Below are positions 1 to 64,000 of a stretch of DNA of 64,000 nucleotides, one piece after another. Position numbers and translations under genes: made by a program. This DNA is from Chitinophaga pendula. Lineage in GTDB: Bacteria; Bacteroidota; Bacteroidia; Chitinophagales; Chitinophagaceae. The DNA is taken from positions 5,629,501 to 5,693,500 of the forward strand of contig NZ_CP077769.1 of the NCBI RefSeq assembly GCF_020386615.1, written 5' to 3'. Within the stretch, counting starts at the first letter, position 1. Every line of letters starts with the position of its first letter. The notes beneath the pieces are model-generated. The model was given only the letters and a program-made list of their open reading frames with translations, had not been told where the DNA came from and ran no database searches.

Positions 1-1827
1 GGTGTGGGTGGCCGGTATGAGGTGATCAAGGGTGGGGAGTTAACCCCATTTGAGTTAAGGCCTATCAAACATCAGAATTTCATTTACAACCTTCATATCC
101 CTTATGGGCAAACGCAGACATTTTATTTGCGGGTAAAGAGTCATGAGTCGATCATCATTCCCATTTTTGCCGGTACGGAAGAAGAGGTGAGGAAGAAGAA
201 TAATATTGACGATCTGGTGATGTGGTTATACATCATGGTACTGATCGTCATGATATTCTATAATACGTTCATATTCAGCACGGTAAAGGACTGGAGTTAT
301 TTTTATTACATTCTTTATATCGCTGGGGTGGGGTTAACGCAGGTATGTCTGCATGGGTTTGGCTACCGGTATTTGTGGCATAACAATATTTTCATTACGG
401 AGCAGAGTGTGTTTTGGACGGGTGCGCTATCGGGTATTACGGTAGCGTTGTTCGTGCAGCGGTTCCTGCATGTGAAAGAGCGTGCTCCGCTGGCGTATAA
501 GTTCTTCAATGGTTTCATTTACCTGTATGTGTTGGCGGTAGTGCTGGCGTTGTTGAGGTTTTACGCGTTATCTTACCTGCTTATTGATGTATTGGCGATC
601 ACTGGTGTATGTTATATCCTGGGATTTGCGTTGACGCAAGTATTTAAGAGGTATCGTCCGGCGCGTTTTTTCATCATTGCGTGGTTTATTTTTATCCTGG
701 CGGTGATGGTCTTTGTGTTAAAGGATACGGGTATAGTACCTTATAATTTTCTTACTACCAATATCGTGTTGATTGGTTCGGCGTTGGAGGTGATATTACT
801 TTCTTTGGCGCTGGCGGATAAGATCAACACTTACAAGAAGGAGAAGGAGGATTCGCAGGCGATGGCGCTGTCGGTATCGCAGGAGAATGAGCGATTGGTG
901 AGGGAGCAGAATATTATATTGGAGACTAAAGTGAACGAGCGTACGGAGGCGTTACAGATGGCCAATAATGATTTGAATGTGGCGTTGAGTAGTTTGAAGG
1001 AGGCGCAGACGCAGCTGGTGGAGAAGGAGAAGATGGCATCGCTTGGTCAGTTGACGGCTGGTATTGCGCATGAGATCAACAATCCCATTAATTTTGTAAC
1101 TTCCAATATCAAACCCCTGAAGCTCGACATAGAAGATCTGAAAACCTTGCTGAGTATGTACGAGCAATACGGTAATCAATCGGGGGATGCTCCTTCCCTG
1201 CAGGAGATTGATTCGTTTAAAAAGCAGATTGACATAGATTATATCCATGAAGAGATCTCGTCATTGCTGAAAGGCATTGAGGACGGTGCTGCCCGTACGG
1301 CAGAAATCGTGAAGGGGTTGCGGACATTCAGCCGGCTGGATGAGAGTGATGTAAAGTATGTGGATATACATGAGGGGATTGATTCTACGTTAGTGTTGCT
1401 GCGAAATAGTATTCCTCCTACGGTGACGGTGGTAAAGGATTATGGGGATCTGCCGAAGGTAGAATGTTATGCGGGGAAGATCAACCAGGTATTTATGAAT
1501 ATCCTGACGAATGGGTTGAATGCTATAAAAATGAAGGATGCCAGTGGAGAAGGGACGATCACGATCACGACACGCCGGGAGTCAAATGGGTTTGTATCAA
1601 TTGGGATAAGGGATACGGGTATCGGGATGCCTGATCATGTAAAGGAGAAGATCTTTGATCCTTTCTTTACCACCAAGGATGTCGGCGAGGGTACGGGACT
1701 TGGATTGTCAATCGTATTCAGCATTATAGAGAAACATCATGGCCGTATAGTAGTAGAATCGGCGCCGGGCAAAGGTGCAGAATTTATTATATATTTACCT
1801 TTAAATATTGATAATCTACCGTCTTAA
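1..1827 (+). CDS. 7TM sensor histidine kinase, 5' end missing
   Basis: The reading frame is open to the left edge, so this is the C-terminal ~608 residues of a larger protein. The visible part begins with the end of a periplasmic sensory domain, followed by about seven hydrophobic segments (roughly residues 70-275), matching the 7TMR-DISM layout. A coiled coil (about 275-340) leads into a HisKA domain with H-box [10 protein letters not shown], phospho-acceptor His near residue 356, then an HATPase domain with N-box ([10 protein letters not shown]), G1 (DTGIGM) and G2 (GTGLGLS). It is an inner-membrane kinase; the ligand cannot be told. The next two genes, a receiver-kinase hybrid and a lone receiver, follow at 21 bp and with a 17-bp overlap, so the three probably form one phosphorelay operon. 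Confidence 0.9.
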
Positions 1828-1848
1828 TAATCTGAATCCTCCCTGTTA

Positions 1849-2946
1849 ATGAAAGATAACCGCATCAGAATATTGTACATAGACGATGAAGTGCATAACC
1901 TCAACGCCTTTAAAGCCAGCTTTCGCCGGAGTTATGAGATCTATACTGCCAACTCAGCCCAGGAAGGCAAGCAACTGCTTCGTAGCATTGATGTACATAT
2001 TATCATTGCTGACCAGAAGATGCCTATTTCTACCGGTGTAGATTTTTTTAACGAGATCAAGGATGTATTACCTGACCCTATACGCATTTTGTTGACCGGT
2101 TATACCGATGTAGAGGATATCATTGATGCGATCAACAAGGGGCATATTTATTCGTATATTAAGAAGCCCTGGGATGAGAATGAGTTGCACCGTACGATAA
2201 ACAATGCTTTTGAGATATTTACGGCGCGTAAGCAGTTAAAGGAGAAAATAGAAGAGTTGGAAAAGACGAATGATGAGCTAAACCGGTTCATTTATTCTAC
2301 TTCTCACGATCTGCGTTCTCCGCTGATGTCTGTACTGGGTATTATTAACCTGACCCGATTGGATAATTCGGTTACGGACCCGAATGGTTACCTGGACATG
2401 ATAGAGTCTTGTATCCTTAAGCTGGACGGATTTATTCAGAAGATCATCGAATATTATCGTAACTCCAGGCTGGAAGTGGAATATGAGAAGATTGATTTTT
2501 CGCTGTTGCTACAGGATTGTATCAATGCTTTTAAACACCAGAACACGGCTATCGAGTTTCACACGCAGGTGGATCAGTCTTTTGACTTCAAGGGAGATAC
2601 TTTTCGGATCAGTGTGATATTAAACAACCTTATTTCCAATGCTGTCAAGTACCAAAAGCCGGATGAGGCGCATCCGCGGGTAAACCTGCTGGTAAAAGTG
2701 GAACCCCATAAGGCTTCTATCATTATTGCAGATAATGGTATAGGCATTCTGAGTGAGCATCTGAACAACATTTTCAAGATGTTTTTCCGATCAAAGAACA
2801 ATAACAAGCCGGGCAGCGGGATAGGTTTGTATATTGTGAAGGAGGCCCTGAATAAGATCGGAGGGACTATCAATGTTGAATCCAAGTATGGAGAGGGCAC
2901 TCAATTTGAAATAACTATTCCCAACAGAAATGATTTCGATACCTGA
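1849..2946 (+). CDS. Hybrid response regulator/histidine kinase (REC-HisKA-HATPase)
   Basis: A soluble 365-residue protein with no membrane segment. Residues 1-125 are a receiver domain: acidic pocket near residues 12-13, phospho-acceptor Asp55 in IIIADQKMP and the conserved Lys in YIKKPW near 106. A coiled coil joins it to a HisKA domain with H-box STSHDLRSPL (His153), then an HATPase domain with NLISNAVKY, DNGIGI and GSGIGLYIV. The receiver-first order suggests a kinase whose activity is set by phosphorylation from another kinase, plausibly the upstream 7TM kinase, passing phosphate on to the receiver encoded downstream. That route is inferred from gene order. Confidence 0.9.
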   Translation: MKDNRIRILYIDDEVHNLNAFKASFRRSYEIYTANSAQEGKQLLRSIDVHIIIADQKMPISTGVDFFNEIKDVLPDPIRILLTGYTDVEDIIDAINKGHIYSYIKKPWDENELHRTINNAFEIFTARKQLKEKIEELEKTNDELNRFIYSTSHDLRSPLMSVLGIINLTRLDNSVTDPNGYLDMIESCILKLDGFIQKIIEYYRNSRLEVEYEKIDFSLLLQDCINAFKHQNTAIEFHTQVDQSFDFKGDTFRISVILNNLISNAVKYQKPDEAHPRVNLLVKVEPHKASIIIADNGIGILSEHLNNIFKMFFRSKNNNKPGSGIGLYIVKEALNKIGGTINVESKYGEGTQFEITIPNRNDFDT

Positions 2947-3349
2947 TCTGCGCGTTATACTGATAGATGACAACGAAATAGATCTGCTGTTGCACGAGAA
3001 GCTTATTACTCTTCAGCGTATCAGCCGTACGGTCCTTTCATTTACCAATGCAAATAAGGCGTTGGAGTACTTGTCGTCGAATATAACGCTTCCCAAAATA
3101 CCTCCTACCCTTATCTTGCTGGACATACAGATGCCGGAGATGGACGGTTTTGAGTTTTTGCAGGCGTTTGACGCTTACCCTGCGAAGATCAAGTCGCAGT
3201 GCAACATCATTATGGTATCTTCATCGTTGGATTTTAGTGATATCAGCCGTACCAATGCTAATCCACTTGTGGTCAAACTACTTCGTAAGCCCTTACTGAT
3301 AAAGGATCTGAAAGAAACCGTCCAGGCTATCTTCAAAGATTTTCAATAA
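2930..3349 (+). CDS. Single-domain response regulator (receiver only)
   Basis: 139 residues that make one receiver domain and nothing else. The acidic pair is in LIDDNEID, the phospho-acceptor is Asp65 in LLDIQMPEMDG, and the conserved Lys lies in LRKPLLIKD near 123. Its ATG is 17 bp inside the preceding hybrid kinase, so translation is probably coupled. Proteins of this type act by protein-protein contact or as phosphate shuttles; no DNA-binding output is present. It is the likely terminal receiver of the three-gene phosphorelay. Confidence 0.88.
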   Translation: MISIPDLRVILIDDNEIDLLLHEKLITLQRISRTVLSFTNANKALEYLSSNITLPKIPPTLILLDIQMPEMDGFEFLQAFDAYPAKIKSQCNIIMVSSSLDFSDISRTNANPLVVKLLRKPLLIKDLKETVQAIFKDFQ

Positions 3350-3354
3350 AAAAT

Positions 3355-3383
3355 TTGTAATTACAGGAAAAACTATAAATTTG
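3355..3383 (+). promoter_or_regulatory. Bacteroidota-type promoter of tRNA-Ala
   Basis: TTG at 3355-3357, an 18-nt spacer and TAAATTTG at 3376-3383 match the phylum's TTG-N17-20-TAnnTTTG consensus. It lies 21 bp upstream of the tRNA, so the tRNA has its own promoter. This is the cleanest two-box match in the window. Confidence 0.65.
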
Positions 3384-3404
3384 CACTCCAGTTCTTAAAA
3401 ACAA

Positions 3405-3478
<74 letters not shown>

Positions 3479-3490
3479 CTTCTTTTAAAG

Positions 3491-3517
3491 GCCCGCTCTG
3501 GTAGCGGGCTTTTTTTT
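3491..3517 (+). terminator. Intrinsic terminator after tRNA-Ala
   Basis: GCCCGCT pairs with AGCGGGC around a short loop, followed by a run of eight T. It ends the tRNA transcript. Confidence 0.85.
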
Positions 3518-3587
3518 GCTCCTACTTTTCTGACAGGTCTTATTTCGGCAGTGCGCTGACAAGAAAATTCATACTTGAACTCCCCTA

Positions 3588-3595
3588 TAGTTTTG
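3588..3595 (+). promoter_or_regulatory. Possible -7 box (TAGTTTTG)
   Basis: A match to TAnnTTTG 170 bp upstream of the ricin-like lipoprotein gene. No well-placed TTG box is visible, so the call is weak. Confidence 0.3.
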
Positions 3596-3764
3596 TTATA
3601 TTAGTTTATGTAATAGTAGTTAATTACAGGTCTATGCGCTTACCATAAACAGGCTGTATCGTATTTAAATTGTTCCCTTTTGCCAACCCAACCCCATGGT
3701 ATGTACTCCTAATAGCTATCTCCAGCGCATCACCCATTTATAAAAACCCCAAACATCAATCACC

Positions 3765-4358
3765 ATGAAAACAATCATCCATCAGGCATTTAGTCTTGCA
3801 CTATTGTTGTGCATATCCTTATTGCTATCGTGTAAGAAAGAAGTGCGACCTGTGTTGGCGCGACCGGCCTCCCTGTCGGGAGAAAAAAATGGTCCTGTAT
3901 CCGTTAACAGATGGGATCCGAGTCCCGGAGAGTATTATAGAATCAGAAATTCCAGTAGTAATCTTGTCTTACAAGTAAAGTCCTACAATGAAGAGGCGGT
4001 CATACAGGGAACCTGGAACGGCGATGCCGCTCAGTTATGGACGATAGCCCCCATATGGAACAACGGCGGCAGCTACGTGATAACAAACGGCTTTAGCGGT
4101 AAGGTATTAACTGGTTTGAAGGGGCCGAACGGGCCAATCAGTTTTGTGATTCAAGATAATAATGCCTGGAGCATTCACCCGCTACTTCAGGCATGGTGGA
4201 TCCAGGATAGATACAATGGTCGTTTCGTGCTTAAACCCGGATTTCAGTACTATGCGCTGACCAGCCCCTCTAATTCGCCAGGTAATGAGGTGACGATATA
4301 TTCTTATCATCTCAACAGTGAAAACCAGGAGTGGTACATAGAGTTACCGCCATCCTGA
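3765..4358 (+). CDS. Lipoprotein with ricin-type beta-trefoil-like domain
   Basis: 197 residues. A lipoprotein signal peptide with lipobox LLSC places Cys23 as the lipidated residue. The remainder carries repeated aromatic motifs of the QxW type seen in ricin B-like lectin domains (AQLWTI, NAWSI, NQEWYI), spaced as expected for three subdomains of a beta-trefoil. This suggests a carbohydrate-binding surface protein, but the sugar is unknown and no catalytic domain is attached. It stands alone: a terminator follows at 4408, and the next gene has its own upstream region. Confidence 0.65.
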   Translation: MKTIIHQAFSLALLLCISLLLSCKKEVRPVLARPASLSGEKNGPVSVNRWDPSPGEYYRIRNSSSNLVLQVKSYNEEAVIQGTWNGDAAQLWTIAPIWNNGGSYVITNGFSGKVLTGLKGPNGPISFVIQDNNAWSIHPLLQAWWIQDRYNGRFVLKPGFQYYALTSPSNSPGNEVTIYSYHLNSENQEWYIELPPS

Positions 4359-4407
4359 GCCAGCCGTCTTATAATTAAATGATATCTAAAACAAATCTTT
4401 CTTTCCA

Positions 4408-4447
4408 ACAGCGCTATGATGTTTATCACAGCGCTGTTTTGTTTTCT
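4408..4447 (+). terminator. Intrinsic terminator
   Basis: ACAGCGCT and AGCGCTGT pair around a 14-nt loop and are followed by TTTTGTTTT. It closes the ricin-like lipoprotein gene. Confidence 0.7.
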
Positions 4448-4624
4448 CCCACATTCGGACCAGGTATTTCTACCTGGTTGAAGAATGGGCTTTTTTACGG
4501 TATTACTTTTTTCGCCGATGCAGTTATTTTGTATTACAGTAACTAAGCGGCCAGCCAACGAGTCATGGCCATCCATCTATACCAGCATCAGTACACCGCA
4601 ATAATCATCCTAAATCGAATTAAG

Positions 4625-5074
4625 ATGAGCCAGACATCCAATGAGACACAACATAATGAAGTAGGCTTATTCCAGGTAAGTTATCGTATCAGCAGTGGGT
4701 TGATCGGTGCGCCAGTGTTCCATGTGAACCTGACGGTATCGACCGTTACCCAGAAGGTAGGGGGAATAGGTACTATTACGCAAACCAGACATCGTCCGGT
4801 ACAACTAGAAACCAATCTAAGTGGTAACTATTTTGTGCTTCCTATATTGCCTCCGCAGGAGCATTCACTAAGTGTACATTTAACAGGTCTTCCTTTTATC
4901 CCTCATCCATTAAATAACGTAGTACCTCATCCGAATGTGGAGTTGTATATGCGGCTTGACGCCCATTGGCAGGCAGGCATTGCCACATTCAGCTATTTTG
5001 AAGATGGAACCAAGATAACCATTAATGACGCGAAGGTACAGAAGGTTAAATTTGCCGATGTAGTACCCGTATGA
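4625..5074 (+). CDS. DUF1842-like protein upstream of the encapsulin operon
   Basis: 149 residues from the ATG at 4625. An in-frame ATG at 4565 would add 20 residues that look like intergenic translation, so the shorter start is preferred. It has no signal peptide and no membrane segment. The core has alternating beta-strand-like stretches (GLFQVSYRIS, GAPVFHVNLTVST, GIGTITQ) that resemble the uncharacterised DUF1842 family; this is recalled by eye and was not searched. It is on the same strand as the encapsulin gene but 244 bp upstream, with a strong terminator at 5167 between them, so it probably has a separate transcript. Its function is unknown. Confidence 0.6.
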   Translation: MSQTSNETQHNEVGLFQVSYRISSGLIGAPVFHVNLTVSTVTQKVGGIGTITQTRHRPVQLETNLSGNYFVLPILPPQEHSLSVHLTGLPFIPHPLNNVVPHPNVELYMRLDAHWQAGIATFSYFEDGTKITINDAKVQKVKFADVVPV

Positions 5075-5095
5075 TGCCCTATTGTCCCTCGGCCG

Positions 5096-5122
5096 GGTTA
5101 GTATTGCCTCCGCATACTAACC
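5096..5122 (+). terminator. Hairpin, possible weak terminator
   Basis: GGTTAGTAT and ATACTAACC form a perfect 9-bp stem with a 9-nt loop, followed by a weak T tract. It lies 22 bp after the DUF1842-like stop codon. Confidence 0.45.
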
Positions 5123-5166
5123 TGGTTATTTCCAGTTAATTACATTCTCAATGCGACCAATGCTCA

Positions 5167-5203
5167 AGCCATTCGCAGGCTCTCCTGCAGATGGCTTTTT
5201 TTA
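5167..5203 (+). terminator. Strong intrinsic terminator
   Basis: An outer stem AGCCAT/ATGGCT and an inner stem GCAGG/CCTGC are followed by seven T and a further T-rich stretch. It separates the DUF1842-like gene from the encapsulin operon, so the operon needs its own promoter between here and 5319. Confidence 0.75.
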
Positions 5204-5260
5204 TTGTTGCTGACGGCCCCACTCCTACCCTTGTGTTGAAATATTTTTCACGCATGTAAT

Positions 5261-5283
5261 TAGTCTACCAATTTTATAGACTA
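5261..5283. promoter_or_regulatory. Dyad upstream of the encapsulin gene, possible operator
   Basis: TAGTCTA and TAGACTA form a perfect inverted repeat with a 9-nt AT-rich spacer, 35 bp before the encapsulin ATG. TATATTG at the 3' edge resembles a degenerate -7 box, so the dyad would overlap the promoter. No T tract follows, which argues against a terminator. The regulator is unknown. Confidence 0.4.
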
Positions 5284-5318
5284 TATTGTGTCATAATCTC
5301 ACCTTTATTCATAACACT

Positions 5319-6239
5319 ATGGCACAAACTCCTATCAAACAGACAGCCTTAGGTGATGTAGCTGCGAGGCAGCTGGCCATTGCCACCCGGACGGTACCTC
5401 AATTGTCTACGATTAGTCCTCGCTGGCTAACACATTTGTTGAGCTGGATACCGGTAGAATCGGGTATTTATCGTGTAAATAAGGTAAAGGACGCTAACAG
5501 CGTGCAGGTAGATTGTTCTGCGCGGGATGAGCGGGAACTGCCCTCCACCTATGTTGACTACATTGAAAATCCGCGGGAGTATCTATTGAGCGCGGTCAAT
5601 ACGGTACTGGATGTACATACGCGGGTATCGGACCTTTACAGTAAGCCTTACAACCAGATCAGCGAGCAGTTGCGTCTTACTATTGAGACGATCAAGGAGC
5701 GGCAGGAGAGTGAGTTGATCAATAACCGGGAGTATGGGTTATTGCATAGTATTGCGCCGACGCAGCGTATCAGGACCCGTACGGGAGCTCCTACGCCGGA
5801 TGACTTGGATGAGCTGATCACTAAAGTATGGAAGGAGCCCGGTTTTTTCCTATTACATCCTCTTACGCTTGCGGCATTTGGCCGGGAGTGTACGCGTCGG
5901 GGGGTTCCACCACCTACGGTATCTCTATTTGGTTCACAGTTCATTACCTGGCGGGGTATTCCTCTGATCCCTTCTGACAAGGTGCCTATTGAAGGTAATT
6001 TGTCCAAGATATTGCTGATACGTACCGGTGAGAGTCGTCAGGGTGTGGTGGGGCTGTTCCAGCCAGGTTTGCCGGGGGAGCAGACGCCAGGGCTTTCTGT
6101 GCGTTTTATGGGCATTAATGACAAGGCTATTGCGTCTTACCTGGTATCGCTGTATTGTTCGCTGGCGGTGCTGGTGGATGACGCTATTGCTGTATTGGAT
6201 GATGTTGTAATAGATCATTACCATGAGTACAAATATTAA
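5319..6239 (+). CDS. Family 2A encapsulin shell protein (SrpI-like)
   Basis: 306 residues from the ATG at 5319; an in-frame TTG at 5286 would add only 11 poor residues. Many stretches agree with the SrpI/Family 2 encapsulin shell as I remember it: TALGDVAARQLA, PQLSTISPRWL, YIENPREY, TIETIKERQESELINNREYG, RTRTGAPTPDDLDELI, FGRECTRRGVPPP, GLPGEQTPGLSVRFMGI. The fold is of the HK97 phage capsid type. There is no cyclic-nucleotide-binding insertion, which marks the Family 2A branch, not 2B. The family self-assembles into hollow cytosolic shells that take up cysteine desulfurase, and the sulfur-storing role is known for Family 2A members. The next gene, overlapping by 17 bp, is that cargo enzyme. 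Confidence 0.93.
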   Translation: MAQTPIKQTALGDVAARQLAIATRTVPQLSTISPRWLTHLLSWIPVESGIYRVNKVKDANSVQVDCSARDERELPSTYVDYIENPREYLLSAVNTVLDVHTRVSDLYSKPYNQISEQLRLTIETIKERQESELINNREYGLLHSIAPTQRIRTRTGAPTPDDLDELITKVWKEPGFFLLHPLTLAAFGRECTRRGVPPPTVSLFGSQFITWRGIPLIPSDKVPIEGNLSKILLIRTGESRQGVVGLFQPGLPGEQTPGLSVRFMGINDKAIASYLVSLYCSLAVLVDDAIAVLDDVVIDHYHEYKY

Positions 6240-7893
6240 CCTGGAGGCGCTGGAGCAGCTGGCGAACCAATTTTTCCGTTCGCTACCTGGAGAGCCGGTA
6301 CCTGTGGCCCCTTTACCTGCTGTTGCGCCACCTGAGGACCCGTTATTACATCCAGGTAATGGGGTGAACCTGGCGCATCCGCAGACTAGTTTTCCGGATC
6401 CACATGTATCGGGTAAGGGGGTGAGTCCTGGTTATTCGCAGTCACCGGCACAGCCCGGACTTGCGACGGGGTTACCTGGCCGGATAAACGACGGTATCCC
6501 CGCTTCTATAGCTGGCAGTGGCGTATCGCCGACGCTTCCTTACCAGTATGATCATGTATTAGATCACTTGCTACCCTATGTACGGCAGGAATATATTCCC
6601 TCTCAGCAGGTACCGGTCCAGCCGGGACCTTTTTATTACTTCCTGGCGGGGCAGCAGGCATTGGCCAGGCCACCATTTGACGTGCAGCTGATCAAGCAGG
6701 ATTTTCCTATTCTACAGCAGCGTGTGAATGGGCGGCCATTAACATGGCTCGACAATGCGGCGACCACGCAGAAGCCGAAGCAGGTGATAGACCGGATCAA
6801 ATACTTTTATGAGTATGAGAATTCGAATATTCACCGGGCTGCTCATACGCTGGCAGCCAGGGCTACGGATGCCTATGAGGGGGCACGTAACAAAGTGCAG
6901 CATTTCATCAATGCCCGTTCTCCCGATGAGATTGTATTTGTGCGCGGGGCAACAGAAGCTATCAACCTGGTGGCGAAAAGCTGGGGGGAGCAATTCCTGG
7001 AACCCGGTGATGAGATCATTGTCAGCCACCTGGAGCACCATGCCAATATTGTACCCTGGCAACAGCTGGTACAAAAGAAAGGCCTCAAATTGCAGGTGAT
7101 ACCGGTTGATGAGGATGGGCAGGTGATATTGGAGGCTTATTCCCGTCTGCTGAACAGTAGGACCAAGCTGGTTTCGTTCACACAGGTATCGAATGCGCTG
7201 GGGACGATCACGCCGGCACAGCAGATCGTTTCATTGGCACATGCGGCAGGCGCCAAGGTGCTAGTGGATGGGGCTCAGTCGGTATCGCATATGAAGGTGG
7301 ATGTACAGCAGCTGGATGCTGACTGGTTTGTGTTTTCCGGGCATAAGGTCTTTGGTCCTACTGGTATAGGGGTTTTGTATGGCAAGGAGGCATTATTGAA
7401 CGAGACGGCTCCCTGGCAGGGCGGTGGTAATATGATCTCTGATGTGACTTTTGCGCATACCCAGTATCATGTTGCTCCTGCCAGGTTTGAGGCCGGCACG
7501 GGTAATATTGCCGATGCGGTAGGGCTGGGTGCAGCACTTGATTACGTGGGCAAGATCGGAATAGATCATATCTATCAATATGAGCATGCTTTGTTACAGT
7601 ATGGGACACGCTTGCTGCAGGAGGTACCTGGTCTGCGACTGATCGGAACTGCCAGCGAAAAAGCCAGTGTATTGTCTTTTGTGCTGCGGGGATTCCGTAC
7701 GGAGGAGGTAGGTGAGGCACTTAGTGCGGAAGGTATTGCCGTGCGATCCGGACATCACTGTGCGCAGCCTATCCTGCGAAGGTTCGGTGTGGAAAGTACG
7801 GTAAGGCCCTCGCTGGCTTTCTATAATACCTGTGCGGATATTGATCTGTTGGTACATGTATTACATCAGCTTGTTCAACGAAAACGTTCCTGA
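6223..7893 (+). CDS. Encapsulin cargo cysteine desulfurase (SufS-like) with long N-terminal extension
   Basis: 556 residues. Residues ~150-556 are a class V PLP aminotransferase-fold desulfurase of the SufS/CsdA type. The cofactor His is in HLEHHAN, the PLP Asp in LVDGAQS, the Schiff-base Lys375 in FSGHKVFGPTG, and the catalytic Cys513 in RSGHHCAQP. It removes sulfur from L-cysteine, giving alanine and an enzyme persulfide. Residues 1-150 are not part of the enzyme fold: they are rich in Pro and Gly, low in complexity, and hold two short helical candidates (EALEQLANQFFRSLPG near the start and YDHVLDHLLPYVRQEY near 110). Such an extension is the cargo-loading region of Family 2A desulfurases. 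The gene overlaps the shell gene by 17 bp and the next gene by 1 bp, so the products are probably made in step. Confidence 0.93.
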   Translation: MSTNINLEALEQLANQFFRSLPGEPVPVAPLPAVAPPEDPLLHPGNGVNLAHPQTSFPDPHVSGKGVSPGYSQSPAQPGLATGLPGRINDGIPASIAGSGVSPTLPYQYDHVLDHLLPYVRQEYIPSQQVPVQPGPFYYFLAGQQALARPPFDVQLIKQDFPILQQRVNGRPLTWLDNAATTQKPKQVIDRIKYFYEYENSNIHRAAHTLAARATDAYEGARNKVQHFINARSPDEIVFVRGATEAINLVAKSWGEQFLEPGDEIIVSHLEHHANIVPWQQLVQKKGLKLQVIPVDEDGQVILEAYSRLLNSRTKLVSFTQVSNALGTITPAQQIVSLAHAAGAKVLVDGAQSVSHMKVDVQQLDADWFVFSGHKVFGPTGIGVLYGKEALLNETAPWQGGGNMISDVTFAHTQYHVAPARFEAGTGNIADAVGLGAALDYVGKIGIDHIYQYEHALLQYGTRLLQEVPGLRLIGTASEKASVLSFVLRGFRTEEVGEALSAEGIAVRSGHHCAQPILRRFGVESTVRPSLAFYNTCADIDLLVHVLHQLVQRKRS

Positions 7894-8729
7894 TGGAAAA
7901 TGAGCCCCTACACGCGTTCATTGCGTTGTTGCATAAAAATCACCGGGCGGAGTGGGAAGCCAGTCCCTCTGCGCAGGATGCGATCCGGTGGCTGACCAAC
8001 CTTTACCAGTTCCTGTTTCCTAATGATCATTTGAATAAACAATCGCAGTATATTGGTATACTGAAGAAGAACCAGATAGACCTTATCAACCTGTTATTGA
8101 GTTATCTGGACCCCAAGGATATCGATATAGAGCAGATAGTGACTGATTTCTACAGTTCACTGGCAACTATATACGAACAGCTGCGGCAGGATGCATCCAA
8201 GACTTATGCATGTGATCCTGCTGCTACGAGTATACAGGAAGTGATTGTTTCTTATCCGGGTTTTTATGCTATTGCGGTGTATCGCATTGCTCACCGGTTA
8301 TCGCAGCTACATATTCCGATATTGCCCCGTATACTCAGCGAGCATGCGCACGGTAAGACGGGGGTGGATATTCATCCTGATGCCAGTATAGCGGCGCCAT
8401 TCTTTATTGATCATGGTACGGGTATAGTCATAGGGGCGACGGCGGTGATCGGCCGTAACGTGAGTATCTACCAAGGCGTTACGCTAGGAGCTGCTCAGGT
8501 CAGTAAGGAGTTATCTGCTGTAAAGCGGCATCCTACGGTGGAAGACGATGTGATCATCTATGCCAGGACCACCATCCTGGGAGGCAATACGGTAATCGGG
8601 CATCACAGTATTATTGGCGGCAGTGTGTTTCTCACGAAGAGCGTGGCGCCTTATTCCCATGTATTTAATACTCATCAACTGCGTATAGATGTAAAACATC
8701 AGGCGATAAGAGGAGATGAAGGACATTGA
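7893..8729 (+). CDS. Serine O-acetyltransferase (EpsC-type) of the encapsulin operon
   Basis: 278 residues. An alpha-helical N-terminal half (about 1-150) precedes a left-handed beta-helix of hexapeptide repeats (about 160-255). The catalytic Asp-His pair is in FIDHGTG, and YQGVTLGA is typical of the family. It acetylates L-serine with acetyl-CoA to O-acetylserine, the direct precursor of cysteine. The usual Glu in the VIGETA segment is Ala here (VIGATAVIG). The start codon overlaps the desulfurase stop in TGATG, so expression is coupled. In this setting it would supply cysteine, the substrate of the encapsulated desulfurase. O-acetylserine sulfhydrylase is not encoded nearby. Confidence 0.88.
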   Translation: MENEPLHAFIALLHKNHRAEWEASPSAQDAIRWLTNLYQFLFPNDHLNKQSQYIGILKKNQIDLINLLLSYLDPKDIDIEQIVTDFYSSLATIYEQLRQDASKTYACDPAATSIQEVIVSYPGFYAIAVYRIAHRLSQLHIPILPRILSEHAHGKTGVDIHPDASIAAPFFIDHGTGIVIGATAVIGRNVSIYQGVTLGAAQVSKELSAVKRHPTVEDDVIIYARTTILGGNTVIGHHSIIGGSVFLTKSVAPYSHVFNTHQLRIDVKHQAIRGDEGH

Positions 8730-8750
8730 GTTTATTATTTACTAAGGGCG

Positions 8751-8785
8751 AGGCCCGGCGGTGTCAGTACTGCCGGGCCTTGTTG
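8751..8785 (+). terminator. Terminator of the encapsulin operon
   Basis: AGGCCCGGC and GCCGGGCCT pair around a 12-nt loop, followed by TGTTGTCTTT. It sits between convergent genes and may also serve the M23 gene on the other strand. Confidence 0.65.
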
Positions 8786-8799
8786 TCTTTGGTGAGGCG

Positions 8800-9324
8800 T
8801 TACCAGGTTGGTTTGCGATCATTGCCATAACCGCCTCCTTTGGGACGATCTTCGAAGTGCAGATGAGGGCCTGTTACATTACCGGTGGCGCCTACTTCGC
8901 CTAATTTCTGTCCTGCGGTAACTTTTGCGCCCATACTTACTGAGCGGACAGAGAGGTGGCAATAGATGTAATCGCGGCCATTATCGGCGCGTAGCCCTAT
9001 CCAGCGGCCATAGGCGCCGCCATTGTTATTGGACCAGGCGATGGTACCGTTGCGTACGGCTATTACCTTCGTGCCGACGGGCGCTGCGTAGTCGTCGCCG
9101 GTATGATATCCGGCTGCATATTTGGGATTTTTGATTCCGTAACGATAGGTTACGCTATAACCCGGTACGGGGGAGCTTACTCTGGCAGCGGCAGCCTGTT
9201 CTGTTTCTGGTGAGGGGGCGGTGTTGTCAGTGGGTGCTGTGACAACCGATTTAGTACATGCAAGTGTGCTGATGAGCAGTGTGGACAGACACCATAGCTG
9301 GGTTTTCCGGAGTGTGTTTTTCAT
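8800..9324 (-). CDS. M23 family metallopeptidase lipoprotein
   Basis: 174 residues. A lipoprotein signal with lipobox STLAC makes Cys23 the likely lipidated residue. After a Pro/Thr-rich linker comes an LytM/M23 domain with both zinc motifs: HTGDD (HxxxD) and HLHFE (HxH), plus a central HLS. The predicted role is cutting peptidoglycan cross-bridges from a membrane anchor. It faces the encapsulin operon tail to tail, and its upstream region contains no neighbour on the same strand, so it is probably single. Confidence 0.85.
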   Translation of the reverse strand: MKNTLRKTQLWCLSTLLISTLACTKSVVTAPTDNTAPSPETEQAAAARVSSPVPGYSVTYRYGIKNPKYAAGYHTGDDYAAPVGTKVIAVRNGTIAWSNNNGGAYGRWIGLRADNGRDYIYCHLSVRSVSMGAKVTAGQKLGEVGATGNVTGPHLHFEDRPKGGGYGNDRKPTW

Positions 9325-9543
9325 AAACTGGTTTTACAACAATCTAACCTATCCTTCTGCGAGCAGACGACAGTACCTTGCCCTAATGCCTCAGAAATGA
9401 ACACGTTATGTCTCAAAACCGGACACTTCCCCCATTATCCATAATCATAAACAATTGATCCTTAAATTTATACCAAACTGGCATTCTCTTGGATCGGGCA
9501 GCACAGCCATTGTAGTGGCTTTCAAACATATCAATCACTCATT

Positions 9544-11919
9544 ATGGTATTCAATTATATTAAAATAGCCTGGCGCAACCTGTTGAAGAACAAAATATAC
9601 AGTGCTATCAATATCCTGGGATTAGCTATTGGTGTGGCAGTAACAATACTGATAGGGTTATGGGTGTACCATGAGTATTCTTATGATAAATTCTTACCCG
9701 GGTATCAACAGGTGTACCAGGTAAAAAGGAATTTTGACAGCAATGGCAACATACTGACTTTCAATACTACGTCATTGAAGCTGGCCAATACATTACGTAA
9801 CGAGATACCGGAAATCAAATACCTGGCAGAGACAGACTGGTCGTCTCATCACGGGCTTAAAGTAGGTGACAGGAAATTCTATCAGCGCGGTATGATCGTA
9901 GGTGAAGATTTTCTTAAGATATTCCAGTTTCCGCTTTTACAAGGTGACGTTGCATCGGTGCTAAAAGATCCTTTTTCTATTGTGCTCAGTGCCAGTACTG
10001 CTATCGCGCTGTTCGACAGTGAGGACGTAATCGGGAAGACAGTGCGGGTAGATAATCTGCATGATCTGAAGGTGACGGGTATTTTAAAGGATATTCCTTC
10101 TAATTCGACATTACAATTCCAGTACCTGGTACCGTTCAAGTATCTTGTACAGATCAATGCCAATGTAAAGGCCACGATCAATGGTAGTTATGGTGACAAC
10201 GGATTTCAGCAGTTCATTGCTTTACAGCCTGGCGCTTCTCTTGAAAAAGTAGCTGCTAAGATCCAGCATATCGAAAAGACGGAGAAAAGTTTCAATGCAC
10301 AGCATTCGGAGGTGATACTGCATGGTATGGACCGTTGGCACTTGTATTCACAACACAAGAATGGAAAGGAAGCTGGTGGTTTTATTGAGTATGTGCGGAT
10401 ATTCAGTATCATCGGTATATTGGTATTGATCATTGCCTGTATCAACTTTATCAACCTCACCACTGCACGCTCGGAGAAACGGGCCAAGGAGATAGGTATC
10501 CGTAAGGCTATCGGGTCATTGCGTGCTCAACTGATCATTCAGTTGCTTATGGAGTCTTTCCTTTATACTGTTATGGCTTTTGGTATTGCGTTGATCGTGG
10601 TACAGCTGGTGTTGCCTGCCTTTAATCAACTCACGGGTGCTATTTTGTCTCTTCCTTTAAGGGCGCCATTATTTTGGGTAGCCATAGCCGGCGGTATCAT
10701 TGTCACTGCGTTACTAGCGGGTAGCCGGCCAGCTTTTTATCTTTCTTCCTTTCATCCTATCAAGACGTTGAAGGGCCGGATACAAAACGGGAAGGCTGCC
10801 GGTTTTTCCCGGAAGGCATTGGTGGTGGTACAATTCTCCTGTTCGATCATCCTGATCATCAGTACAATTGTAATATACCAGCAGATGCAGTATGTGAAGC
10901 AGCGACCGACGGGATATAACATAGCGCGGCTGGTAAGTACCAATATGAACAATGAGCTCAGCGGTAGCTACGATGCTTTACGCGCAGAGTTGCTGAGTAG
11001 CGGCCTTGTGGAGCATGTATCTGCTTCCTCAAGCCATCCTACCGGTATTTATTGGCATACTAACATAGAACAATGGCCCGGCAAGATAGAGAATGAAAGT
11101 ATAGAGATGGGGGTGATCAGTGTAACGAGGGACTACTTTCATACGATGGGCATCCAGTTGTTGCAGGGGCATCCGTTCCGGGCCGGGCAGGATTCTATGG
11201 ACATTATCCTGAACCAGACTGCGGTGACCCGATTACGGTTAAAAGATCCTATCGGTACGACTATTCTTTGGAATGGGAAATCCAGGCATATAGCCGGGGT
11301 GGTGAATGATGCGCTGATGTCGTCTCCTTTTACTACTCCTGAGCCAACTATGTTCCTTGCAGTGGACCACCCTGCGAGTGATGACGTGATGTTATACCGG
11401 CTTTCTGCCAATGTGCAAACCAGTGTAGCGATGGAAAAGCTATCGAGGATATTCAACAAATATGAGCCTGCCTTTCCTTATACATACGATTTTACGGACA
11501 ACGATTACAATGAAAAGTTCAAGCAGGAGGTGCTCACCGGGCGTCTTTCGGGACTGTTTGCGGCATTGGCGATATTTATATCCTGTCTGGGGTTATTTGG
11601 TCTTGCCACCTATACTGCGGAGCAACGTACGAAGGAGATAGGCTTACGGAAAGTGTTGGGGGCCTCTGTCTCCCAGCTATGGTTGTTGTTAACGCAAGAT
11701 TTTTTATTGCTGGTGGGTATCAGTTGCCTGATCGCCTCTCCGCTTGCCTTTTATTTCCTTCAGCAGTGGCTGGACCAATATGACTATCGCATCCGTATAC
11801 ACCCGGGGGTATTCCTGATGGCCGCATTGATCGCTATTCTGATCACCTTGCTTACGGTGAGTTTTCAGACGGTACGTGCAGCGTTGGCCAACCCTGTCAA
11901 GAACCTGCGTACGGAATAA
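9544..11919 (+). CDS. MacB/FtsX-type ABC transporter permease
   Basis: 791 residues with the doubled architecture of Bacteroidota permeases. An N-terminal cytosolic stretch (YIKIAWRNLLKNK) is followed by TM1 near 20-42, a large periplasmic MacB_PCD domain, an FtsX block of TMs near 285-400, a second TM/PCD unit beginning near 425, and a terminal FtsX block near 675-780. RTKEIGLRKVLGAS near 700 and AKEIGIRKAIGS near 317 are the coupling-helix signatures. No ATPase is encoded next to it, so the partner must be elsewhere. The substrate is unknown; related proteins export peptides or lipoproteins, or work in envelope stress. Confidence 0.88.
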   Translation: MVFNYIKIAWRNLLKNKIYSAINILGLAIGVAVTILIGLWVYHEYSYDKFLPGYQQVYQVKRNFDSNGNILTFNTTSLKLANTLRNEIPEIKYLAETDWSSHHGLKVGDRKFYQRGMIVGEDFLKIFQFPLLQGDVASVLKDPFSIVLSASTAIALFDSEDVIGKTVRVDNLHDLKVTGILKDIPSNSTLQFQYLVPFKYLVQINANVKATINGSYGDNGFQQFIALQPGASLEKVAAKIQHIEKTEKSFNAQHSEVILHGMDRWHLYSQHKNGKEAGGFIEYVRIFSIIGILVLIIACINFINLTTARSEKRAKEIGIRKAIGSLRAQLIIQLLMESFLYTVMAFGIALIVVQLVLPAFNQLTGAILSLPLRAPLFWVAIAGGIIVTALLAGSRPAFYLSSFHPIKTLKGRIQNGKAAGFSRKALVVVQFSCSIILIISTIVIYQQMQYVKQRPTGYNIARLVSTNMNNELSGSYDALRAELLSSGLVEHVSASSSHPTGIYWHTNIEQWPGKIENESIEMGVISVTRDYFHTMGIQLLQGHPFRAGQDSMDIILNQTAVTRLRLKDPIGTTILWNGKSRHIAGVVNDALMSSPFTTPEPTMFLAVDHPASDDVMLYRLSANVQTSVAMEKLSRIFNKYEPAFPYTYDFTDNDYNEKFKQEVLTGRLSGLFAALAIFISCLGLFGLATYTAEQRTKEIGLRKVLGASVSQLWLLLTQDFLLLVGISCLIASPLAFYFLQQWLDQYDYRIRIHPGVFLMAALIAILITLLTVSFQTVRAALANPVKNLRTE

Positions 11920-11923
11920 TTCA

Positions 11924-12367
11924 TCAGTCGTTTGACAGTAAGCGGTCTACGGCATATTTGCCGGCGCCGCTCACCAGGATACCACATAAGATCCCTATTA
12001 CCAGTAGATGGTATTCAAAACCTTCGCCCGGTTGGTTGCCCAACCAGTTCATGAAGAAACCATTGTGCAGGTGTGCTGTCAGGATCATTCCGATAAAGAG
12101 TATGGTCATCGCGAATGCGAACAGGCGGCTGGCAAAACCTACCAGTAATGCCAGAGGTCCGATAACCTGCAGGGCAATGGTCAGGAAGGCGATGATAACT
12201 GGTAAGTGCATGCTGCCATGCAGGTATTCCATGGTAGCGGAGTAACCTGATCCGCCCAACCAGCCGAATGCCAGTTGTAATCCATGCGGGAGTATTGCTA
12301 TGAATATGGTCAATCTTAAAATAGGTCCGGAGAGATGGTCTCCTGTTCGAAACAAAACGTTTTTCAT
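11924..12367 (-). CDS. DoxX family membrane protein
   Basis: 147 residues from the ATG at 12367, preceded by AGAAGG; an ATG 15 codons further up is less likely. Four hydrophobic helices are visible, with GPLALLVGFASRL and HLHNGFFMNW in the pattern of the DoxX/DoxD family. Members sit in the inner membrane, and several are linked to thiosulfate or redox metabolism, but the function of this subgroup is not settled. It is downstream of and on the same strand as a Crp/Fnr regulator (75 bp gap) and may be in its operon. Confidence 0.8.
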   Translation of the reverse strand: MKNVLFRTGDHLSGPILRLTIFIAILPHGLQLAFGWLGGSGYSATMEYLHGSMHLPVIIAFLTIALQVIGPLALLVGFASRLFAFAMTILFIGMILTAHLHNGFFMNWLGNQPGEGFEYHLLVIGILCGILVSGAGKYAVDRLLSND

Positions 12368-12442
12368 TGCCTTCTTTTTGTGATGCAAAGTTGTCATCTG
12401 TAGGAGGTTCAAAAAATAAAGTAGATTAAGAAAAATGGGGGC

Positions 12443-13039
12443 TTATTGGTGTCTCCGTTTTGCTTTTTTGCTACGTATCATACTGAGGAATTCGGGGGTG
12501 ATACCCAGGTAGGAGGCGATGTATTTCTGTGGGATCCGTTGTTCGAACTGTGGATATTTCAGGGAGAAGTTTTCGTAGCGTTGTTCTGCAGATATAGAGT
12601 TGGTTTCCAGTATCCGGTTTTGCATAGCTACGGAATAGTTTTCGTGCAATATGCGAAAGATGCGTTCGAATTTGGGTATTTCATCAAACATGCACAGTTG
12701 TTCGTCGCGGGTCTGTTGTAGCAGGTGTGTATCTTCGAGTGCTTCTACGAAACTGGTTGCCGGTTGTTTGGTGAGGAAGCTATGCAGATCGGATATCCAC
12801 CAATCCTCTATTGCGAAGAAATTGATACGCTCTACGCCATGCGGATCGATCCGATATGACCGCAGGCAACCTTTTACTACGAAGTAGGTACAACAAGCGA
12901 CCTCTCCTTCTTTGACCAGCAGTTCTTTCCTTTTTATCTTTCTGTATGTAAAGTAAAGTGGCAGGCGGGCCTGTTCGTCGGGCGTAAGAGGATTGTAATT
13001 GTCCGCATGACGGATGAGTGCATCGAAATATTGCTGCAT
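12443..13039 (-). CDS. Crp/Fnr family transcriptional regulator
   Basis: 198 residues. The N-terminal ~120 residues form a cyclic-nucleotide-binding-like beta-roll (GEVACCTYFVVKGCLRSY), joined by a long helix to a short C-terminal HTH (IPQKYIASYLGITPEFLSMIR). The RAARA-type cAMP phosphate motif is not evident, so the effector may not be cAMP, as in many Bacteroidota members. It lies upstream of a DoxX gene on the same strand, which is a common pairing. No cysteine cluster typical of oxygen-sensing FNR is present. Confidence 0.85.
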   Translation of the reverse strand: MQQYFDALIRHADNYNPLTPDEQARLPLYFTYRKIKRKELLVKEGEVACCTYFVVKGCLRSYRIDPHGVERINFFAIEDWWISDLHSFLTKQPATSFVEALEDTHLLQQTRDEQLCMFDEIPKFERIFRILHENYSVAMQNRILETNSISAEQRYENFSLKYPQFEQRIPQKYIASYLGITPEFLSMIRSKKAKRRHQ

Positions 13040-13405
13040 AGATATCGACGGTAAAGTGCCTTCATTGCGAAGATAGGGTATTTACCATTGTGGCCTTACC
13101 CGGGTGATATGTGGTGCAGTCATCTAAGTTCCTCATTAGCAGCAAACAGCTATTGTCTGTTTTCCTTTCTATGACCAGCGGTATTTCCATCGCTGCCAAT
13201 CAATAAAATATTCATGTGTTTCGCTTATACTGAATTAGGCGTGGTTGATATGTTGTGCAGCTCGATCTGATTTTATAATATGGCACAGATGATTCAAAAA
13301 AGGTACAACCATTTATTTATTCTTGCTGCCCACTTTAAAGCACTAACGCCGGCATAAGCCGGCGTTAGTTAAAACAAACAATTATAAAACAAAACAACTG
13401 TGCGA
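13040..13405. other. Intergenic region without a recognised gene
   Basis: 366 bp between two minus-strand genes. Apart from the hairpin at 13342-13369 it is AT-rich with no plausible ORF and no RNA structure I recognise. It should contain the promoter of the Crp/Fnr gene, but no good two-box match was found. Confidence 0.6.
13342..13369 (-). terminator. GC-rich hairpin after the thioredoxin-like gene
   Basis: ACTAACGCCGGC and GCCGGCGTTAGT form a perfect 12-bp stem with an ATAA loop, 37 bp past the stop codon of the minus-strand gene. The T tract is weak (GCTTT), so it may be a terminator or an mRNA 3'-end stabiliser. Confidence 0.5.
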
Positions 13406-14638
13406 TTAGTTAGCCGCTAGCTGGTTGACCAGGTCGCGGGTCTTTTGTGTGTCTTCTGCGGCCATTCCTTCCTTTTCGGCCAGTTCGAGGGCTTGTTTGC
13501 CATATTTTATGGCATTGGCTTTATCTTTCAGCAATCCGTACAGTTGCGCTGCGGTATCTGTGTTGGCAAATTCCTGGCGCAGTGCGATGGATAATAAAGA
13601 TAACTTCAATGCGGCTTTTACCATTCCTTCATCGGGTTTTTCTTCATTTAATTCGAAGGTTTTCCAGCTCAGGTCGTTGTAGAAGGCTGCTTTTTCCTCA
13701 TCAGTATCATAGAGTAGTCCGGCTACTTTGTCTGCGAGTTCCAGCATTTTAGGCATATCCGGATTTTCTTTATCACTGGCGAGTGAGTAGCGGATCATGC
13801 TCATTATTGGTGTTGTTGCTTCCGGCAGGACTGCTTTTACATCATTTTCCAATTTGTTGAGATCACTTTGGTCACCGAATATTTCCTTCGTATGTGTTAC
13901 CAGGAAGTAGCCGGCATATGCCATATACAGCTGGCGTTTTTCTTTTACGCCTGCGGTGAAGTCTTTCGCATGAGCGGCATACAGGTTCTTGTAGCTTTCG
14001 TTAGCGATATCTGTGCTCAGTAGCTGGTTAAGTACGAACAAGGTGCTGTCGTTGTATGCGATATCTGGCTGGGCGATATATTTATCGAAGGCCGGTTTTG
14101 CTTTTTCCAGGTCTGTGAATTCGTTCAGCATGATATGAGCGTAAGCCAGCAGGAAGGACGGCTTGTATTTACCGGAGGTATAGGTATTTTCCCAATAGGC
14201 GTAGTTGCCTGTATTGTCCAAGCTCTGTTTTCCGAAAGCGACCAGTTCTTCGGCTGCTTTGTATCCCATGCCGCGGTGCAGCAATTTGCCATCTGGTGAG
14301 ATGACCAGGTAGGCGGGGATGGAGGAGATCTTATATTTTTCTGCCAATTTTGCTCCTTCTCCGGCGTCGACATCAAATTTTGCGTTGATGAAGTTCTTAT
14401 TGAAGTAATCGCCTGTGAGTTTTTGGGGATATACTTCGGCATCCATGCTTTTGCAGGGGCCGCACCAGGTAGCGTAAGCGTCTATGAATATTGGCTTTTT
14501 GAGTGTTTTGGCTTTCTGTATTAAAGCCGCCACGGTAGTTGCTTTTTCGAAACGGATACCGGCTTGCTGGGCTATCAGTAATGGAGCTTGTAACAATAGC
14601 AACGTGCAGGATGCTACAGTCAGGATAAATGTTCTCAT
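13406..14638 (-). CDS. Secreted thioredoxin-like protein with C-terminal helical region
   Basis: 410 residues from the ATG at 14638; the frame extends 55 codons further but without coding character. A signal peptide (residues 1-23, ending LLIAQQ) is followed by a thioredoxin fold with the redox motif WCGPCKSM near 50 and cis-Pro in SIPAYLV near 95. Residues ~150-410 are mostly helical with repeat-like spacing and may be a TPR-like scaffold. The CGPC motif suggests an exported disulfide oxidoreductase, as in many Bacteroidota periplasmic thioredoxins. A DUF4870 gene lies upstream on the same strand at 125 bp. Confidence 0.8.
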   Translation of the reverse strand: MRTFILTVASCTLLLLQAPLLIAQQAGIRFEKATTVAALIQKAKTLKKPIFIDAYATWCGPCKSMDAEVYPQKLTGDYFNKNFINAKFDVDAGEGAKLAEKYKISSIPAYLVISPDGKLLHRGMGYKAAEELVAFGKQSLDNTGNYAYWENTYTSGKYKPSFLLAYAHIMLNEFTDLEKAKPAFDKYIAQPDIAYNDSTLFVLNQLLSTDIANESYKNLYAAHAKDFTAGVKEKRQLYMAYAGYFLVTHTKEIFGDQSDLNKLENDVKAVLPEATTPIMSMIRYSLASDKENPDMPKMLELADKVAGLLYDTDEEKAAFYNDLSWKTFELNEEKPDEGMVKAALKLSLLSIALRQEFANTDTAAQLYGLLKDKANAIKYGKQALELAEKEGMAAEDTQKTRDLVNQLAAN

Positions 14639-14762
14639 ATTATAGTTAAATGATAAGCTTTGAATATACCTTTTGGTATATACAGCATGATAATGTACAC
14701 ACTGCAAATTTAGCATGTAAGGTTGAATACGGATCATTCTTAGCAGATTTTTACCTTTTTTG

Positions 14763-15095
14763 CTAGTTGAGGAAGACGAATCTTCCTTCGAGGGCCTTAC
14801 CAATTACGGGTATTGGTTTGCATTGTTCGCCAGCGGCGGTGATGATACCCAATATCATGAGGATCAGTGGGATTACGCCGGCCAGCGCCATTAGGGTACC
14901 TAATGCGGGGGCTACTGTCACTATAACATAGAGTCCGATGTTGAGCATAACAGAGAGCAATACTACGCCGAGGGATTGTCCCAGGTGGTATCTTACCAGG
15001 CTATTTTTCTCTTCCCTGTTTTTGTATTGGAAGTAGGCGATGAGCCAGCCGATGATAGAAACGTAGGAGATGATGGCTAAAGTTTTCTGATTCAT
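14763..15095 (-). CDS. DUF4870-type small membrane protein
   Basis: 110 residues from the ATG at 15095 (MNQKTLAIISY). There are three hydrophobic helices: one near 5-24, one near 43-65 and one near 68-90. The pattern of an early SYVSIIGWLIAY helix followed by a charged loop and VRYHLGQSLG matches DUF4870/Tic20-like proteins. Its function is unknown. Frame overlap with the extended downstream ORF disappears once the shorter starts are used for both genes. Confidence 0.75.
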   Translation of the reverse strand: MNQKTLAIISYVSIIGWLIAYFQYKNREEKNSLVRYHLGQSLGVVLLSVMLNIGLYVIVTVAPALGTLMALAGVIPLILMILGIITAAGEQCKPIPVIGKALEGRFVFLN

Positions 15096-15170
15096 AGTGA
15101 TAATTTTTTGTTCGAGGCAAAAGTATTCTGGCTGTTGGGTGCTGCCTAATTTGGGGTAGCTACCCGTCAT

Positions 15171-15512
15171 CTACGGGCGGGGAAAATGGCATCTACAAGG
15201 CATCTACAATCGAATCAACAAATTGATTATCAGTGCATAAAAAAGCAACTAGCGGCTACATCTACAACAGGTTTGGGGGAGGAATGCCGCGCGGGGCATG
15301 TTTACTGCAGAGGCTTAGGGGGGTATTTATGCCATCCAGGGATGATTTATGAGTGGAGGAGGGAGGTTTAAAACTCCTGTAAAAGGGGGAGGGCGGGGCG
15401 TTAGGATTCCTTGAAAATTAGGTTACTGTCATTTTTTTAATTGCTAAAAAAGAATACCTTTGCAATCCTTTTGAAAAGCAAAAGGGAGCTTTTATTTTTT
15501 TGTTTTACGCCT
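15171..15512. other. Intergenic region before tRNA-Leu
   Basis: 342 bp with no credible gene; a 61-codon ORF on the plus strand (15186-15371) is low in coding character. The only signal is TACCTTTG at 15455-15462, a likely -7 box for the tRNA. Confidence 0.55.
15455..15462 (+). promoter_or_regulatory. Likely -7 box of tRNA-Leu (TACCTTTG)
   Basis: Exact match to TAnnTTTG, 50 bp upstream of the mature tRNA. No TTG box stands at 17-20 nt upstream; that region is a T run. Confidence 0.45.
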
Positions 15513-15594
15513 GCGGGTGTGGTGAAATTGGTAGACACGCCAGACTTAGGATCTGGTGCTTCACGGCATGTAGGTTCGAGTCCTATCACCCGCA
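15513..15594 (+). tRNA. tRNA-Leu (anticodon TAG)
   Basis: An 82-nt class II tRNA. The acceptor stem GCGGGTG/CACCCGC is perfect. The anticodon stem CCAGA/TCTGG holds loop CTTAGGA with anticodon TAG at 15547-15549. A variable arm (TGCTTCACGGCA) and T-arm with GTTCGAGTC follow. The discriminator is A and CCA is not encoded. Confidence 0.95.
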
Positions 15595-15608
15595 CAACAA
15601 AATCAGAA

Positions 15609-15696
15609 GTGGCAATGTGACAATCTGACAAACGCGACCATGTTACTGCTTTAGACCGCACGCATCGTCCTTTTTGACAGATTAGCACATTGCCAC
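15609..15696. repeat. Long imperfect inverted repeat between tRNA-Leu and tig
   Basis: The arm at 15609-15632 (starting GTGGCAATGTG) and its partner at 15673-15696 (ending CACATTGCCAC) pair over 24 positions with three mismatches and a 40-nt loop. It is not followed by a T run in either direction, so it is not a simple terminator. It may be a dispersed non-coding repeat or a structured RNA. Confidence 0.6.
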
Positions 15697-15803
15697 ACTT
15701 GTTTTCAGTACTGCCATTCCTTCGTGCCTTTTATGACTTCATGGCAGAAAAAAATTACCGGAATTATTATTGCTTCATAAAATTTCTTTTATCTTAAATA
15801 ATT

Positions 15804-17174
15804 ATGGCAACCGTAACCAGAGCAAACATTGGTTTATTGAATGATAAGATCACTGTGAAAGTGAGCCAGGAAGATTACCTTCCTAATTTTGACAAAGCAG
15901 TAAAGCAATTCAGCAAATCTGCCAACATTCCGGGTTTCCGTAAGGGCATGGTGCCTGCCGGTATGGTTAAAAAGATGCACGGTCAGGCAATTTTTGCTGA
16001 TGAGGTGTTGAAATCTGTGGAGAAAGAGCTGGTAGGTTATCTGCAACAGGAGAAGCTTGAGATCTTCGGTCAGCCGATATCCCTGGATAAGGAAGCCAAA
16101 GCCTTTGATTTTAATACTCCGGCTTCTTATGATTTTGACTTTGAAGTAGGTCTTAAGCCTGAATTTGCGGTGACTCCATTGGAGCCCGGTAAAACTGAGC
16201 TGACCCGTTACAAGGTGCGTGTATCTGAGGAGGCGGTAAATGAGGAAGTGAACCGTTTGCAGCTGAAGGGCGGTAAAGAGGTAGAGCAGGACTCTCCTAC
16301 TTCTGACGACAGCGTACTGACTGTGACCCTGGCTGAAAGCGATGCTGACGGTAATGTGGTAGAAGGCGGTATCAGCAAGGACAATACTTTCCTTTTTAAA
16401 TATTTCACGCCTGCTGTTCAGGAGCAACTGAAGGGTAAGAAGAAAGACGATGCGATTGTTACTACGCTGGGTGCTGCCTTTAACAATGAGCAACTGGAGT
16501 TTATCCTGAAGGATCTTGGTGTTGGGCAGGAAGGTGCTGACAAGCACTTCAAGCTGACCATTAACAAGGTGGGTCTGATTGAAAAGCGGGAGTTGAATGA
16601 AGAGTTCTTCAAGGAGGTTTATCCTACTGAGGAGATTACTACTGAAGAAGCTTTCCGTGCTAAACTGAAAGAAGAAATAGAAAAATACTGGAGTTCCGAG
16701 AGCCGTAACCGTATGCACAACGACCTGTTTGAAGTGCTGGTACACGAAACACCGATCGAATTACCTGTAGACTTCCTCAAACGCTGGTTGCAGACTGGCG
16801 GCGAGAAGCCCAAGACCGCTGAGGAAGCTGAAAGAGAATATCCGAACTTTGACCATCAGTTGCGCTGGACATTAATCAGCGACAAACTGATCCGTGATAA
16901 CAAACTGGAAGTAGCCTATGAAGAGGTGAGAGCCGGCGCCAAGCAGAAACTCCTCGGTTACTACGGAGGAGCGGGTCTGGATGGTGCAGAGTGGCTGGAT
17001 AGCTACCTGGACCGTCTGATGCAGGACGAGAAATTTGTGGATCAGACTTATCGTGAAATGATCACCCAGAAACTGTTTGAGTGGGCAGAGGACAAGGTGA
17101 ACGTGAAGGAAGAGGAAATTACAGCAGATGAATTTGTAAAATTACCTCATAAACATCACCATCATGAACATTAA
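15804..17174 (+). CDS. tig: Trigger factor
   Basis: 456 residues. The N-terminal ribosome-binding domain carries the signature GFRKGMVP (near 47, the GFRxGKxP loop), followed by a PPIase-like middle region and the long helical C-terminal arm. It is a ribosome-bound chaperone for nascent chains with possible prolyl isomerase activity. The protein ends in a His-rich tail (HKHHHHEH). Its last 11 bases overlap the start of clpP, and clpX follows, the classical tig-clpP-clpX order. Confidence 0.93.
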   Translation: MATVTRANIGLLNDKITVKVSQEDYLPNFDKAVKQFSKSANIPGFRKGMVPAGMVKKMHGQAIFADEVLKSVEKELVGYLQQEKLEIFGQPISLDKEAKAFDFNTPASYDFDFEVGLKPEFAVTPLEPGKTELTRYKVRVSEEAVNEEVNRLQLKGGKEVEQDSPTSDDSVLTVTLAESDADGNVVEGGISKDNTFLFKYFTPAVQEQLKGKKKDDAIVTTLGAAFNNEQLEFILKDLGVGQEGADKHFKLTINKVGLIEKRELNEEFFKEVYPTEEITTEEAFRAKLKEEIEKYWSSESRNRMHNDLFEVLVHETPIELPVDFLKRWLQTGGEKPKTAEEAEREYPNFDHQLRWTLISDKLIRDNKLEVAYEEVRAGAKQKLLGYYGGAGLDGAEWLDSYLDRLMQDEKFVDQTYREMITQKLFEWAEDKVNVKEEEITADEFVKLPHKHHHHEH

Positions 17175-17868
17175 TAATAACGAATTCAGGAAATATGCGA
17201 TCCAGCATCGCGGAATCAGCAGCCTGGTAGTAGATAGCTATGCCCGCCATCAGATCAACGCTTTGACGCCTTATATCATTGAGGAGCGTCCGATGAATGT
17301 GGCTACGATGGACGTTTTTTCGCGCCTGATGATGGACCGTATCATATTCCTGGGCGACCCGGTGAACGATTATGTAGCGAATGTGATCACAGCACAGCTG
17401 TTGTTCCTGGAGTCTACAGACCGTAACCGTGATATCCAGATGTATATCAACAGCCCTGGTGGTAGTGTATATGCGGGTCTGGGTATTTATGACACGATGC
17501 AGATCATTGCGCCTGATGTGGCTACTATCTGTACTGGTATGGCTGCCTCTTTTGGTGCTGTACTGCTGGTAGCTGGTACAAAAGGTAAACGTACCGCTCT
17601 GAAGCATGCGCGTGTGATGATCCACCAGCCTCATGGTGGTGCTGAAGGTCAAACTTCCGATATCGAGATCACAGCCAGGGAGTTCATAAAGCTTAAAAAG
17701 GAACTGAATGAGATCATCGCCACTCATTGCGGACAGCCCGTGAAGAAGGTGGAGAAGGATTCCGATCGTGACTACTGGATGACTGCCGACGAAGCCAAAG
17801 AGTATGGTATCATTGACGACGTACTGGACAGAAATCCCCGCAAAAAAGCAGAGAATAATCCGCAATAA
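17164..17868 (+). CDS. clpP: ATP-dependent Clp protease proteolytic subunit
   Basis: 234 residues, the usual length with a short C-terminal extension. The catalytic triad is readable: Ser in GMAASFGA, His in MIHQPHGG, Asp in DRDYWMTADEA. The Met usually following the nucleophile (ASMG) is Phe. It forms the barrel peptidase that works with ClpX (downstream) and possibly ClpA/ClpC. Its ATG lies inside the His-rich 3' end of tig, 8 bases before the tig stop codon, so translation is probably coupled. Confidence 0.95.
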   Translation: MNINNNEFRKYAIQHRGISSLVVDSYARHQINALTPYIIEERPMNVATMDVFSRLMMDRIIFLGDPVNDYVANVITAQLLFLESTDRNRDIQMYINSPGGSVYAGLGIYDTMQIIAPDVATICTGMAASFGAVLLVAGTKGKRTALKHARVMIHQPHGGAEGQTSDIEITAREFIKLKKELNEIIATHCGQPVKKVEKDSDRDYWMTADEAKEYGIIDDVLDRNPRKKAENNPQ

Positions 17869-17894
17869 TATTGCTGGAGAAACAGTAATAATTG

Positions 17895-17937
17895 AAAAAA
17901 GGAGAAAGGGTCCCTGACCCGGTTCTCCTTTTTTCCT
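17895..17937 (+). terminator. Terminator between clpP and clpX
   Basis: AAAAAAGGAGAA pairs with TTCTCCTTTTTT, with an inner GGGTC/GACCC, followed by a T-rich tract. It may only partly reduce read-through from tig-clpP into clpX. Confidence 0.75.
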
Positions 17938-17961
17938 TTTCTCCCTTTTTCAGTTTTAACT

Positions 17962-17969
17962 TAACTTTG
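17962..17969 (+). promoter_or_regulatory. Possible -7 box immediately before clpX (TAACTTTG)
   Basis: Exact TAnnTTTG match ending six bases before the clpX ATG. If active, the transcript would start at or next to the ATG. No TTG box is evident upstream. Confidence 0.35.
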
Positions 17970-17975
17970 ATAGCT

Positions 17976-19211
17976 ATGAAAGAATCCAAAATACGCTGTT
18001 CCTTTTGTAACCGGTCTAAAGACGAGGTGCAGATATTGATCGCCGGTGCGGAAGGACATATATGTGAGAACTGTGTAGCCAACGCTCAGGAAATCATTGA
18101 GCAGGAGCTATTCCAGCAGAATAAAAAGGTTTCTTCTTCCCACTTTGTACCCAAAGTATCCAAGCCGGTAGAGATCAAGAAATTCCTTGATGAGTATGTG
18201 ATCGGCCAGGACGATGCCAAGAAGATACTGGCAGTAGCCGTATATAATCACTATAAGCGCCTCAACCAGGAGATCACTGATGATGAAGTGGAGATTGAAA
18301 AATCCAACATTGTCATGGTAGGTGAAACGGGTACGGGTAAGACCCTTCTGGCCAAATCCATTGCCAAACTCCTGAATGTGCCTTTTGCGATTGTAGATGC
18401 TACGGTATTTACGGAGGCTGGTTATGTAGGTGAGGACGTGGAGAGCATCCTGACGCGTCTGTTACAGGTGTGTAATTATGATGTAGAAGCTGCTGAGCGT
18501 GGTATTGTGTATATCGATGAGATCGATAAGATCGCGCGTAAGAGTGACAATCCTTCTATCACCCGTGATGTAAGCGGTGAAGGTGTGCAACAGGGTTTAC
18601 TTAAGCTACTGGAAGGTACGGAAGTACTGGTTCCCCCTCAGGGTGGCCGTAAGCATCCGGAGCAAAAGCTGATAAAGGTAAACACGCAAAATATCCTGTT
18701 CATTTGTGGTGGTGCTTTTGATGGTATTGACCGGATCATCAGCAGAAGGGTGCAGACGCATTCTATTGGTTTCAATGTGAATAAAGAGCAAGAGGAGGAG
18801 AACAAGAAACATATCCTGCGTTATGTTAATTCACAGGATCTGAAGACTTTTGGTTTGATCCCTGAGTTGCTGGGCCGTCTGCCGGTGGTGACTTATCTGA
18901 ATTCACTGGATAAGGATGCATTGAAGGCGATCCTGACTGAGCCTAAAAATGCGTTGGTTAAGCAGTACCAGAAGCTGTTTAAAGTAGAAGATATCAATTT
19001 GTTGATAGAAGAAGATGCGGTAGACTACATCGTGGATAAAGCCATGGAATATAAATTGGGCGCGCGTGGTCTTCGTTCTATCTGTGAAGTGGTGATGAGT
19101 GAGGCCATGTTCGAACTGCCCTCTACCAGTGAGAAGTCCTTTACACTGACCAAAGCGTATGCGGAGGAAAGACTGGACAAATCCATGCTGGTAAAATTGA
19201 AAGTAGCCTAA
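17976..19211 (+). CDS. clpX: ATP-dependent Clp protease ATP-binding subunit
   Basis: 411 residues from the ATG at 17976; the frame extends upstream through the terminator hairpin and that part is not coding. The zinc-binding domain with CSFC and CENC pairs occupies residues 9-40. The AAA+ core has Walker A GETGTGKT near 115, Walker [12 protein letters not shown] near 175, and sensor 2 GARGLRS near 360. It unfolds tagged substrates and feeds them to ClpP, whose gene is directly upstream. The intergenic terminator and a -7 box suggest it can also be transcribed alone. Confidence 0.95.
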
Positions 19212-19232
19212 GGTCAGCGATACCTTTTTCCC

Positions 19233-19275
19233 ATCCCGGACGGCCTTGTTGCTGTCCGGGATTTTTATTTCCTAA
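19233..19275 (+). terminator. Terminator after clpX
   Basis: ATCCCGGAC and GTCCGGGAT pair perfectly around a 12-nt loop, followed by TTTTATTT. Confidence 0.85.
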
Positions 19276-19299
19276 CTTTATTACCTAAATAACTATCTT

Positions 19300-19506
19300 A
19301 TGCAGGAACTCATTCAGCAACTACAGGAGAAAGCCGGTCTTGCGCCGGAGCAGGCCGTACAGTCCATTGAAATTGTCAAGGAGTATGTTAAGAGTAAATT
19401 ACCGCCATTTATTGCGGACACTGTAGACAGCTGGTTTGCCAACATGTCGGGCAAAGAGGGGGATAAAAGTGGGGCTGGTCAGCAGGAGGCAGATTTCCTT
19501 GATTAA
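19300..19506 (+). CDS. Small conserved-looking hypothetical protein
   Basis: 68 residues. The first 50 are predicted helical and amphipathic (ELIQQLQEKAGLAPEQAVQS, then VKEYVKSKLPPFIADTVD), followed by a charged Gly/Lys-rich tail. There is no signal peptide or cysteine. It lies between two terminators, so it is a free-standing gene with its own promoter. The helix-plus-AGLAPEQA pattern recalls small DUF2267/DUF937-like proteins, but I would not assign it. Function unknown. Confidence 0.7.
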   Translation: MQELIQQLQEKAGLAPEQAVQSIEIVKEYVKSKLPPFIADTVDSWFANMSGKEGDKSGAGQQEADFLD

Positions 19507-19528
19507 CAGGTGTGTTATAGATAAAATA

Positions 19529-19562
19529 AAAAAGCATTCCCGGAGAGAGAATGCTTTTTTTG
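19529..19562 (+). terminator. Terminator after the small helical protein
   Basis: AAAAGCATTC and GAATGCTTTT pair around CCGGAGAGA, with a further T run. It is A-rich upstream and T-rich downstream, so it may work in both directions. Confidence 0.85.
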
Positions 19563-19740
19563 TGCGTAAAAGTGTTTCGTTGTCCTTTGTGTTTAGGTTG
19601 ATAAAAAGGTAAAGAGTGATGAATTAACTCAAATTTAACGTTCCTTTTTCAATTTACTAATAACACAAAAGGGTTAATGTTGATTTTTTTCCAAAAATCT
19701 TTAGCGCTGTATTTATTCAACACTTTTGTATACGCCTTGA

Positions 19741-21366
19741 TTAGAATATGTACTTAGTTGACAAGAAATTGGATGTCTGCGTGCTAACGATTGTATTGAC
19801 TAATTGTTTGTTTTCATCCGTTTGTTTGGTAGCTACCATGGAGCGGATGGAAAATGCGCGCAAGGCATCTGGTACACTCAATGTGCCTTCCGCAGAATCT
19901 TTTCTACCGGTGAACGGGAAGATATCCGGGCCCCGTTGGCACTGACAGTTGATATTGACGCGACTTACCTGATTTACGAGCGGGTCTACGAGGGATGCCA
20001 GTTCATCGGGATCGTTGGAGAACAGGCTGACTTGTTGTCCGTGATCGGAATGGATCAGGTATTCGACTGGTTGGTTGATGTCGCTGAAAGGTAGTACGGG
20101 CACTATCGGGCCGAACTGTTCTTCTCTGTATAGCTTCATCTTTTCGTTTACCGGGTATACCACTGCCGGATATACGAATGATTCATAATTATCGCCTCCA
20201 TTTGGATTGATCACTTTTGCACCGTTGGCTACGGCATCTTCGAGGCACTCTTTGAGGTAAGCGGGTTTCTGAGGTTCGGGTAGTGGTGTGAGGAACACGT
20301 CTTTATCCCAAGGCATGCCGAATTTCAGTTTGCTGACTGCTGCGCTGAGTTTTTCGAGGAAGGGGGCTGCTACTTTTTCGTGTACGTGGATGATCTTGAT
20401 GGCTGTGCAACGTTGTCCGTTGAAGGAGAGGGCTCCGAGTACGCATTCTTTCACTGCGAGGTCGAGATCTGCTTTTTCGGTGATGATCGCTGCGTTTTTG
20501 GCATCTAGTCCGAGGATAGCTCTGAGGCGGTTCACTTTGGGATGCATTTTTTTCAGCTGGTTGGCCACTTTACTGGAGCCGATCAGTGTGAGTACATTGA
20601 TCTTGCCGGTTTCCATCAGCGGAGCGACGATCACGTTACCACGGCCGTAAATGGTGTTTACGACACCTTTTGGGAAGCAGGTCCTGAAGGCTTCGAGCAG
20701 TGGATAGTGCAGTAAGGTACCATGTTTCGGAGGTTTGAACAGCATTGTATTTCCCATGATCAGTGCGGGGATCAGGGTGGTGAATGTTTCGTTCAGCGGA
20801 TAGTTGAACGGGCCCATGCAAAGCACTACGCCCAGTGGGCTGCGGCGGATCTGGGCGATGATGCCCTGTTCGATCTCGAAGCGGGAGGAGTTGCGGTCCA
20901 GGTCTTTGAGTGCGTCGATGGTAGCGTTGATGTATTCGATGGTACGATCAAATTCTTTGACGGAATCTGCTACGGACTTACCGATCTCCCACATGATCAG
21001 GCGAACGATCTCGGCTTTCTTTTCGATCATTTTGCCCGTGAATTTTTCCATGCAGGCGATCCTTTCTGATACCGGCATGGTGGGCCACTCTCCTCTCCCA
21101 TCGTTATAAGCTAATACGGCGGCATCCAGGGCCTCCATTGCTTCATTCTCCCCACATAGCGGGTAAGAGCCGATCTCTACCCTTTTGAGGCCTTCCGGTG
21201 TGTGTACGCATATGGGAGAGTAAACTGTGTGTACGTCTCCATTCCAGGATCTCATTTCTCCATCTACGAGATATTCCCGTTGGTGTAATTCGCCTGGCAG
21301 GGCGTGTTCTTCAGGTATGGTACCTGCCTGCGGAAACAGGTTATGTAATTGTTCTTCGAAAGACAT
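19741..21366 (-). CDS. gapN: NADP-dependent glyceraldehyde-3-phosphate dehydrogenase (GapN-like)
   Basis: 541 residues, an aldehyde dehydrogenase fold. The catalytic Cys is in FNGQRCTA near 325, and the C-terminal CQRGPDIFPFTGRKDSAEGT stretch is the sugar-phosphate signature of non-phosphorylating GAPDH. The enzyme oxidises glyceraldehyde-3-phosphate to 3-phosphoglycerate with NADP, bypassing substrate-level phosphorylation. The segment that normally reads LELGGK, with the general base Glu, reads LGLDAK here, so this Glu is Gly. I believe related Bacteroidota proteins share the change, but this was not checked. The gene is monocistronic and divergent from the lipoprotein gene at 21541. Confidence 0.85.
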   Translation of the reverse strand: MSFEEQLHNLFPQAGTIPEEHALPGELHQREYLVDGEMRSWNGDVHTVYSPICVHTPEGLKRVEIGSYPLCGENEAMEALDAAVLAYNDGRGEWPTMPVSERIACMEKFTGKMIEKKAEIVRLIMWEIGKSVADSVKEFDRTIEYINATIDALKDLDRNSSRFEIEQGIIAQIRRSPLGVVLCMGPFNYPLNETFTTLIPALIMGNTMLFKPPKHGTLLHYPLLEAFRTCFPKGVVNTIYGRGNVIVAPLMETGKINVLTLIGSSKVANQLKKMHPKVNRLRAILGLDAKNAAIITEKADLDLAVKECVLGALSFNGQRCTAIKIIHVHEKVAAPFLEKLSAAVSKLKFGMPWDKDVFLTPLPEPQKPAYLKECLEDAVANGAKVINPNGGDNYESFVYPAVVYPVNEKMKLYREEQFGPIVPVLPFSDINQPVEYLIHSDHGQQVSLFSNDPDELASLVDPLVNQVSRVNINCQCQRGPDIFPFTGRKDSAEGTLSVPDALRAFSIRSMVATKQTDENKQLVNTIVSTQTSNFLSTKYIF

Positions 21367-21440
21367 AGTTTTTCTGAGTTGATTATATTAGAAATAGCCA
21401 TGGGCTTTACAATAGCAAGGGATGAATGTTGTACCCCATC

Positions 21441-21448
21441 TATATTTG
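21441..21448 (+). promoter_or_regulatory. Possible -7 box (TATATTTG)
   Basis: Exact TAnnTTTG match 92 bp upstream of the lipoprotein gene at 21541. The -33 region is not convincing. Confidence 0.35.
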
Positions 21449-21540
21449 TGTGAATTTAACACAATTTAAGTAAATACCTGATAACCTTGATATCTCCTGA
21501 GTTAAAAAATTGCTATTTTGGCCGCTTAAAAAATCCCTAT

Positions 21541-22401
21541 ATGCGATCATTTTTACTGTCAGCACTTTGTGTATTTATGGTGCTGGCTGCCTGTAATCCG
21601 CAAGGCAGTAGTGATCCGGCTCATCAAGGTAATGCAGCTGATACGACTGTTCCGGTCAAAGACACTTTATCTGCAGCAGTTGGGGAGGAGGTTTTTTCTC
21701 CTAACGACGGTTTTTTCCCATCTTATGACAGTAGTTATGGCGGTGATTTGTTGGGAGCGGGCGGGTATCATTGGGATGAGGTAAAAAAGGGGATGGACCG
21801 GCAAGCCTGGCTGGGGGTGTTCAAGAGTGCGGACGGTGCTTATTATGTTGCGGATACGCGGGTGACTATACAGCAGGATTATGATCCTGTGTTGGATGAG
21901 GACAGCACACAGGCTTCGGGCTGGCTGGTGACACCGGAGATCCAGGATACGACGATCGTGCTTGTTAGCAAGATATCGTTGCAGAAGGGGTTGGTGGTAC
22001 CGGTGGCTATTCCGGCGTATATTAGAGATGACCGGATGATACCAGGAGACTCGTTGGTATTCCGGTATGGAGGGGATTACAGTTATCGTTTGTCGGTGAC
22101 TGGCAAGAAGCAGCGTATAGCTGAGCTGGATAGCTGGAATGTTTCGGATTACCGGATGTATATTACTGCGATGAAGGCTGGCAAGCTGGTTAGCCAGTTG
22201 TTGATCAACAGTCCGCATAATGATGATTCGATTCCATCTATCATTTTTATTGGAGACCTGGACGGGGACCAGGTGCCGGACCTGATATTGAACGCTACGA
22301 ATAACTATAACGCTTATGTACCTACGCTATATTTATCGAAGGATGCGGGAGAAGGGCAGTTATATCGAGTGGTGGCGCAGCATGTGAGTGTGGGGTGTTA
22401 G
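21541..22401 (+). CDS. Lipoprotein with FG-GAP/VCBS-like calcium-binding motif
   Basis: 286 residues from the ATG at 21541; 18 codons of upstream frame carry no coding signal. The lipobox LAAC sets the lipidated Cys near 18. The body is beta-rich with no recognised enzyme motif. Near the C-terminus is DLDGDQVPDLIL, a single FG-GAP-type calcium loop as found in surface-exposed repeat proteins. It is probably exposed to the periplasm or outside; its function is unknown. Confidence 0.7.
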   Translation: MRSFLLSALCVFMVLAACNPQGSSDPAHQGNAADTTVPVKDTLSAAVGEEVFSPNDGFFPSYDSSYGGDLLGAGGYHWDEVKKGMDRQAWLGVFKSADGAYYVADTRVTIQQDYDPVLDEDSTQASGWLVTPEIQDTTIVLVSKISLQKGLVVPVAIPAYIRDDRMIPGDSLVFRYGGDYSYRLSVTGKKQRIAELDSWNVSDYRMYITAMKAGKLVSQLLINSPHNDDSIPSIIFIGDLDGDQVPDLILNATNNYNAYVPTLYLSKDAGEGQLYRVVAQHVSVGC

Positions 22402-22412
22402 CTGCATAAAAA

Positions 22413-22433
22413 AGCCCGGAAGGTGTCCGGGCT
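22413..22433 (-). terminator. Terminator for the minus-strand acyl-CoA dehydrogenase
   Basis: AGCCCGGA and TCCGGGCT pair around AGGTG; read on the minus strand the stem is followed by a run of T. It lies in the convergent gap. Confidence 0.7.
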
Positions 22434-22466
22434 ATGTGAGTGGAAATTATAGAGGCTAATTGAATA

Positions 22467-22500
22467 ACCGGCACGCATGCAGCGTGCCGGTGTTGTTTTT
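22467..22500 (+). terminator. Terminator for the plus-strand lipoprotein gene
   Basis: ACCGGCACGC and GCGTGCCGGT pair around ATGCA, followed by GTTGTTTTT. Confidence 0.7.
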
Positions 22501-22535
22501 CGTGGAAGTTATAAAAGCAAGCGTTCTATTTTGTT

Positions 22536-23678
22536 TTAACCCTTCAGTGCTTCTCGGGCTATTACTATTTTTTGTATTTCTGAAGTACCTTCTCCGATGG
22601 TACACAATTTTGCATCGCGGTAGAATTTCTCTACGGGGAAGTCTTTGGTGTAGCCGTAGCCGCCGAAAATCTGTACTGCTTCATTTGCTACTTTAACGGC
22701 TACTTCGGAGGCATAATATTTAGCCATGGCGGCTTGTTTGGTCATGGGCTGTTTCCTGCTTTTGAGGTCGGCAGCCTGCATGGTCAATAGTTCTGCGGCT
22801 TCTATCTGGGTGGCCATGTCTGCCAGTTTGAAGGAGATGCCCTGGAAGTTGGCGATGGGCTGATCGAACTGGTGTCTTTCTTTGGCATATTTGCGTGCGG
22901 CGTCGTAGGCGCCTTTGGCGATGCCCAGTGATAGTGCTGCGATAGAGATACGGCCGCCGTCGAGTACTTTCATTGATTGAATGAAGCCTTCTCCTACGGG
23001 TCCGAGCCTGTTAGCATCGGGGATGCGGCAGTTATCGAATATCATTTCGGCTGTTTCGGAGGCTCTCATGCCCAATTTATTTTCTTTTTTGCCGCCGCTG
23101 AAGCCTGGTGTGCCCCTTTCTACTACGAAGGCGGTCATACCGCGGCTATCTCTTACATCACCTGTACGGGCGATCACTACTGCTACGTCTCCGCTTTTGC
23201 CATGTGTGATCCAGCATTTGGTGCCATTGATGACCCATTCGTCTCCTTCCTGTTTGGCTACACATTTCATGTTCATGGCATCGGACCCGGTGTTGGGTTC
23301 GGTGAGACCCCAGGCGCCCAGCCATTCTGCGGTGGCCAGTTTAGGCAGGTAGCGTTGTTTTTGTTCTTCGTTGCCGAACTGTAATATATGTCCGGTGCAT
23401 AAAGAGTTATGAGCGGCTACGCTCAGGCCAATGGCGCCGCATATTCTTGCTATTTCACTTACTACGGTTACATACTCGGGATAACCGAGGCCGGTGCCCT
23501 GGTATTCCTGTGGTACTAATACGCCCATCAGGCCCAGTTCGCCTAGTTTACGAAACAGGTCTGCCGGAAATTCCTGTTTTTCATCCCAGTCCATGATATA
23601 CGGCAGCATATTCGTTTTTCCAAAGTCCCGGATCATCTGCGCGATCTGCTGCTGTGTATCCGATAGCTCAAAATTCAT
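22536..23678 (-). CDS. Acyl-CoA dehydrogenase
   Basis: 380 residues, the standard length. The N-terminal helical domain is followed by the FAD-binding beta domain (WGLTEPNTGSD) and a C-terminal helical domain with QIFGGYGYTKDFPVEK. The likely catalytic Glu is in CTIGEGTSEIQ near 365, as in short-chain acyl-CoA dehydrogenases. It oxidises an acyl-CoA to the enoyl-CoA in beta-oxidation or branched-chain amino acid breakdown. Chain-length preference cannot be read from sequence. It may be co-transcribed with the ComEA-like gene upstream, 13 bp away. Confidence 0.9.
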   Translation of the reverse strand: MNFELSDTQQQIAQMIRDFGKTNMLPYIMDWDEKQEFPADLFRKLGELGLMGVLVPQEYQGTGLGYPEYVTVVSEIARICGAIGLSVAAHNSLCTGHILQFGNEEQKQRYLPKLATAEWLGAWGLTEPNTGSDAMNMKCVAKQEGDEWVINGTKCWITHGKSGDVAVVIARTGDVRDSRGMTAFVVERGTPGFSGGKKENKLGMRASETAEMIFDNCRIPDANRLGPVGEGFIQSMKVLDGGRISIAALSLGIAKGAYDAARKYAKERHQFDQPIANFQGISFKLADMATQIEAAELLTMQAADLKSRKQPMTKQAAMAKYYASEVAVKVANEAVQIFGGYGYTKDFPVEKFYRDAKLCTIGEGTSEIQKIVIAREALKG

Positions 23679-23691
23679 AATGGGGAATTTA

Positions 23692-24603
23692 TTATTTGAT
23701 GTCTATGTATGGCATTAGTTTTTTGTATACTTCCTCGTCGACCAGCGGGAGGTGATATAGCTCCGTTATATCGTGAAAAGGGCCATGCTCATTACGGTAA
23801 CGGGATATCAACATAGCCAATTTCTTCCGGATATAGGGATGTTGTGATAAAGATTTTTCATCTGTATGGTTGAGGTCAATTTTTTTTAGAGAAACCTTAT
23901 CGAGGAGTAATGAAGGTTGAATTTTATAAAACGTCGAATCGGGCAATCCATAAGTCTCGGCGACCTGTTCCAGGCGATGGAATCCGCCTAATGCATCTCT
24001 GAATTTTATGATCCTGGCAGCGAGTACGGGGCCGATGCCGGGCAGTTGTTCCCAGGCTGCGCTATCTGCGTTATTGATATCTATTGCGATCACTTTACGC
24101 GGTGTATAGTGTGGTGTATAGCGGGTATAGGAGGGTGTATCCCGGGGGTGCGGGGTGGTGCTGCCAGCGATATGTACGTATGGTATCAGGCGATCGCAAA
24201 CGGGGGTTGGCAGTCCATATATCTTACGCAGGTCGGCGGGTTGGCGGAAGTGGCCACCTTTGGCCAGGTAGTTTTGGATGGTGCGGGCGGTGCGAGGGGA
24301 AACGCCCAGGCGCAGCCATTCATTTTCGGGTAAAGTATTGGGGTCGAAGCGAAACAGGGCATAGGTATTGGCGGCGGGTGCCTGGTGATATGTGCGGTAT
24401 GATGGCGTTGACCGGGAGGTGAGTGTATCCAGTGAGCGGGCGGCGATGAGGAAGGCGGTATCATCTGCCGGCGGATGCGTGGCCGGGCTGTTGCTGTGTA
24501 TACGCAGCAGGAGGACACCTATTACTAATATAATGAGTATGATGATGCCGGTTTGTTCGCGGCGGGAGAAGCGGAAGTATTCCTTCCAGGGGTTATTTTT
24601 CAT
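23692..24603 (-). CDS. Membrane-anchored helix-hairpin-helix protein (ComEA-like)
   Basis: 303 residues. A single TM helix near 18-37 (IIILIILVIGVLLL) anchors a long C-terminal part with at least three helix-hairpin-helix units: one with RTARTIQNYLAKGGHF near 112, one with LPGIGPVLAARIIKFRD near 198, and a degenerate one near 270. HhH units of this type bind DNA without sequence preference, so a role in DNA uptake is possible; other Bacteroidota HhH proteins have no known job. The C-terminus resembles a kinesin-light-chain-free ComEA tail. It precedes the acyl-CoA dehydrogenase by 13 bp, an odd functional pairing. Confidence 0.75.
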   Translation of the reverse strand: MKNNPWKEYFRFSRREQTGIIILIILVIGVLLLRIHSNSPATHPPADDTAFLIAARSLDTLTSRSTPSYRTYHQAPAANTYALFRFDPNTLPENEWLRLGVSPRTARTIQNYLAKGGHFRQPADLRKIYGLPTPVCDRLIPYVHIAGSTTPHPRDTPSYTRYTPHYTPRKVIAIDINNADSAAWEQLPGIGPVLAARIIKFRDALGGFHRLEQVAETYGLPDSTFYKIQPSLLLDKVSLKKIDLNHTDEKSLSQHPYIRKKLAMLISRYRNEHGPFHDITELYHLPLVDEEVYKKLMPYIDIK

Positions 24604-24664
24604 AGTGGCCGAATTTCAGTAAATAAATCCGGCCGTTCGTTAACTGGATGCTAATGGGTAGCGG

Positions 24665-25429
24665 TTAGCCGAGAGACAAGGTGAGGCCATCATAAGCCAG
24701 TGCCATGCCGGCAGGCAGCTCTTTAGTAACATTTTCATGTTTGCCCATCTGGTGGCTGATATGTGTGAAGTAGACCTCTGGTACTTCCAGTTCCTGTGCC
24801 AGTGCTATCGCTTCGCCGAGGGTGAAGTGAGAGATATGTTTTTCTTTCCGCAAGGCGTTCAGGACGAGGATACGGGAGCCTTTGATCTTTTCTTTCTCTT
24901 CTGATGCGATGAAATTAGCGTCGGTGATATAGGTAAAGTCGCCGAAGCGGAAGCCAAGTACGGGCATCTTATAATGCATGACCTGGACCGGGATGATGGG
25001 GTAGCCATTGATATCAAAAGGCTCATCGGTGATGGTACGGAGGTTCAGATCGGGGATGCCGGGGTATTTGAATTCGGCGAATGCGTATGCGAATTCGCGC
25101 ATGATACCTTGCTGGGAAGGTTCGGTGGCGAAGATATCGATGGGTTGTTGTTGGAAATAGTTGAATGCGCGGATGTCATCCATCCCGGCGATATGGTCTT
25201 TGTGGGAATGGGTGATCAGTACTGCTTCCAGGTGTTTTACCTGTGCCCGCAGCATCTGGTAGCGGAAATCCGGGGTGGTATCTACTACGATGTTGCCGAT
25301 AGGCGATTCTACTAATATGCTACTACGTAGCCGGGTATCTTTTTTGTCGGCAGAGGTACATACTTCGCAATTGCAGGCGATAACGGGTACGCCTTGAGAA
25401 GTACCTGTGCCCAGGAATGTCACTTTCAA
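24665..25429 (-). CDS. MBL-fold hydrolase, PhnP-like
   Basis: 254 residues. The metallo-beta-lactamase motif THSHKDHIAG near 74-83 supplies the metal ligands, with further His near 150 (MHYKMP), Asp in TDANF and His in THISHQ. The opening GTGTSQGVPVIAC with two close Cys (CNCEVC) is typical of PhnP-like phosphodiesterases. It may cleave cyclic phosphodiesters, but the substrate is not certain. The start codon is TTG, overlapping the stop of the upstream gene in TTGA, so the two are translated together. Confidence 0.82.
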   Translation of the reverse strand: MKVTFLGTGTSQGVPVIACNCEVCTSADKKDTRLRSSILVESPIGNIVVDTTPDFRYQMLRAQVKHLEAVLITHSHKDHIAGMDDIRAFNYFQQQPIDIFATEPSQQGIMREFAYAFAEFKYPGIPDLNLRTITDEPFDINGYPIIPVQVMHYKMPVLGFRFGDFTYITDANFIASEEKEKIKGSRILVLNALRKEKHISHFTLGEAIALAQELEVPEVYFTHISHQMGKHENVTKELPAGMALAYDGLTLSLG

Positions 25430-25767
25430 TGGTCGTCTGATTGTTCGGGTGAAGGAGTAGCCGTTGTGTCGTCTCCTGTATTGGAGGTATTGTCGGCGAC
25501 AATTTTACTTTGTAACACCTGCCGGTATAGTTTGAGGGATTCCGGGGTAAGGAGTTCCTCTTCCAGTTGGATGGTCGGCAATATATCGAGCAGGGTATTG
25601 ATGCGACCTTCCAGGTTCAGGAATTTGTTCACCACTACCACTTTTTTATGTTCCAGTATACAATAACCCGAGTTAAAGGTACCTTTCTCAAAACGCAGCA
25701 CATATTTCGCTTCCTCAAATATCTTTTCCAGCCGGGTCAGATTATTTGGCGTGATCTTGATGTTCAT
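25426..25767 (-). CDS. Conserved hypothetical protein linked to PhnP-like hydrolase
   Basis: 113 residues, no signal peptide. An alpha/beta N-terminal half (LEKIFEEAKYVLRFEKGTF, GYCILEHKKVVVVNKFL) is followed by a Thr/Ser/Asp-rich C-terminal tail that is probably disordered. A 4-bp overlap with the downstream hydrolase gene and its TTG start implies a tight operon. Family unknown to me. Confidence 0.65.
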   Translation of the reverse strand: MNIKITPNNLTRLEKIFEEAKYVLRFEKGTFNSGYCILEHKKVVVVNKFLNLEGRINTLLDILPTIQLEEELLTPESLKLYRQVLQSKIVADNTSNTGDDTTATPSPEQSDDH

Positions 25768-25835
25768 TTTACAAATATAAATTTGATGGCTGAATTATGG
25801 AGGGGAGATTTGACAAGCAGGAGGAATAGGGATAT

Positions 25836-25924
25836 GCTATACAAATGGATATAGGAGAGCTATGGGAAAGGTGGACGGAAGCTATACAAATGATATAGGA
25901 GAGCTATGGGAAAGGTGGGCGGAA
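25836..25924. repeat. Two-copy tandem repeat, ~45 bp unit
   Basis: Copy 1 at 25836-25880 (45 bp) and copy 2 at 25881-25924 (44 bp) are directly adjacent, each starting GCTATACAAATG. They differ by one deleted G after CAAAT and one A to G near the end. The region has no ORF, and upstream of it lies the promoter side of the 25426-25767 gene. Confidence 0.85.
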
Positions 25925-25941
25925 GTTATAAGATAAAACAG

Positions 25942-25969
25942 CAAAGGCTGCTTTGAAGAGCAGCCTTTG
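25942..25969. terminator. Terminator after porX
   Basis: CAAAGGCTGCT and AGCAGCCTTTG pair perfectly around TTGAAG. It stands downstream of the minus-strand porX; on that strand the tail is CTGTTTTATC. Confidence 0.7.
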
Positions 25970-25994
25970 TATATATATAATCATAGCAAATCTC

Positions 25995-27554
25995 TTATTT
26001 GCTGACGAGCCGGGCGACCGGTACGATCATTTCTTCCAGGGATATGCCCCCGTGCTGGAAGGTATTGCGGTAATAGTTTACGAAGTAGTTATAGTTATTT
26101 GGATAGCAGAGGTAGCCATCTCCGCGGGCGAATATATAGGAGGAATTGACATTGGGTTTGGGCAGGCCTGCTTCTTTCGGATCGCGGAAGGCGAGTACTT
26201 CCTTGGGATCGTAGTTGAGGTTACGGCCATGTTTATAGCGGAGGTTGGTGGTAGTTTGTTTATCGCCGATCACTTTTACCGGTGTTTTCACTCTTACGCT
26301 GCCGTGGTCGGTAGCGATGATGAGGTTGATCTTTTTATCGGCGATACGTTTCAGTGCCTGGTGCAGGGGGGAGTGTTCGAACCAGCTGGCGGTGATGGAG
26401 CGGTAGGAGGCTTCGTCGTTGGCCAGTTCTTTGAGCACTTCCATTTCTGTACGGGCATGGCTGAGCATATCTACGAAGTTGTATACGATGATATTCAGCT
26501 GGTAGTCCATCAGGTTATGGACATTATTAAGCAGGTGTTGTCCGTCGCTGTGATTGATGACTTTTGTATAGGAGAACCGGATGTCTTTACGGTGCCGGGC
26601 CAGCTGGGCGGCAAAAAACTCTTCTTCATAGAGGTTCTTTCCTCCTTCTTCGTCATCATTTTTCCATTGTACCGGGAATTTCTGTTCTATATCTACGGGC
26701 ATCATGCCAGCGAATATGGCATTGCGGCTATATTGGGTGGAGGTAGGCAGGATGCTGTAGAAGGTATCTTCTTCCAGGAGCCGGAAGGATTCGAGGAAGA
26801 TGGGAAGGATGGCCTTCCATTGATCGTAGCGCAGATTATCTATGAGGATGAAGAAGTTAGATGCTTCTTCATCCAATGCGGGTAATATTTTTTCGGAGAA
26901 CAGGGTATGAGACATGACGGGGACATCGGTGCCTTTGGCTTTAGGATGTACCCAGCTGCTGTAGTTACGGCTGATGAACTTGGCGAATTCGGTATTGGCT
27001 TCGGCTTTTTGTGTATTGAAGACCTCCATCATTTCCGGGCTGTTACTTTTGGACATTTCCATTTCCCAGTAGACCAGTTTTTTATAGAGGTCCATCCATT
27101 CGCGATGGTCCTGGTTGGAGTTCAGGGCCATAAAGAGGGAGCGGAATTCCTGTTGATAGGCGGTGGTGGTTCGTTCTGCTATGAGGCGTTTATTATCGAT
27201 GATCTTTTTGAGGGAGAGTAGTACCTGGTTGGGATTGACCGGTTTGATGAGGTAGTCGGTGATCTGGGAGCCGATGGCTTCGTCCATGACGTTTTCTGCT
27301 TCATTTTTGGTGATCATAACTACGGGTATCTGCTGGTCGATCTCTTTGATCTTTCCCAGGGTTTCGAGGCCGGTGATGCCGGGCATGGATTCGTCGAGGA
27401 GGACGACATCTACCATTTGTTCTTTCAGGAACTCGAGTGCGTCGTAGCCATTGGTGAGGGCTGCTACTTTATAGCCTTTATTTTCGAGGAACAGTATCTG
27501 TGATTTTAGGGACTCTATCTCATCATCAACCCAGAGTATATTTATTTGACTCAT
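25995..27554 (-). CDS. porX: PorX-type response regulator of the type IX secretion system
   Basis: 519 residues from the ATG at 27554; a TTG two codons earlier is possible. Residues 1-125 are a receiver domain with Asp54 in VVLLDESMPG and Lys in LIKPVNP near 107. The rest is an alkaline-phosphatase-superfamily PglZ-type domain: metal ligands are suggested in DNLRYDQW, PTSTQYSRNA, DHGSVRV and KHGRNLN. PorX with the kinase PorY controls type IX secretion and gliding genes in Bacteroidota, and published work gives it phosphodiesterase activity toward oligonucleotides. PorY is not in this window. It is divergent from the HD hydrolase gene and the lipid A cluster beyond. Confidence 0.88.
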   Translation of the reverse strand: MSQINILWVDDEIESLKSQILFLENKGYKVAALTNGYDALEFLKEQMVDVVLLDESMPGITGLETLGKIKEIDQQIPVVMITKNEAENVMDEAIGSQITDYLIKPVNPNQVLLSLKKIIDNKRLIAERTTTAYQQEFRSLFMALNSNQDHREWMDLYKKLVYWEMEMSKSNSPEMMEVFNTQKAEANTEFAKFISRNYSSWVHPKAKGTDVPVMSHTLFSEKILPALDEEASNFFILIDNLRYDQWKAILPIFLESFRLLEEDTFYSILPTSTQYSRNAIFAGMMPVDIEQKFPVQWKNDDEEGGKNLYEEEFFAAQLARHRKDIRFSYTKVINHSDGQHLLNNVHNLMDYQLNIIVYNFVDMLSHARTEMEVLKELANDEASYRSITASWFEHSPLHQALKRIADKKINLIIATDHGSVRVKTPVKVIGDKQTTTNLRYKHGRNLNYDPKEVLAFRDPKEAGLPKPNVNSSYIFARGDGYLCYPNNYNYFVNYYRNTFQHGGISLEEMIVPVARLVSK

Positions 27555-27560
27555 TAGCAA

Positions 27561-27878
27561 TGTTTAAGAATGAAAAAAGGGCTTTGCCGGTCTTAAAAGG
27601 CAAACTAAAAACAAGTTAGCACCATATTTTGGCAAAAATCATTCCCTGAGCGGGTAAGTGGTCTAATATATTGTTAAAGTAGGCGTTGGTGATGAGGTGA
27701 TATGGCAGTATCCGGATGGGAATGTCTAAAAATCTGCGGCGGGTGCATAGGAGTAAACGAGTTTTAACGCGTCTTTATAAATAAAAAATTTACATATTAG
27801 TAATTCCTAGTGTAGTTTTGTAAACGTTGGGAACAATCATTTGACCTGTAATTGACCATAAACCTTTAGCCATACAGC
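27561..27878. other. Divergent intergenic region between porX and the HD hydrolase gene
   Basis: About 318 bp with no gene. TAGTTTTG at 27813-27820 is a -7-like box for the rightward gene, 58 bp before its ATG, with no clear TTG partner. The region should hold promoters for both directions. Confidence 0.45.
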
Positions 27879-29105
27879 ATGACCGAACGCAAGCGTAAAA
27901 TTGTAAATGATCCGGTATATGGCTTCATTACTATCGATCATCCACTGATCTTCACCCTTATCTCCCACCCCTATTATCAGCGGTTAAGGCGGATACACCA
28001 GATGGCCCTGGCTCATTTAGTATATCCGGGGGCGATGCATACGCGTTTTCATCATAGTATGGGGGCGTATCATCTGATGAGTTGTGCTTTGCAGGAGTTG
28101 CGGGGTAAGGGGGTGCATATTACGCAGCAGGAGGAGGTGGCGGCAAAAATGGCTATATTGTTGCATGATGTGGGTCACGGTCCTTACAGTCATGCTTTGG
28201 AGAACGGGATTATAGAGGGAGTTTCTCATGAGGAGATTTCGCAATGGCTGATGGAGGATTTGAACAGGGAGATGGGCGGGGCGTTGACGCTGACATTGGA
28301 GATATTTAACGGCAGGTACCACAAGCAGTTTCTTCATCAATTGGTTTCCAGCCAATTAGATGTAGACCGGATGGATTATCTGAACAGGGATAGTTTTTAT
28401 ACGGGTGTATCGGAGGGGGTGATCAGTTATGACCGGATCATCAAGATGCTGACGGTACATCATGGGGAGTTGATGGTGGAGGAGAAGGGTATTTATTCGA
28501 TTGAGAAGTTCATTGTGGCCCGGCGGCTGATGTACTGGCAGGTGTATTTGCATAAGACGGTGCTCAGTGCGGAGAATATGCTGGTGAAGATATTGCGGCG
28601 GGCGAAGCAACTGGCCTTAGCGGGTGAGCCATTGTTTGCCTCTCCGGCATTATCATATTTTCTTTATAATACGATCACAGCTGCTAATTTTGAAGAAGAG
28701 CCGGCTTGTCTGCAACAGTTCTGTCTCCTGGATGATTATGACATTATGGGGGCGATCAAGGTGTGGGCTAATCATACGGACAAGGTGCTGTCGTTACTAT
28801 GTAAGTCTTTAATTAACAGGAAGTTATTAAAATGCATTCTTCACAGTGAGCCATTTGGGGAGGATGCTATTGCGCTGCTTAAGGAGAAAGTAGCGAAGGA
28901 ATGGGGGATTTCGGGTCCTGATCTGGATTACTTTGTATTTACGGGAACGGCCAGTTTGCGGGCATATAACGTAAGTGACGAGAAGATCAACATCTTGTTT
29001 AAAGATGGTACGGTCAAGGACATATCCTCTATAGATAATGCATTAGTTAGCCATACCTTGGCTATACCAGTAAAAAAATTCTACATTTGTCATCCAAAAA
29101 TCTAG
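27879..29105 (+). CDS. HD-domain phosphohydrolase
   Basis: 408 residues. The HD metal motif is visible: His in the RFHHSMG segment near 55, HD in LLHDVGHGPYSH near 94-103, and a later Asp in LDVDRMDYLNRDS near 166. It belongs to the dGTPase-like HD group, so it may hydrolyse dNTPs or related nucleotides; the exact substrate is uncertain. Its position just before lpxD is common in Bacteroidota. The 3' end leads into lpxD without a visible terminator, so co-transcription is likely. Confidence 0.85.
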   Translation: MTERKRKIVNDPVYGFITIDHPLIFTLISHPYYQRLRRIHQMALAHLVYPGAMHTRFHHSMGAYHLMSCALQELRGKGVHITQQEEVAAKMAILLHDVGHGPYSHALENGIIEGVSHEEISQWLMEDLNREMGGALTLTLEIFNGRYHKQFLHQLVSSQLDVDRMDYLNRDSFYTGVSEGVISYDRIIKMLTVHHGELMVEEKGIYSIEKFIVARRLMYWQVYLHKTVLSAENMLVKILRRAKQLALAGEPLFASPALSYFLYNTITAANFEEEPACLQQFCLLDDYDIMGAIKVWANHTDKVLSLLCKSLINRKLLKCILHSEPFGEDAIALLKEKVAKEWGISGPDLDYFVFTGTASLRAYNVSDEKINILFKDGTVKDISSIDNALVSHTLAIPVKKFYICHPKI

Positions 29106-29200
29106 GCAAACGACGTTTTTATTAGTAAATAAAATGTTAAAGAATAATTTCATACAATCCGGACGGTTTGCCTGTGAGGAAACTTTTCAATTCATCAATT

Positions 29201-30250
29201 ATGCAATTTAGCGCATTACAATTAGCCACCATGTTGGATGGTAAGCTGGAGGGGAATCCCGAAGTGAAAGTGAGCAATATAGCCAAGATAGAGGAAGCAG
29301 CTGAGGGCATGCTGAGCTTTATTGCGAATCCTAAATACGAAGAATTCATCTATACTACACAGGCATCGGTACTGATAGTGAATGAGACGTTGGTAACGGA
29401 GCGTCCGGTGAAGCCTACGTTGATCCGGGTAAAGGATGCTTACAGCAGTTTTGCTTTGTTATTGGAGAAATACAAGCAGATGGTGGGTAATAAGACGGGG
29501 ATACAGCAGCCCTCTTATATTCCATCCAGTGTGAAGGTTGGTTCTAATGTGTTTGTGGGTGCTTTTGCTTATTTGGGTGAGCATGTGGTGTTGGGAGACA
29601 ATGTGAAGATCTATCCAGGGGTATATTTAGGGGATCATGTGGTGGTGCATAATGATGCGGTGATTTATCCGGGCGTGAAGGTGTATGACAATTGTGTGGT
29701 GGGTAAGCGAGTGATCTTGCATGCGGGTTGTGTGATAGGCGGGGATGGTTTTGGATTTGCGCCGCAACCTGACGGGACTTATAAGAAGGTACCTCAGATC
29801 GGCAATGTAGTGATACATGATGATGTGGAGATAGGGGCGAATACGACCATAGACCGTGCTACTATGGGTTCTACTGTTATCCGCCAGGGGGCTAAGCTGG
29901 ACAATCTGATTCAGGTGGCGCACAATGTGGATATCGGCACGAATACAGTTATTGCTGCGCAGACGGGTGTATCGGGTAGTACCAAGGTGGGTCAGAATTG
30001 TGTGATTGGGGGCCAGGTGGGTATGGTAGGTCATATCCAGATTGCGGATGGTACGAAGATCAATGCGCAGAGTGGTTTATCCAAGTCCATTGTAGATCAG
30101 AATACATCGTTGAATGGTTCACCGGCTTTTGATTACAAAAGTTCACTAAAAAGTCAGGCAATTTTTAGAAATTTGCCGGACCTTGACCGCAGGGTGAAGG
30201 AGCTGGAGGCCATGGTAAAACAATTACTTTCCGAGCGGGAAGGAGTTTGA
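29201..30250 (+). CDS. lpxD: UDP-3-O-(3-hydroxyacyl)glucosamine N-acyltransferase
   Basis: 349 residues from the ATG at 29201 (MQFSALQL); an upstream in-frame start at 29168 is less likely. An N-terminal uridine-binding domain (to ~100) precedes a left-handed beta-helix of hexapeptide repeats, with the catalytic His region in [18 protein letters not shown]-terminal helix completes the trimer. It adds the N-linked acyl chain in lipid A assembly. The cluster continues with lpxC/fabZ 37 bp on, then lpxA. Confidence 0.92.
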
Positions 30251-30287
30251 AGGATATTGTAGACCTAATATAGTTATACGTTACATT

Positions 30288-31715
30288 ATGATGGAAAATC
30301 AACAGTTGCAAAACCAGCACACCCTGAAGGAGGCAATTACTATTTCGGGTGTTGGATTGCATACGGGAGCCCACGTAAATATGACGCTCAAGCCGGCGAA
30401 TCCCGGTTTTGGCATTAAGTTTCAGCGCATCGATCTGCCTGGTCAACCAGTTGTAAAGGCGGATGTAGACTATGTAGTAGATACCACCCGTAGCACTACC
30501 CTGGAGCATAACGGAGCCCGGGTAAGTACGGTAGAACATATCATGGCAGCACTGGCCGGCACTGGTGTTGACAATGCACTGGTAGAGCTGGATGGGGGAG
30601 AGATCCCTATTATGGATGGCAGTGCACAACCTTTTGTGGAGGCGATAGAAAAGGTAGGGTTACAGGATCAGGATGCGAAGAAGATCTATTATTCTATAGA
30701 TACGAATATCAGTTATAACGATGAGGGGAAGCAGGTAGAGATGGTGGCCTTGCCGGCTATCGATTACCGGATCACGTGTCTGATCGACTTTAACTCTCCG
30801 GTGTTGGGTACGCAGCATGCGAATCTGAAGGGCATACAGGAGTTTAACAAGGAGATTGCTCCTTGTCGTACTTTCTGTTTTCTGCATGAGTTAGAGTATC
30901 AGTTGTCGCTGAACCTGATTAAGGGTGGTGATATTAACAATGCGATTGTGGTGGTGGACCGTCCTGTTAGTGAGGAGGAGTTGCAACGGCTGGCGAAGGC
31001 GTTCAACCGGGAGAAGATATCTGTGCAACGGGAAGGTATATTGAACAATATAGAGTTGCGTTTTCCGAATGAGCCGGCTCGTCATAAGTTGTTGGATGTG
31101 GTAGGAGATCTGGCGTTGATTGGTGTTCCTATCAAGGCGCATATTATTGCCAATCGTCCGGGTCATGCTTCGAATGTGGAGTTTGCCCGAAAGATCAAGG
31201 CTTATATCAAGAAGAACAAACATGCCCGGGATATTCCTATTTATGATCCGAATCAACCGCCGGTGTTTGACATTCGTCGTATACAGCGTACGTTGCCGCA
31301 CCGTTATCCGTTTCTGCTGGTGGACAAGATCATCGAGTTGTCTGACAACCAGGTAATTGGTATTAAGAATGTGACGATCAACGAGCCATTTTTCCAGGGG
31401 CATTTTCCAGGTAATCCTGTAATGCCTGGGGTGTTGCAGGTGGAGGCGTTGACGCAGGTAGGCGGTATGCTGGCATTGAATACGGTACCGGACCCGGAGA
31501 ACTATGACACATATTTTCTAAAGATAGACAACTGTAAATTCAAGCAAAAGGTATTACCCGGCGACACGATGATCCTGAAGATGGATCTGTTAAGTCCGAT
31601 CAGGAGGGGTATTGTAGAAATGCGGGGAACAGTATTTATTGGAAACAAAATAGCTACCGAGGCTGATCTGGTGGCACAGATTATAAAAACAAGAGAAGGC
31701 ACAAATAACAGCTAA
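30288..31715 (+). CDS. lpxC/fabZ: LpxC-FabZ bifunctional fusion protein
   Basis: 475 residues with two enzymes. Residues 1-~300 are LpxC: Zn-binding HIMAAL and later HKLLDVVGDLALIG, with GVGLHTG near the start. Residues ~320-475 are FabZ: the catalytic His is in LPHRYPFLLVDKI and the Glu in VMPGVLQVEALTQ. LpxC deacetylates UDP-3-O-acyl-GlcNAc, the committed lipid A step; FabZ dehydrates 3-hydroxyacyl-ACP in fatty acid synthesis. The fusion is usual in Bacteroidota and lets one gene set the balance between the two pathways. The start could be either of two adjacent ATGs at 30288 and 30291. Confidence 0.95.
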   Translation: MMENQQLQNQHTLKEAITISGVGLHTGAHVNMTLKPANPGFGIKFQRIDLPGQPVVKADVDYVVDTTRSTTLEHNGARVSTVEHIMAALAGTGVDNALVELDGGEIPIMDGSAQPFVEAIEKVGLQDQDAKKIYYSIDTNISYNDEGKQVEMVALPAIDYRITCLIDFNSPVLGTQHANLKGIQEFNKEIAPCRTFCFLHELEYQLSLNLIKGGDINNAIVVVDRPVSEEELQRLAKAFNREKISVQREGILNNIELRFPNEPARHKLLDVVGDLALIGVPIKAHIIANRPGHASNVEFARKIKAYIKKNKHARDIPIYDPNQPPVFDIRRIQRTLPHRYPFLLVDKIIELSDNQVIGIKNVTINEPFFQGHFPGNPVMPGVLQVEALTQVGGMLALNTVPDPENYDTYFLKIDNCKFKQKVLPGDTMILKMDLLSPIRRGIVEMRGTVFIGNKIATEADLVAQIIKTREGTNNS

Positions 31716-32518
31716 TGATTCATCCGCTTACATACATTCATCCGGATGCCAAGGTGGCGCCAAATGTAAAGATAGATCCGTTCACGGTCATTCATAAAAA
31801 CGTAGAGATCGGCGAGGGCACGTGGATCGGTTCTAACGTTACTATTATGGAAGGCGCCCGTATCGGCAAGAACTGCCGTATATTTCCGGGATCTGTTATT
31901 TCTGCTATTCCGCAGGATCTGAAGTTTGCAGGGGAAGAGACGATTGTGGAGATTGGTGACAATACGACTATCCGTGAGTTTGTGACGATCAACCGTGGTA
32001 CTAAAGACAAATGGAAGACCTCAATTGGCAAACATTGTCTGATCATGGCATATTGCCATATTGCGCATGACTGCATCATCGGGGATTACTGTATTTTCTC
32101 GAACAATACGACGCTGGCTGGTCACATTACTATAGGTGATCATGTGGTGTTGGCGGGTATGGTTGCTGTGCAGCAGTTCTGTAAGATAGGGCAACATGCT
32201 TTTGTGACTGGTGGTTCGCTGGTACGGAAGGATGTACCTCCTTATGTAAAGGCTGCGCGTGAGCCGTTGTCTTATGTGGGTGTGAACTCTATAGGGCTGA
32301 AGCGTCGTGGATTCTCTATTGAGAAGATCAATCATATTCTGGATATATACCGTGTGATCTTTGTAAAGAACAACAACGTTTCTAAAGCGATCAGTCTTCT
32401 GGAGGCTGAGTTTCCGGCTACTGATGAGCGGGATGAGATCTTATCATTCATCCGTGATTCCGGCCGAGGTATCATGAAAGGTTATACTACGCGATCTAAT
32501 AATGACGATCTCCCTTAA
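31715..32518 (+). CDS. lpxA: UDP-N-acetylglucosamine acyltransferase
   Basis: 267 residues, family-typical length. Hexapeptide repeats fill the first ~190 residues, with the catalytic His in HIAHDCIIG near 117-125 and GGSLVRKDVPPYVKA near 170. A helical C-terminus follows. It catalyses the first lipid A step, O-acylation of UDP-GlcNAc from hydroxyacyl-ACP. The start overlaps the lpxC/fabZ stop in TAATG, so the two are translationally coupled. Confidence 0.95.
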   Translation: MIHPLTYIHPDAKVAPNVKIDPFTVIHKNVEIGEGTWIGSNVTIMEGARIGKNCRIFPGSVISAIPQDLKFAGEETIVEIGDNTTIREFVTINRGTKDKWKTSIGKHCLIMAYCHIAHDCIIGDYCIFSNNTTLAGHITIGDHVVLAGMVAVQQFCKIGQHAFVTGGSLVRKDVPPYVKAAREPLSYVGVNSIGLKRRGFSIEKINHILDIYRVIFVKNNNVSKAISLLEAEFPATDERDEILSFIRDSGRGIMKGYTTRSNNDDLP

Positions 32519-33119
32519 TCAGGTTGGCAAGCGATTTAACTACGATTGGATCTTCCGTCGGGTTACCGCTACTTTTGAGCGAGGCGGGCGATATGCGATA
32601 CTAGGTTCCAATGGATCCGGCAAGTCGACGCTTTTGCAAGTGATCAGCGGCCATCTGCATCATAATGAGGGGACGATTCAATATCAAACACCGGAAAAGT
32701 CTATTGGCAACGATGCATTTTTCCGGTATTTTGCACTTTCCGCCCCTTACCAGGAACTGGTAGAGGAGTTTACCCTAGCGGAGTGTATTGACTTCCATTT
32801 AAAATTCAAGACTTTCCTTCCTGGTATTACTATTCAGCAAGCCGTTGCGGCGGTAGGGCTGGAGAAAGCGATGGATAAGCAGATCCGTTATTTTTCTTCC
32901 GGCATGAAGCAGCGTATCAAGCTGTCTTTGGCGATCTTTTCAGATGTGCCTGTATTGTTGCTGGATGAGCCGTGTACCAATCTGGATGCTGCCGGTGTGG
33001 CCATTTATCAGCAGTTATTGCGGGATCACCTGGGAGAGCGGTTACTGATCGTCAGTTCTAACGACGAGCAGGAGTATTTTCTTTGCGAGCAGCATATCCA
33101 TATACAGGATTATAAATAA
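32502..33119 (+). CDS. ABC transporter ATPase, solo
   Basis: 205 residues, compact. Walker A GSNGSGKSTLL near 35, a signature-like FSSGMKQRIKLSLA near 128, and Walker B VLLLDEPCTNLD near 150 are all present. The ATG is 17 bp inside lpxA, so it is coupled to lipid A synthesis. No permease lies nearby; the next gene is an MFS transporter. The ATPase family looks CcmA-like, so it probably pairs with a membrane protein encoded elsewhere. Its association with lpxA suggests envelope lipid transport, but that is inference. Confidence 0.8.
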   Translation: MTISLNQVGKRFNYDWIFRRVTATFERGGRYAILGSNGSGKSTLLQVISGHLHHNEGTIQYQTPEKSIGNDAFFRYFALSAPYQELVEEFTLAECIDFHLKFKTFLPGITIQQAVAAVGLEKAMDKQIRYFSSGMKQRIKLSLAIFSDVPVLLLDEPCTNLDAAGVAIYQQLLRDHLGERLLIVSSNDEQEYFLCEQHIHIQDYK

Positions 33120-33200
33120 TTCCGAATTATAATTATTTGTGGGGTAGATTGTTATTTGTTATTTGCGCGTTATATTCACAGCTACTAATAACTCTCCTAG

Positions 33201-34499
33201 ATGCAAACTGCCAGTAAAAAAGTCATCAATGGTTGGGCCATGTACGACTGGGCCAATTCTGTCTACAACCTGGTGATCACTACTACTTTCTTTCCTATTT
33301 ATTTTACGAGTGCGACGCATGCTCATTTTGGCAGTGAGAACATTCCTTTTTTCGGGAAGTTGTTTGTGAATTCTGCCCTTTATGATTATGCCTTGGCGGC
33401 GGCCTTTTTACTGGCGGCGATCCTGTCTCCTATCCTTTCTTCAATTGCGGATACGCGAGGTAATAAAAAGAATTTTCTCCGCATGTTCACGTTGCTGGGA
33501 GGTATATCCTGTTCGGCATTGTATTTCTTCACCGGTGCCAATGTGGAGTATGGTGTTATTTTGTTTTTGCTGGCGACGCTGGGCTATTGCGGAGGGTTAG
33601 TGTTTTACAACTCCTATTTGCCGGAGATCGCGATTCCGGAGGACCGGGACCGTATTAGTGCGAAGGGGTTTGCATTAGGTTATGTAGGCAGTGTGATCTT
33701 GCAGCTGATTGGTTTTGTGTTGGTAGCGGTGAAACCTTTTGGCTTGACGGACGGTAGTGCGGTGCTGGTTACTTTCCTGCTGGTAGGTATCTGGTGGATC
33801 GGCTTTGCGCAGTTCACCCTGCGCCGGTTGCCGGACAGCGTGGGTAGTATACAGACACATGGTGGTAGTGTATTGACGGAAGGTTTTACGGAGTTGAAGA
33901 AAGTATATGCGCAGGTAAAAGTGATGCCTGTGCTGAAGCGTTTTCTTCGTGGTTTTTTCTTTTACAGCATGGGTGTGCAGACGGTGATGCTGGCGGCTAC
34001 GCTGTTTGGCAGTAAGGAGTTGAATCTTCCCTCAACGAACCTGATCATCACGGTGGTGATCATACAGGTGGTGGCTATCTTAGGCGCCTGGGGTATGGCA
34101 CGGTTGTCCGGCATTTTCGGTAACCTGAAAGTACTGATAGGTGTGGTATTGGCCTGGATAGGTATTTGTTTTGCAGGTTATCATATGCGTACTGCCAATG
34201 ATTTTTATATACTGGCTACAGCGGTAGGCCTGGTGATGGGAGGTGTGCAGTCACTTAGTCGCAGTACCTATGCCAAGCTGATGCCGGAGACGAAGGACAC
34301 CGCCTCTTTTTTCAGTTATTATGATGTAACGGAGAAGTTGTCGATCGTGATCGGCATGTTCAGTTTTGGTTATATAGAGGAGTTGACGGGCAGCATGCGT
34401 AACTCAGTGCTGGCGTTGATGTTATTCTTTGCTATTGGTTTGATCTGGATTGTCTCTGCGTTGGTGAAGCAGCGGCAGGAAGCGAGGGTCAACGCATAG
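33201..34499 (+). CDS. MFS transporter, UMF1/Atg22-like
   Basis: 432 residues with 12 predicted TM helices. The opening INGWAMYDWANSVYNLVITTTFFP is the hallmark of the UMF1 family, related to yeast Atg22 vacuolar effluxers. RDRISAKGFALGY near 155 and VQSLSRSTYAKLMPE near 350 are conserved loops. The substrate is unknown; amino acid export is a guess from Atg22. It lies 81 bp after the ABC ATPase on the same strand. Confidence 0.82.
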   Translation: MQTASKKVINGWAMYDWANSVYNLVITTTFFPIYFTSATHAHFGSENIPFFGKLFVNSALYDYALAAAFLLAAILSPILSSIADTRGNKKNFLRMFTLLGGISCSALYFFTGANVEYGVILFLLATLGYCGGLVFYNSYLPEIAIPEDRDRISAKGFALGYVGSVILQLIGFVLVAVKPFGLTDGSAVLVTFLLVGIWWIGFAQFTLRRLPDSVGSIQTHGGSVLTEGFTELKKVYAQVKVMPVLKRFLRGFFFYSMGVQTVMLAATLFGSKELNLPSTNLIITVVIIQVVAILGAWGMARLSGIFGNLKVLIGVVLAWIGICFAGYHMRTANDFYILATAVGLVMGGVQSLSRSTYAKLMPETKDTASFFSYYDVTEKLSIVIGMFSFGYIEELTGSMRNSVLALMLFFAIGLIWIVSALVKQRQEARVNA

Positions 34500-34562
34500 C
34501 GGTTGTCTTTTGTACAGGTGTATGCAATTCGTTAGTTTTATAGTCATCTAAAATGTCAGACT

Positions 34563-35402
34563 ATGAAACTATATACGATTGATACGGGCTTTTTTAAATT
34601 GGACGGCGGCGCAATGTTTGGCGTAGTGCCTAAGAGTATCTGGAACAAGCTGAACCCTGCGGATGAGAATAACCTGTGCACCTGGGCGATGCGTTGTCTG
34701 CTGATAGAAGACGGTAACCGGTTAATATTGATAGACAATGGCATAGGTGACAAGCAAGATGAAAAGTTCTTCAGCCATTACTACCTGCATGGAGATGCTA
34801 CGTTAGATAAATCGCTTGCACAACACGGTTTTCACCGGGATGATATTACGGATGTCTTTTTGACTCACCTGCACTTTGATCACTGTGGTGGTTCTATTAT
34901 CCGGTCGGGAGAGCGGTTGCTTCCTGCGTTTAAGAACGCTACTTACTGGAGTAATGAAGCGCATTGGAAATGGGCGACTCAGCCTAATGACCGTGAGAAG
35001 GCTTCTTTTCTGAAAGAGAATATCCTGCCTATACAGGAAAGCGGTCAGCTACAGTTTGTGGTGCAGGAAGAAGGTGTCAAATTTACAGATCATATGCAGA
35101 TCCGTTTTGCGCACGGGCATACTGATGCTATGATGCTGCCGCAGCTACGCTATAAGGACAAAACGATCGTTTACATGGCAGACCTCCTGCCCTCTACCGG
35201 GCATATCCCTCTCCCCTATGTGATGGCCTATGACATGTTCCCACTTACTACATTACAGGAAAAGAAACGTTTCCTGGAGGAGGCGCAGCAGCAGCAATAT
35301 ATTCTTTACCTGGAGCATGATCCGCTTCATGCATGTTGCACTTTACAGCTAACAGATCGTGGTATACGGGTGGGCGAGACTTTTTCCCTGAATGAAATTT
35401 AA
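34563..35402 (+). CDS. MBL-fold metallo-hydrolase
   Basis: 279 residues, no signal peptide. The zinc motif THLHFDHCGG near 100-109, a further His in AHGHTDAM near 180 and YLEHDP near 257 support a two-metal site. The layout resembles the lactonase/YtnP type of metallo-beta-lactamase fold. The substrate is not known; lactone or thioester hydrolysis is possible. Confidence 0.8.
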   Translation: MKLYTIDTGFFKLDGGAMFGVVPKSIWNKLNPADENNLCTWAMRCLLIEDGNRLILIDNGIGDKQDEKFFSHYYLHGDATLDKSLAQHGFHRDDITDVFLTHLHFDHCGGSIIRSGERLLPAFKNATYWSNEAHWKWATQPNDREKASFLKENILPIQESGQLQFVVQEEGVKFTDHMQIRFAHGHTDAMMLPQLRYKDKTIVYMADLLPSTGHIPLPYVMAYDMFPLTTLQEKKRFLEEAQQQQYILYLEHDPLHACCTLQLTDRGIRVGETFSLNEI

Positions 35403-35483
35403 GCAGTCTCTGGTGTCAATATGGCACTAAAACTGCTCCTGCATACAATTTGCTATAATGTAAGCCAGGAAAAGCAACGTGAA

Positions 35484-35864
35484 ATGGCGATTCATCTTAC
35501 AATAGACAACAAATTGAAGAAGCTGATCGTAGTAGGCGACCGGGTGCTGGTAAAGCCTTCGACCCCACATGAACGGACAGAAAGCGGGTTGTATCTGCCT
35601 CCTGGTGTACAGGATCGGGAGAAGGTGCAGCAGGGGTATGTGATCAAAACCGGTCCCGGTTATGCGATCCCTGTTCCGGCGGAGGATGATGAAGTGTGGA
35701 AGCCGGCAGATGAAAAGGTGAAATACATTCCTTTGCAGGCCAGAGAAGGTGATTTAGCCATCTTTTTACTAGGTGGGTCTACCGAGGTGGTATATCAGGG
35801 AGAGAAGTACTTTATCGTACCTCAGAACGCGATCCTGATGCTGGAGCGCGAAGAAGATCTCTGA
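35484..35864 (+). CDS. GroES-like co-chaperonin fold protein
   Basis: 126 residues from the ATG at 35484; the frame opens at 35421 and could begin there (147 residues). The core KLIVVGDRVLVKPSTPHERTESGLYLP matches the start of Cpn10, and the later AIFLLGGSTEVVYQGEKYFIV stretch matches its C-terminal half, with the mobile-loop region altered. No groEL is nearby. It may be a divergent second GroES or a different beta-barrel protein. Distinct from a canonical groES (about 97 residues) by its longer C-terminus. Confidence 0.65.
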   Translation: MAIHLTIDNKLKKLIVVGDRVLVKPSTPHERTESGLYLPPGVQDREKVQQGYVIKTGPGYAIPVPAEDDEVWKPADEKVKYIPLQAREGDLAIFLLGGSTEVVYQGEKYFIVPQNAILMLEREEDL

Positions 35865-35917
35865 TCCGTTATATACAGACTTTATCTCCGGATCATATCC
35901 GGATCTCCATATATCAG

Positions 35918-35972
35918 ATTCCAGGCAGTATGTCATATCTCACCGATATGGTAGCTTCCTGGAATTTTTTTG
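35918..35972 (+). terminator. Terminator after the GroES-like gene
   Basis: ATTCCAGG and CCTGGAAT pair with an inner CATATC/GATATG, followed by seven T. A second small hairpin (TCCGGAT/ATCCGGA) lies just upstream near 35886. Confidence 0.75.
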
Positions 35973-36112
35973 TTTTCCCCCTGCCGTCAGTGATGACTTT
36001 GCCTTCTTTTTAATAACTTACCCCTGCAAGTCGAAGGGCCTTTTTATCCGCATACGGGCTGCATGTGACGAGATATTATTTACTGTGAACACCTACCGTA
36101 AAACATTAAACC

Positions 36113-37669
36113 ATGGCAAACAAAGAAGCATTCCTGGACTACATCAAAGCCGGCTATACATTTAAAGGAGAATTTTTCAAGCTGGGTTGTGCTATGCTTG
36201 ACGGCGTTGTAGTAGCAGGGGCCGACGTCAATTTACCATTAAAGACGCTGAACCGTCACGGGTTGATAGCCGGGGCGACGGGTACTGGAAAGACGAAAAC
36301 GCTGCAGGTGATCGCGGAGGGGTTAAGTGATGCCAGTGTGCCTGTATTGCTGATGGATATAAAAGGAGACTTGAGTGGTATTGCTGCGGCGGGGATTTCC
36401 AATGCGAAGATAGCAGAGCGATATGATAAGATAGGCGGCAACTGGTCGGCCAGTGCCTATCCTACGGAATTGTTATCGCTGAGCCATGAGAAGGGGGTAC
36501 GTCTGCGTGCTACTGTTAGTGAGTTCGGTCCGGTACTGTTGTCCAAAATACTGGAGCTGAACGATACACAGGCCGGGCTGGTGGCTATGTTGTTTAAATA
36601 CTGTGATGATAATAAACTGCCGTTACTAGACCTGAAGGACTTCAAAAAGGTATTACAATATTCCAGTGCGGAAGGCAAGGCGGAGCTGGAGAAGGACTAT
36701 GGTAAGATCTCTACGACATCGACAGGTACGATCTTGCGCAAGGTGATAGAGCTGGAGCAGCAGGGTGCGGGTATTTTCTTCGGGGAGAAGTCTTTCGAGG
36801 TGGATGATCTGATGCGTATTAGTGATGATGGGCGTGGGGTGATCTCTATTGTGCGGGTGACGGATATACAGGACCGGCCTAAGTTGTTCTCCACTTTTAT
36901 GCTGAGCTTGTTGGCCGAGCTATATGCTACGTTGCCGGAAGAAGGAGACCTGGATAAGCCTAAATTGGTACTGTTTATCGACGAGGCGCACCTGATATTC
37001 CAGGAAGCCAGCGATGCATTGTTGCAGCAGATAGAGACTATTGTAAAACTGATCCGTTCCAAAGGGGTAGGTATCTTTTTCTGTACGCAGAATCCTATGG
37101 ATGTGCCTCCTTCTGTGTTGGGGCAGTTGGGGTTGAAGGTGCAGCATGCCTTGCGAGCCTTCACTGCCAATGACCGCAAAACGATCAAACAAACGGCGGA
37201 GAACTATCCACTGTCTGACTACTATAAAACGGATGAGCTCCTGACACAGATAGGCATTGGCGAAGCGCTGATCACCTGTTTGAATGAGAAGGGCACTCCT
37301 ACTCCATTGGCAGCTACTATGCTGGTATCTCCCCGGTCCCGCATGGATGTGCTGACGTCTGCGGAGATCGACCAGTTGGCAGACGGTTCTAAACTGGTGA
37401 AGAAGTATAATGAAGAGATCGATAACGAGAGTGCTTATGAAATATTAACTGCCAAACTGGAAGAAGCGGCGGAAAAGAGTGCGGCAGCGCCTGCTGCCAA
37501 GGGTAATGGTGGTAAGACCAAGGAAGAGAAAGGCATGCTGGAAACGGTGCTGGATAGTTCGGTGGCACGGCAGGTAGGGCGTACGGCGGCGAGTATGATC
37601 ACCAGAACCTTACTGGGCGCGCTGGGTCTGGGAGGTAAAAGTAAAAAGAAAGGCAGCAGCTGGTTTTAG
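36113..37669 (+). CDS. HerA-like ATPase (DUF853/YjgR type)
   Basis: 518 residues. Walker A GATGTGKTKT near 58, Walker B LVLFIDEAHL near 283, and an arginine-finger-like FCTQNPMDVP near 325 define a HerA/FtsK-type P-loop ATPase. The C-terminus is Ala/Lys-rich (AAEKSAAAPAAKGNGGKTKE). The family is annotated as a helicase-like protein without known role in bacteria. No NurA nuclease partner is present. Confidence 0.85.
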   Translation: MANKEAFLDYIKAGYTFKGEFFKLGCAMLDGVVVAGADVNLPLKTLNRHGLIAGATGTGKTKTLQVIAEGLSDASVPVLLMDIKGDLSGIAAAGISNAKIAERYDKIGGNWSASAYPTELLSLSHEKGVRLRATVSEFGPVLLSKILELNDTQAGLVAMLFKYCDDNKLPLLDLKDFKKVLQYSSAEGKAELEKDYGKISTTSTGTILRKVIELEQQGAGIFFGEKSFEVDDLMRISDDGRGVISIVRVTDIQDRPKLFSTFMLSLLAELYATLPEEGDLDKPKLVLFIDEAHLIFQEASDALLQQIETIVKLIRSKGVGIFFCTQNPMDVPPSVLGQLGLKVQHALRAFTANDRKTIKQTAENYPLSDYYKTDELLTQIGIGEALITCLNEKGTPTPLAATMLVSPRSRMDVLTSAEIDQLADGSKLVKKYNEEIDNESAYEILTAKLEEAAEKSAAAPAAKGNGGKTKEEKGMLETVLDSSVARQVGRTAASMITRTLLGALGLGGKSKKKGSSWF

Positions 37670-37903
37670 GCACTGGTATTATCCTCCGAAAAAGCTCTAC
37701 AAGTTAATGGGCTACCGTACGCGCCGTTTTACAGCGGAGTCTCAGCAGCGATACTGGCGTTGGCTTTATTTCTGTTGCCGGACACGGCCCTTCCGTGGAT
37801 GGGTACTGAATTAATGGCGTTTACAACCTCTGCTTTTATTACACTTGTATTTGGCTTTGTTCCTGTTTATCTTACAGAACGTAAACTCAGACAGCGTACT
37901 TAG
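37670..37903 (+). pseudogene. In-frame continuation after the HerA-like stop; possible remnant of a 2-TM protein
   Basis: After the TAG of the HerA-like gene the same frame stays open for 77 codons to TAG at 37901. The translation is hydrophobic, with two TM-like runs (AAILALALFLLP and AFITLVFGFVPVYL) and a basic end (ERKLRQRT). There is no ATG before the first hydrophobic run. It could be the decayed end of a membrane protein gene, or a stop-codon read-through extension. Both are weak readings. Confidence 0.3.
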
Positions 37904-37908
37904 GTGTG

Positions 37909-38985
37909 ATGTCTTACAATACAGCAAAATTTTCAGATATGGATAAAGTGATCAAAACAGGAATTTGTTCTTATGGTATGTCCGGGCAGGTGTTTCATGC
38001 CCCTTTTTTACATGTGCATCCGGGCTTTGAATTTACGGCAGTAGTGGAAAGGAGTAAACATCTGGCGCAGCAGCGTTATCCCGAGGTGAAGGTGTATGGC
38101 AGTGTGGAGGATATGTTGCAGGACGCCTCTTTGGAACTGATCGTTGTGAATACGCCTAACTATACACACTACGACTATGCCAAGCAGGCATTACTTGCCG
38201 GCAAACATGTGATCGTAGAAAAGCCATTTACGGTAGATGTAAAGCAAGGCGAGGAATTAATCCAACTGTCTGCGGAGAAGGGATTGTTACTGAGTGTATA
38301 TCATAACAGGCGTTATGACAGCGATTACAAGATTGTACGTAAGGTAGTTGAATCGGGTTCATTAGGAGACCTGCTGGAAGTAGAAATACATTATGACCGT
38401 TTCAAAGAGGAGTTGAGTTACAAGAAACATAAAGAGATCGCTCAGGCAGGTACCGGTGCCTTATATGATCTGGGCTCTCACCTTATCGATCAGGCGTTGA
38501 CCCTGTTTGGGATGCCACAACGCTTGTGGGCAGATATCCGTATCATTCGGAAAGACTCGGTAGTAGACGATTATTTTGAAGTAGTGTTGTACTATGAACA
38601 GCTGCGGGTACGGTTAAAATGTAGTTACCTGATACGGGAAGCATTACCTGCTTATGCCTTACATGGCAGAAAAGGTTCGTTCATCAAAACGAAGTCGGAT
38701 ACACAGGAAGCGATGCTATTAAAAGGTTTAATGCCCAATAGCCCGGACTGGGGTGCAGAAGCACCACATGAATGGGGACTGCTACATACCGAGATAGACG
38801 GTAAGATCGTTAAACAATATCTTCCTTCTACCAATGGCAACTACCTGGATTATTACCAGGGTATTTATGATACTTTACGTAACAAGGTAAGTAACCCGGT
38901 AGCACCGACAGATGGATTGAATGTGATTCGCATCATTACTGCTGCTTTTGAGAGTAGCAAAGAAGGAAAAGTCATTACCCTCTGA
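37909..38985 (+). CDS. Gfo/Idh/MocA family oxidoreductase
   Basis: 358 residues from the ATG at 37909; an ATG at 37939 would match the common family start more closely. A Rossmann NAD-binding half (GICSYGMSGQVFHAP; EKPFTVD with the conserved Lys near 105) is followed by the alpha/beta C-terminal domain (GTGALYDLGSHLIDQ, in which the catalytic His is likely). It is a sugar or inositol dehydrogenase of unknown substrate. Confidence 0.85.
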   Translation: MSYNTAKFSDMDKVIKTGICSYGMSGQVFHAPFLHVHPGFEFTAVVERSKHLAQQRYPEVKVYGSVEDMLQDASLELIVVNTPNYTHYDYAKQALLAGKHVIVEKPFTVDVKQGEELIQLSAEKGLLLSVYHNRRYDSDYKIVRKVVESGSLGDLLEVEIHYDRFKEELSYKKHKEIAQAGTGALYDLGSHLIDQALTLFGMPQRLWADIRIIRKDSVVDDYFEVVLYYEQLRVRLKCSYLIREALPAYALHGRKGSFIKTKSDTQEAMLLKGLMPNSPDWGAEAPHEWGLLHTEIDGKIVKQYLPSTNGNYLDYYQGIYDTLRNKVSNPVAPTDGLNVIRIITAAFESSKEGKVITL

Positions 38986-39006
38986 CAGAAAATATCACTT
39001 TTTTTT

Positions 39007-39057
39007 AGCTGGTCGTAAGTGCATAATTATTAGATAATTATGCACTTACGACCAGCT
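39007..39057. repeat. Perfect 24-bp inverted repeat
   Basis: The arm 39007-39030, starting AGCTGGTCGTAAG, is exactly reversed and complemented in 39034-39057 around a TAG spacer. It lies between the Gfo/Idh/MocA gene and the DUF4252 gene. T-rich sequence precedes it, but no proper T run follows on the plus strand. Longer and cleaner than the terminators in the window. Confidence 0.8.
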
Positions 39058-39194
39058 CCTTTTAGGGCTATCTATTTTTTTTCAAAAAAAATGAGCCGGT
39101 TTTGTAACAAAGTATTTTACGGGTCGTCTCCTTTCTATAACGCGCTATTAATACCTATAGGACTCCGAATTAACTAATAACACAAACTCATTTT

Positions 39195-39719
39195 ATGAAA
39201 AGGTATATCGTACTCGCGCTGCTGGTATTCAGCGGCCTGCAACTCTCTGCACAACAAAAAAGTGCTATTGATCAATTTTTCCAGAAATATGAAGGAGATG
39301 AGGGCTCTACTGTGGTGAACATTCCGCCTAAAACCTTTACTATGTTCGGCAAGCTGGATATCGACAGTAAGGAGGGTCAGCAGATCAACCAGTTATTGAA
39401 GCAGATCAGCGGTTTTCGGTTGATCTCCAAGGAGAATACTGATCGCGGCAAGCAAATGTTTAAAGAGGCTTATTCTTTCCTGACGAAAGACTTTGAAGAT
39501 CTGCTCACGGTGCGTGATGGTAAAGATGATGTGCGTTTCATGGTGAAAGAAAACGGCCGGGGTAATATTTCTGAATTGGTGATGCTTGTAGGAGGAGAAA
39601 AAGAATTTGTGGCGATGAGCCTTACCGGTGATATCAATCTCAGTGAGATCGGCAAACTGGCTAATGGTATGAACATCAACGGCATGAAACATTTTAAAAA
39701 GATCAACGATTCAAAATAG
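39195..39719 (+). CDS. DUF4252 family exported protein
   Basis: 174 residues. An N-terminal signal peptide (LLVFSGLQLSAQQ) without a lipobox Cys sends it to the periplasm. The body, with IDQFFQKYEGDEGSTVVNI and MVKENGRGNISELVML, fits DUF4252, a common Bacteroidota family of unknown function. It has two predicted alpha/beta halves. No partner gene is nearby on the same strand. Confidence 0.8.
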   Translation: MKRYIVLALLVFSGLQLSAQQKSAIDQFFQKYEGDEGSTVVNIPPKTFTMFGKLDIDSKEGQQINQLLKQISGFRLISKENTDRGKQMFKEAYSFLTKDFEDLLTVRDGKDDVRFMVKENGRGNISELVMLVGGEKEFVAMSLTGDINLSEIGKLANGMNINGMKHFKKINDSK

Positions 39720-39749
39720 TCCCTCCGTCTTTCTTTCCGCCATTCTGCT

Positions 39750-39773
39750 ATTCCTCACGGACGCGTGGGGAAT
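39750..39773. terminator. Weak hairpin between convergent DUF4252 gene and recQ
   Basis: ATTCCTCAC and GTGGGGAAT pair with one G-T wobble around GGACGC. No strong T run on either side. Confidence 0.35.
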
Positions 39774-39779
39774 ACGCAT

Positions 39780-41696
39780 TTAACCAGGTTTAATGGTTCC
39801 TGATAATATCCCATCCTTATTACGAAATGCTTTTCCTTCTGTGATCAAGAACTGTAGTATTTCCAGTACCTGTGTTTCTTCGATTTCTGGTAATCTTAAC
39901 AGTAAATCCTGTAATGACATTTCCTGTTGTTGCAGGATTATGGTGATTTGTGCCGCGATTGTATCAAACCGTTCTTTGGTGATACTGGTGCTCTTTCTTT
40001 TTACGCATACATCACATATTCCACAATCTTCGCTTTCCTGCTGACCGAAGTATGTTACGAGCTGGCGGGTACGACAGCTCGTATTATCTTCTATATAAGT
40101 GATCATTGCTTTTACCCGTGCGGTGTAGGCGGCACGGCGGGCGGCTACATGCTCCATGTCTACCTGGAGGTGCCGGGCAGGTACTCTTTCCTGCAGGAAG
40201 CTCAGTTGTGGTTCTTCCCGGCGTGGATGGTAGGCGATCATACCGATCTGGTGTAATTGTTCCAAACCCTGTATGATCTCTTCTTCCGTGCTATACAGTA
40301 TGCGGGCGAGTTGTTTTTCGTATACCGGTACCATGGTATCGTAGATCCCTTCATAGGTGCGTAGTAAGGATTTAAAGAGGCGGTCCAGCCGGGGTTGTTT
40401 TTCTTCCAGGAGGTGTAGTCCTTCTCTTCCTGTGATGACTTCTGCACGGGAGGGCAGGAAAACGCTTTCACTCAGCTGGAGTATCCCTTCCTGGGACAAT
40501 ATCCGGATAGCGCTGTAGGCCATCGTAATATTTAGCTGGAAGGTCTTTACAAAGCTGTTGATATCGAAGTTGTAGTATACGCCTTCTGTTTCCCCTACAG
40601 GCACTTGTAAGTAGTTGACGATACATTGATATACCTCTTTAATCTCCTGCAGGGCGGGGAACTGCAGCGGTATTTTTTCGAGCATATCATGCAGTTCCTG
40701 TTGATGATATAGAAGTACCGCATATGCTTTCATTTCATCTCTGCCGGCACGTCCAGCTTCCTGGTAATATGCTTCCGGGCTATCCGGGGCATCGTAGTGT
40801 ATTACTAATCTTACATTGGGTTTATCGATGCCCATACCGAATGCATTTGTACAGACCATTACTCTGATCCTGTCTTTCATCCAATCTTCCTGCCGTATGG
40901 TCCTTTCTTGGGCGGGCAGTCCTGCATGGTAATAATTGGCTGCTATACCCTTTGCCTGCAGTTGTCCGGCTATTTCCCGGGTGCGTTTACGATTGCGGCA
41001 ATAGATGATAGCGCACCCCGGCACCCGTTCGAGGATATGTAATATTTTCGCTGGTTTGGCTATCTCTGGCAGCACGGTATAGGAGAGATTGGGCCGGGCA
41101 AAGCTCTTGAAGAAAGTGCGGGTATTTACCATCTGCAGCTTATCGCAGATATCCTGTTGCACTTCCAGCGTAGCGGAAGCTGTCAGCGCCAGCATCTTTG
41201 CCTGGGGGAAAAGCGGACGTATCGTTGCTATCTGCAGATAGGCCGGTCTGAAATCATATCCCCATTGCGATATACAATGCGATTCATCTACTGCGATGAG
41301 GGATACGGGCAGGCCATCACAATACTGTTTAAATAATTTGCTTTGTAGTCTTTCCGGGGAGACGTAGAGGAACTTATAGGCGCCACGGCGGGCACTTTCC
41401 ATTGCTTTTTCCACTTCCTGGTAGTACATCCCGGCGTAGATGGCTCTTGCCGGGATCCCGCGCTGGCGCAGATTATCGACCTGGTCCCTCATCAGGGCGA
41501 TCAGTGGGGTGATTACCAGGCAGAGGCCATCCATCATCATGGCTGGTACCTGGAAGCAGATCGATTTACCACCACCGGTTGGTAACAGGGCTAACGTATC
41601 ATGTCCATCCAAGATAGCGCGGATAATATCTTCCTGGACGGGCCTGAAAGCATTATATCCCCAATATTGTTGTAATACGGATACCGGTGACGACAA
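39780..41696 (-). CDS. recQ: ATP-dependent DNA helicase RecQ
   Basis: 638 residues. Helicase motifs read LPTGGGKS (Walker A, near 40), AVDESHCISQWG (DExH, near 142) and QEAGRAGRDE (motif VI, near 320). The RecQ-Ct zinc-binding cysteines are seen in CRTRQLV and CGICDVC near 540-565. No clear HRDC domain follows. It unwinds DNA in repair and fork restart. The copper ATPase gene lies 48 bp beyond on the same strand upstream, so co-transcription is possible. Confidence 0.92.
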   Translation of the reverse strand: MSSPVSVLQQYWGYNAFRPVQEDIIRAILDGHDTLALLPTGGGKSICFQVPAMMMDGLCLVITPLIALMRDQVDNLRQRGIPARAIYAGMYYQEVEKAMESARRGAYKFLYVSPERLQSKLFKQYCDGLPVSLIAVDESHCISQWGYDFRPAYLQIATIRPLFPQAKMLALTASATLEVQQDICDKLQMVNTRTFFKSFARPNLSYTVLPEIAKPAKILHILERVPGCAIIYCRNRKRTREIAGQLQAKGIAANYYHAGLPAQERTIRQEDWMKDRIRVMVCTNAFGMGIDKPNVRLVIHYDAPDSPEAYYQEAGRAGRDEMKAYAVLLYHQQELHDMLEKIPLQFPALQEIKEVYQCIVNYLQVPVGETEGVYYNFDINSFVKTFQLNITMAYSAIRILSQEGILQLSESVFLPSRAEVITGREGLHLLEEKQPRLDRLFKSLLRTYEGIYDTMVPVYEKQLARILYSTEEEIIQGLEQLHQIGMIAYHPRREEPQLSFLQERVPARHLQVDMEHVAARRAAYTARVKAMITYIEDNTSCRTRQLVTYFGQQESEDCGICDVCVKRKSTSITKERFDTIAAQITIILQQQEMSLQDLLLRLPEIEETQVLEILQFLITEGKAFRNKDGILSGTIKPG

Positions 41697-41744
41697 GCCT
41701 TACTGATTTATTGAACCGTAAAAGTAAGGAGAAAGGTGTAGCTG

Positions 41745-43850
41745 TCAGCTTACTTTTTTATAGCGTAGTCTTACGGAATTGACGGCCAGTACGATATCAG
41801 ACACTCCCATGATTGCTGCTCCAACTATGGGGTTCAGGAATCCGAGTGCTGCTACTGGGATGGCTATTATATTGTATGCAAATGCCCAGAAGAGGTTTTG
41901 TTTGATGGTGAGATAGGTGTGTTTGCCGAGGCCCAATGCGAGTGGAAGGGATTGCAGGCTATGTCTGAGCAGTACGACGTTGGCGGTTTGCATGGCGACC
42001 TGGGAGGCATCGCTGAGGGAAATCCCGATGGTAGCTTTGGCCAGTGCCGGTGCATCGTTGATACCATCTCCGACCATTGCTACTGGCGCCTCTTTCATGA
42101 GGGTTTCTATTTTCTGTAGTTTTTGTTCCGGAGACTGCCCGGCGTAGACTTCTTCTATACCGACGGCGGCAGCCAGTTCCTGGCATTTCCGGGCGGTATC
42201 GCCACTTAACAGGATAGGTTTGATACCTGCCTGTTTAAGTTGTTTCACTACTGCGGCAGCTTCCGGGCGCAGTTCATCGGAGAAATCTATCCAGCCGGCG
42301 AGCTGCCCATTTTTGAGCAGGTAGATATTATGATGATCGTCGTCGGTGGCATGTTGTGCCATGGCATAAGCGCCCAGCAGCCATTCGTTCCCTTCTTTAT
42401 CCCGTCCTTGCATACCTTTTCCTTTCAGCTCCCTGATTTGTTGTAGTCCGGCATCGCCATTACTTTTCCACCAGGATGTGATGGAGCGGGCAATCGGATG
42501 GGAAGAGAATTTCTCCAAGCTATATACGGTGCGTTTGAAGTCCAGCTCTGTCATTCCAAAGTACTGGTAATTACCCAGTTGCAATTTGCCGGTGGTCAGT
42601 GTACCTGTTTTATCGAATACTACCTGGGAGATATCTTTAAAAGCTTCGAGGGTGTGTGCTCCTTTGATGAGTATGCCATTGTTGGCAGCCCGTCCCAGTC
42701 CGACCATTACTGCTGCAGGGGTGGCTAATCCCATGGCGCAGGGGCATGCGATCACCAGCACGGCTATACTGCGCATCATGGCGGTATCGGCGGGGACATG
42801 ACCAATCAGCCACCATCCCAGGAAGGTAACCAGTGCGATCGCCAGTACGGAGGGTACGAAGATGGCGCTGATACGATCAGCCAGTTTTTGCATGGGAGGT
42901 TTATTGGTCTGTGCCTGTTTGACCAGTTCGATAATATAGGACAATACGGTGTCTTTGCCGGTGGCGGTAATGAACATTTTGATGCTACCCTCTTGCAATA
43001 TGGTACCTCCTATTACTTTGTCTTTATCTTTTTTGGCGACTGGCAGGCTTTCTCCTGTGATCATAGATTCGTCGACATGGCCGCTGCCCCAGTAGATGCT
43101 ACCATCCATTGGGATCTTGTCGCCGGTGTTGACCAGTACCCGGTCTCCTGGTTTCAGGTCTCGGTTGTCGATATGTGTAAGTTCTTCATCGCCATTGGTG
43201 TTGACGGTCAGTTTGCGGGCGATGGTGACCTGTAATCGGGCGAGGGCGGTGAGGGCGGTAGTGGTTTGTTTTACGGAGCGTTCTTCCAGCAGGTTACCCA
43301 GGAATACCAGGGTGATGATGGCGGCTGCGGTCTCGAAGAACAGATAGTCTTCGCCCAGGTGCAGGAGGAGGCCGGTGAGGCTATAGCCATAGGCGGCGAC
43401 GGCACCGAGGGTAACCAATACATCCATATTGGCCATTCTGTTGGTCAGGGAGCGCCAGGCGCTGCGTCCGAAGTGCCACATGCCTATTGCAAAAACGGGG
43501 GTGGTAAGGGCCAGCTGTACGACAGGGTTGTGTAGCCAGGGCCAGTCTACCCACATGTGTAATAGCAGTGGTGCGGTAAATATGGCGCAGCATATGAATT
43601 TAAAGGAGAGAGTGCGCAGGAAGTCTGTAGGCGACGGTTTATCTTCCGGGCGGACTACCTGGTATCCAAGTTGGTCGATGCCTTTCAGGACTTCTTTTGA
43701 ATCGGCTCCTATGGGTAGGGTGAAGCTCAGTTCTTCGGTGGCAAAGCTGACGTTGACATCTTGCATGCCTTTTTCTTCCAGGTACCGGGAGACGGTCCGG
43801 GCACAGCTGGTGCAGTTCATTCCTCGTACTCTACAACTAATCGTTTCCAT
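41745..43850 (-). CDS. copA: Copper-translocating P-type ATPase
   Basis: 701 residues with one N-terminal HMA domain holding CxxC (MNCTSCART). Eight TM helices, TGES phosphatase loop (MITGESLPV), the metal-binding CPC (VIACPCAMGLA) and DKTGTLT phosphorylation site, plus KFSSHPIA and MVGDGINDAP are all present. CPC with this neighbourhood suits a Cu+ exporting PIB-1 ATPase. Only a single HMA is present; many relatives have two. No copper chaperone is encoded next to it. Confidence 0.92.
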   Translation of the reverse strand: METISCRVRGMNCTSCARTVSRYLEEKGMQDVNVSFATEELSFTLPIGADSKEVLKGIDQLGYQVVRPEDKPSPTDFLRTLSFKFICCAIFTAPLLLHMWVDWPWLHNPVVQLALTTPVFAIGMWHFGRSAWRSLTNRMANMDVLVTLGAVAAYGYSLTGLLLHLGEDYLFFETAAAIITLVFLGNLLEERSVKQTTTALTALARLQVTIARKLTVNTNGDEELTHIDNRDLKPGDRVLVNTGDKIPMDGSIYWGSGHVDESMITGESLPVAKKDKDKVIGGTILQEGSIKMFITATGKDTVLSYIIELVKQAQTNKPPMQKLADRISAIFVPSVLAIALVTFLGWWLIGHVPADTAMMRSIAVLVIACPCAMGLATPAAVMVGLGRAANNGILIKGAHTLEAFKDISQVVFDKTGTLTTGKLQLGNYQYFGMTELDFKRTVYSLEKFSSHPIARSITSWWKSNGDAGLQQIRELKGKGMQGRDKEGNEWLLGAYAMAQHATDDDHHNIYLLKNGQLAGWIDFSDELRPEAAAVVKQLKQAGIKPILLSGDTARKCQELAAAVGIEEVYAGQSPEQKLQKIETLMKEAPVAMVGDGINDAPALAKATIGISLSDASQVAMQTANVVLLRHSLQSLPLALGLGKHTYLTIKQNLFWAFAYNIIAIPVAALGFLNPIVGAAIMGVSDIVLAVNSVRLRYKKVS

Positions 43851-44029
43851 ATAGAGAGAAAAATAGCGGTATTACAAATATAGCAGCCGGCATCAGGATA
43901 GTATCGCAGCCTGTAAGGGTCGGCGGCTGGATGTTACCAAAGGTAGTGATGGACGGGATACGGCTGTAAAATATTAATGCAACGGAATTGCTTATTTGAG
44001 AGCGGAGTGGAAATGCTTATTTTTACCGG

Positions 44030-44467
44030 ATGGAATGGATATTTTCCGTGGAGGAGTTACCGGCAGTAGCGACATCTTTCTGGGCTACGTTTACCGGGTC
44101 GCACGTGTTTACGCTGGAGGGGCAGATGGGCGCCGGCAAGACTACGCTGGTCAATGCGCTATGTACTGCCAGGGGGGTATTGGATACTACCGCGAGCCCC
44201 ACATATGCCATTATCAACCAATATCATTTCGAGGATACTGCCGGGCAGGAGCAGCTTATTTACCACCTAGACCTTTACCGGCTACGGGATGAGGAAGAAG
44301 CGATAGCTGCCGGCGTAGAAGATTGTCTTTACGAAGGGGCCACCTGCTTCGTAGAGTGGCCGGATATCGTGTTAAGGATATTACCCCCAGGCAGTGTAAG
44401 GCTGCAGCTGGAGGTATTACCGGATCAAAAAAGGCGGCTGACAGCCGGGGTTCCGTCTGACAAATAG
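44030..44467 (+). CDS. tsaE: tRNA threonylcarbamoyladenosine biosynthesis protein TsaE
   Basis: 145 residues. Walker A GQMGAGKTTL near 31-40 and conserved TTASPTYAIINQY near 52, then YHLDLYRL near 77 and FVEWPDIV near 106. TsaE is the ATPase that with TsaB/TsaD makes t6A37 on tRNA decoding ANN codons. It precedes ald, the common Bacteroidota gene order. Confidence 0.92.
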   Translation: MEWIFSVEELPAVATSFWATFTGSHVFTLEGQMGAGKTTLVNALCTARGVLDTTASPTYAIINQYHFEDTAGQEQLIYHLDLYRLRDEEEAIAAGVEDCLYEGATCFVEWPDIVLRILPPGSVRLQLEVLPDQKRRLTAGVPSDK

Positions 44468-44554
44468 TGTATCTTTGGATAGCTGTACAGCGACAACATC
44501 TTTAAGGACAGATGACAACATCACATAAAGCAATGTATCAATATTGACACCCAT

Positions 44555-45772
44555 ATGGAGCAAAGGCAAAAACCTGTTGTGAGTGCTGGCTTTACCTATT
44601 CACCACTGGAAGAAACGCTGGATATTCCTCAAAAAAATTCCCGTTTATTCATAGGTATTCCCAAGGAAACCTCCTTCCAGGAGAACCGTATTGCCCTAAC
44701 CCCAGATGCGGTTAGTATCTTAGCGAGTAACGGACACCATGTGGTAGTAGAACATAAAGCTGGCGATGGCTCACACTTTTATGATACGGATTATTCCGAG
44801 GCAGGCGCTGAGATCGTGTATGACAAGAAGGAGGTCTTTAAAGCGGAAATCATTGTAAAATCCGCGCCTCTGAATGATGAGGAGATCGAACTGTTGCGTC
44901 CTCATCAGATTGTGATATCTCCCATACACCTGGCAGCCCTTAAAGCCCAGCAGGTACAGAAGATGATGGACAAGCGTATTACGCTGCTCTCTTTTGAAAA
45001 CCTGAAGGACGATGCGGGGACTTATCCCATTGTGCGCGCCATGAGTGAAATTGCCGGGGCAGCTGTGATGCTGATCGCCGGTCAGTACCTGAGTAATGAT
45101 AATCGTGGTAAAGGTATCCTTCTGGGTGGCATTACCGGTATTCCCCCTACTAAGGTGGTGATCATCGGAGCAGGCATCGTAGGGGAGTTTGCTGCCCGTA
45201 CGGCTCTCGCATTGGGCTCGTCTGTGAAAGTATTCGATAATAATATCTATAAGCTGAAAAGGCTGCAGAATAATATTGGGGTGCGGGTGTTCACTTCCGT
45301 TATCCAACCCAAGGTGCTGGCTGAGCAGCTGCGTAATGCCGATGTGGCCGTAGGTGCCCTCTCCTCCCAGAGTGGCCGTACGCCGGTGGTAGTTACGGAA
45401 GCGATGGTCAGCAATATGAAAGCTGGTTCTGTTATTGTGGATGTAAGTATAGACCGTGGCGGTTGTTTTGAGACCTCGGATATTACTACGCACGAGAACC
45501 CGGTATTTAAAAAGTACGATGTGCTACACTACTGTGTGCCTAATATCCCTTCGGGCTTTGCGCGTACAGCGAGTGAAGCGATCAGTAATGTGCTGATGCC
45601 GTTACTGATCGAAGCGGCTGACGACGGTGGCTTTGAGAACCTGGTATGGATAAAGAGAGGAGTGCGGAATGGTATTTACTTATATAAAGGCGCGTTGACG
45701 AACTACCATCTCAGTGAAAAGTTCAAGTTGAAGTATACGGACCTGGAGCTTCTGCTGGCCGTTAAAGGATAA
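44555..45772 (+). CDS. ald: Alanine dehydrogenase
   Basis: 405 residues. The N-terminal substrate domain opens with IGIPKETSFQENRIALTP, and the NAD-binding domain has GAGIVGEFAAR near 205. DRGGCFETS and HYCVPNIPSGFARTAS are conserved loops of the family. It interconverts alanine and pyruvate plus ammonia with NAD. The N-terminal ~30 residues extend beyond the typical start, so the true start may be a little later. A terminator follows at 45793. Confidence 0.9.
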   Translation: MEQRQKPVVSAGFTYSPLEETLDIPQKNSRLFIGIPKETSFQENRIALTPDAVSILASNGHHVVVEHKAGDGSHFYDTDYSEAGAEIVYDKKEVFKAEIIVKSAPLNDEEIELLRPHQIVISPIHLAALKAQQVQKMMDKRITLLSFENLKDDAGTYPIVRAMSEIAGAAVMLIAGQYLSNDNRGKGILLGGITGIPPTKVVIIGAGIVGEFAARTALALGSSVKVFDNNIYKLKRLQNNIGVRVFTSVIQPKVLAEQLRNADVAVGALSSQSGRTPVVVTEAMVSNMKAGSVIVDVSIDRGGCFETSDITTHENPVFKKYDVLHYCVPNIPSGFARTASEAISNVLMPLLIEAADDGGFENLVWIKRGVRNGIYLYKGALTNYHLSEKFKLKYTDLELLLAVKG

Positions 45773-45792
45773 TATGATACCAACATACAAAA

Positions 45793-45835
45793 GATAGCCC
45801 CGGTAGTCTGGCTACTGGGGTTATCTTTTTATTTT
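45793..45835. terminator. Bidirectional terminator after ald
   Basis: GATAGCCCCGGTAG and CTACTGGGGTTATC pair, with G-T wobbles, around TCTGG; TTTTTATTTTTT follows on the plus strand and TTTT on the minus strand. Confidence 0.8.
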
Positions 45836-45850
45836 TTAGTGGCAGGCGGA

Positions 45851-47098
45851 TCAGAATAAACGATATTTCAGCATGGCCTGGTAGCTGGCCACGGAGATCT
45901 TCAGGCTGTTGTAGGAAGAAAATCCATTACTGCGGGCATGTCTTAACTCTAACTGGAAGCGGCTATATTCCAGTCCGGCGCCGAATATGAGTGATTGTTC
46001 CAGTCTGCGCGGTCCTTCGATCGCCTCTTTTATTTCTGTGTCTGTGGACGAGTATACCACCTTCTGCTCCGTCTTGGCATTCCATGCAGCGGCGCCGGCC
46101 ACCCCGACATTTACAAAGGGATGCCATTTGCCTTTCGGATAGGTGTAGCGGAAGAGCAGGTCCAGCTGTATATAAGAAAGGTCAAATTTTCTTTCTGTAT
46201 ATCGACCGCTGGCGGGTGTACCTTGCCATTCTGTTTTTACTGACTTGTAGGTAAGCCCCGTGTGCAGTGAGAAGTCACGTACACCACGGGAAAAAGGCAC
46301 ATCCAGCCACACGCCCAGTAAGGGGCTGCTGCCATTCTTATAGCCATCGGCCACCAGGGGATGATTACCTTTAAAGCGTATATTATTCTGGCTAAAACCT
46401 GCCTGTATACCGAAATGTACTTTATTTTTAGTGGAAGCCTGTACGATGGTCCGGGTAGCAGCTTCGCTTCCTTTACAGTTATTATAACGCAGGAATATAT
46501 TGCTCAATGACTTTTCAGTATAGCTTACTGCTGCTGTGCGTTTGCGTACTTCCTGGCAATCGTTGAAGAGCAGGTCTAGCTGTTCATGGTAGTAGTCCAT
46601 TGTTTGCAGTGATGTACCTACTGCATGGGCATTGATCATTTGTTTTATGACTTTCAGTTCTTCTGGTTGCCGGTCTGCTCCGTCATAAAAATAGTGTTCC
46701 CGGTTGTGTTCATCTGTGAAGCTATACAGGCTCAGACTCCCTTGTACCAGCTGCATGGCGAAGACGGTATCCTGCTGGTATACTCTTTCCGTATGGTTGG
46801 ACAGGTAATCCATTGTATGTGGTGTAATGTCCAGTTTTAGCCATTTGCTCAGGTACAGCTCATTCGTGCTGCTAATGCGGAAACCGCTGATCGCCGGTGG
46901 CCTGAATGTCTGAATGGGGGCATTGGGAGCAGTTCTAAAGCGGATCTCTGTGGGGGTAATGTTCCAGTTCCGGTAGTCGATGTAGCCCGGTAATGAATCT
47001 TTTTGCAATGTAATGATAGTGGCGGGCACATAATTACGTTGTGCAAAAGCATTGCTGCCCATGCATACCAGTAACAGGTACAGGAATAAAATTCTCAT
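45851..47098 (-). CDS. Outer-membrane beta-barrel-like protein
   Basis: 415 residues. The signal peptide (LFLYLLLVCMGSNAFAQ) is followed by a soluble part that is alpha/beta to about residue 220, then a region of alternating beta-strands up to a C-terminal aromatic (MLKYRLF). The C-terminal ~190 residues (KNKVHFGIQAGFS, FSLHTGLTYKS, PFVNVGVAGAAAW) look like a small porin-type barrel. No specific function. It sits downstream of uppP (49 bp), in the slot often held by truB in Bacteroidota. Confidence 0.7.
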   Translation of the reverse strand: MRILFLYLLLVCMGSNAFAQRNYVPATIITLQKDSLPGYIDYRNWNITPTEIRFRTAPNAPIQTFRPPAISGFRISSTNELYLSKWLKLDITPHTMDYLSNHTERVYQQDTVFAMQLVQGSLSLYSFTDEHNREHYFYDGADRQPEELKVIKQMINAHAVGTSLQTMDYYHEQLDLLFNDCQEVRKRTAAVSYTEKSLSNIFLRYNNCKGSEAATRTIVQASTKNKVHFGIQAGFSQNNIRFKGNHPLVADGYKNGSSPLLGVWLDVPFSRGVRDFSLHTGLTYKSVKTEWQGTPASGRYTERKFDLSYIQLDLLFRYTYPKGKWHPFVNVGVAGAAAWNAKTEQKVVYSSTDTEIKEAIEGPRRLEQSLIFGAGLEYSRFQLELRHARSNGFSSYNSLKISVASYQAMLKYRLF

Positions 47099-47147
47099 CT
47101 ATGTTTGTTTTAAAAATTGCTACAGTAAGGTCCGTTTATGGAAGAAG

Positions 47148-47948
47148 TTATACTTCGAGTTTATATCCCATGAAGATAGCGATCAATATAATGATGCCGA
47201 CGATGATACGATAATATCCCCATACCCGGAATCCGTATTTTTTCAAGGCGCCGATAAAGAATTTAATGGCCAGCATTGCTACGATAAAAGCCACAACATT
47301 ACCTACGAGTAACAGCTTCAGGTTGTCCATATTCGACATCAGTAGTTCACGGCCTTTGAGGAGTTTGTATCCGGTGGCTGCGGCCATGGTAGGCACTGCC
47401 AGGAAGAAAGAGAATTCGGCGGCTACATCGCGGGTGAGTTTCTGCTGCATACCGCCGATGATAGTGGCGGCGCTGCGGCTCACGCCCGGGATCATGGCAA
47501 TACATTGGAAGAAGCCGATGCGAAGTGCCTGGAATACGGTCATCTGCTCATCGGAATGTACTTTGGGATCTTTGAACCAGTTATCTACGAAGAGCAGTAC
47601 GATGCCACCCAGCAGTAGCATGACGCCTACTACGAGTGGGCTTTCCAGCAGGGTATCGATCTTATCGCTGAACAGGTATCCGAATATCAAAGCGGGGATG
47701 ACGGCGATGATCAGTTTAAAATAGAAGAAGAGCCGGTTTTTGTCAAACACCAGGAACTTTCTCCAGTAGAGTACCACTACGGCCAGGATAGCGCCCAATT
47801 GTATACATACCTCGAATAGTTTGGTAAATTCATCTTTATTGATGCCCAGCAAGGCGCTGGTGATGATCATGTGACCGGTGGATGATACCGGTAAAAACTC
47901 TGTCAGTCCTTCAACTATGGCGATGATGATCGCTTCGAGAATGCTCAT
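47148..47948 (-). CDS. uppP: Undecaprenyl-diphosphatase
   Basis: 266 residues with about eight TM helices. The two active-site motifs are visible: [14 protein letters not shown] near 14-28 and [10 protein letters not shown] near 154. It recycles undecaprenyl pyrophosphate, the carrier used for peptidoglycan and other surface polymers, and gives some bacitracin resistance. On the same strand as ftsX and DUF3098 upstream, but with a terminator at 48020 between, so it may be separately transcribed. Confidence 0.93.
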
Positions 47949-48019
47949 GAGCGTGAAATGAAAAGAATTATAGAATATGAATGATAATGACGGTCACGCT
48001 GCTGCAAGCATTGTACCAT

Positions 48020-48046
48020 AAAAAAAAGCGATGACTGCTCATCGCT
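48020..48046 (-). terminator. Terminator of the ftsX-DUF3098 transcript
   Basis: AGCGATGA and TCATCGCT pair around CTGC; on the minus strand a run of eight T follows. Confidence 0.85.
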
Positions 48047-48093
48047 AAGGGAAGGTCATTCCGCAGGGACCTCACCAGCTATCTGATACGGGA

Positions 48094-48360
48094 TCAGGCC
48101 TTAGGTCTGCGCATAATAGCGTATACTTCTACCAGCAGGCCCAATACGATCACGATCGGGGCCAGGGTAATACGGCGGAAGCTGTATACTTCTTCAGGTT
48201 TGAAGGTATTAGGATCGTTGCTGTTGCCACCCATCATCAGGAAAAAACCGATGAGGATCAGCGCCAATCCTGCTATCATGAATTTGAAATTATCTTTTGC
48301 AAAAACAGGGCGGGTATCTTCCGCTGTCTTTTCTCCTGCTTTTTTAGCTTCTATAGCCAT
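48094..48360 (-). CDS. DUF3098 family small membrane protein
   Basis: 88 residues with two TM helices (about 28-46 and 66-83). FKFMIAGLALILIGFFLMMGG and RRITLAPIVIVLGLLVE are the conserved segments. It is found next to ftsX in Bacteroidota, here 54 bp downstream. Function is unknown; the location suggests a role in cell division or in FtsX assembly. Confidence 0.82.
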   Translation of the reverse strand: MAIEAKKAGEKTAEDTRPVFAKDNFKFMIAGLALILIGFFLMMGGNSNDPNTFKPEEVYSFRRITLAPIVIVLGLLVEVYAIMRRPKA

Positions 48361-48414
48361 GTGGGAATAAGTTTCAAGGTTGTCAAAATTAAGCAGCTGT
48401 CACTTTATCCGGGA

Positions 48415-49287
48415 TCAATACAGATCATCTAGTTTCAGGCGCAGGTACTTCATCACAGAGCGATGGGTACTTACCAAAGATATGAATATACCGATCACTA
48501 TCATGCCGATGAACATGAGGGTAATCATAAAATAATCTCTCATGCCACTCAGTTCGGGCAGCAGTCTATCTGCGAAATACAGTAATCCCATCAGGCCAGC
48601 GATGGCGAGGATGGCACTAAGCGCCCCATTGATGATACTCCTTATATCAAACGGCTTGGCAATGAACCAACGGGTAGCGCCTACCATTTGCATCGTTTTG
48701 ATCAGGAAGCGGTTGCTGAACATTGCCAGGCGGATGGTATTATCGATCAGAATGATCACGATCAGGGCTAGCAGGGCGCTGATCGCCAGTATTACGATAC
48801 CGATCTTACGGACATTCTCGTTGAGTTTATCCACCAGCAGGCGTTGATAGGATATCTCCCTTACTATGTTTTGCTGGGTAAGTACATTTTCTATAATGCG
48901 CAGGCTGTCGGAGTTGACATAGCCGGCGTTGGCTTTGATGTTGATGCTGGCGTATAAGGGGTTATATTGCAGCAGGTTAATGAAATCCTCGCCGAATTCT
49001 TTTTTGAAACGCTGGGCAGCCATGTCTTTAGAGACATATTCAATAGATTTGACGTAAGGTTTTTTGGCAATGGAGTCTTTCAGGGCCAATGCCTGGTTTT
49101 CCTTTACGTTGTCGCGCAGGATTACCTGTACCTCTATACTCTCCTTAAAGTAAGCGCTGAGTCTGTTAGCATGAATCACTATCATCCCCAGTGTTCCCAG
49201 CAGGAAGAGTACCAGGGCCACACCTATTATGGAATACAAATAGGATGGTTTGGACTTTTTTGCTGATGATTTCCCGGATTGAGCCAT
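48415..49287 (-). CDS. ftsX: Cell division protein FtsX
   Basis: 290 residues with four TM helices: one near 18-38, then a periplasmic domain to about 165, then three near 170-190, 220-240 and 255-275. The conserved MQMVGATRWFIAKPF sits before TM3. FtsX is the membrane partner of FtsE in control of peptidoglycan hydrolases during division. FtsE is not in the window. Confidence 0.9.
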   Translation of the reverse strand: MAQSGKSSAKKSKPSYLYSIIGVALVLFLLGTLGMIVIHANRLSAYFKESIEVQVILRDNVKENQALALKDSIAKKPYVKSIEYVSKDMAAQRFKKEFGEDFINLLQYNPLYASINIKANAGYVNSDSLRIIENVLTQQNIVREISYQRLLVDKLNENVRKIGIVILAISALLALIVIILIDNTIRLAMFSNRFLIKTMQMVGATRWFIAKPFDIRSIINGALSAILAIAGLMGLLYFADRLLPELSGMRDYFMITLMFIGMIVIGIFISLVSTHRSVMKYLRLKLDDLY

Positions 49288-49334
49288 TAATCTACCGTTT
49301 ATCGGCGAAAATAATAAAAATTAGTAGTTATGTT

Positions 49335-49342
49335 TACTTTTG
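49335..49342 (+). promoter_or_regulatory. Possible -7 box of leuS (TACTTTTG)
   Basis: Exact TAnnTTTG, 91 bp upstream of the leuS ATG, no good TTG partner. The intervening leader is AT-rich and includes an AGCGTT/AACGCT hairpin around 49393-49412. Confidence 0.35.
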
Positions 49343-49433
49343 CCATTCATAACGAGATTTTAACATTTTTATTGGTACTGATAAAGTATAGCGTTTACTA
49401 ACGCTTATCTTGTACCGGTTATATTTTTAGATT

Positions 49434-52199
49434 ATGGAATACAACTTCAGGGCTATTGAGCAAAAATGGCAGCAACAATGGAAAGATTCGCATGCTTACC
49501 GGGTAAGCAATAACAGCCCCCAACCCAAATTTTACGTACTGGATATGTTCCCTTACCCATCGGGAGCAGGTCTGCATGTAGGCCACCCGCTGGGCTACAT
49601 CGCTTCTGACATATATGCACGTTATAAACGGCTAAAAGGCTATAATGTACTGCATCCGATGGGATATGATGCATTCGGGCTGCCAGCCGAGCAATATGCA
49701 CTGGAAACAGGGCAGCATCCTGCTGTTACTACCGAGCAAAATATCAATGCCTTCCGCAGGCAGCTGGACAATATCGGTTTTTGTTACGACTGGGAGCGGG
49801 AGTTACGTACCAGCGATCCGCAGTATTATAAATGGACCCAATGGATATTCCTTCAGCTGTTCGACAGCTGGTATGACCGCAGCACCCGGAAGGCCACCCG
49901 CATCAGCGAGCTGGTAAAGATCTTCGAGACTGCGGGTAATACTGCTCACGAGTGTCCCGGCGACCGGCAGCTGCATTTCAGTGCCGAACAATGGAAAACA
50001 TTAGATCTCCCCAGACAACGGGAAATACTGATGCACTACCGGCTGGCCTACTTGGCTTACGCAGAGGTGAACTGGTGTCCTGCATTAGGGACCGTACTGG
50101 CTAATGATGAAGTAGTGAACGGTGTAAGCGAACGCGGTGGTCATCCGGTGATCAAAAAACAAATGCGCCAGTGGTTCTTGCGTATTACTGAGTACGCTAA
50201 CCGCTTGCTTGAGGGGCTGGAAACTGTTGACTTCAGCGACGCCATGAAAGAGATGCAACGTAACTGGATCGGCAAGAGCCAGGGCGCTGAGATCAAATTC
50301 CAGGTGACAGACAGTACTGCTGTCATAGATGTATATACTACCCGTCCAGACACCATCTTTGGTGTTGATTTCATTGTACTGGCCCCAGAACATGAACTGG
50401 TCACGACTATTACCACCGATGGCCAGCGTGATGAAGTGACCCAATACCTGGACTATGTGCAAAGCCGCTCTGAAAGAGAACGGCTGGCAGAAGTAAAACA
50501 GGTAACTGGTGCCTTTACCGGCGCCTTTGCCATCAACCCATTCAGCGGCCAACAGCTACCTATCTGGATATCAGAATATGTACTGGCCGGATATGGTACC
50601 GGCGCTATTATGGCCGTACCTTGCGGCGATCAGCGCGACTTTCTGTTTGCCCGTCATTTCGATATCCATATTACCAATATCATCGGTGATGCCTTTACCG
50701 GTGAGGCAGCCAACCCTACCAAAGAAGCTACCCTGCAGAACAGCGGCTTCCTCGATGGGTTGGAGATGAAAGCCGCTATGGACGTGGCTGCCGATAAAGT
50801 AGAAACGTTGGGCATCGGCAAACGCAGGATCAACTACAAAATGCGCGATGCAGGCTTCAGCCGTCAACGTTATTGGGGAGAACCCTTCCCTATCGTTTAC
50901 AAGGATGATGTGCCGTATGCCATCGACGAATCGTCCCTGCCACTGGAGCTGCCATTTGTAGAAAACTATAAACCAGGAGAAGAAGGCGAAGGCCCTCTGG
51001 CCAACATCAAAGACTGGGTAAACGTAGCCCCTGGCGAAAAGCGGGAAACGAATACCATGCCCGGTTATGCCGGTAGCAGCTGGTATTTCCTGCGCTACAT
51101 GGATCCTCATAATACCGCTGCCTTCGCAGACCGTGCTGCCACCGACTACTGGAACCAGGTAGATGTCTATATCGGCGGTACCGAACACGCCGTAGGCCAC
51201 CTGCTCTATTCCCGCTTGTGGACCAAAGTATTATTTGATCTCGGCTATATCGGATTCGACGAACCTTTCCGGAAGCTGATCAACCAGGGTATGATAGGCG
51301 GTAACTCCCGCCTGGTATACCGTATCCGCGGTACGCAACAGTTCGTTTCCTATAATCTCAGAGATCAGTACGACACCGACGAGCTGCACGTTGATGTGAA
51401 CATCGTGGATGGCGTGGAACTGGACACCGTTGCCTTCAGAAACTGGAAACCCGACTTCAGCGATGCTACCTTCCTCCTGGAAGATGGCAAATATATCTGC
51501 GGTACGCTCCAGGAGAAGATGAGTAAGCGTTTGTTCAACACTGTTAATCCGGACGATATCGTCAACAGGTTCGGTGCGGATACCTTCCGCATGTACGAGA
51601 TGTTCCTTGGACCGGTAGAGCAGTCCAAGCCCTGGGATACCAAGGGAATAGAAGGCGTTCACCGCTTCCTCAAAAAGCTGTGGCGGCTGTATGTGGATGA
51701 GCAGAAGGGCGTGATCGTAACAGAGGCAGCTCCTACCGCAGAAGAACTGAAAGTATTGCACAAGACCATCCAAAAGATAGATACCGCTACAGACAGCTTT
51801 TCTTATAATACCGCCGTCAGCCAGTTTATGATCTGTGTGAATGAACTGGCCTCCCTGAAGTGTAACAAACGCAGTATCCTGGAACAGGTGCTGATATTGC
51901 TGACGCCGTATGCACCACATATTGCAGCAGAACTGTGGCAACTCCTGGGTCATACAGACAGCATATTGGATGCTACCTATCCTGTATTTGACGAGCAGCA
52001 TGTAAAAGAATCCGAGTTTAACTACCCGGTAGCAGTGAACGGTAAAACACGCACCGAGATGGGATTCCCGGTAGATACGGATAATGCGGTCATGGAATCC
52101 GCCGTACTGGCCAATGAGGTCGTACAGAAATGGACGGAAGGCAAACCGGTAAAAAAGGTAGTGATCGTAAAAGGCAGAATGATCAATGTAGTGATATAA
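49434..52199 (+). CDS. leuS: Leucyl-tRNA synthetase
   Basis: 921 residues, family-typical length. HIGH motif HVGHPLG near 45, the CP1 editing domain (about 230-420) with its TTRPDTIFG threonine-rich motif, and KMSK in LQEKMSKRLFN near 695. It charges tRNA-Leu; a tRNA-Leu (UAG) gene is also in the window. It has an insertion of Bacteroidota type near 140-185 (residues such as KIFETAGNTAHEC). A 24-nt hairpin follows the stop codon. Confidence 0.95.
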   Translation: MEYNFRAIEQKWQQQWKDSHAYRVSNNSPQPKFYVLDMFPYPSGAGLHVGHPLGYIASDIYARYKRLKGYNVLHPMGYDAFGLPAEQYALETGQHPAVTTEQNINAFRRQLDNIGFCYDWERELRTSDPQYYKWTQWIFLQLFDSWYDRSTRKATRISELVKIFETAGNTAHECPGDRQLHFSAEQWKTLDLPRQREILMHYRLAYLAYAEVNWCPALGTVLANDEVVNGVSERGGHPVIKKQMRQWFLRITEYANRLLEGLETVDFSDAMKEMQRNWIGKSQGAEIKFQVTDSTAVIDVYTTRPDTIFGVDFIVLAPEHELVTTITTDGQRDEVTQYLDYVQSRSERERLAEVKQVTGAFTGAFAINPFSGQQLPIWISEYVLAGYGTGAIMAVPCGDQRDFLFARHFDIHITNIIGDAFTGEAANPTKEATLQNSGFLDGLEMKAAMDVAADKVETLGIGKRRINYKMRDAGFSRQRYWGEPFPIVYKDDVPYAIDESSLPLELPFVENYKPGEEGEGPLANIKDWVNVAPGEKRETNTMPGYAGSSWYFLRYMDPHNTAAFADRAATDYWNQVDVYIGGTEHAVGHLLYSRLWTKVLFDLGYIGFDEPFRKLINQGMIGGNSRLVYRIRGTQQFVSYNLRDQYDTDELHVDVNIVDGVELDTVAFRNWKPDFSDATFLLEDGKYICGTLQEKMSKRLFNTVNPDDIVNRFGADTFRMYEMFLGPVEQSKPWDTKGIEGVHRFLKKLWRLYVDEQKGVIVTEAAPTAEELKVLHKTIQKIDTATDSFSYNTAVSQFMICVNELASLKCNKRSILEQVLILLTPYAPHIAAELWQLLGHTDSILDATYPVFDEQHVKESEFNYPVAVNGKTRTEMGFPVDTDNAVMESAVLANEVVQKWTEGKPVKKVVIVKGRMINVVI

Positions 52200-52201
52200 C
52201 A

Positions 52202-52226
52202 AAAGGCAGCAGCTACTGCTGCCTTA
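52202..52226 (+). terminator. Hairpin after leuS
   Basis: AAGGCAGCAG and CTGCTGCCTT pair perfectly around CTA. No T tract follows, so it may attenuate rather than end transcription into the M23 gene, 14 bp on. Confidence 0.45.
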
Positions 52227-52241
52227 CAGCCCCCTCCAGGT

Positions 52242-52928
52242 ATGCTACACGAATTACTGGAAAAAAACCAGGCAAGATATATGCCTGTCGTCGACTTCGA
52301 TCCCGCCATCGACCGGCTGTTACTGATGGATTTCAGTAGTGGCAATACTACGCTTACGCCTCCCATTCTGAAAAATGTCCATCGTTTCTGTGACTATATC
52401 ACACAGCAGATACAGCATGCCACGGCCCGTTATGGTATCGGCGGTTATGGTGAGCACAGAACGATCTATGCGATGAGTCCTCATTTTGATGCCGGGGAAG
52501 AACCCAGGCGGCTGCATCTGGGCATCGATATCTGGGGCGATGCCGGTACACAGGTATATGCGCCGTTGCAGGGCCACATTCACAGTTTCCGCTTCAACGA
52601 TGTGCAGGGCGACTACGGCGCTACCATTATCCTGCAACACCAGCTCGAAGGATATACTTTTCATACCCTGTATGGCCACCTGTCGCTCTCCAGCCTGTAT
52701 GGCCTCTATGAGAATATGCCGGTAGGCGCCGGGCAGAAAATAGGTACCTTCGGTCCCCCTCACGAAAACGGGCAGTGGCCGCCACACCTGCATTTCCAGA
52801 TCATCGACCATATAGGCACTCTCCGCGGCGACTATCCCGGCGTATGCCGCTTCAGTGAACGGGAGAAATACCTCGCCAATTGTCCGGACCCGGACCTGCT
52901 CTTAAGGCTTAATCAGTTTATAATATAG
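52242..52928 (+). CDS. M23 family metallopeptidase (cytosolic or unexported form)
   Basis: 228 residues and no signal peptide. Catalytic motifs are HLGIDIWG (HxxxD) near 86 and HLHFQI (HxH) near 184, with HTLYGHLS between. The zinc ligands are therefore all present. The expected substrate is peptidoglycan, yet no export signal is readable, so it may be unusual in location or use another route. It follows leuS at 42 bp and may be co-transcribed. Confidence 0.82.
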   Translation: MLHELLEKNQARYMPVVDFDPAIDRLLLMDFSSGNTTLTPPILKNVHRFCDYITQQIQHATARYGIGGYGEHRTIYAMSPHFDAGEEPRRLHLGIDIWGDAGTQVYAPLQGHIHSFRFNDVQGDYGATIILQHQLEGYTFHTLYGHLSLSSLYGLYENMPVGAGQKIGTFGPPHENGQWPPHLHFQIIDHIGTLRGDYPGVCRFSEREKYLANCPDPDLLLRLNQFII

Positions 52929-52977
52929 ATAAGTGCCTGCTGCTTATTATCTTTCGCCGTATAAATAATATGGGAAC

Positions 52978-53829
52978 ATGAAAAAAATACTATTGCTCTG
53001 CTGTTCGTTATCGATCAGCGGTATGATGATGGCGCAAAGTGCGCTGCAGGTGATGACTTTCAATATCCGGATGAACACTTCTTCCGACAGCCTGAACGCA
53101 TGGCCTTACCGGAAAGATAAGGTAGCCAGCCAGGTATTCTTTCATCAGGCGCACTTGCTGGGGGTGCAGGAGGCATTACACGACCAGATGGTAGATCTGC
53201 AGCAACGGTTACCTCAATACAAATCGCTGGGTGTAGGCAGGGAAGATGGTAAGACGGCCGGGGAATATTCTGCTATCTTTTACGATACCACACGCCTGCA
53301 GCTACTGGAAGGGCATACCTTCTGGCTGTCAGAGACCCCTGAAGTGGCAGGTAGTAAAGGATGGGATGCGGCGATCACCCGTATCGTCACCTGGGGTAAG
53401 TTCCGGGACCGTATCACCAAAAAGATCTTCTTCCACTTCAATACCCACTTTGATCATATGGGCGTGGTGGCTCGCCGCGAAAGTGCTCATTTCCTGCTCA
53501 AGCAGGTACAGCGGATAGCCGGGACGACACCCGCTATCATCACCGGTGATTTCAATGCCACTCCTGATGACGAGCCGATCCGTGTAGTAGTGGATCAGCA
53601 GGACCCTTTACACCTGACAGACAGTAAATCGTTGTCCCGCACACCGCATTACGGACCTGATGGCACTTTTAACGGCTGGCATATCGCTGAGCGGGAAGAC
53701 CAACCGATCGATTATATCTTCTTAAAAGGACGTTTTGTAGTACAGCAACACGCTACTATTTCTGAGACCTGGAAAGGTCGATATGCCTCTGATCACTTCG
53801 CGGTGTTGAGCAGGTTACTGCTCCAATAA
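52978..53829 (+). CDS. Secreted endonuclease/exonuclease/phosphatase family protein
   Basis: 283 residues. A signal peptide (1-20, ending MMAQ) without a lipid Cys is followed by an EEP fold: TFNIRMNT near 25, GVQEALHD near 61, ITGDFNATPDD near 188 and YASDHFAVL near 270. The acid/His residues for a metal phosphoesterase are conserved. It may degrade DNA, RNA or lipids in the periplasm or outside. It is 49 bp after the M23 gene on the same strand. Confidence 0.85.
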   Translation: MKKILLLCCSLSISGMMMAQSALQVMTFNIRMNTSSDSLNAWPYRKDKVASQVFFHQAHLLGVQEALHDQMVDLQQRLPQYKSLGVGREDGKTAGEYSAIFYDTTRLQLLEGHTFWLSETPEVAGSKGWDAAITRIVTWGKFRDRITKKIFFHFNTHFDHMGVVARRESAHFLLKQVQRIAGTTPAIITGDFNATPDDEPIRVVVDQQDPLHLTDSKSLSRTPHYGPDGTFNGWHIAEREDQPIDYIFLKGRFVVQQHATISETWKGRYASDHFAVLSRLLLQ

Positions 53830-53853
53830 AACAAGGTATTCTTTATAATAAGA

Positions 53854-53904
53854 CGGCCGCTTTGTCACTTCTGTTTTTATTGCAAGCAGAATTGACAAGC
53901 GGCC
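53854..53904. terminator. Hairpin in the convergent gap
   Basis: GGCCGCTTTGTCA and TGACAAGCGGCC pair with one unpaired base, plus an inner TTCTG/CAGAA. It lies between the EEP gene and the lipoprotein gene on opposite strands. Confidence 0.5.
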
Positions 53905-53935
53905 TAGTAATTTGAGACAATGGTGGACGCGATGA

Positions 53936-54706
53936 CTATTTGTGGCTGTGTTCCACTGTCATTGCATTTTCGAATGTGTTGCGGAGCTCTCCTTCATTCT
54001 GCAGATCAGCTTCGATCAACACAGGTTGCTGCTGACCAGCACCTTTACCGGAAGTGAGGGTGATATTACCCAGCTTCAGCTTGTCGATGATTGCTTTGAA
54101 ATCCAGTACCAGGTCGCCTTTCCATTGGATAGTGGTATCTGTTACCACGATATCCCTGCCAGTAGCTTTGATCGATGCTTTACCAGACAGTCTGGCTTCC
54201 AGGGGGATGATAGTACCGTTCCAGGTGATCTTACCTTTCAGGATAGCCAGTGGTTTTGCTTTGTCGCCTTCTGCCCGGGCATATACCAGTACATGCTGAT
54301 AAGTGCCTTTAGGGATCTTGATGAAACCGATGAAGTTCACTGCAGCCAGCAGGTCGAAATTGCGGTCTGTTTTAAGGCCGAATTCCAGCTCATCCTGGCC
54401 ACGTTTAGCTTCTATGCGTATTTCACGCAGACGAACGGTAGCTTCTGTCCAGGTCCAGTCAAAACCTGCACCTTTAGCCATTTCCGGGTTACCGGTTACG
54501 TTGGCGATACGGGCGGCGGTCTCACCGTTCACATGACCAGTGGCACCAATACCACGGATAGAGTAACCAAATGAAGCACCACCTTGTTCAACAGGCGTTG
54601 GATCAGGATTGGGAGCAGGTGAAGAGGCATCTTTTTTTGAGCAGGCGGTAAGCATTACAGCAGACAAGGCCACAGCTCCGCAGAGATGGAGGAAATTGGT
54701 TTTCAT
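53936..54706 (-). CDS. DUF4382-like lipoprotein
   Basis: 256 residues. Lipobox LTAC gives Cys22 as the lipidated residue, followed by SKKDASSPAPNPDP, a Pro/Ser/Asp-rich linker. The rest is beta-rich: FDWTWTEATVRLREIRIEAK and GTIIPLEARLSGKASIKAT recall DUF4382-type all-beta domains, but I am not sure of the family. Its function is unknown. Confidence 0.65.
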   Translation of the reverse strand: MKTNFLHLCGAVALSAVMLTACSKKDASSPAPNPDPTPVEQGGASFGYSIRGIGATGHVNGETAARIANVTGNPEMAKGAGFDWTWTEATVRLREIRIEAKRGQDELEFGLKTDRNFDLLAAVNFIGFIKIPKGTYQHVLVYARAEGDKAKPLAILKGKITWNGTIIPLEARLSGKASIKATGRDIVVTDTTIQWKGDLVLDFKAIIDKLKLGNITLTSGKGAGQQQPVLIEADLQNEGELRNTFENAMTVEHSHK

Positions 54707-54828
54707 TATCGATATGGTTTTAGATGACTTAGGGGGTTCTTAGGTTTTTCACACGGACAAAGTGTATCATCACGCCTGCAATATAGGCGTTTTTTAAATA
54801 ATTACATTAAAACCTTAATGTTTAACAC

Positions 54829-54862
54829 AAAAAAAACGGAAATGGTCATTTCCGTTTTTTTT
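54829..54862. terminator. Bidirectional terminator
   Basis: AAAAAAAACGGAAATG and CATTTCCGTTTTTTTT pair perfectly around GT, so each strand has an A run before and T run after. Confidence 0.85.
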
Positions 54863-54880
54863 ATCATATCTCTGCGGGTA

Positions 54881-56182
54881 TTACTTATTGAGCGGAGGTA
54901 TGCGGCTCGGCGTATCCTTGCCATCGACGATAGAACGTGCACTCCATGCGATCGCTTCAATAATACTCCGGATGTTTTCCGCATCCAGCGTCTCCCATTC
55001 ATCATCTACGCTATGGTATAACTTATCCTTGTCTATCTGGGTAGTAGAAATGGTATGTGCCGGTACGCCCAATGCCGCCAGGGTAGCGTTATCGGAACGA
55101 TAGAAGAGGTTCTGGTCCGGATAAGGGTCCGGATGGAACCGGAAGTTGGTATTTTGCAGGTTACGTTGCAGAATAGGCCCCAGGTCAGAACGCTCAAAGC
55201 CGGTGATAAATGCACTGTTGCCACCAAACTTAGATTGTTTGCCGATCATCTCTATATTGAACATCGCTACGATCTTTTCGGGGTCCAGCTGCTGTGAAAA
55301 ATACCGGGACCCCGCCCCATCTATCTCTTCGGCGGTGAAAGCCACGAAAAGCAGGCTCCTGGCAGGTTTTTTCTTACTGTAGTATTTGGCCAGCAACATC
55401 ACAGCGGTGGTTCCGCTGGCATCATCGTCGGCGCCATTGGCGATACTATCCAGTTCCGCAGAAGGCTTAATGATACCCAGGTGGTCATAGTGCGCGGAAA
55501 AGATCACATATTCGTCAGGGTGTACCGCGCCCTTGATCATACCTGTTACATTGGTCAGCCGTTCGCTGCCGGTGCGGCATTGTAATGACAGTGACCAGTT
55601 ATCTATCTGTGTGATATCTGCCGGCTGCAATACGAGGATGAGGCTCGCGGCATTCCCCTCTTCCTGCAACCAGGTTTTGCGGGGTCTTGCGTTCATTTTG
55701 GTAAATAGCTCTTTATGTGCAGCATCTACCCATACCAGCGTGTTGCGTGTTTCTTTGCGTAACTGCCGGAGGCGGGCCTGGAAGTCGTCGGTAGCGCTGA
55801 TACGGGTGATAGCGATACGGCTATCGGCGTTCCAGCTGATCACACTGTCTTTGCTGTAGGCAATGATATTACCTTCCGCAGGTACGGTGTTACCATTAAT
55901 CTGTAAAGCGGTAGCTGTTGCGGTAGCGTTGTAACGGCTGAACTCTTGCCGGTAGTTGGCAGCGCCGGGCAAAGGCTGCAGGCCCGCTTTGGCAAATTCC
56001 TTACTGATGAAGGCTGCCGCCCTTTCTGAGCCGGCAGTACCTGCTTTACGGCCTTCCATATCATCGGCTGCCAGCGTACGGATGATACGGGATACTTCAG
56101 ATCGTTCGATTTTCTTTTGTGCGGCAACAGGCAGTGACAGTGTGCCCAGGCATAGTATCAGGAGAGACTTGTGTACATTCAT
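54881..56182 (-). CDS. Secreted M28 family aminopeptidase
   Basis: 433 residues from the ATG at 56182; a longer in-frame start exists but its residues look non-coding. Signal peptide 1-21 (LCLGTLSLPVAAQ). The zinc ligands fit M28: His in FSAHYDHLG near 235, Asp in ANGADDDASGT near 254, Glu pair in AFTAEEIDG near 288, Asp/Glu in FNIEMIG and His in VPAHTIST near 395. It likely trims peptides in the periplasm or outside. It is divergent from ruvB. Confidence 0.88.
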   Translation of the reverse strand: MNVHKSLLILCLGTLSLPVAAQKKIERSEVSRIIRTLAADDMEGRKAGTAGSERAAAFISKEFAKAGLQPLPGAANYRQEFSRYNATATATALQINGNTVPAEGNIIAYSKDSVISWNADSRIAITRISATDDFQARLRQLRKETRNTLVWVDAAHKELFTKMNARPRKTWLQEEGNAASLILVLQPADITQIDNWSLSLQCRTGSERLTNVTGMIKGAVHPDEYVIFSAHYDHLGIIKPSAELDSIANGADDDASGTTAVMLLAKYYSKKKPARSLLFVAFTAEEIDGAGSRYFSQQLDPEKIVAMFNIEMIGKQSKFGGNSAFITGFERSDLGPILQRNLQNTNFRFHPDPYPDQNLFYRSDNATLAALGVPAHTISTTQIDKDKLYHSVDDEWETLDAENIRSIIEAIAWSARSIVDGKDTPSRIPPLNK

Positions 56183-56252
56183 AGTGGGATAAATGTAAGA
56201 AAAAAATGATTCCTCCCACCAGGCTTCCACCTGCTGTAACGCAGATTATTAT

Positions 56253-56260
56253 TACTTTTG
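56253..56260 (+). promoter_or_regulatory. Possible -7 box immediately before ruvB (TACTTTTG)
   Basis: Exact TAnnTTTG match ending six bases before the ruvB ATG at 56267, the same spacing as at clpX. No TTG box is evident. Confidence 0.35.
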
Positions 56261-56266
56261 GTCTGT

Positions 56267-57298
56267 ATGTCTAATCCACATTTAAGACCAGACGAGCAAC
56301 GGCAAAGTGCTGCGGAGAAGGAATTCGAAAACAGCATACGGCCCCGCGAAATCATAGATTTTTCGGGGCAGGAACAGATCATTGAGAACATCAAGATATT
56401 TATCAAAGCAGCCAAGATGCGGGGAGAAGCCCTGGATCACATCCTGTTCCACGGTCCTCCGGGATTGGGTAAGACTACCCTGTCGCGTATTGTGGCCAAT
56501 GAACTGGGTGTGAATATCCGGGAGACCTCTGGTCCGGTGATCGAAAAGCCCGGCGACCTCGCAGGTCTACTCACCAACCTGGAAGAAAAAGATGTATTGT
56601 TCATCGATGAGATACACCGTCTCAGCACTGTCGTGGAAGAGTACCTGTACTCTGCCATGGAAGACTATCGTATCGATATCATGATCGATACTGGCCCCAG
56701 TGCCCGCTCCATACAGATCAATCTGCAGCCGTTCACGCTCATTGGCGCTACCACCCGGTCAGGACTGCTCACCGCTCCCCTGCTCTCGCGCTTCGGTATC
56801 AAAAGCCGCCTGGAGTATTATACGGCGCCGGTATTGCAGAAGATCATCTGGCGGGCGGCCGGACTGCTGAACTCCAAGATCACCTCTGATGCTGCTATGG
56901 AGATCGCCCGGCGTTCGAGGGGTACCCCCCGTATCGCCAATGGCCTGCTCAGACGGGTACGCGACTTCGCCCAGGTGGTAGGCAATGGTGTCATTGACCT
57001 GGAGATCGCACAGTTCAGCCTCAAAGCCCTCAACGTAGATGAATATGGGCTGGACGAAATGGACAATCGTATCCTCAACGTCATCATAGAGAACTTTAAA
57101 GGCGGCCCTGTAGGTATCACTACCATCGCCACCGCCGTAGGGGAAGAAGCTGGTACGCTGGAAGAAGTATATGAGCCATTCCTCATACAGGAAGGTTTCA
57201 TCAAACGTACCCCCAGAGGTCGGGAAGTAACAGAGAAAGCGTATATGCATTTAGGTAAGAAACCTCCCGGACAGCCAGGCACCAACCTGCTATTCTGA
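56267..57298 (+). CDS. ruvB: Holliday junction branch migration helicase RuvB
   Basis: 343 residues from the ATG at 56267; three residues earlier a GTG could serve. Walker [12 protein letters not shown] near 64, Walker [11 protein letters not shown] near 113, sensor motifs in GATTRSGLL and a C-terminal winged-helix ([10 protein letters not shown] on). RuvB is the hexameric motor that moves Holliday junctions with RuvA. RuvC is encoded 2.7 kb away on the same strand; ruvA is not in the window. Confidence 0.95.
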
Positions 57299-57311
57299 TG
57301 CTAACATCCAT

Positions 57312-57353
57312 AAAAAGTAAAAGCCTCGTCCGCAGACGAGGCTTTTACTTTTT
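57312..57353. terminator. Bidirectional terminator between ruvB and the response regulator
   Basis: A 19-bp perfect stem (AAAAAGTAAAAGCCTCGTC and its complement) with a CGCA loop; T-rich ends on both strands. Confidence 0.9.
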
Positions 57354-57374
57354 ATACAAACGGCGATAGCCGGA

Positions 57375-58079
57375 CTAGTCTTTTACCACCAGTCGGAAAC
57401 CATTGCCATGGATATTCACGATTTCGATCTCCGGATCTTCTTTCAGGTACTTGCGGAGTTTAGCAATGTATACATCCATACTACGACCGTTGAAGTAAGT
57501 ATCGCTACCCCAGATCTTTTTTAATGCCAGCTCACGCGGCAGCAGGTCGTTCTTATGCTCACAAAGCATGCGTAACAATTCGTTCTCCTTCGGAGAGAGG
57601 GTATGCGATTCTCCACCATCTTTGGTGAGGGTACGCAGACGGGAATTGAAAGCGTAACGGCCTACTTTGAACTCATGCTGCTCTTCTTCTTTATTGGTCA
57701 GCTCCTGGTTACGTTTCAGGATGGCCTTGATCTTGAGCAACAGCAGTTCACTGTCGAAAGGTTTGGAGATATAATCGTCCGCACCCAGCTTATATCCTTG
57801 GATGATATCTTCCTTCATGGTCTTGGCAGACAGGAAGAAGAGCGGAATATCCGGATCTACATCCCGGATCTCTTCCGCCAGTTTGAAGCCATCCATGTTA
57901 GGCATCATAATATCAAGCAGGCAGATGTCAAATTTCTCACGGCGGAAGGCTGCCAGCGCCAGAATACCATCCCGGCACAATTCTACTTCATAGTCGTTCA
58001 ATTCCAGGTAGTTCTTCAGTACCATGCCGAGGTTGGTATCATCTTCGGCCAGTAAGATTTTGGGTTTATGCTCTTCCAT
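57375..58079 (-). CDS. OmpR-family response regulator
   Basis: 234 residues. Receiver 1-120 with Asp56 in CLLDIMMPNMDG and Lys in YISKPFDS near 106; C-terminal winged helix (about 135-234) with GRSMDVYIAKLRKYL. It resembles the RprY type of Bacteroidota. No histidine kinase is adjacent. It has a close relative at 60730. Confidence 0.92.
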   Translation of the reverse strand: MEEHKPKILLAEDDTNLGMVLKNYLELNDYEVELCRDGILALAAFRREKFDICLLDIMMPNMDGFKLAEEIRDVDPDIPLFFLSAKTMKEDIIQGYKLGADDYISKPFDSELLLLKIKAILKRNQELTNKEEEQHEFKVGRYAFNSRLRTLTKDGGESHTLSPKENELLRMLCEHKNDLLPRELALKKIWGSDTYFNGRSMDVYIAKLRKYLKEDPEIEIVNIHGNGFRLVVKD

Positions 58080-58104
58080 GATCTATCATATAAATTAACG
58101 ATAA

Positions 58105-58112
58105 CAAATATA
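58105..58112 (-). promoter_or_regulatory. Possible -7 box of the response regulator (TATATTTG, minus strand)
   Basis: CAAATATA on the plus strand is TATATTTG on the minus strand, 25 bp upstream of the ATG. Confidence 0.35.
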
Positions 58113-58162
58113 AAGCTTTCTACAGCATGGAAATGTTAAAATGCTGACGATGATAAAGATAG

Positions 58163-58954
58163 CTATCGTTTTCCAAGCAGGGAAGTAAACGGATAACGCA
58201 GGTTCTTATAGTCGATCATATCTACTTTGATACTGCCTACGGAGATAGGGCTATCTATACGCAAAGGTACTTTGTTTGCATCATCGCTGACCCATACCGT
58301 CATTTGCTCGCCGCCCTGGAACATTGTTCCTTTGATCAGTAATGGTTTGAATTTGATCGCTTTAAACTTGCCGAAGCGGGTGTCTACCTCTTCTTTTCCG
58401 ACGTACCGGATGTAGATATTGTATACTTCGTCATCCAGGAACATATTAAAGGGGATCTTATCGCCTGGTTTGTATTTGTCGAAGTTGATGTTACGTGCGT
58501 AATAGATAGCGCTGATCACATCCTGTATACAATCTGGCGTTTTAAAGGTACCATTGGTGCTGGTGGCGGTGTTCTGCTGTTGATTGAAGACAACGTTATT
58601 GTATATCTTATATCCACCTTCGCTTACATTACGGACGAATTTAAGGGGTTGCATGGTGGCGGTGTCGATATAGCTTTCGTAACGATCGCGTACTTTGAAC
58701 ACCCAGTCGTAGGTACGGTAGGTCTTACCATCCCCTATTACATGATAAACGTCTTTGCCGTTAAGTTTTTCCAGTGAACAGTTAAAGGTAGCCTCGCCGG
58801 CGCCAACGTATAGGCGTCCGAGGTTATAGAAGACTTTGAGTGTGATACTTTCGCCGGTTTTAAAGCTGGAGTTAGTGACACCACAGAATTCTTGTTGTGC
58901 ACGGGCAGGATAGATACAGGTCAACCCTAATAGTAAGAGTAAAACATACCTCAT
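58163..58954 (-). CDS. DUF3108 family exported protein
   Basis: 263 residues. Signal peptide 1-19 (LGLTCIYPARAQ) with no lipid Cys. The body is all-beta with YNLGRLYVGAGEATF near 42 and RIDSPISVGSIKVDMIDY near 235. DUF3108 proteins are periplasmic and of unknown function. It is 10 bp downstream of the flippase-like gene and likely its operon partner. Confidence 0.8.
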   Translation of the reverse strand: MRYVLLLLLGLTCIYPARAQQEFCGVTNSSFKTGESITLKVFYNLGRLYVGAGEATFNCSLEKLNGKDVYHVIGDGKTYRTYDWVFKVRDRYESYIDTATMQPLKFVRNVSEGGYKIYNNVVFNQQQNTATSTNGTFKTPDCIQDVISAIYYARNINFDKYKPGDKIPFNMFLDDEVYNIYIRYVGKEEVDTRFGKFKAIKFKPLLIKGTMFQGGEQMTVWVSDDANKVPLRIDSPISVGSIKVDMIDYKNLRYPFTSLLGKR

Positions 58955-58963
58955 TTGGAGAAG

Positions 58964-59893
58964 CTATTTGTCCTTAAAAATCTTAATACCGAGCAATAAC
59001 ACACTTCCAAGTACTGCCGGGAGGACCAGGTTAATCAACCAGATACTCACGGTAGCGGCGATGATCCCTGCTGTGTTGGAGCTAAGCAAACCCATGAAAT
59101 ACAGGCTAACCTTACCGCGGAGGCCTAATTCTGCGATGGCTATTGTGGGTACCAGCGCCATCACCAGGTAAACGACGGCATTCATCAGAAACCCTTGCCA
59201 CCACAGTATTTCCACTCCCAGCGTGTGAAGCAAAATCAAATACTGTGCCGAGAAGACCACATACCTGCAGGCCGAAAGGGCGAGAAGATTGCTCAGTTCA
59301 GCCGGGGAGTAACGTGCTATGATCTGAACGAACACTTTTGCCTTCCGTAGCCAGGGTATCTTTTCAAATACTGCTACGATGATCTGCAACCGAAAATATA
59401 ATAATATCGTTAACAGGCAAATTATTATAAGCACTGTCAACAGGATTTTTTCCCAGAAAAAGGGGGCAAAGTGCTCCCCTGCGTTGAGTGCCGGGAAGTT
59501 ATTGATATAAAAAATCAATCCAATTAACCCAAATATAATAGTTACGATCAGTTGGCTGAAGCTTCCTACTATCGTTGCTGCTATCGCTTTCAGCTTATTA
59601 CGGTGCTGCAGGTATAAGACCCTGCCACCATATTCCCCGATACGGTTAGGGGTATTAACGGAAAGGGATACGCCGGTAAGGATCGCGCGGAAGGCCCGCC
59701 CAAAAGAAATGGTTTCCAACGGAAGGACCAGCATCTGCCATTTACGGGCTTCCAGCCCCCAGTTGAATAACATCAGTATTAACACCAATGTCAGGGTGAT
59801 CAGTCCTTTCTGTTCCAGCGCCCCTGACATCTGCCAAAGCGCGGACTTAAGATTAGACTGGTGTTTCAACTGATCGTAAATGGAATAGCCCAA
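58964..59893 (-). CDS. Lysylphosphatidylglycerol synthase TM region/flippase-like protein (UPF0104)
   Basis: 309 residues from the TTG at 59893. About eight TM helices; TGVSLSVNTPNRIGEYGGRVLYL near 85 is the typical loop. The family moves or modifies lipids in the membrane; the ligand is not known. The coding frame continues upstream (NYLLGAGLFAW...) with no ATG, back to a CTG at 59953 that gives a fuller first TM helix, so the true start may be non-canonical and overlap the ruvC start region. Confidence 0.8.
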   Translation of the reverse strand: MGYSIYDQLKHQSNLKSALWQMSGALEQKGLITLTLVLILMLFNWGLEARKWQMLVLPLETISFGRAFRAILTGVSLSVNTPNRIGEYGGRVLYLQHRNKLKAIAATIVGSFSQLIVTIIFGLIGLIFYINNFPALNAGEHFAPFFWEKILLTVLIIICLLTILLYFRLQIIVAVFEKIPWLRKAKVFVQIIARYSPAELSNLLALSACRYVVFSAQYLILLHTLGVEILWWQGFLMNAVVYLVMALVPTIAIAELGLRGKVSLYFMGLLSSNTAGIIAATVSIWLINLVLPAVLGSVLLLGIKIFKDK

Positions 59894-59940
59894 CCACGCA
59901 AAAAGCCCCGCTCCTAACAGATAATTGAGAATTATTTTGG

Positions 59941-59948
59941 TACTTTTG
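59941..59948 (+). promoter_or_regulatory. Possible -7 box of ruvC (TACTTTTG)
   Basis: Exact TAnnTTTG, 36 bp before the TTG start at 59985, inside the N-terminal coding frame of the divergent flippase-like gene if that gene starts at 59953. Confidence 0.35.
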
Positions 59949-59984
59949 TTCAGACATCAAGATTTTGGCAAAAATAAACCGCGG

Positions 59985-60548
59985 TTGGGAAACAAGTCAA
60001 AAATAATTCTGGGGATAGACCCTGGTACACTCGTGATGGGTTATGGGATCATCGCTATAAATGGCAAAGAAGCCAGCCTCGTGCAGATGGATGTACTGAA
60101 ACTATCCCGTCATAAGGACCACTACGAAAGACTACAACTGATACATACCCGGGTACAAGAACTGATCCAACAACACCGCCCCGACTGCTGCGCCATCGAA
60201 GCCCCTTTTTTCGGCAAGAATGTTCAGAGTATGCTCAAACTGGGTAGAGCCCAGGGTGTCGCCATCGCTACCGCGATGCATGCAGGGGTCACTGTAGCAG
60301 AGTATTCTCCTAAAAAAGTCAAACAATCCATTACCGGCAACGGTAATGCAGACAAAGAGCAGGTCTGGCTAATGCTGCAACGCATACTCCGGTTCAATGA
60401 AAGACCCGAGTTCCTCGATGCTTCCGATGCCCTCGCCGTTGCTGTCTGCCATTTCTTCCAGGAATCCAGTATCTTACCTGCCGGAACGAAGGCCAAAGGT
60501 TGGGAGCAATTCATGCAACAACATCCCGAAAGGATCAATGGATGGTAA
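59985..60548 (+). CDS. ruvC: Crossover junction endodeoxyribonuclease RuvC
   Basis: 187 residues if the TTG at 59985 is used (LGNKSKIILGIDPG). A TTG at 59925 would add 20 residues but lies before the -7 box. The four acidic catalytic residues are seen in LGIDPGTL, AIEAPFF, and the pair in FLDASDALAVAV; the core is RNase H-like. It resolves Holliday junctions. No ATG is available at the start. Confidence 0.9.
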   Translation: MGNKSKIILGIDPGTLVMGYGIIAINGKEASLVQMDVLKLSRHKDHYERLQLIHTRVQELIQQHRPDCCAIEAPFFGKNVQSMLKLGRAQGVAIATAMHAGVTVAEYSPKKVKQSITGNGNADKEQVWLMLQRILRFNERPEFLDASDALAVAVCHFFQESSILPAGTKAKGWEQFMQQHPERINGW

Positions 60549-60670
60549 TATATTGCAATGTATGCTGAAACGCAGGGATTTCTAAATTTGGGAAATTGTA
60601 TTTATTTTGACCTTAAATCTCCAAAACTGCCCATAGTGATAGAAAGGGGTTATCCATTCAAACAAAAACT

Positions 60671-60733
60671 ATGAAAACTTACCATAACGGGGACATGGTA
60701 TATTGTATTAATCAGCATCACGGTCAACTATGA
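60671..60733 (+). CDS. Short upstream ORF overlapping the response regulator start
   Basis: Twenty codons from ATG at 60671 to TGA at 60731-60733. The stop overlaps the ATG of the next gene at 60730 (ATGA). The peptide starts MKTYHNGD and is rich in His and Tyr. It could be a leader peptide or only chance; no attenuator structure was recognised. Confidence 0.35.
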   Translation: MKTYHNGDMVYCINQHHGQL

Positions 60734-61419
60734 AAGCAAGAATCTTACTGGTGGAGGATGATCAGCATGTTGGTGCGGTAACTAAAAAAAGACTGGAAGA
60801 AGCCGGTTATGAAGTAGTACACAGCATAGACGGGCAAATCGCCTGGGAGCAATTCCAGTTACGTACTTTCGATATTTGTCTGCTGGACATCGTCATGCCC
60901 AAAAAAGACGGTTTTACCCTGGCACAACAGATCCGCAAAAAGAACGACCTGATCCCGATCCTCTTCCTCTCCTCCAAATCACTCGACGAAGACAAGATCG
61001 CCGGGTTCAAAACAGGCGCCGATGACTACATCACCAAGCCCTACTCCATGCAGGAGCTGCTCATGCGCATCGAAGTATTCCTGAAACGCACCAAAAACAC
61101 ACCTGCTACCAAACGTACCCAGTACAAAATCGGCAACGTCACCTTCGACTACAACGACCTCCGCCTCTCAGACCCTACCGGAGCGATCGCCGTCTCGCTG
61201 ACCCAAAAAGAAGCAGACCTGTTGAAGTACCTCTGTGATAACGCTAACAAAACCCTGAAACGGGAAGAGATCCTCTTCAATGTATGGGGCAAGGACGACT
61301 ATTTCCTGGGCCGAAGCATGGACGTATTCATCACCAAACTCCGGAAGTACTTCAAGCCAGACCCCACTATCAAGCTGGAAACCCTACATGGGGTCGGCTT
61401 CCGTTTTAATGTGCCGTAA
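60730..61419 (+). CDS. OmpR-family response regulator
   Basis: 229 residues. Receiver 1-120 with Asp53 in CLLDIVMPKKDG and Lys in YITKPYSM near 104; C-terminal winged helix with GRSMDVFITKLRKYF. It is closely similar to the regulator at 57375. No kinase is adjacent. The 3' end overlaps the convergent HIT gene by 14 bp. The -7 region is unclear (TTATTTTG near 60600 is one base short). Confidence 0.92.
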   Translation: MKARILLVEDDQHVGAVTKKRLEEAGYEVVHSIDGQIAWEQFQLRTFDICLLDIVMPKKDGFTLAQQIRKKNDLIPILFLSSKSLDEDKIAGFKTGADDYITKPYSMQELLMRIEVFLKRTKNTPATKRTQYKIGNVTFDYNDLRLSDPTGAIAVSLTQKEADLLKYLCDNANKTLKREEILFNVWGKDDYFLGRSMDVFITKLRKYFKPDPTIKLETLHGVGFRFNVP

Positions 61420-61807
61420 GCGCCGCTACTATACGCTCCTGTACTGCCTTAAACTCCTCCGGAGTCATCTTCAGCTTAGGACGGGTGAAGTTCAGATCAT
61501 CAGCAGAACTGATCGGTACCAAATGCATATGCGCATGTGGCACCTCCAATCCTACTACACTGATCCCCACACGATTACAGGGGACCGCCTGCTCTATTGC
61601 CAGCGCAATAGGCTTCGCAAACAACAAGTACTCCTGCAATAACGATTCCGACAAATCAAAAAAACGATCCGTCTCTTCCTTCGGTACAATCAACGTATGC
61701 CCCTGTACCAACGGAAAAATATCAAGAAAAGCATAAAAACGGTCGTTCTCTGCAATCTTGTAACTGGGGATCTCCCCTTGTATAATCTTTGTGAAAATGC
61801 TGGACAT
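61406..61807 (-). CDS. HIT family protein
   Basis: 133 residues from the ATG at 61807 (MSSIFTKIIQGEIP); the longer ORF upstream is not coding-like. HIT motif HAHMHLVP near 96 and the usual N-terminal CIFCKI segment is SIFTKI here, without the zinc cysteines. It is a nucleotide hydrolase/transferase, probably HINT-like. It follows greA on the same strand at 220 bp, with greA's terminator between. Confidence 0.88.
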   Translation of the reverse strand: MSSIFTKIIQGEIPSYKIAENDRFYAFLDIFPLVQGHTLIVPKEETDRFFDLSESLLQEYLLFAKPIALAIEQAVPCNRVGISVVGLEVPHAHMHLVPISSADDLNFTRPKLKMTPEEFKAVQERIVAALTAH

Positions 61808-61979
61808 ATAGATAGGTTTTAACAAATATGGCCATAACGGCCAGCGGGGACTAAAGGTACGCAAATGTACGGACACAGATATACGGTTCGCCATCCGGAG
61901 TGCAAACAAAAAAATCACTATCCATTCTTACAAAGGCTGACCAAAAGGGATTTCCGGTTCTTTACTTTGCTACATGAAA

Positions 61980-62005
61980 AAGGCCCCTGCCGTAGCAGGG
62001 GCCTT
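61980..62005 (-). terminator. Terminator of greA
   Basis: AAGGCCCCTGC and GCAGGGGCCTT pair perfectly around CGTA; on the minus strand a T5 run follows. Confidence 0.85.
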
Positions 62006-62026
62006 CCTAATAATATCAGCTACCTG

Positions 62027-62500
62027 CTATACCGTGATATGCTCAATCTTGAACTTGATGTGACCATTGGGTGCCTGCACATCCGCAATCTCACCTACCT
62101 GCTTGCCCAACAAGCCCTTGCCGATAGGAGAAGATACCGAAATCTTCCCCGCCTTCAAATCAGCCTCCGTCTCAGATACCAACTGGTAAGTCACGGTCTT
62201 CTTATTCGCCATATTGGTGATCGTTACTTTACATAGTATGGATACTTTAGACGTGTCTATCGTGTCAGCTTCTACCACTCTCGCAGTAACAATGGCATTT
62301 TCCAACGTAGCTATCTTCGCTTCATGAAGCCCCTGAGCTTCCTTGGCAGCATCGTACTCCGCATTCTCCTTCAAATCCCCCTTCTCCCTGGCCTCTGCAA
62401 TAGCCTTCGCGATCTCCGACCGGCCTTTTGTCTTCAGCATGGTCAGCTCTTCGCGCATTTGCTCCAAGGTCTCTTTCGTAACATAGTTAATGCCAGACAT
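62027..62500 (-). CDS. greA: Transcription elongation factor GreA
   Basis: 157 residues. N-terminal coiled coil (about 1-75) with acidic tip residues in KGDLKENAEYDAAKE, and a C-terminal FKBP-like domain ending GKGLLGKQVGEIADVQAPNG. GreA stimulates RNA cleavage in backtracked RNA polymerase. It is a single gene. Confidence 0.93.
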   Translation of the reverse strand: MSGINYVTKETLEQMREELTMLKTKGRSEIAKAIAEAREKGDLKENAEYDAAKEAQGLHEAKIATLENAIVTARVVEADTIDTSKVSILCKVTITNMANKKTVTYQLVSETEADLKAGKISVSSPIGKGLLGKQVGEIADVQAPNGHIKFKIEHITV

Positions 62501-62650
62501 ATACTTCTTGTTTTAGTAATAAGAAAAAAAAATCAACGCCCCCATTTGCATAGAAGCGTTGTGACTGGTATATCGCAAATATAATTATTTTTTGTTTGCG
62601 AAAAAATAGGTTGCAATATGATAAAAATCAGCTATTCGTAGGCTTACTGT

Positions 62651-63580
62651 TTAAATGATGAAAAGCTTCTCCAGCACGATCTTAGCCATCTTTATACTGG
62701 CTTCATGAGAATACCCGGCTATGTGTGGGGTCAACACCACATTAGGTGCCTGCAACAGGTACTGGAACTGCTCCCGCTCTATCTGACTGAACGTTGCCAT
62801 CTTCTCATTCTCCAACACATCCAGACATGCTCCCCGTAACCGCTCGTCCTGCAGTGCGCGGATCACCGCCGCCGTATCCGTTACCTTCCCCCTCGCCGTA
62901 TTCAAATACCAGATCGGACGCTGGAAAGACCGGAAAAAAGCATCGTCTGCCAGATGAAACGTATCCGACGTTAACGGCAAATGCACGCTCACCACATCCG
63001 CCCGCTCATACAACTCATCCATACCAGCCTCCCGCACATAAGCATTCCCAAACCCCTGCTTGAACTTATCATAGGCCAGCACCTGCACATCAAATCCCGC
63101 CAGCTTACGGGCAAAAGCACTGCCCGTATGCCCATAGCCAATAATACCTACCGTCAACCCGTTCAGCTCAAATCCACGGTTACCATCCCGCTCCCACACC
63201 CCTTCCCGCAACTGCAGGTTACTCTTCAGTATATTGTTCATCAGGCACAACAACATTCCTAACGCCTGCTCCCCTACCACATCACAGTTCCCCTCCGGAC
63301 TACTCACACAACGGATGCCTTTGCTGCTCGCATAAGGCACATCAATCAGCTCCATCCCGGAACCCAAACGGCCTATCCACTCCAGCTGAGTAGCCTGGTC
63401 TATAAATCGGCTGTCAATACTCAAACGGGTGGTGACAATCAACCCGACATAATCGTGCATAACGGCCAATGCCTCGTCATAAGTAATAGAGGGCTGGTAA
63501 GAGATGGTATAGCCCTTTTCTTCCAGTCTCTCTATCAGATAGTTATGCGCTTTTGCGGTGATCAGTACTTTACGACTCAT
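62651..63580 (-). CDS. D-2-hydroxyacid dehydrogenase
   Basis: 309 residues. Rossmann motif [13 protein letters not shown] near 143, catalytic Arg in LNTARG near 230, Glu in DVLENEKM near 258, and His in [11 protein letters not shown] near 285. It may be a phosphoglycerate or glycerate/hydroxypyruvate dehydrogenase; the substrate is not clear. Its ATG overlaps the stop of rsmA (ATGA), an odd pairing that suggests an operon. Confidence 0.87.
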
Positions 63581-64000
63581 ATCATCTTGTGGGATAAGGC
63601 TACAAAGTCAGCCACCGTAAGGGCCTCCGCCCGCTTGGTAAATTGGCTGTCCTGAAGTAACGCTTTGTCGAATAATGTTTTTAATGGATTACGTAGCTGC
63701 TTGCGACGTTGATTAAACGCGGTCTTTACCAGGTTGAAAAACTTCCGCTCATTGGCAATGTCATAAGGCGTCTCCAGCTTCGTAAGCCGGATCACCGCAG
63801 ACTTCACCTTCGGCGGCGGTGTGAAACAGTTCTCATGTACCTCAAAAAGATATTCTACTTTGTAAAATGCCTGTATCAATACACTGAGTACCCCATATTC
63901 CTTATTCCCATGAGGAGCCGCCACCCGCTGTGCTACCTCCTTCTGGAACATCCCCACCATCACCGGTACCTGCGACTTCCACTCCAATATCCGGAACAAT
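63577..64000 (-). CDS. rsmA: 16S rRNA dimethyladenosine transferase, 3' part only
   Basis: The frame runs off the right edge, so the N-terminal half with the SAM-binding motif is not in the window. The visible ~141 residues carry the C-terminal helical domain with [25 protein letters not shown] and [12 protein letters not shown], which are distinctive for RsmA/KsgA. It dimethylates two adenosines near the 3' end of 16S rRNA. Its stop overlaps the start of the dehydrogenase gene. Confidence 0.92.

Follow-up and report, generated by a model that had tools for sequence, protein, structure and literature searches.

The purpose of a protein shell built around a cysteine-consuming enzyme is still argued, the options being a sulfur store, a transfer device or a brake. 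A three-gene locus of Chitinophaga pendula raises this question, together with that of when such a shell would be made. The locus lies in a 64,000-nucleotide stretch of contig NZ_CP077769.1 (hereafter the window), in which an earlier note had described three genes overlapping by 17 and 1 bp. The open reading frames lie exactly as it claimed: a shell gene (ENC, 5319–6239), a cysteine desulfurase gene (CD, 6223–7893) and a serine acetyltransferase gene (SAT, 7893–8729), all on the forward strand and overlapping by 17 bp and then 1 bp. We place the start of ENC at the ATG at 5319; the mechanically called frame opens earlier, at a TTG at 5286.

ENC encodes a 306-residue shell protein of encapsulin Family 2A. 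It scored 527 bits against the curated model NF041162 (cut-off 380) and 354.3 bits against the SrpI-like family PF19307 (cut-off 22.8), its sole Pfam match, and 227 of 300 aligned residues (76%) are identical to those of the solved SrpI shell (6x8m). Given this identity over 300 residues, ENC is near certain to have the same HK97 fold as SrpI. Residues F262 and Y273 of SrpI, reported to lie near the cargo, are kept as F263 and Y274. ENC also passed the Family 2B model (431.7 bits; cut-off 400), solely through its shell part (profile positions 210–449 of 450), and a Pfam search of the 306 residues found no cyclic nucleotide-binding domain, the mark of that family. The Family 2A identity given in the earlier note is thus upheld, since the product passed the curated model and aligned with SrpI. 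A structure prediction from 17 near-identical sequences returned a mean pLDDT of 32.5 and a pTM of 0.30. ENC further shares 224 of 301 residues with the solved shell 8t6r, which we take to be the sulfur-storing desulfurase encapsulin that Benisch, Andreas and Giessen reportedly described in Science Advances in 2024; by its title and citation, that system is of the same class as the one in the window.

The second gene (6223..7893, forward strand) encodes a SufS-like cysteine desulfurase of 556 residues that is the predicted cargo. CD scored 867.5 bits against the dedicated cargo model NF041166 (cut-off 800), 557.4 bits against the SufS model TIGR01979 (cut-off 475.1) and 581.5 bits against the solved protein 8kg1, and it carries an RSGHHC motif with Cys513. 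The top-scoring SufS in the genome (589 bits) is a separate protein encoded elsewhere. Residues 1–150 of CD include 25 P, 14 G, 13 A, 12 Q and 11 S, in agreement with the long low-complexity N-terminus previously ascribed to a SufS-like desulfurase here; from this composition and the motifs, we judge the segment to be probably of the long disordered type. Two motifs published for the N-terminus of the CyD desulfurase of Synechococcus elongatus, LARLANEFFS and AASPYYFLDG (Nichols et al., 2021, PMC8049743), are resembled by LEQLANQFF (residues 10–18; 6250..6276, forward strand) and FYYFL (residues 137–141; 6631..6645, forward strand), respectively. The former type of pattern was found in 81 of 90 CD proteins and the latter in 13 of the 90, including that of the window. 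The system resembles SrpI-CyD, as described in passages of that paper, in its shell, which is of Family 2A in both (76% identity across 300 residues), and in an adjoining desulfurase of the SufS type whose N-terminus appears disordered and carries related motifs, but differs in having a SAT gene that overlaps CD and an N-terminus of about 150 rather than 225 residues (PMC8049743).

The third gene (7893..8729, forward strand) encodes a serine O-acetyltransferase of 278 residues, probably not a cargo. This identity is supported by a score of 179.4 bits against a solved serine O-acetyltransferase and by DHG and RHPT motifs at residues 173 and 212. The narrower label "EpsC-type" strictly does not hold (139.8 bits against a cut-off of 150). 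The best curated match is cysE, at 149.9 bits and below its cut-off of 210.65; the other SAT of the genome (271 residues) also falls below that cut-off (151.3 bits). A survey counted 1281 Family 2A desulfurase operons, 111 of them in Bacteroidetes, and passages of it place serine O-acetyltransferases and rhodaneses among the accessory genes with the strongest enrichment (Andreas and Giessen, 2021, PMC8346489). All three gene types of the window occur in the surveyed operons, whereas those passages mention no operator (PMC8346489). A role for SAT in cysteine supply agrees with this survey (PMC8346489) and the resemblance of that operator to others lends it some further support.

Beyond SAT lies a terminator-like hairpin with a 17-pair stem (8747..8784, forward strand); the stretch scanned for such hairpins held nine, where shuffled sequence gave a mean of 4.0. 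Ahead of ENC, an inverted repeat with a run of T behind it (5166..5197, forward strand; 14-nt arms, 86% complementary) is possibly the end of the upstream gene's transcript and is absent from the output of that scan.

Among 80 named loci kept for the count, of 447 found, CD directly follows ENC in 77, most commonly with the 17-bp overlap seen here (35 of the 77), so the arrangement goes beyond coincidence. The three-gene order is patchy: SAT adjoins the pair in 40 of the 80 (ENC-CD-SAT in 34, SAT-ENC-CD in six), and, of the 12 genomes of the genus that bear the shell gene (36 were searched), two have SAT, nine lack it and one has a contig that ends 579 bp after CD. No shell gene was found in 23 sampled genomes of other genera of the same order; named shell loci do occur in several other Chitinophagaceae. 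A phage capsid identity for ENC was rejected on the strength of the curated encapsulin models and of the CD gene next to it in 77 of the 80 loci. We likewise rejected the view that the window holds the usual version of the genus: a tree in which its pair was grouped with the main Chitinophaga clade, represented by nine rows, was rejected at p-AU = 0.009, in a test made with a quick tree and a group named after the tree had been seen, and leaving out three Chitinophaga-like rows (L036, L108 and L116). Either horizontal transfer or loss of an old second version would account for this separate placement.

Thirty-five bp upstream of ENC stands a perfect palindrome, TAGTCTACCAATTTTATAGACTA (5261..5283), with the form TAGTCTA-N9-TAGACTA, i.e., 7-nt arms 9 nt apart, which we predict to be an operator. 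It is the sole match in the window at up to three mismatches, with none in 100 shuffles. Matches to it stand in five places of the genome, against none in a backward control; for one of them the next gene begins only some 400 bp away. One of the five, a close copy (three mismatches in 23), precedes cysE-cysK, and a weaker relative precedes cysH, behind a gene for an Rrf2 protein (genome position 4673741; cysH-type match at 4674765). This Rrf2 protein has four cysteines in its second half. In a second genome (G020), the palindrome occupies four places, upstream of ENC and look-alike genes, against none in the control.

It is possible, though doubtful, that the palindrome is coincidental or has an unrelated role and that the operon stands outside any sulfur regulon. 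Such a reading draws on the absence of the operator from the remaining ten shell loci in the genus, on the placement of one of the five genomic copies far from a gene and on the divergence of the cysH sites of the genus, which differ from the window 23-mer at five to nine positions, mostly in the spacer and right arm. A degenerate pattern with one mismatch was not clean (16 genome rows versus nine in the control), and, outside the genus, a single one of 30 cys loci passed the matrix described below within 250 bp. Against chance stand the empty backward controls in two genomes, the preference for one spacing and the score of the window site. Of 73 Bacteroidota loci, 16 have the element TCTA-N9-TAGA upstream of ENC, where shuffling gave a mean of 0.25, while spacings of 5, 18 and 19 gave three, four and two loci, and the rest of the range from 5 to 19 gave none; upstream of cysH, spacing 9 occurred in eight of 30 and the remaining spacings between 5 and 15 in none. 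With a matrix built from ten distinct cysH sites of this genus only, the window site scored 22.4 bits, above all 1820 shuffles (maximum 16.4), and 31 of 91 ENC regions exceeded the shuffle 99th percentile, where 0.9 would be expected; five of these regions come from genomes entered a second time, and none of the five reaches the threshold. Because of this score and the resemblance to the cysE-cysK and cysH sites, co-regulation of the operon with sulfate assimilation appears likely.

A link between the operator and SAT was also considered and is not claimed. The operator was present in 23 of 36 SAT-bearing regions and eight of 48 SAT-less ones (Fisher p = 1.2e-5; seven proteobacterial-labeled rows excluded from both tables), but this table enters five genomes twice, over-represents Mucilaginibacter, counts as SAT-less several contigs that end soon after CD or ENC, and scores L085 as SAT-bearing although its SAT lies elsewhere. 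When corrected for kinship, five well-supported independent pairs on the tree gave no significant trend (sign test median p = 1), a loss that itself speaks for a chance palindrome.

We regard it as fairly probable that the three genes form an operon of the Family 2A desulfurase encapsulin type, whose expression as a single unit follows sulfur status through the cys-like operator upstream. ENC, CD and SAT would be made together and the shell protein, to judge from its 76% identity to SrpI, would self-assemble. The disordered N-terminus would carry CD inside, as its motif and published loading tests in another species suggest; there, cargo loading ran through the desulfurase N-terminus and kcat was about sevenfold higher in the shell (PMC8049743). 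Work on homologues suggests that CD would take the sulfur of cysteine within the shell, leaving alanine, and that the sulfur would be kept there as persulfide or elemental sulfur. Storage by the system of the window is thus inferred from published work, in which this function has been named for the desulfurase encapsulin class (PMC10960027). SAT would stay in the cytosol and form O-acetylserine, from which a cysteine synthase would make the cysteine that CD consumes. A regulator that senses sulfur would bind the operator, and the likeliest candidate is the Rrf2 protein whose gene adjoins cysH. In CymR-type control, cysteine genes are under an Rrf2-family protein, and the Rrf2 gene beside cysteine or sulfate genes is a feature shared with such systems; the palindrome of the window presumably differs from a CymR-type site. 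The chances are even that part of the Bacteroidota desulfurase encapsulins fall within a cysteine/sulfate-assimilation regulon, in which an Rrf2-family regulator encoded next to cysH acts through an operator TCTAY-N7-RTAGA; cysE-cysK, cysH-cysD and TonB-type receptors would then be switched in concert with the shell, its desulfurase and a SAT dedicated to them.

Other functions would fit the same compartment less well. Transfer rather than storage, with the shell shielding the CD persulfide for a chosen acceptor (e.g., one serving iron-sulfur clusters) so that little sulfur accumulates, seems unlikely. A co-regulated rhodanese has been suggested as the sulfur taker at the shell (PMC8346489) and a SufE-like role of the shell has been considered for SrpI (PMC8049743), but the three-gene unit contains no acceptor gene for sulfur, a separate SufS (589 bits) is encoded elsewhere, and, where the genus has the two-gene form, inspection by eye showed no rhodanese beside the pair. 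We give still less credence to a cysteine brake or overflow valve, in which the shell isolates a cysteine-degrading enzyme or disposes of excess while SAT refills the pool, in response to plenty rather than scarcity. The operator is compatible with either direction of control, and one option raised for SrpI is that sequestering the desulfurase protects the cysteine of the cytosol (PMC8049743); on the other side, SrpI and its desulfurase are induced under sulfate deprivation (PMC8049743) and the unit of the window includes a cysteine-making gene. That SAT is a second cargo, making O-acetylserine inside the shell, is very improbable: it follows CD in 34 of the 80 loci, but the 37 encapsulin-linked SAT proteins measured (G020 entered twice, and the L085 SAT lying outside any operon with CD) span 270–287 residues, compared to 271 for the other SAT of the genome, and by these lengths none has a CD-like N-terminal extension.

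The system is already known in kind, since the shell, the cargo and the association with SAT are in print. In the open-licence PMC literature, searches found no Chitinophaga encapsulin, no joint mention of an encapsulin, a desulfurase and the phrase "serine acetyltransferase" (the survey writes "serine O-acetyltransferase") and no work on Rrf2 and sulfate assimilation in Flavobacterium; by title, none of the matches listed there concerned a Bacteroidetes Rrf2/sulfur regulon of this kind. The less expected feature is an operator-like DNA signal resembling that upstream of sulfate-assimilation genes. Without the operator, this is an ordinary system of a type previously described. Should the operator prove genuine, these soil bacteria would switch the compartment together with their genes for cysteine and sulfate, and which way the switch works would distinguish storage against scarcity from disposal of excess.

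The three overlapping genes described in the earlier note were all found, with overlaps of 17 and 1 bp: a Family 2A encapsulin shell gene (ENC, 5319–6239), a cysteine desulfurase gene (CD, 6223–7893; 17 bp overlap with ENC) and a serine O-acetyltransferase gene (SAT, 7893–8729; 1 bp overlap with CD), co-directional in a 7.66 Mb genome assembled as one contig. The terminator scan placed a terminator-like hairpin with a 17-pair stem downstream of SAT (8747–8784); an inverted repeat with a T run upstream of the three genes (5166–5197) is absent from its list. ENC, CD and SAT look like a single transcription unit. Two genes further upstream showed no sign of operon membership: one for a DUF1842 protein (PF08896, 80.9 bits; 4565–5074), the other for a lectin-like protein of the ricin type (PF14200, 48.8 bits; 3765–4358).

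Profile searches and alignments bear out the Family 2A assignment of the shell: ENC scored 527 bits against NF041162 (cut-off 380) and 354 bits against PF19307, matched SrpI (6x8m) at 516.5 bits with identity at 227 of 300 aligned positions, and shared 224 of 301 residues with 8t6r. SrpI F262 and Y273, reported close to cargo density (PMC8049743), align with F263 and Y274 of ENC. CD likewise proved SufS-like, exceeding the cut-offs of both NF041166 (867.5 vs 800 bits) and the SufS model (557.4 vs 475.1 bits); its best solved-structure match, 8kg1 (581.5 bits), covers residues 151–551. We take the SGHK (at 372) and RSGHHC (with Cys513) motifs of CD, and the DHG and RHPT motifs of SAT, to be catalytic. 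CD residues 1–150 contain LEQLANQFF and FYYFL, which resemble the N-terminal LARLANEFFS and AASPYYFLDG of the SrpI system (PMC8049743); the corresponding patterns occur in 81/90 and 13/90 CDs, respectively. SAT matched solved serine O-acetyltransferases at 179 bits but fell below both curated cut-offs (cysE, EpsC); the earlier label 'EpsC-type' does not strictly apply. Elsewhere, the genome encodes one further SufS above cut-off (589.3 bits) and one other strong SAT (151.3 bits; next-best match 42.7 bits), followed by a PALP-family, cysK-like gene.

Species genomes yielded 447 loci, of which we compared the best 80; among these, Chitinophaga sp. SYP-B3965 holds the closest named relative of ENC (93%). 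CD lies immediately 3′ of ENC in 77 of these; two exceptions (L048, L074) stop soon after ENC, and in L114 the ORF overlap exceeds the limit of our rule. The conserved gene order that the earlier note proposed to look for was only partly recovered: ENC-CD-SAT occurs in 34/80 loci, but among the 12 shell-bearing genomes of the genus SAT accompanies the shell in only two, the window and G020, and is lacking in nine (the G018 contig stops 579 bp past CD). The other loci with CD next to ENC comprise 34 with ENC-CD without adjoining SAT, six with SAT-ENC-CD, all from Proteobacteria-labelled genomes, and three with <900 bp beyond CD. The shell was detected in 12/36 genomes of the genus and in 0/23 genomes of other genera of the order. 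In a quick 82-row tree built on the shell and the CD domain, the window pairs with SYP-B3965 (SH-aLRT 98), apart from the main Chitinophaga clade; grouping this pair with nine rows of that clade was rejected (p-AU 0.009), in a test on the quick tree that named the group after the tree was seen and left out the Chitinophaga-like rows L036, L108 and L116. The encapsulin and desulfurase of L045, on a contig labelled Beijerinckiaceae, nest in the Puia/Sphingobacteriales group, and this contig is probably mis-binned.

A predicted operator, TAGTCTACCAATTTTATAGACTA, occupies 5261–5283, 35 bp upstream of the ENC ATG. Allowing ≤3 mismatches, the pattern matched nowhere else in the window and never in 100 shuffles; in the genome it occurred at five places, vs 0 for the backward pattern. 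With distances measured to mechanically called starts, the other copies lie ~54 bp upstream of the genome's other SAT, which the cysK-like gene follows, ~31 bp upstream of a TonB-type receptor (PF00593), ~61 bp upstream of a gene for a presumed sterol-desaturase-like hydroxylase, and, the weakest, nearly 400 bp upstream of a redoxin gene. A similar search of G020 returned four places (0 in the control): upstream of ENC, of a hydroxylase and a TonB receptor resembling those of the window genome by eye, with the fourth place flanked by another TonB-like gene on one side and a desaturase-like gene on the other. The palindrome precedes a presumed sterol-desaturase-like gene in two Chitinophaga species (L146 3260–3282; L234 1501–1523); since Chitinophaga kin make sulfonolipids, a link between lipid hydroxylation and sulfur supply is conceivable. 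Palindromic sites also lie just 5′ of TonB-dependent receptor genes (L148 1634–1656; L235 1501–1523; L144 ~4956–4974; receptor match confirmed by PF00593 for L144 and L148), possibly importers of organic sulfur compounds.

The operator also resembles sites at sulfate-assimilation genes. In the window's own genome (L139, 4670500–4688000), two strong PF01507 matches, which we take to be cysH and cysD, directly follow an Rrf2 gene (PF02082, 127 bits), and the palindromic AAGTCTATCTTTTTTATAGAGTT, with 6 mismatches to the window 23-mer, lies between Rrf2 and cysH. This Rrf2-family protein, whose second half contains four cysteines, is a candidate sulfur regulator. In 30 of the 36 genus genomes, 30 being the maximum number of loci per search, the best match to the window 23-mer 5′ of cysH was a relative of AAGTCTATCTTTTTTATAGAGTT, differing from that 23-mer at 5 to 9 positions; exact TCTA-N9-TAGA occurred there in 8/30 (shuffled mean 0.1) and at none of the other spacings from 5 to 15. 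Identity was 89% among the 30 sites vs 36% in left and 67% in right flanks (26 usable), a comparison biased toward the site because sites were chosen as best matches. A symmetric matrix built on 10 distinct cysH sites was applied to 91 regions 5′ of ENC. With the threshold set at the 99th percentile of scores from 1820 dinucleotide shuffles, 31 regions exceeded it where 0.9 would be expected; five of the 91 duplicate a genome already included, and none of these five reached it. The window scored 22.4 and G020 27.4, compared to 24.2–28.9 for cysH sites and a shuffle maximum of 16.4. Independently of the matrix, TCTA-N9-TAGA precedes ENC in 16/73 Bacteroidota loci, window excluded (shuffled mean 0.25); other spacings from 5 to 19 gave three (5), four (18) and two (19) loci, and otherwise none.

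Several results weigh against the operator. Within the genus, 0/10 of the other shell loci have the site. When one mismatch was allowed, a degenerate pattern gave 16 match rows in the genome vs 9 in the control; as this pattern is not clean, its sites before carbonic-anhydrase (PF00484; L145 2806–2824), YitT (PF02588; L140 4980–4998) and AhpC/TSA (PF00578; L143 1926–1944) family genes may be chance. Outside the genus, 25/26 shell-bearing genomes have strong PF01507 matches, and 1/30 cysH/cysD loci (Pseudarcicella) exceeded the matrix threshold within 250 bp; a relaxed pattern, run without shuffled control, placed upstream sites in 4/30 (Niastella, with three sites, Chryseobacterium, a Chitinophagaceae MAG and one Mucilaginibacter). 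In 12 further Mucilaginibacter-type stretches the operon starts with a presumed sulfite reductase gene, preceded by a presumed Rrf2-like gene in 10/12 by eye, and the relaxed pattern found no site between the two. Aligned, most of these stretches hold a block near TTCTACCATTTCCCTATACTA in that interval, which looks similar to sites before ENC in Mucilaginibacter, for instance AATTCTACTATTTCCATAGACTT. An association of SAT and site as linked traits was lost after kinship correction. These results slightly lowered our estimate, and we now consider it an even question whether, in part of the desulfurase encapsulins of Bacteroidota, shell, CD and SAT are switched with the cysteine/sulfate genes via an Rrf2-type regulator.

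Systems of this kind are well described, and the phylum is known to have them. In published work, loading via the CD N-terminus, an approximately sevenfold higher kcat in the shell and induction by sulfate deprivation are described (PMC8049743), sulfur storage is ascribed to this encapsulin class (PMC10960027), and SAT and rhodanese are the most enriched accessory genes (PMC8346489), such that the SAT association is already published. The predicted sulfur operator is a modest addition; listings of open-licence papers revealed no precedent for it in Bacteroidetes, which is weak evidence of absence. What shell and cargo are, and that the operator resembles cys sites, is shown here; in the mechanism we propose, packing of CD, sulfur storage, binding by the regulator and the direction of its control are inferred. 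An Rrf2-type regulator would sense sulfur status, bind the operator and set shell, CD and SAT expression along with the cysteine genes. SAT would supply cytosolic cysteine synthesis, cysteine would pass into the CD-loaded shell, and the sulfur removed there by CD would be retained inside.
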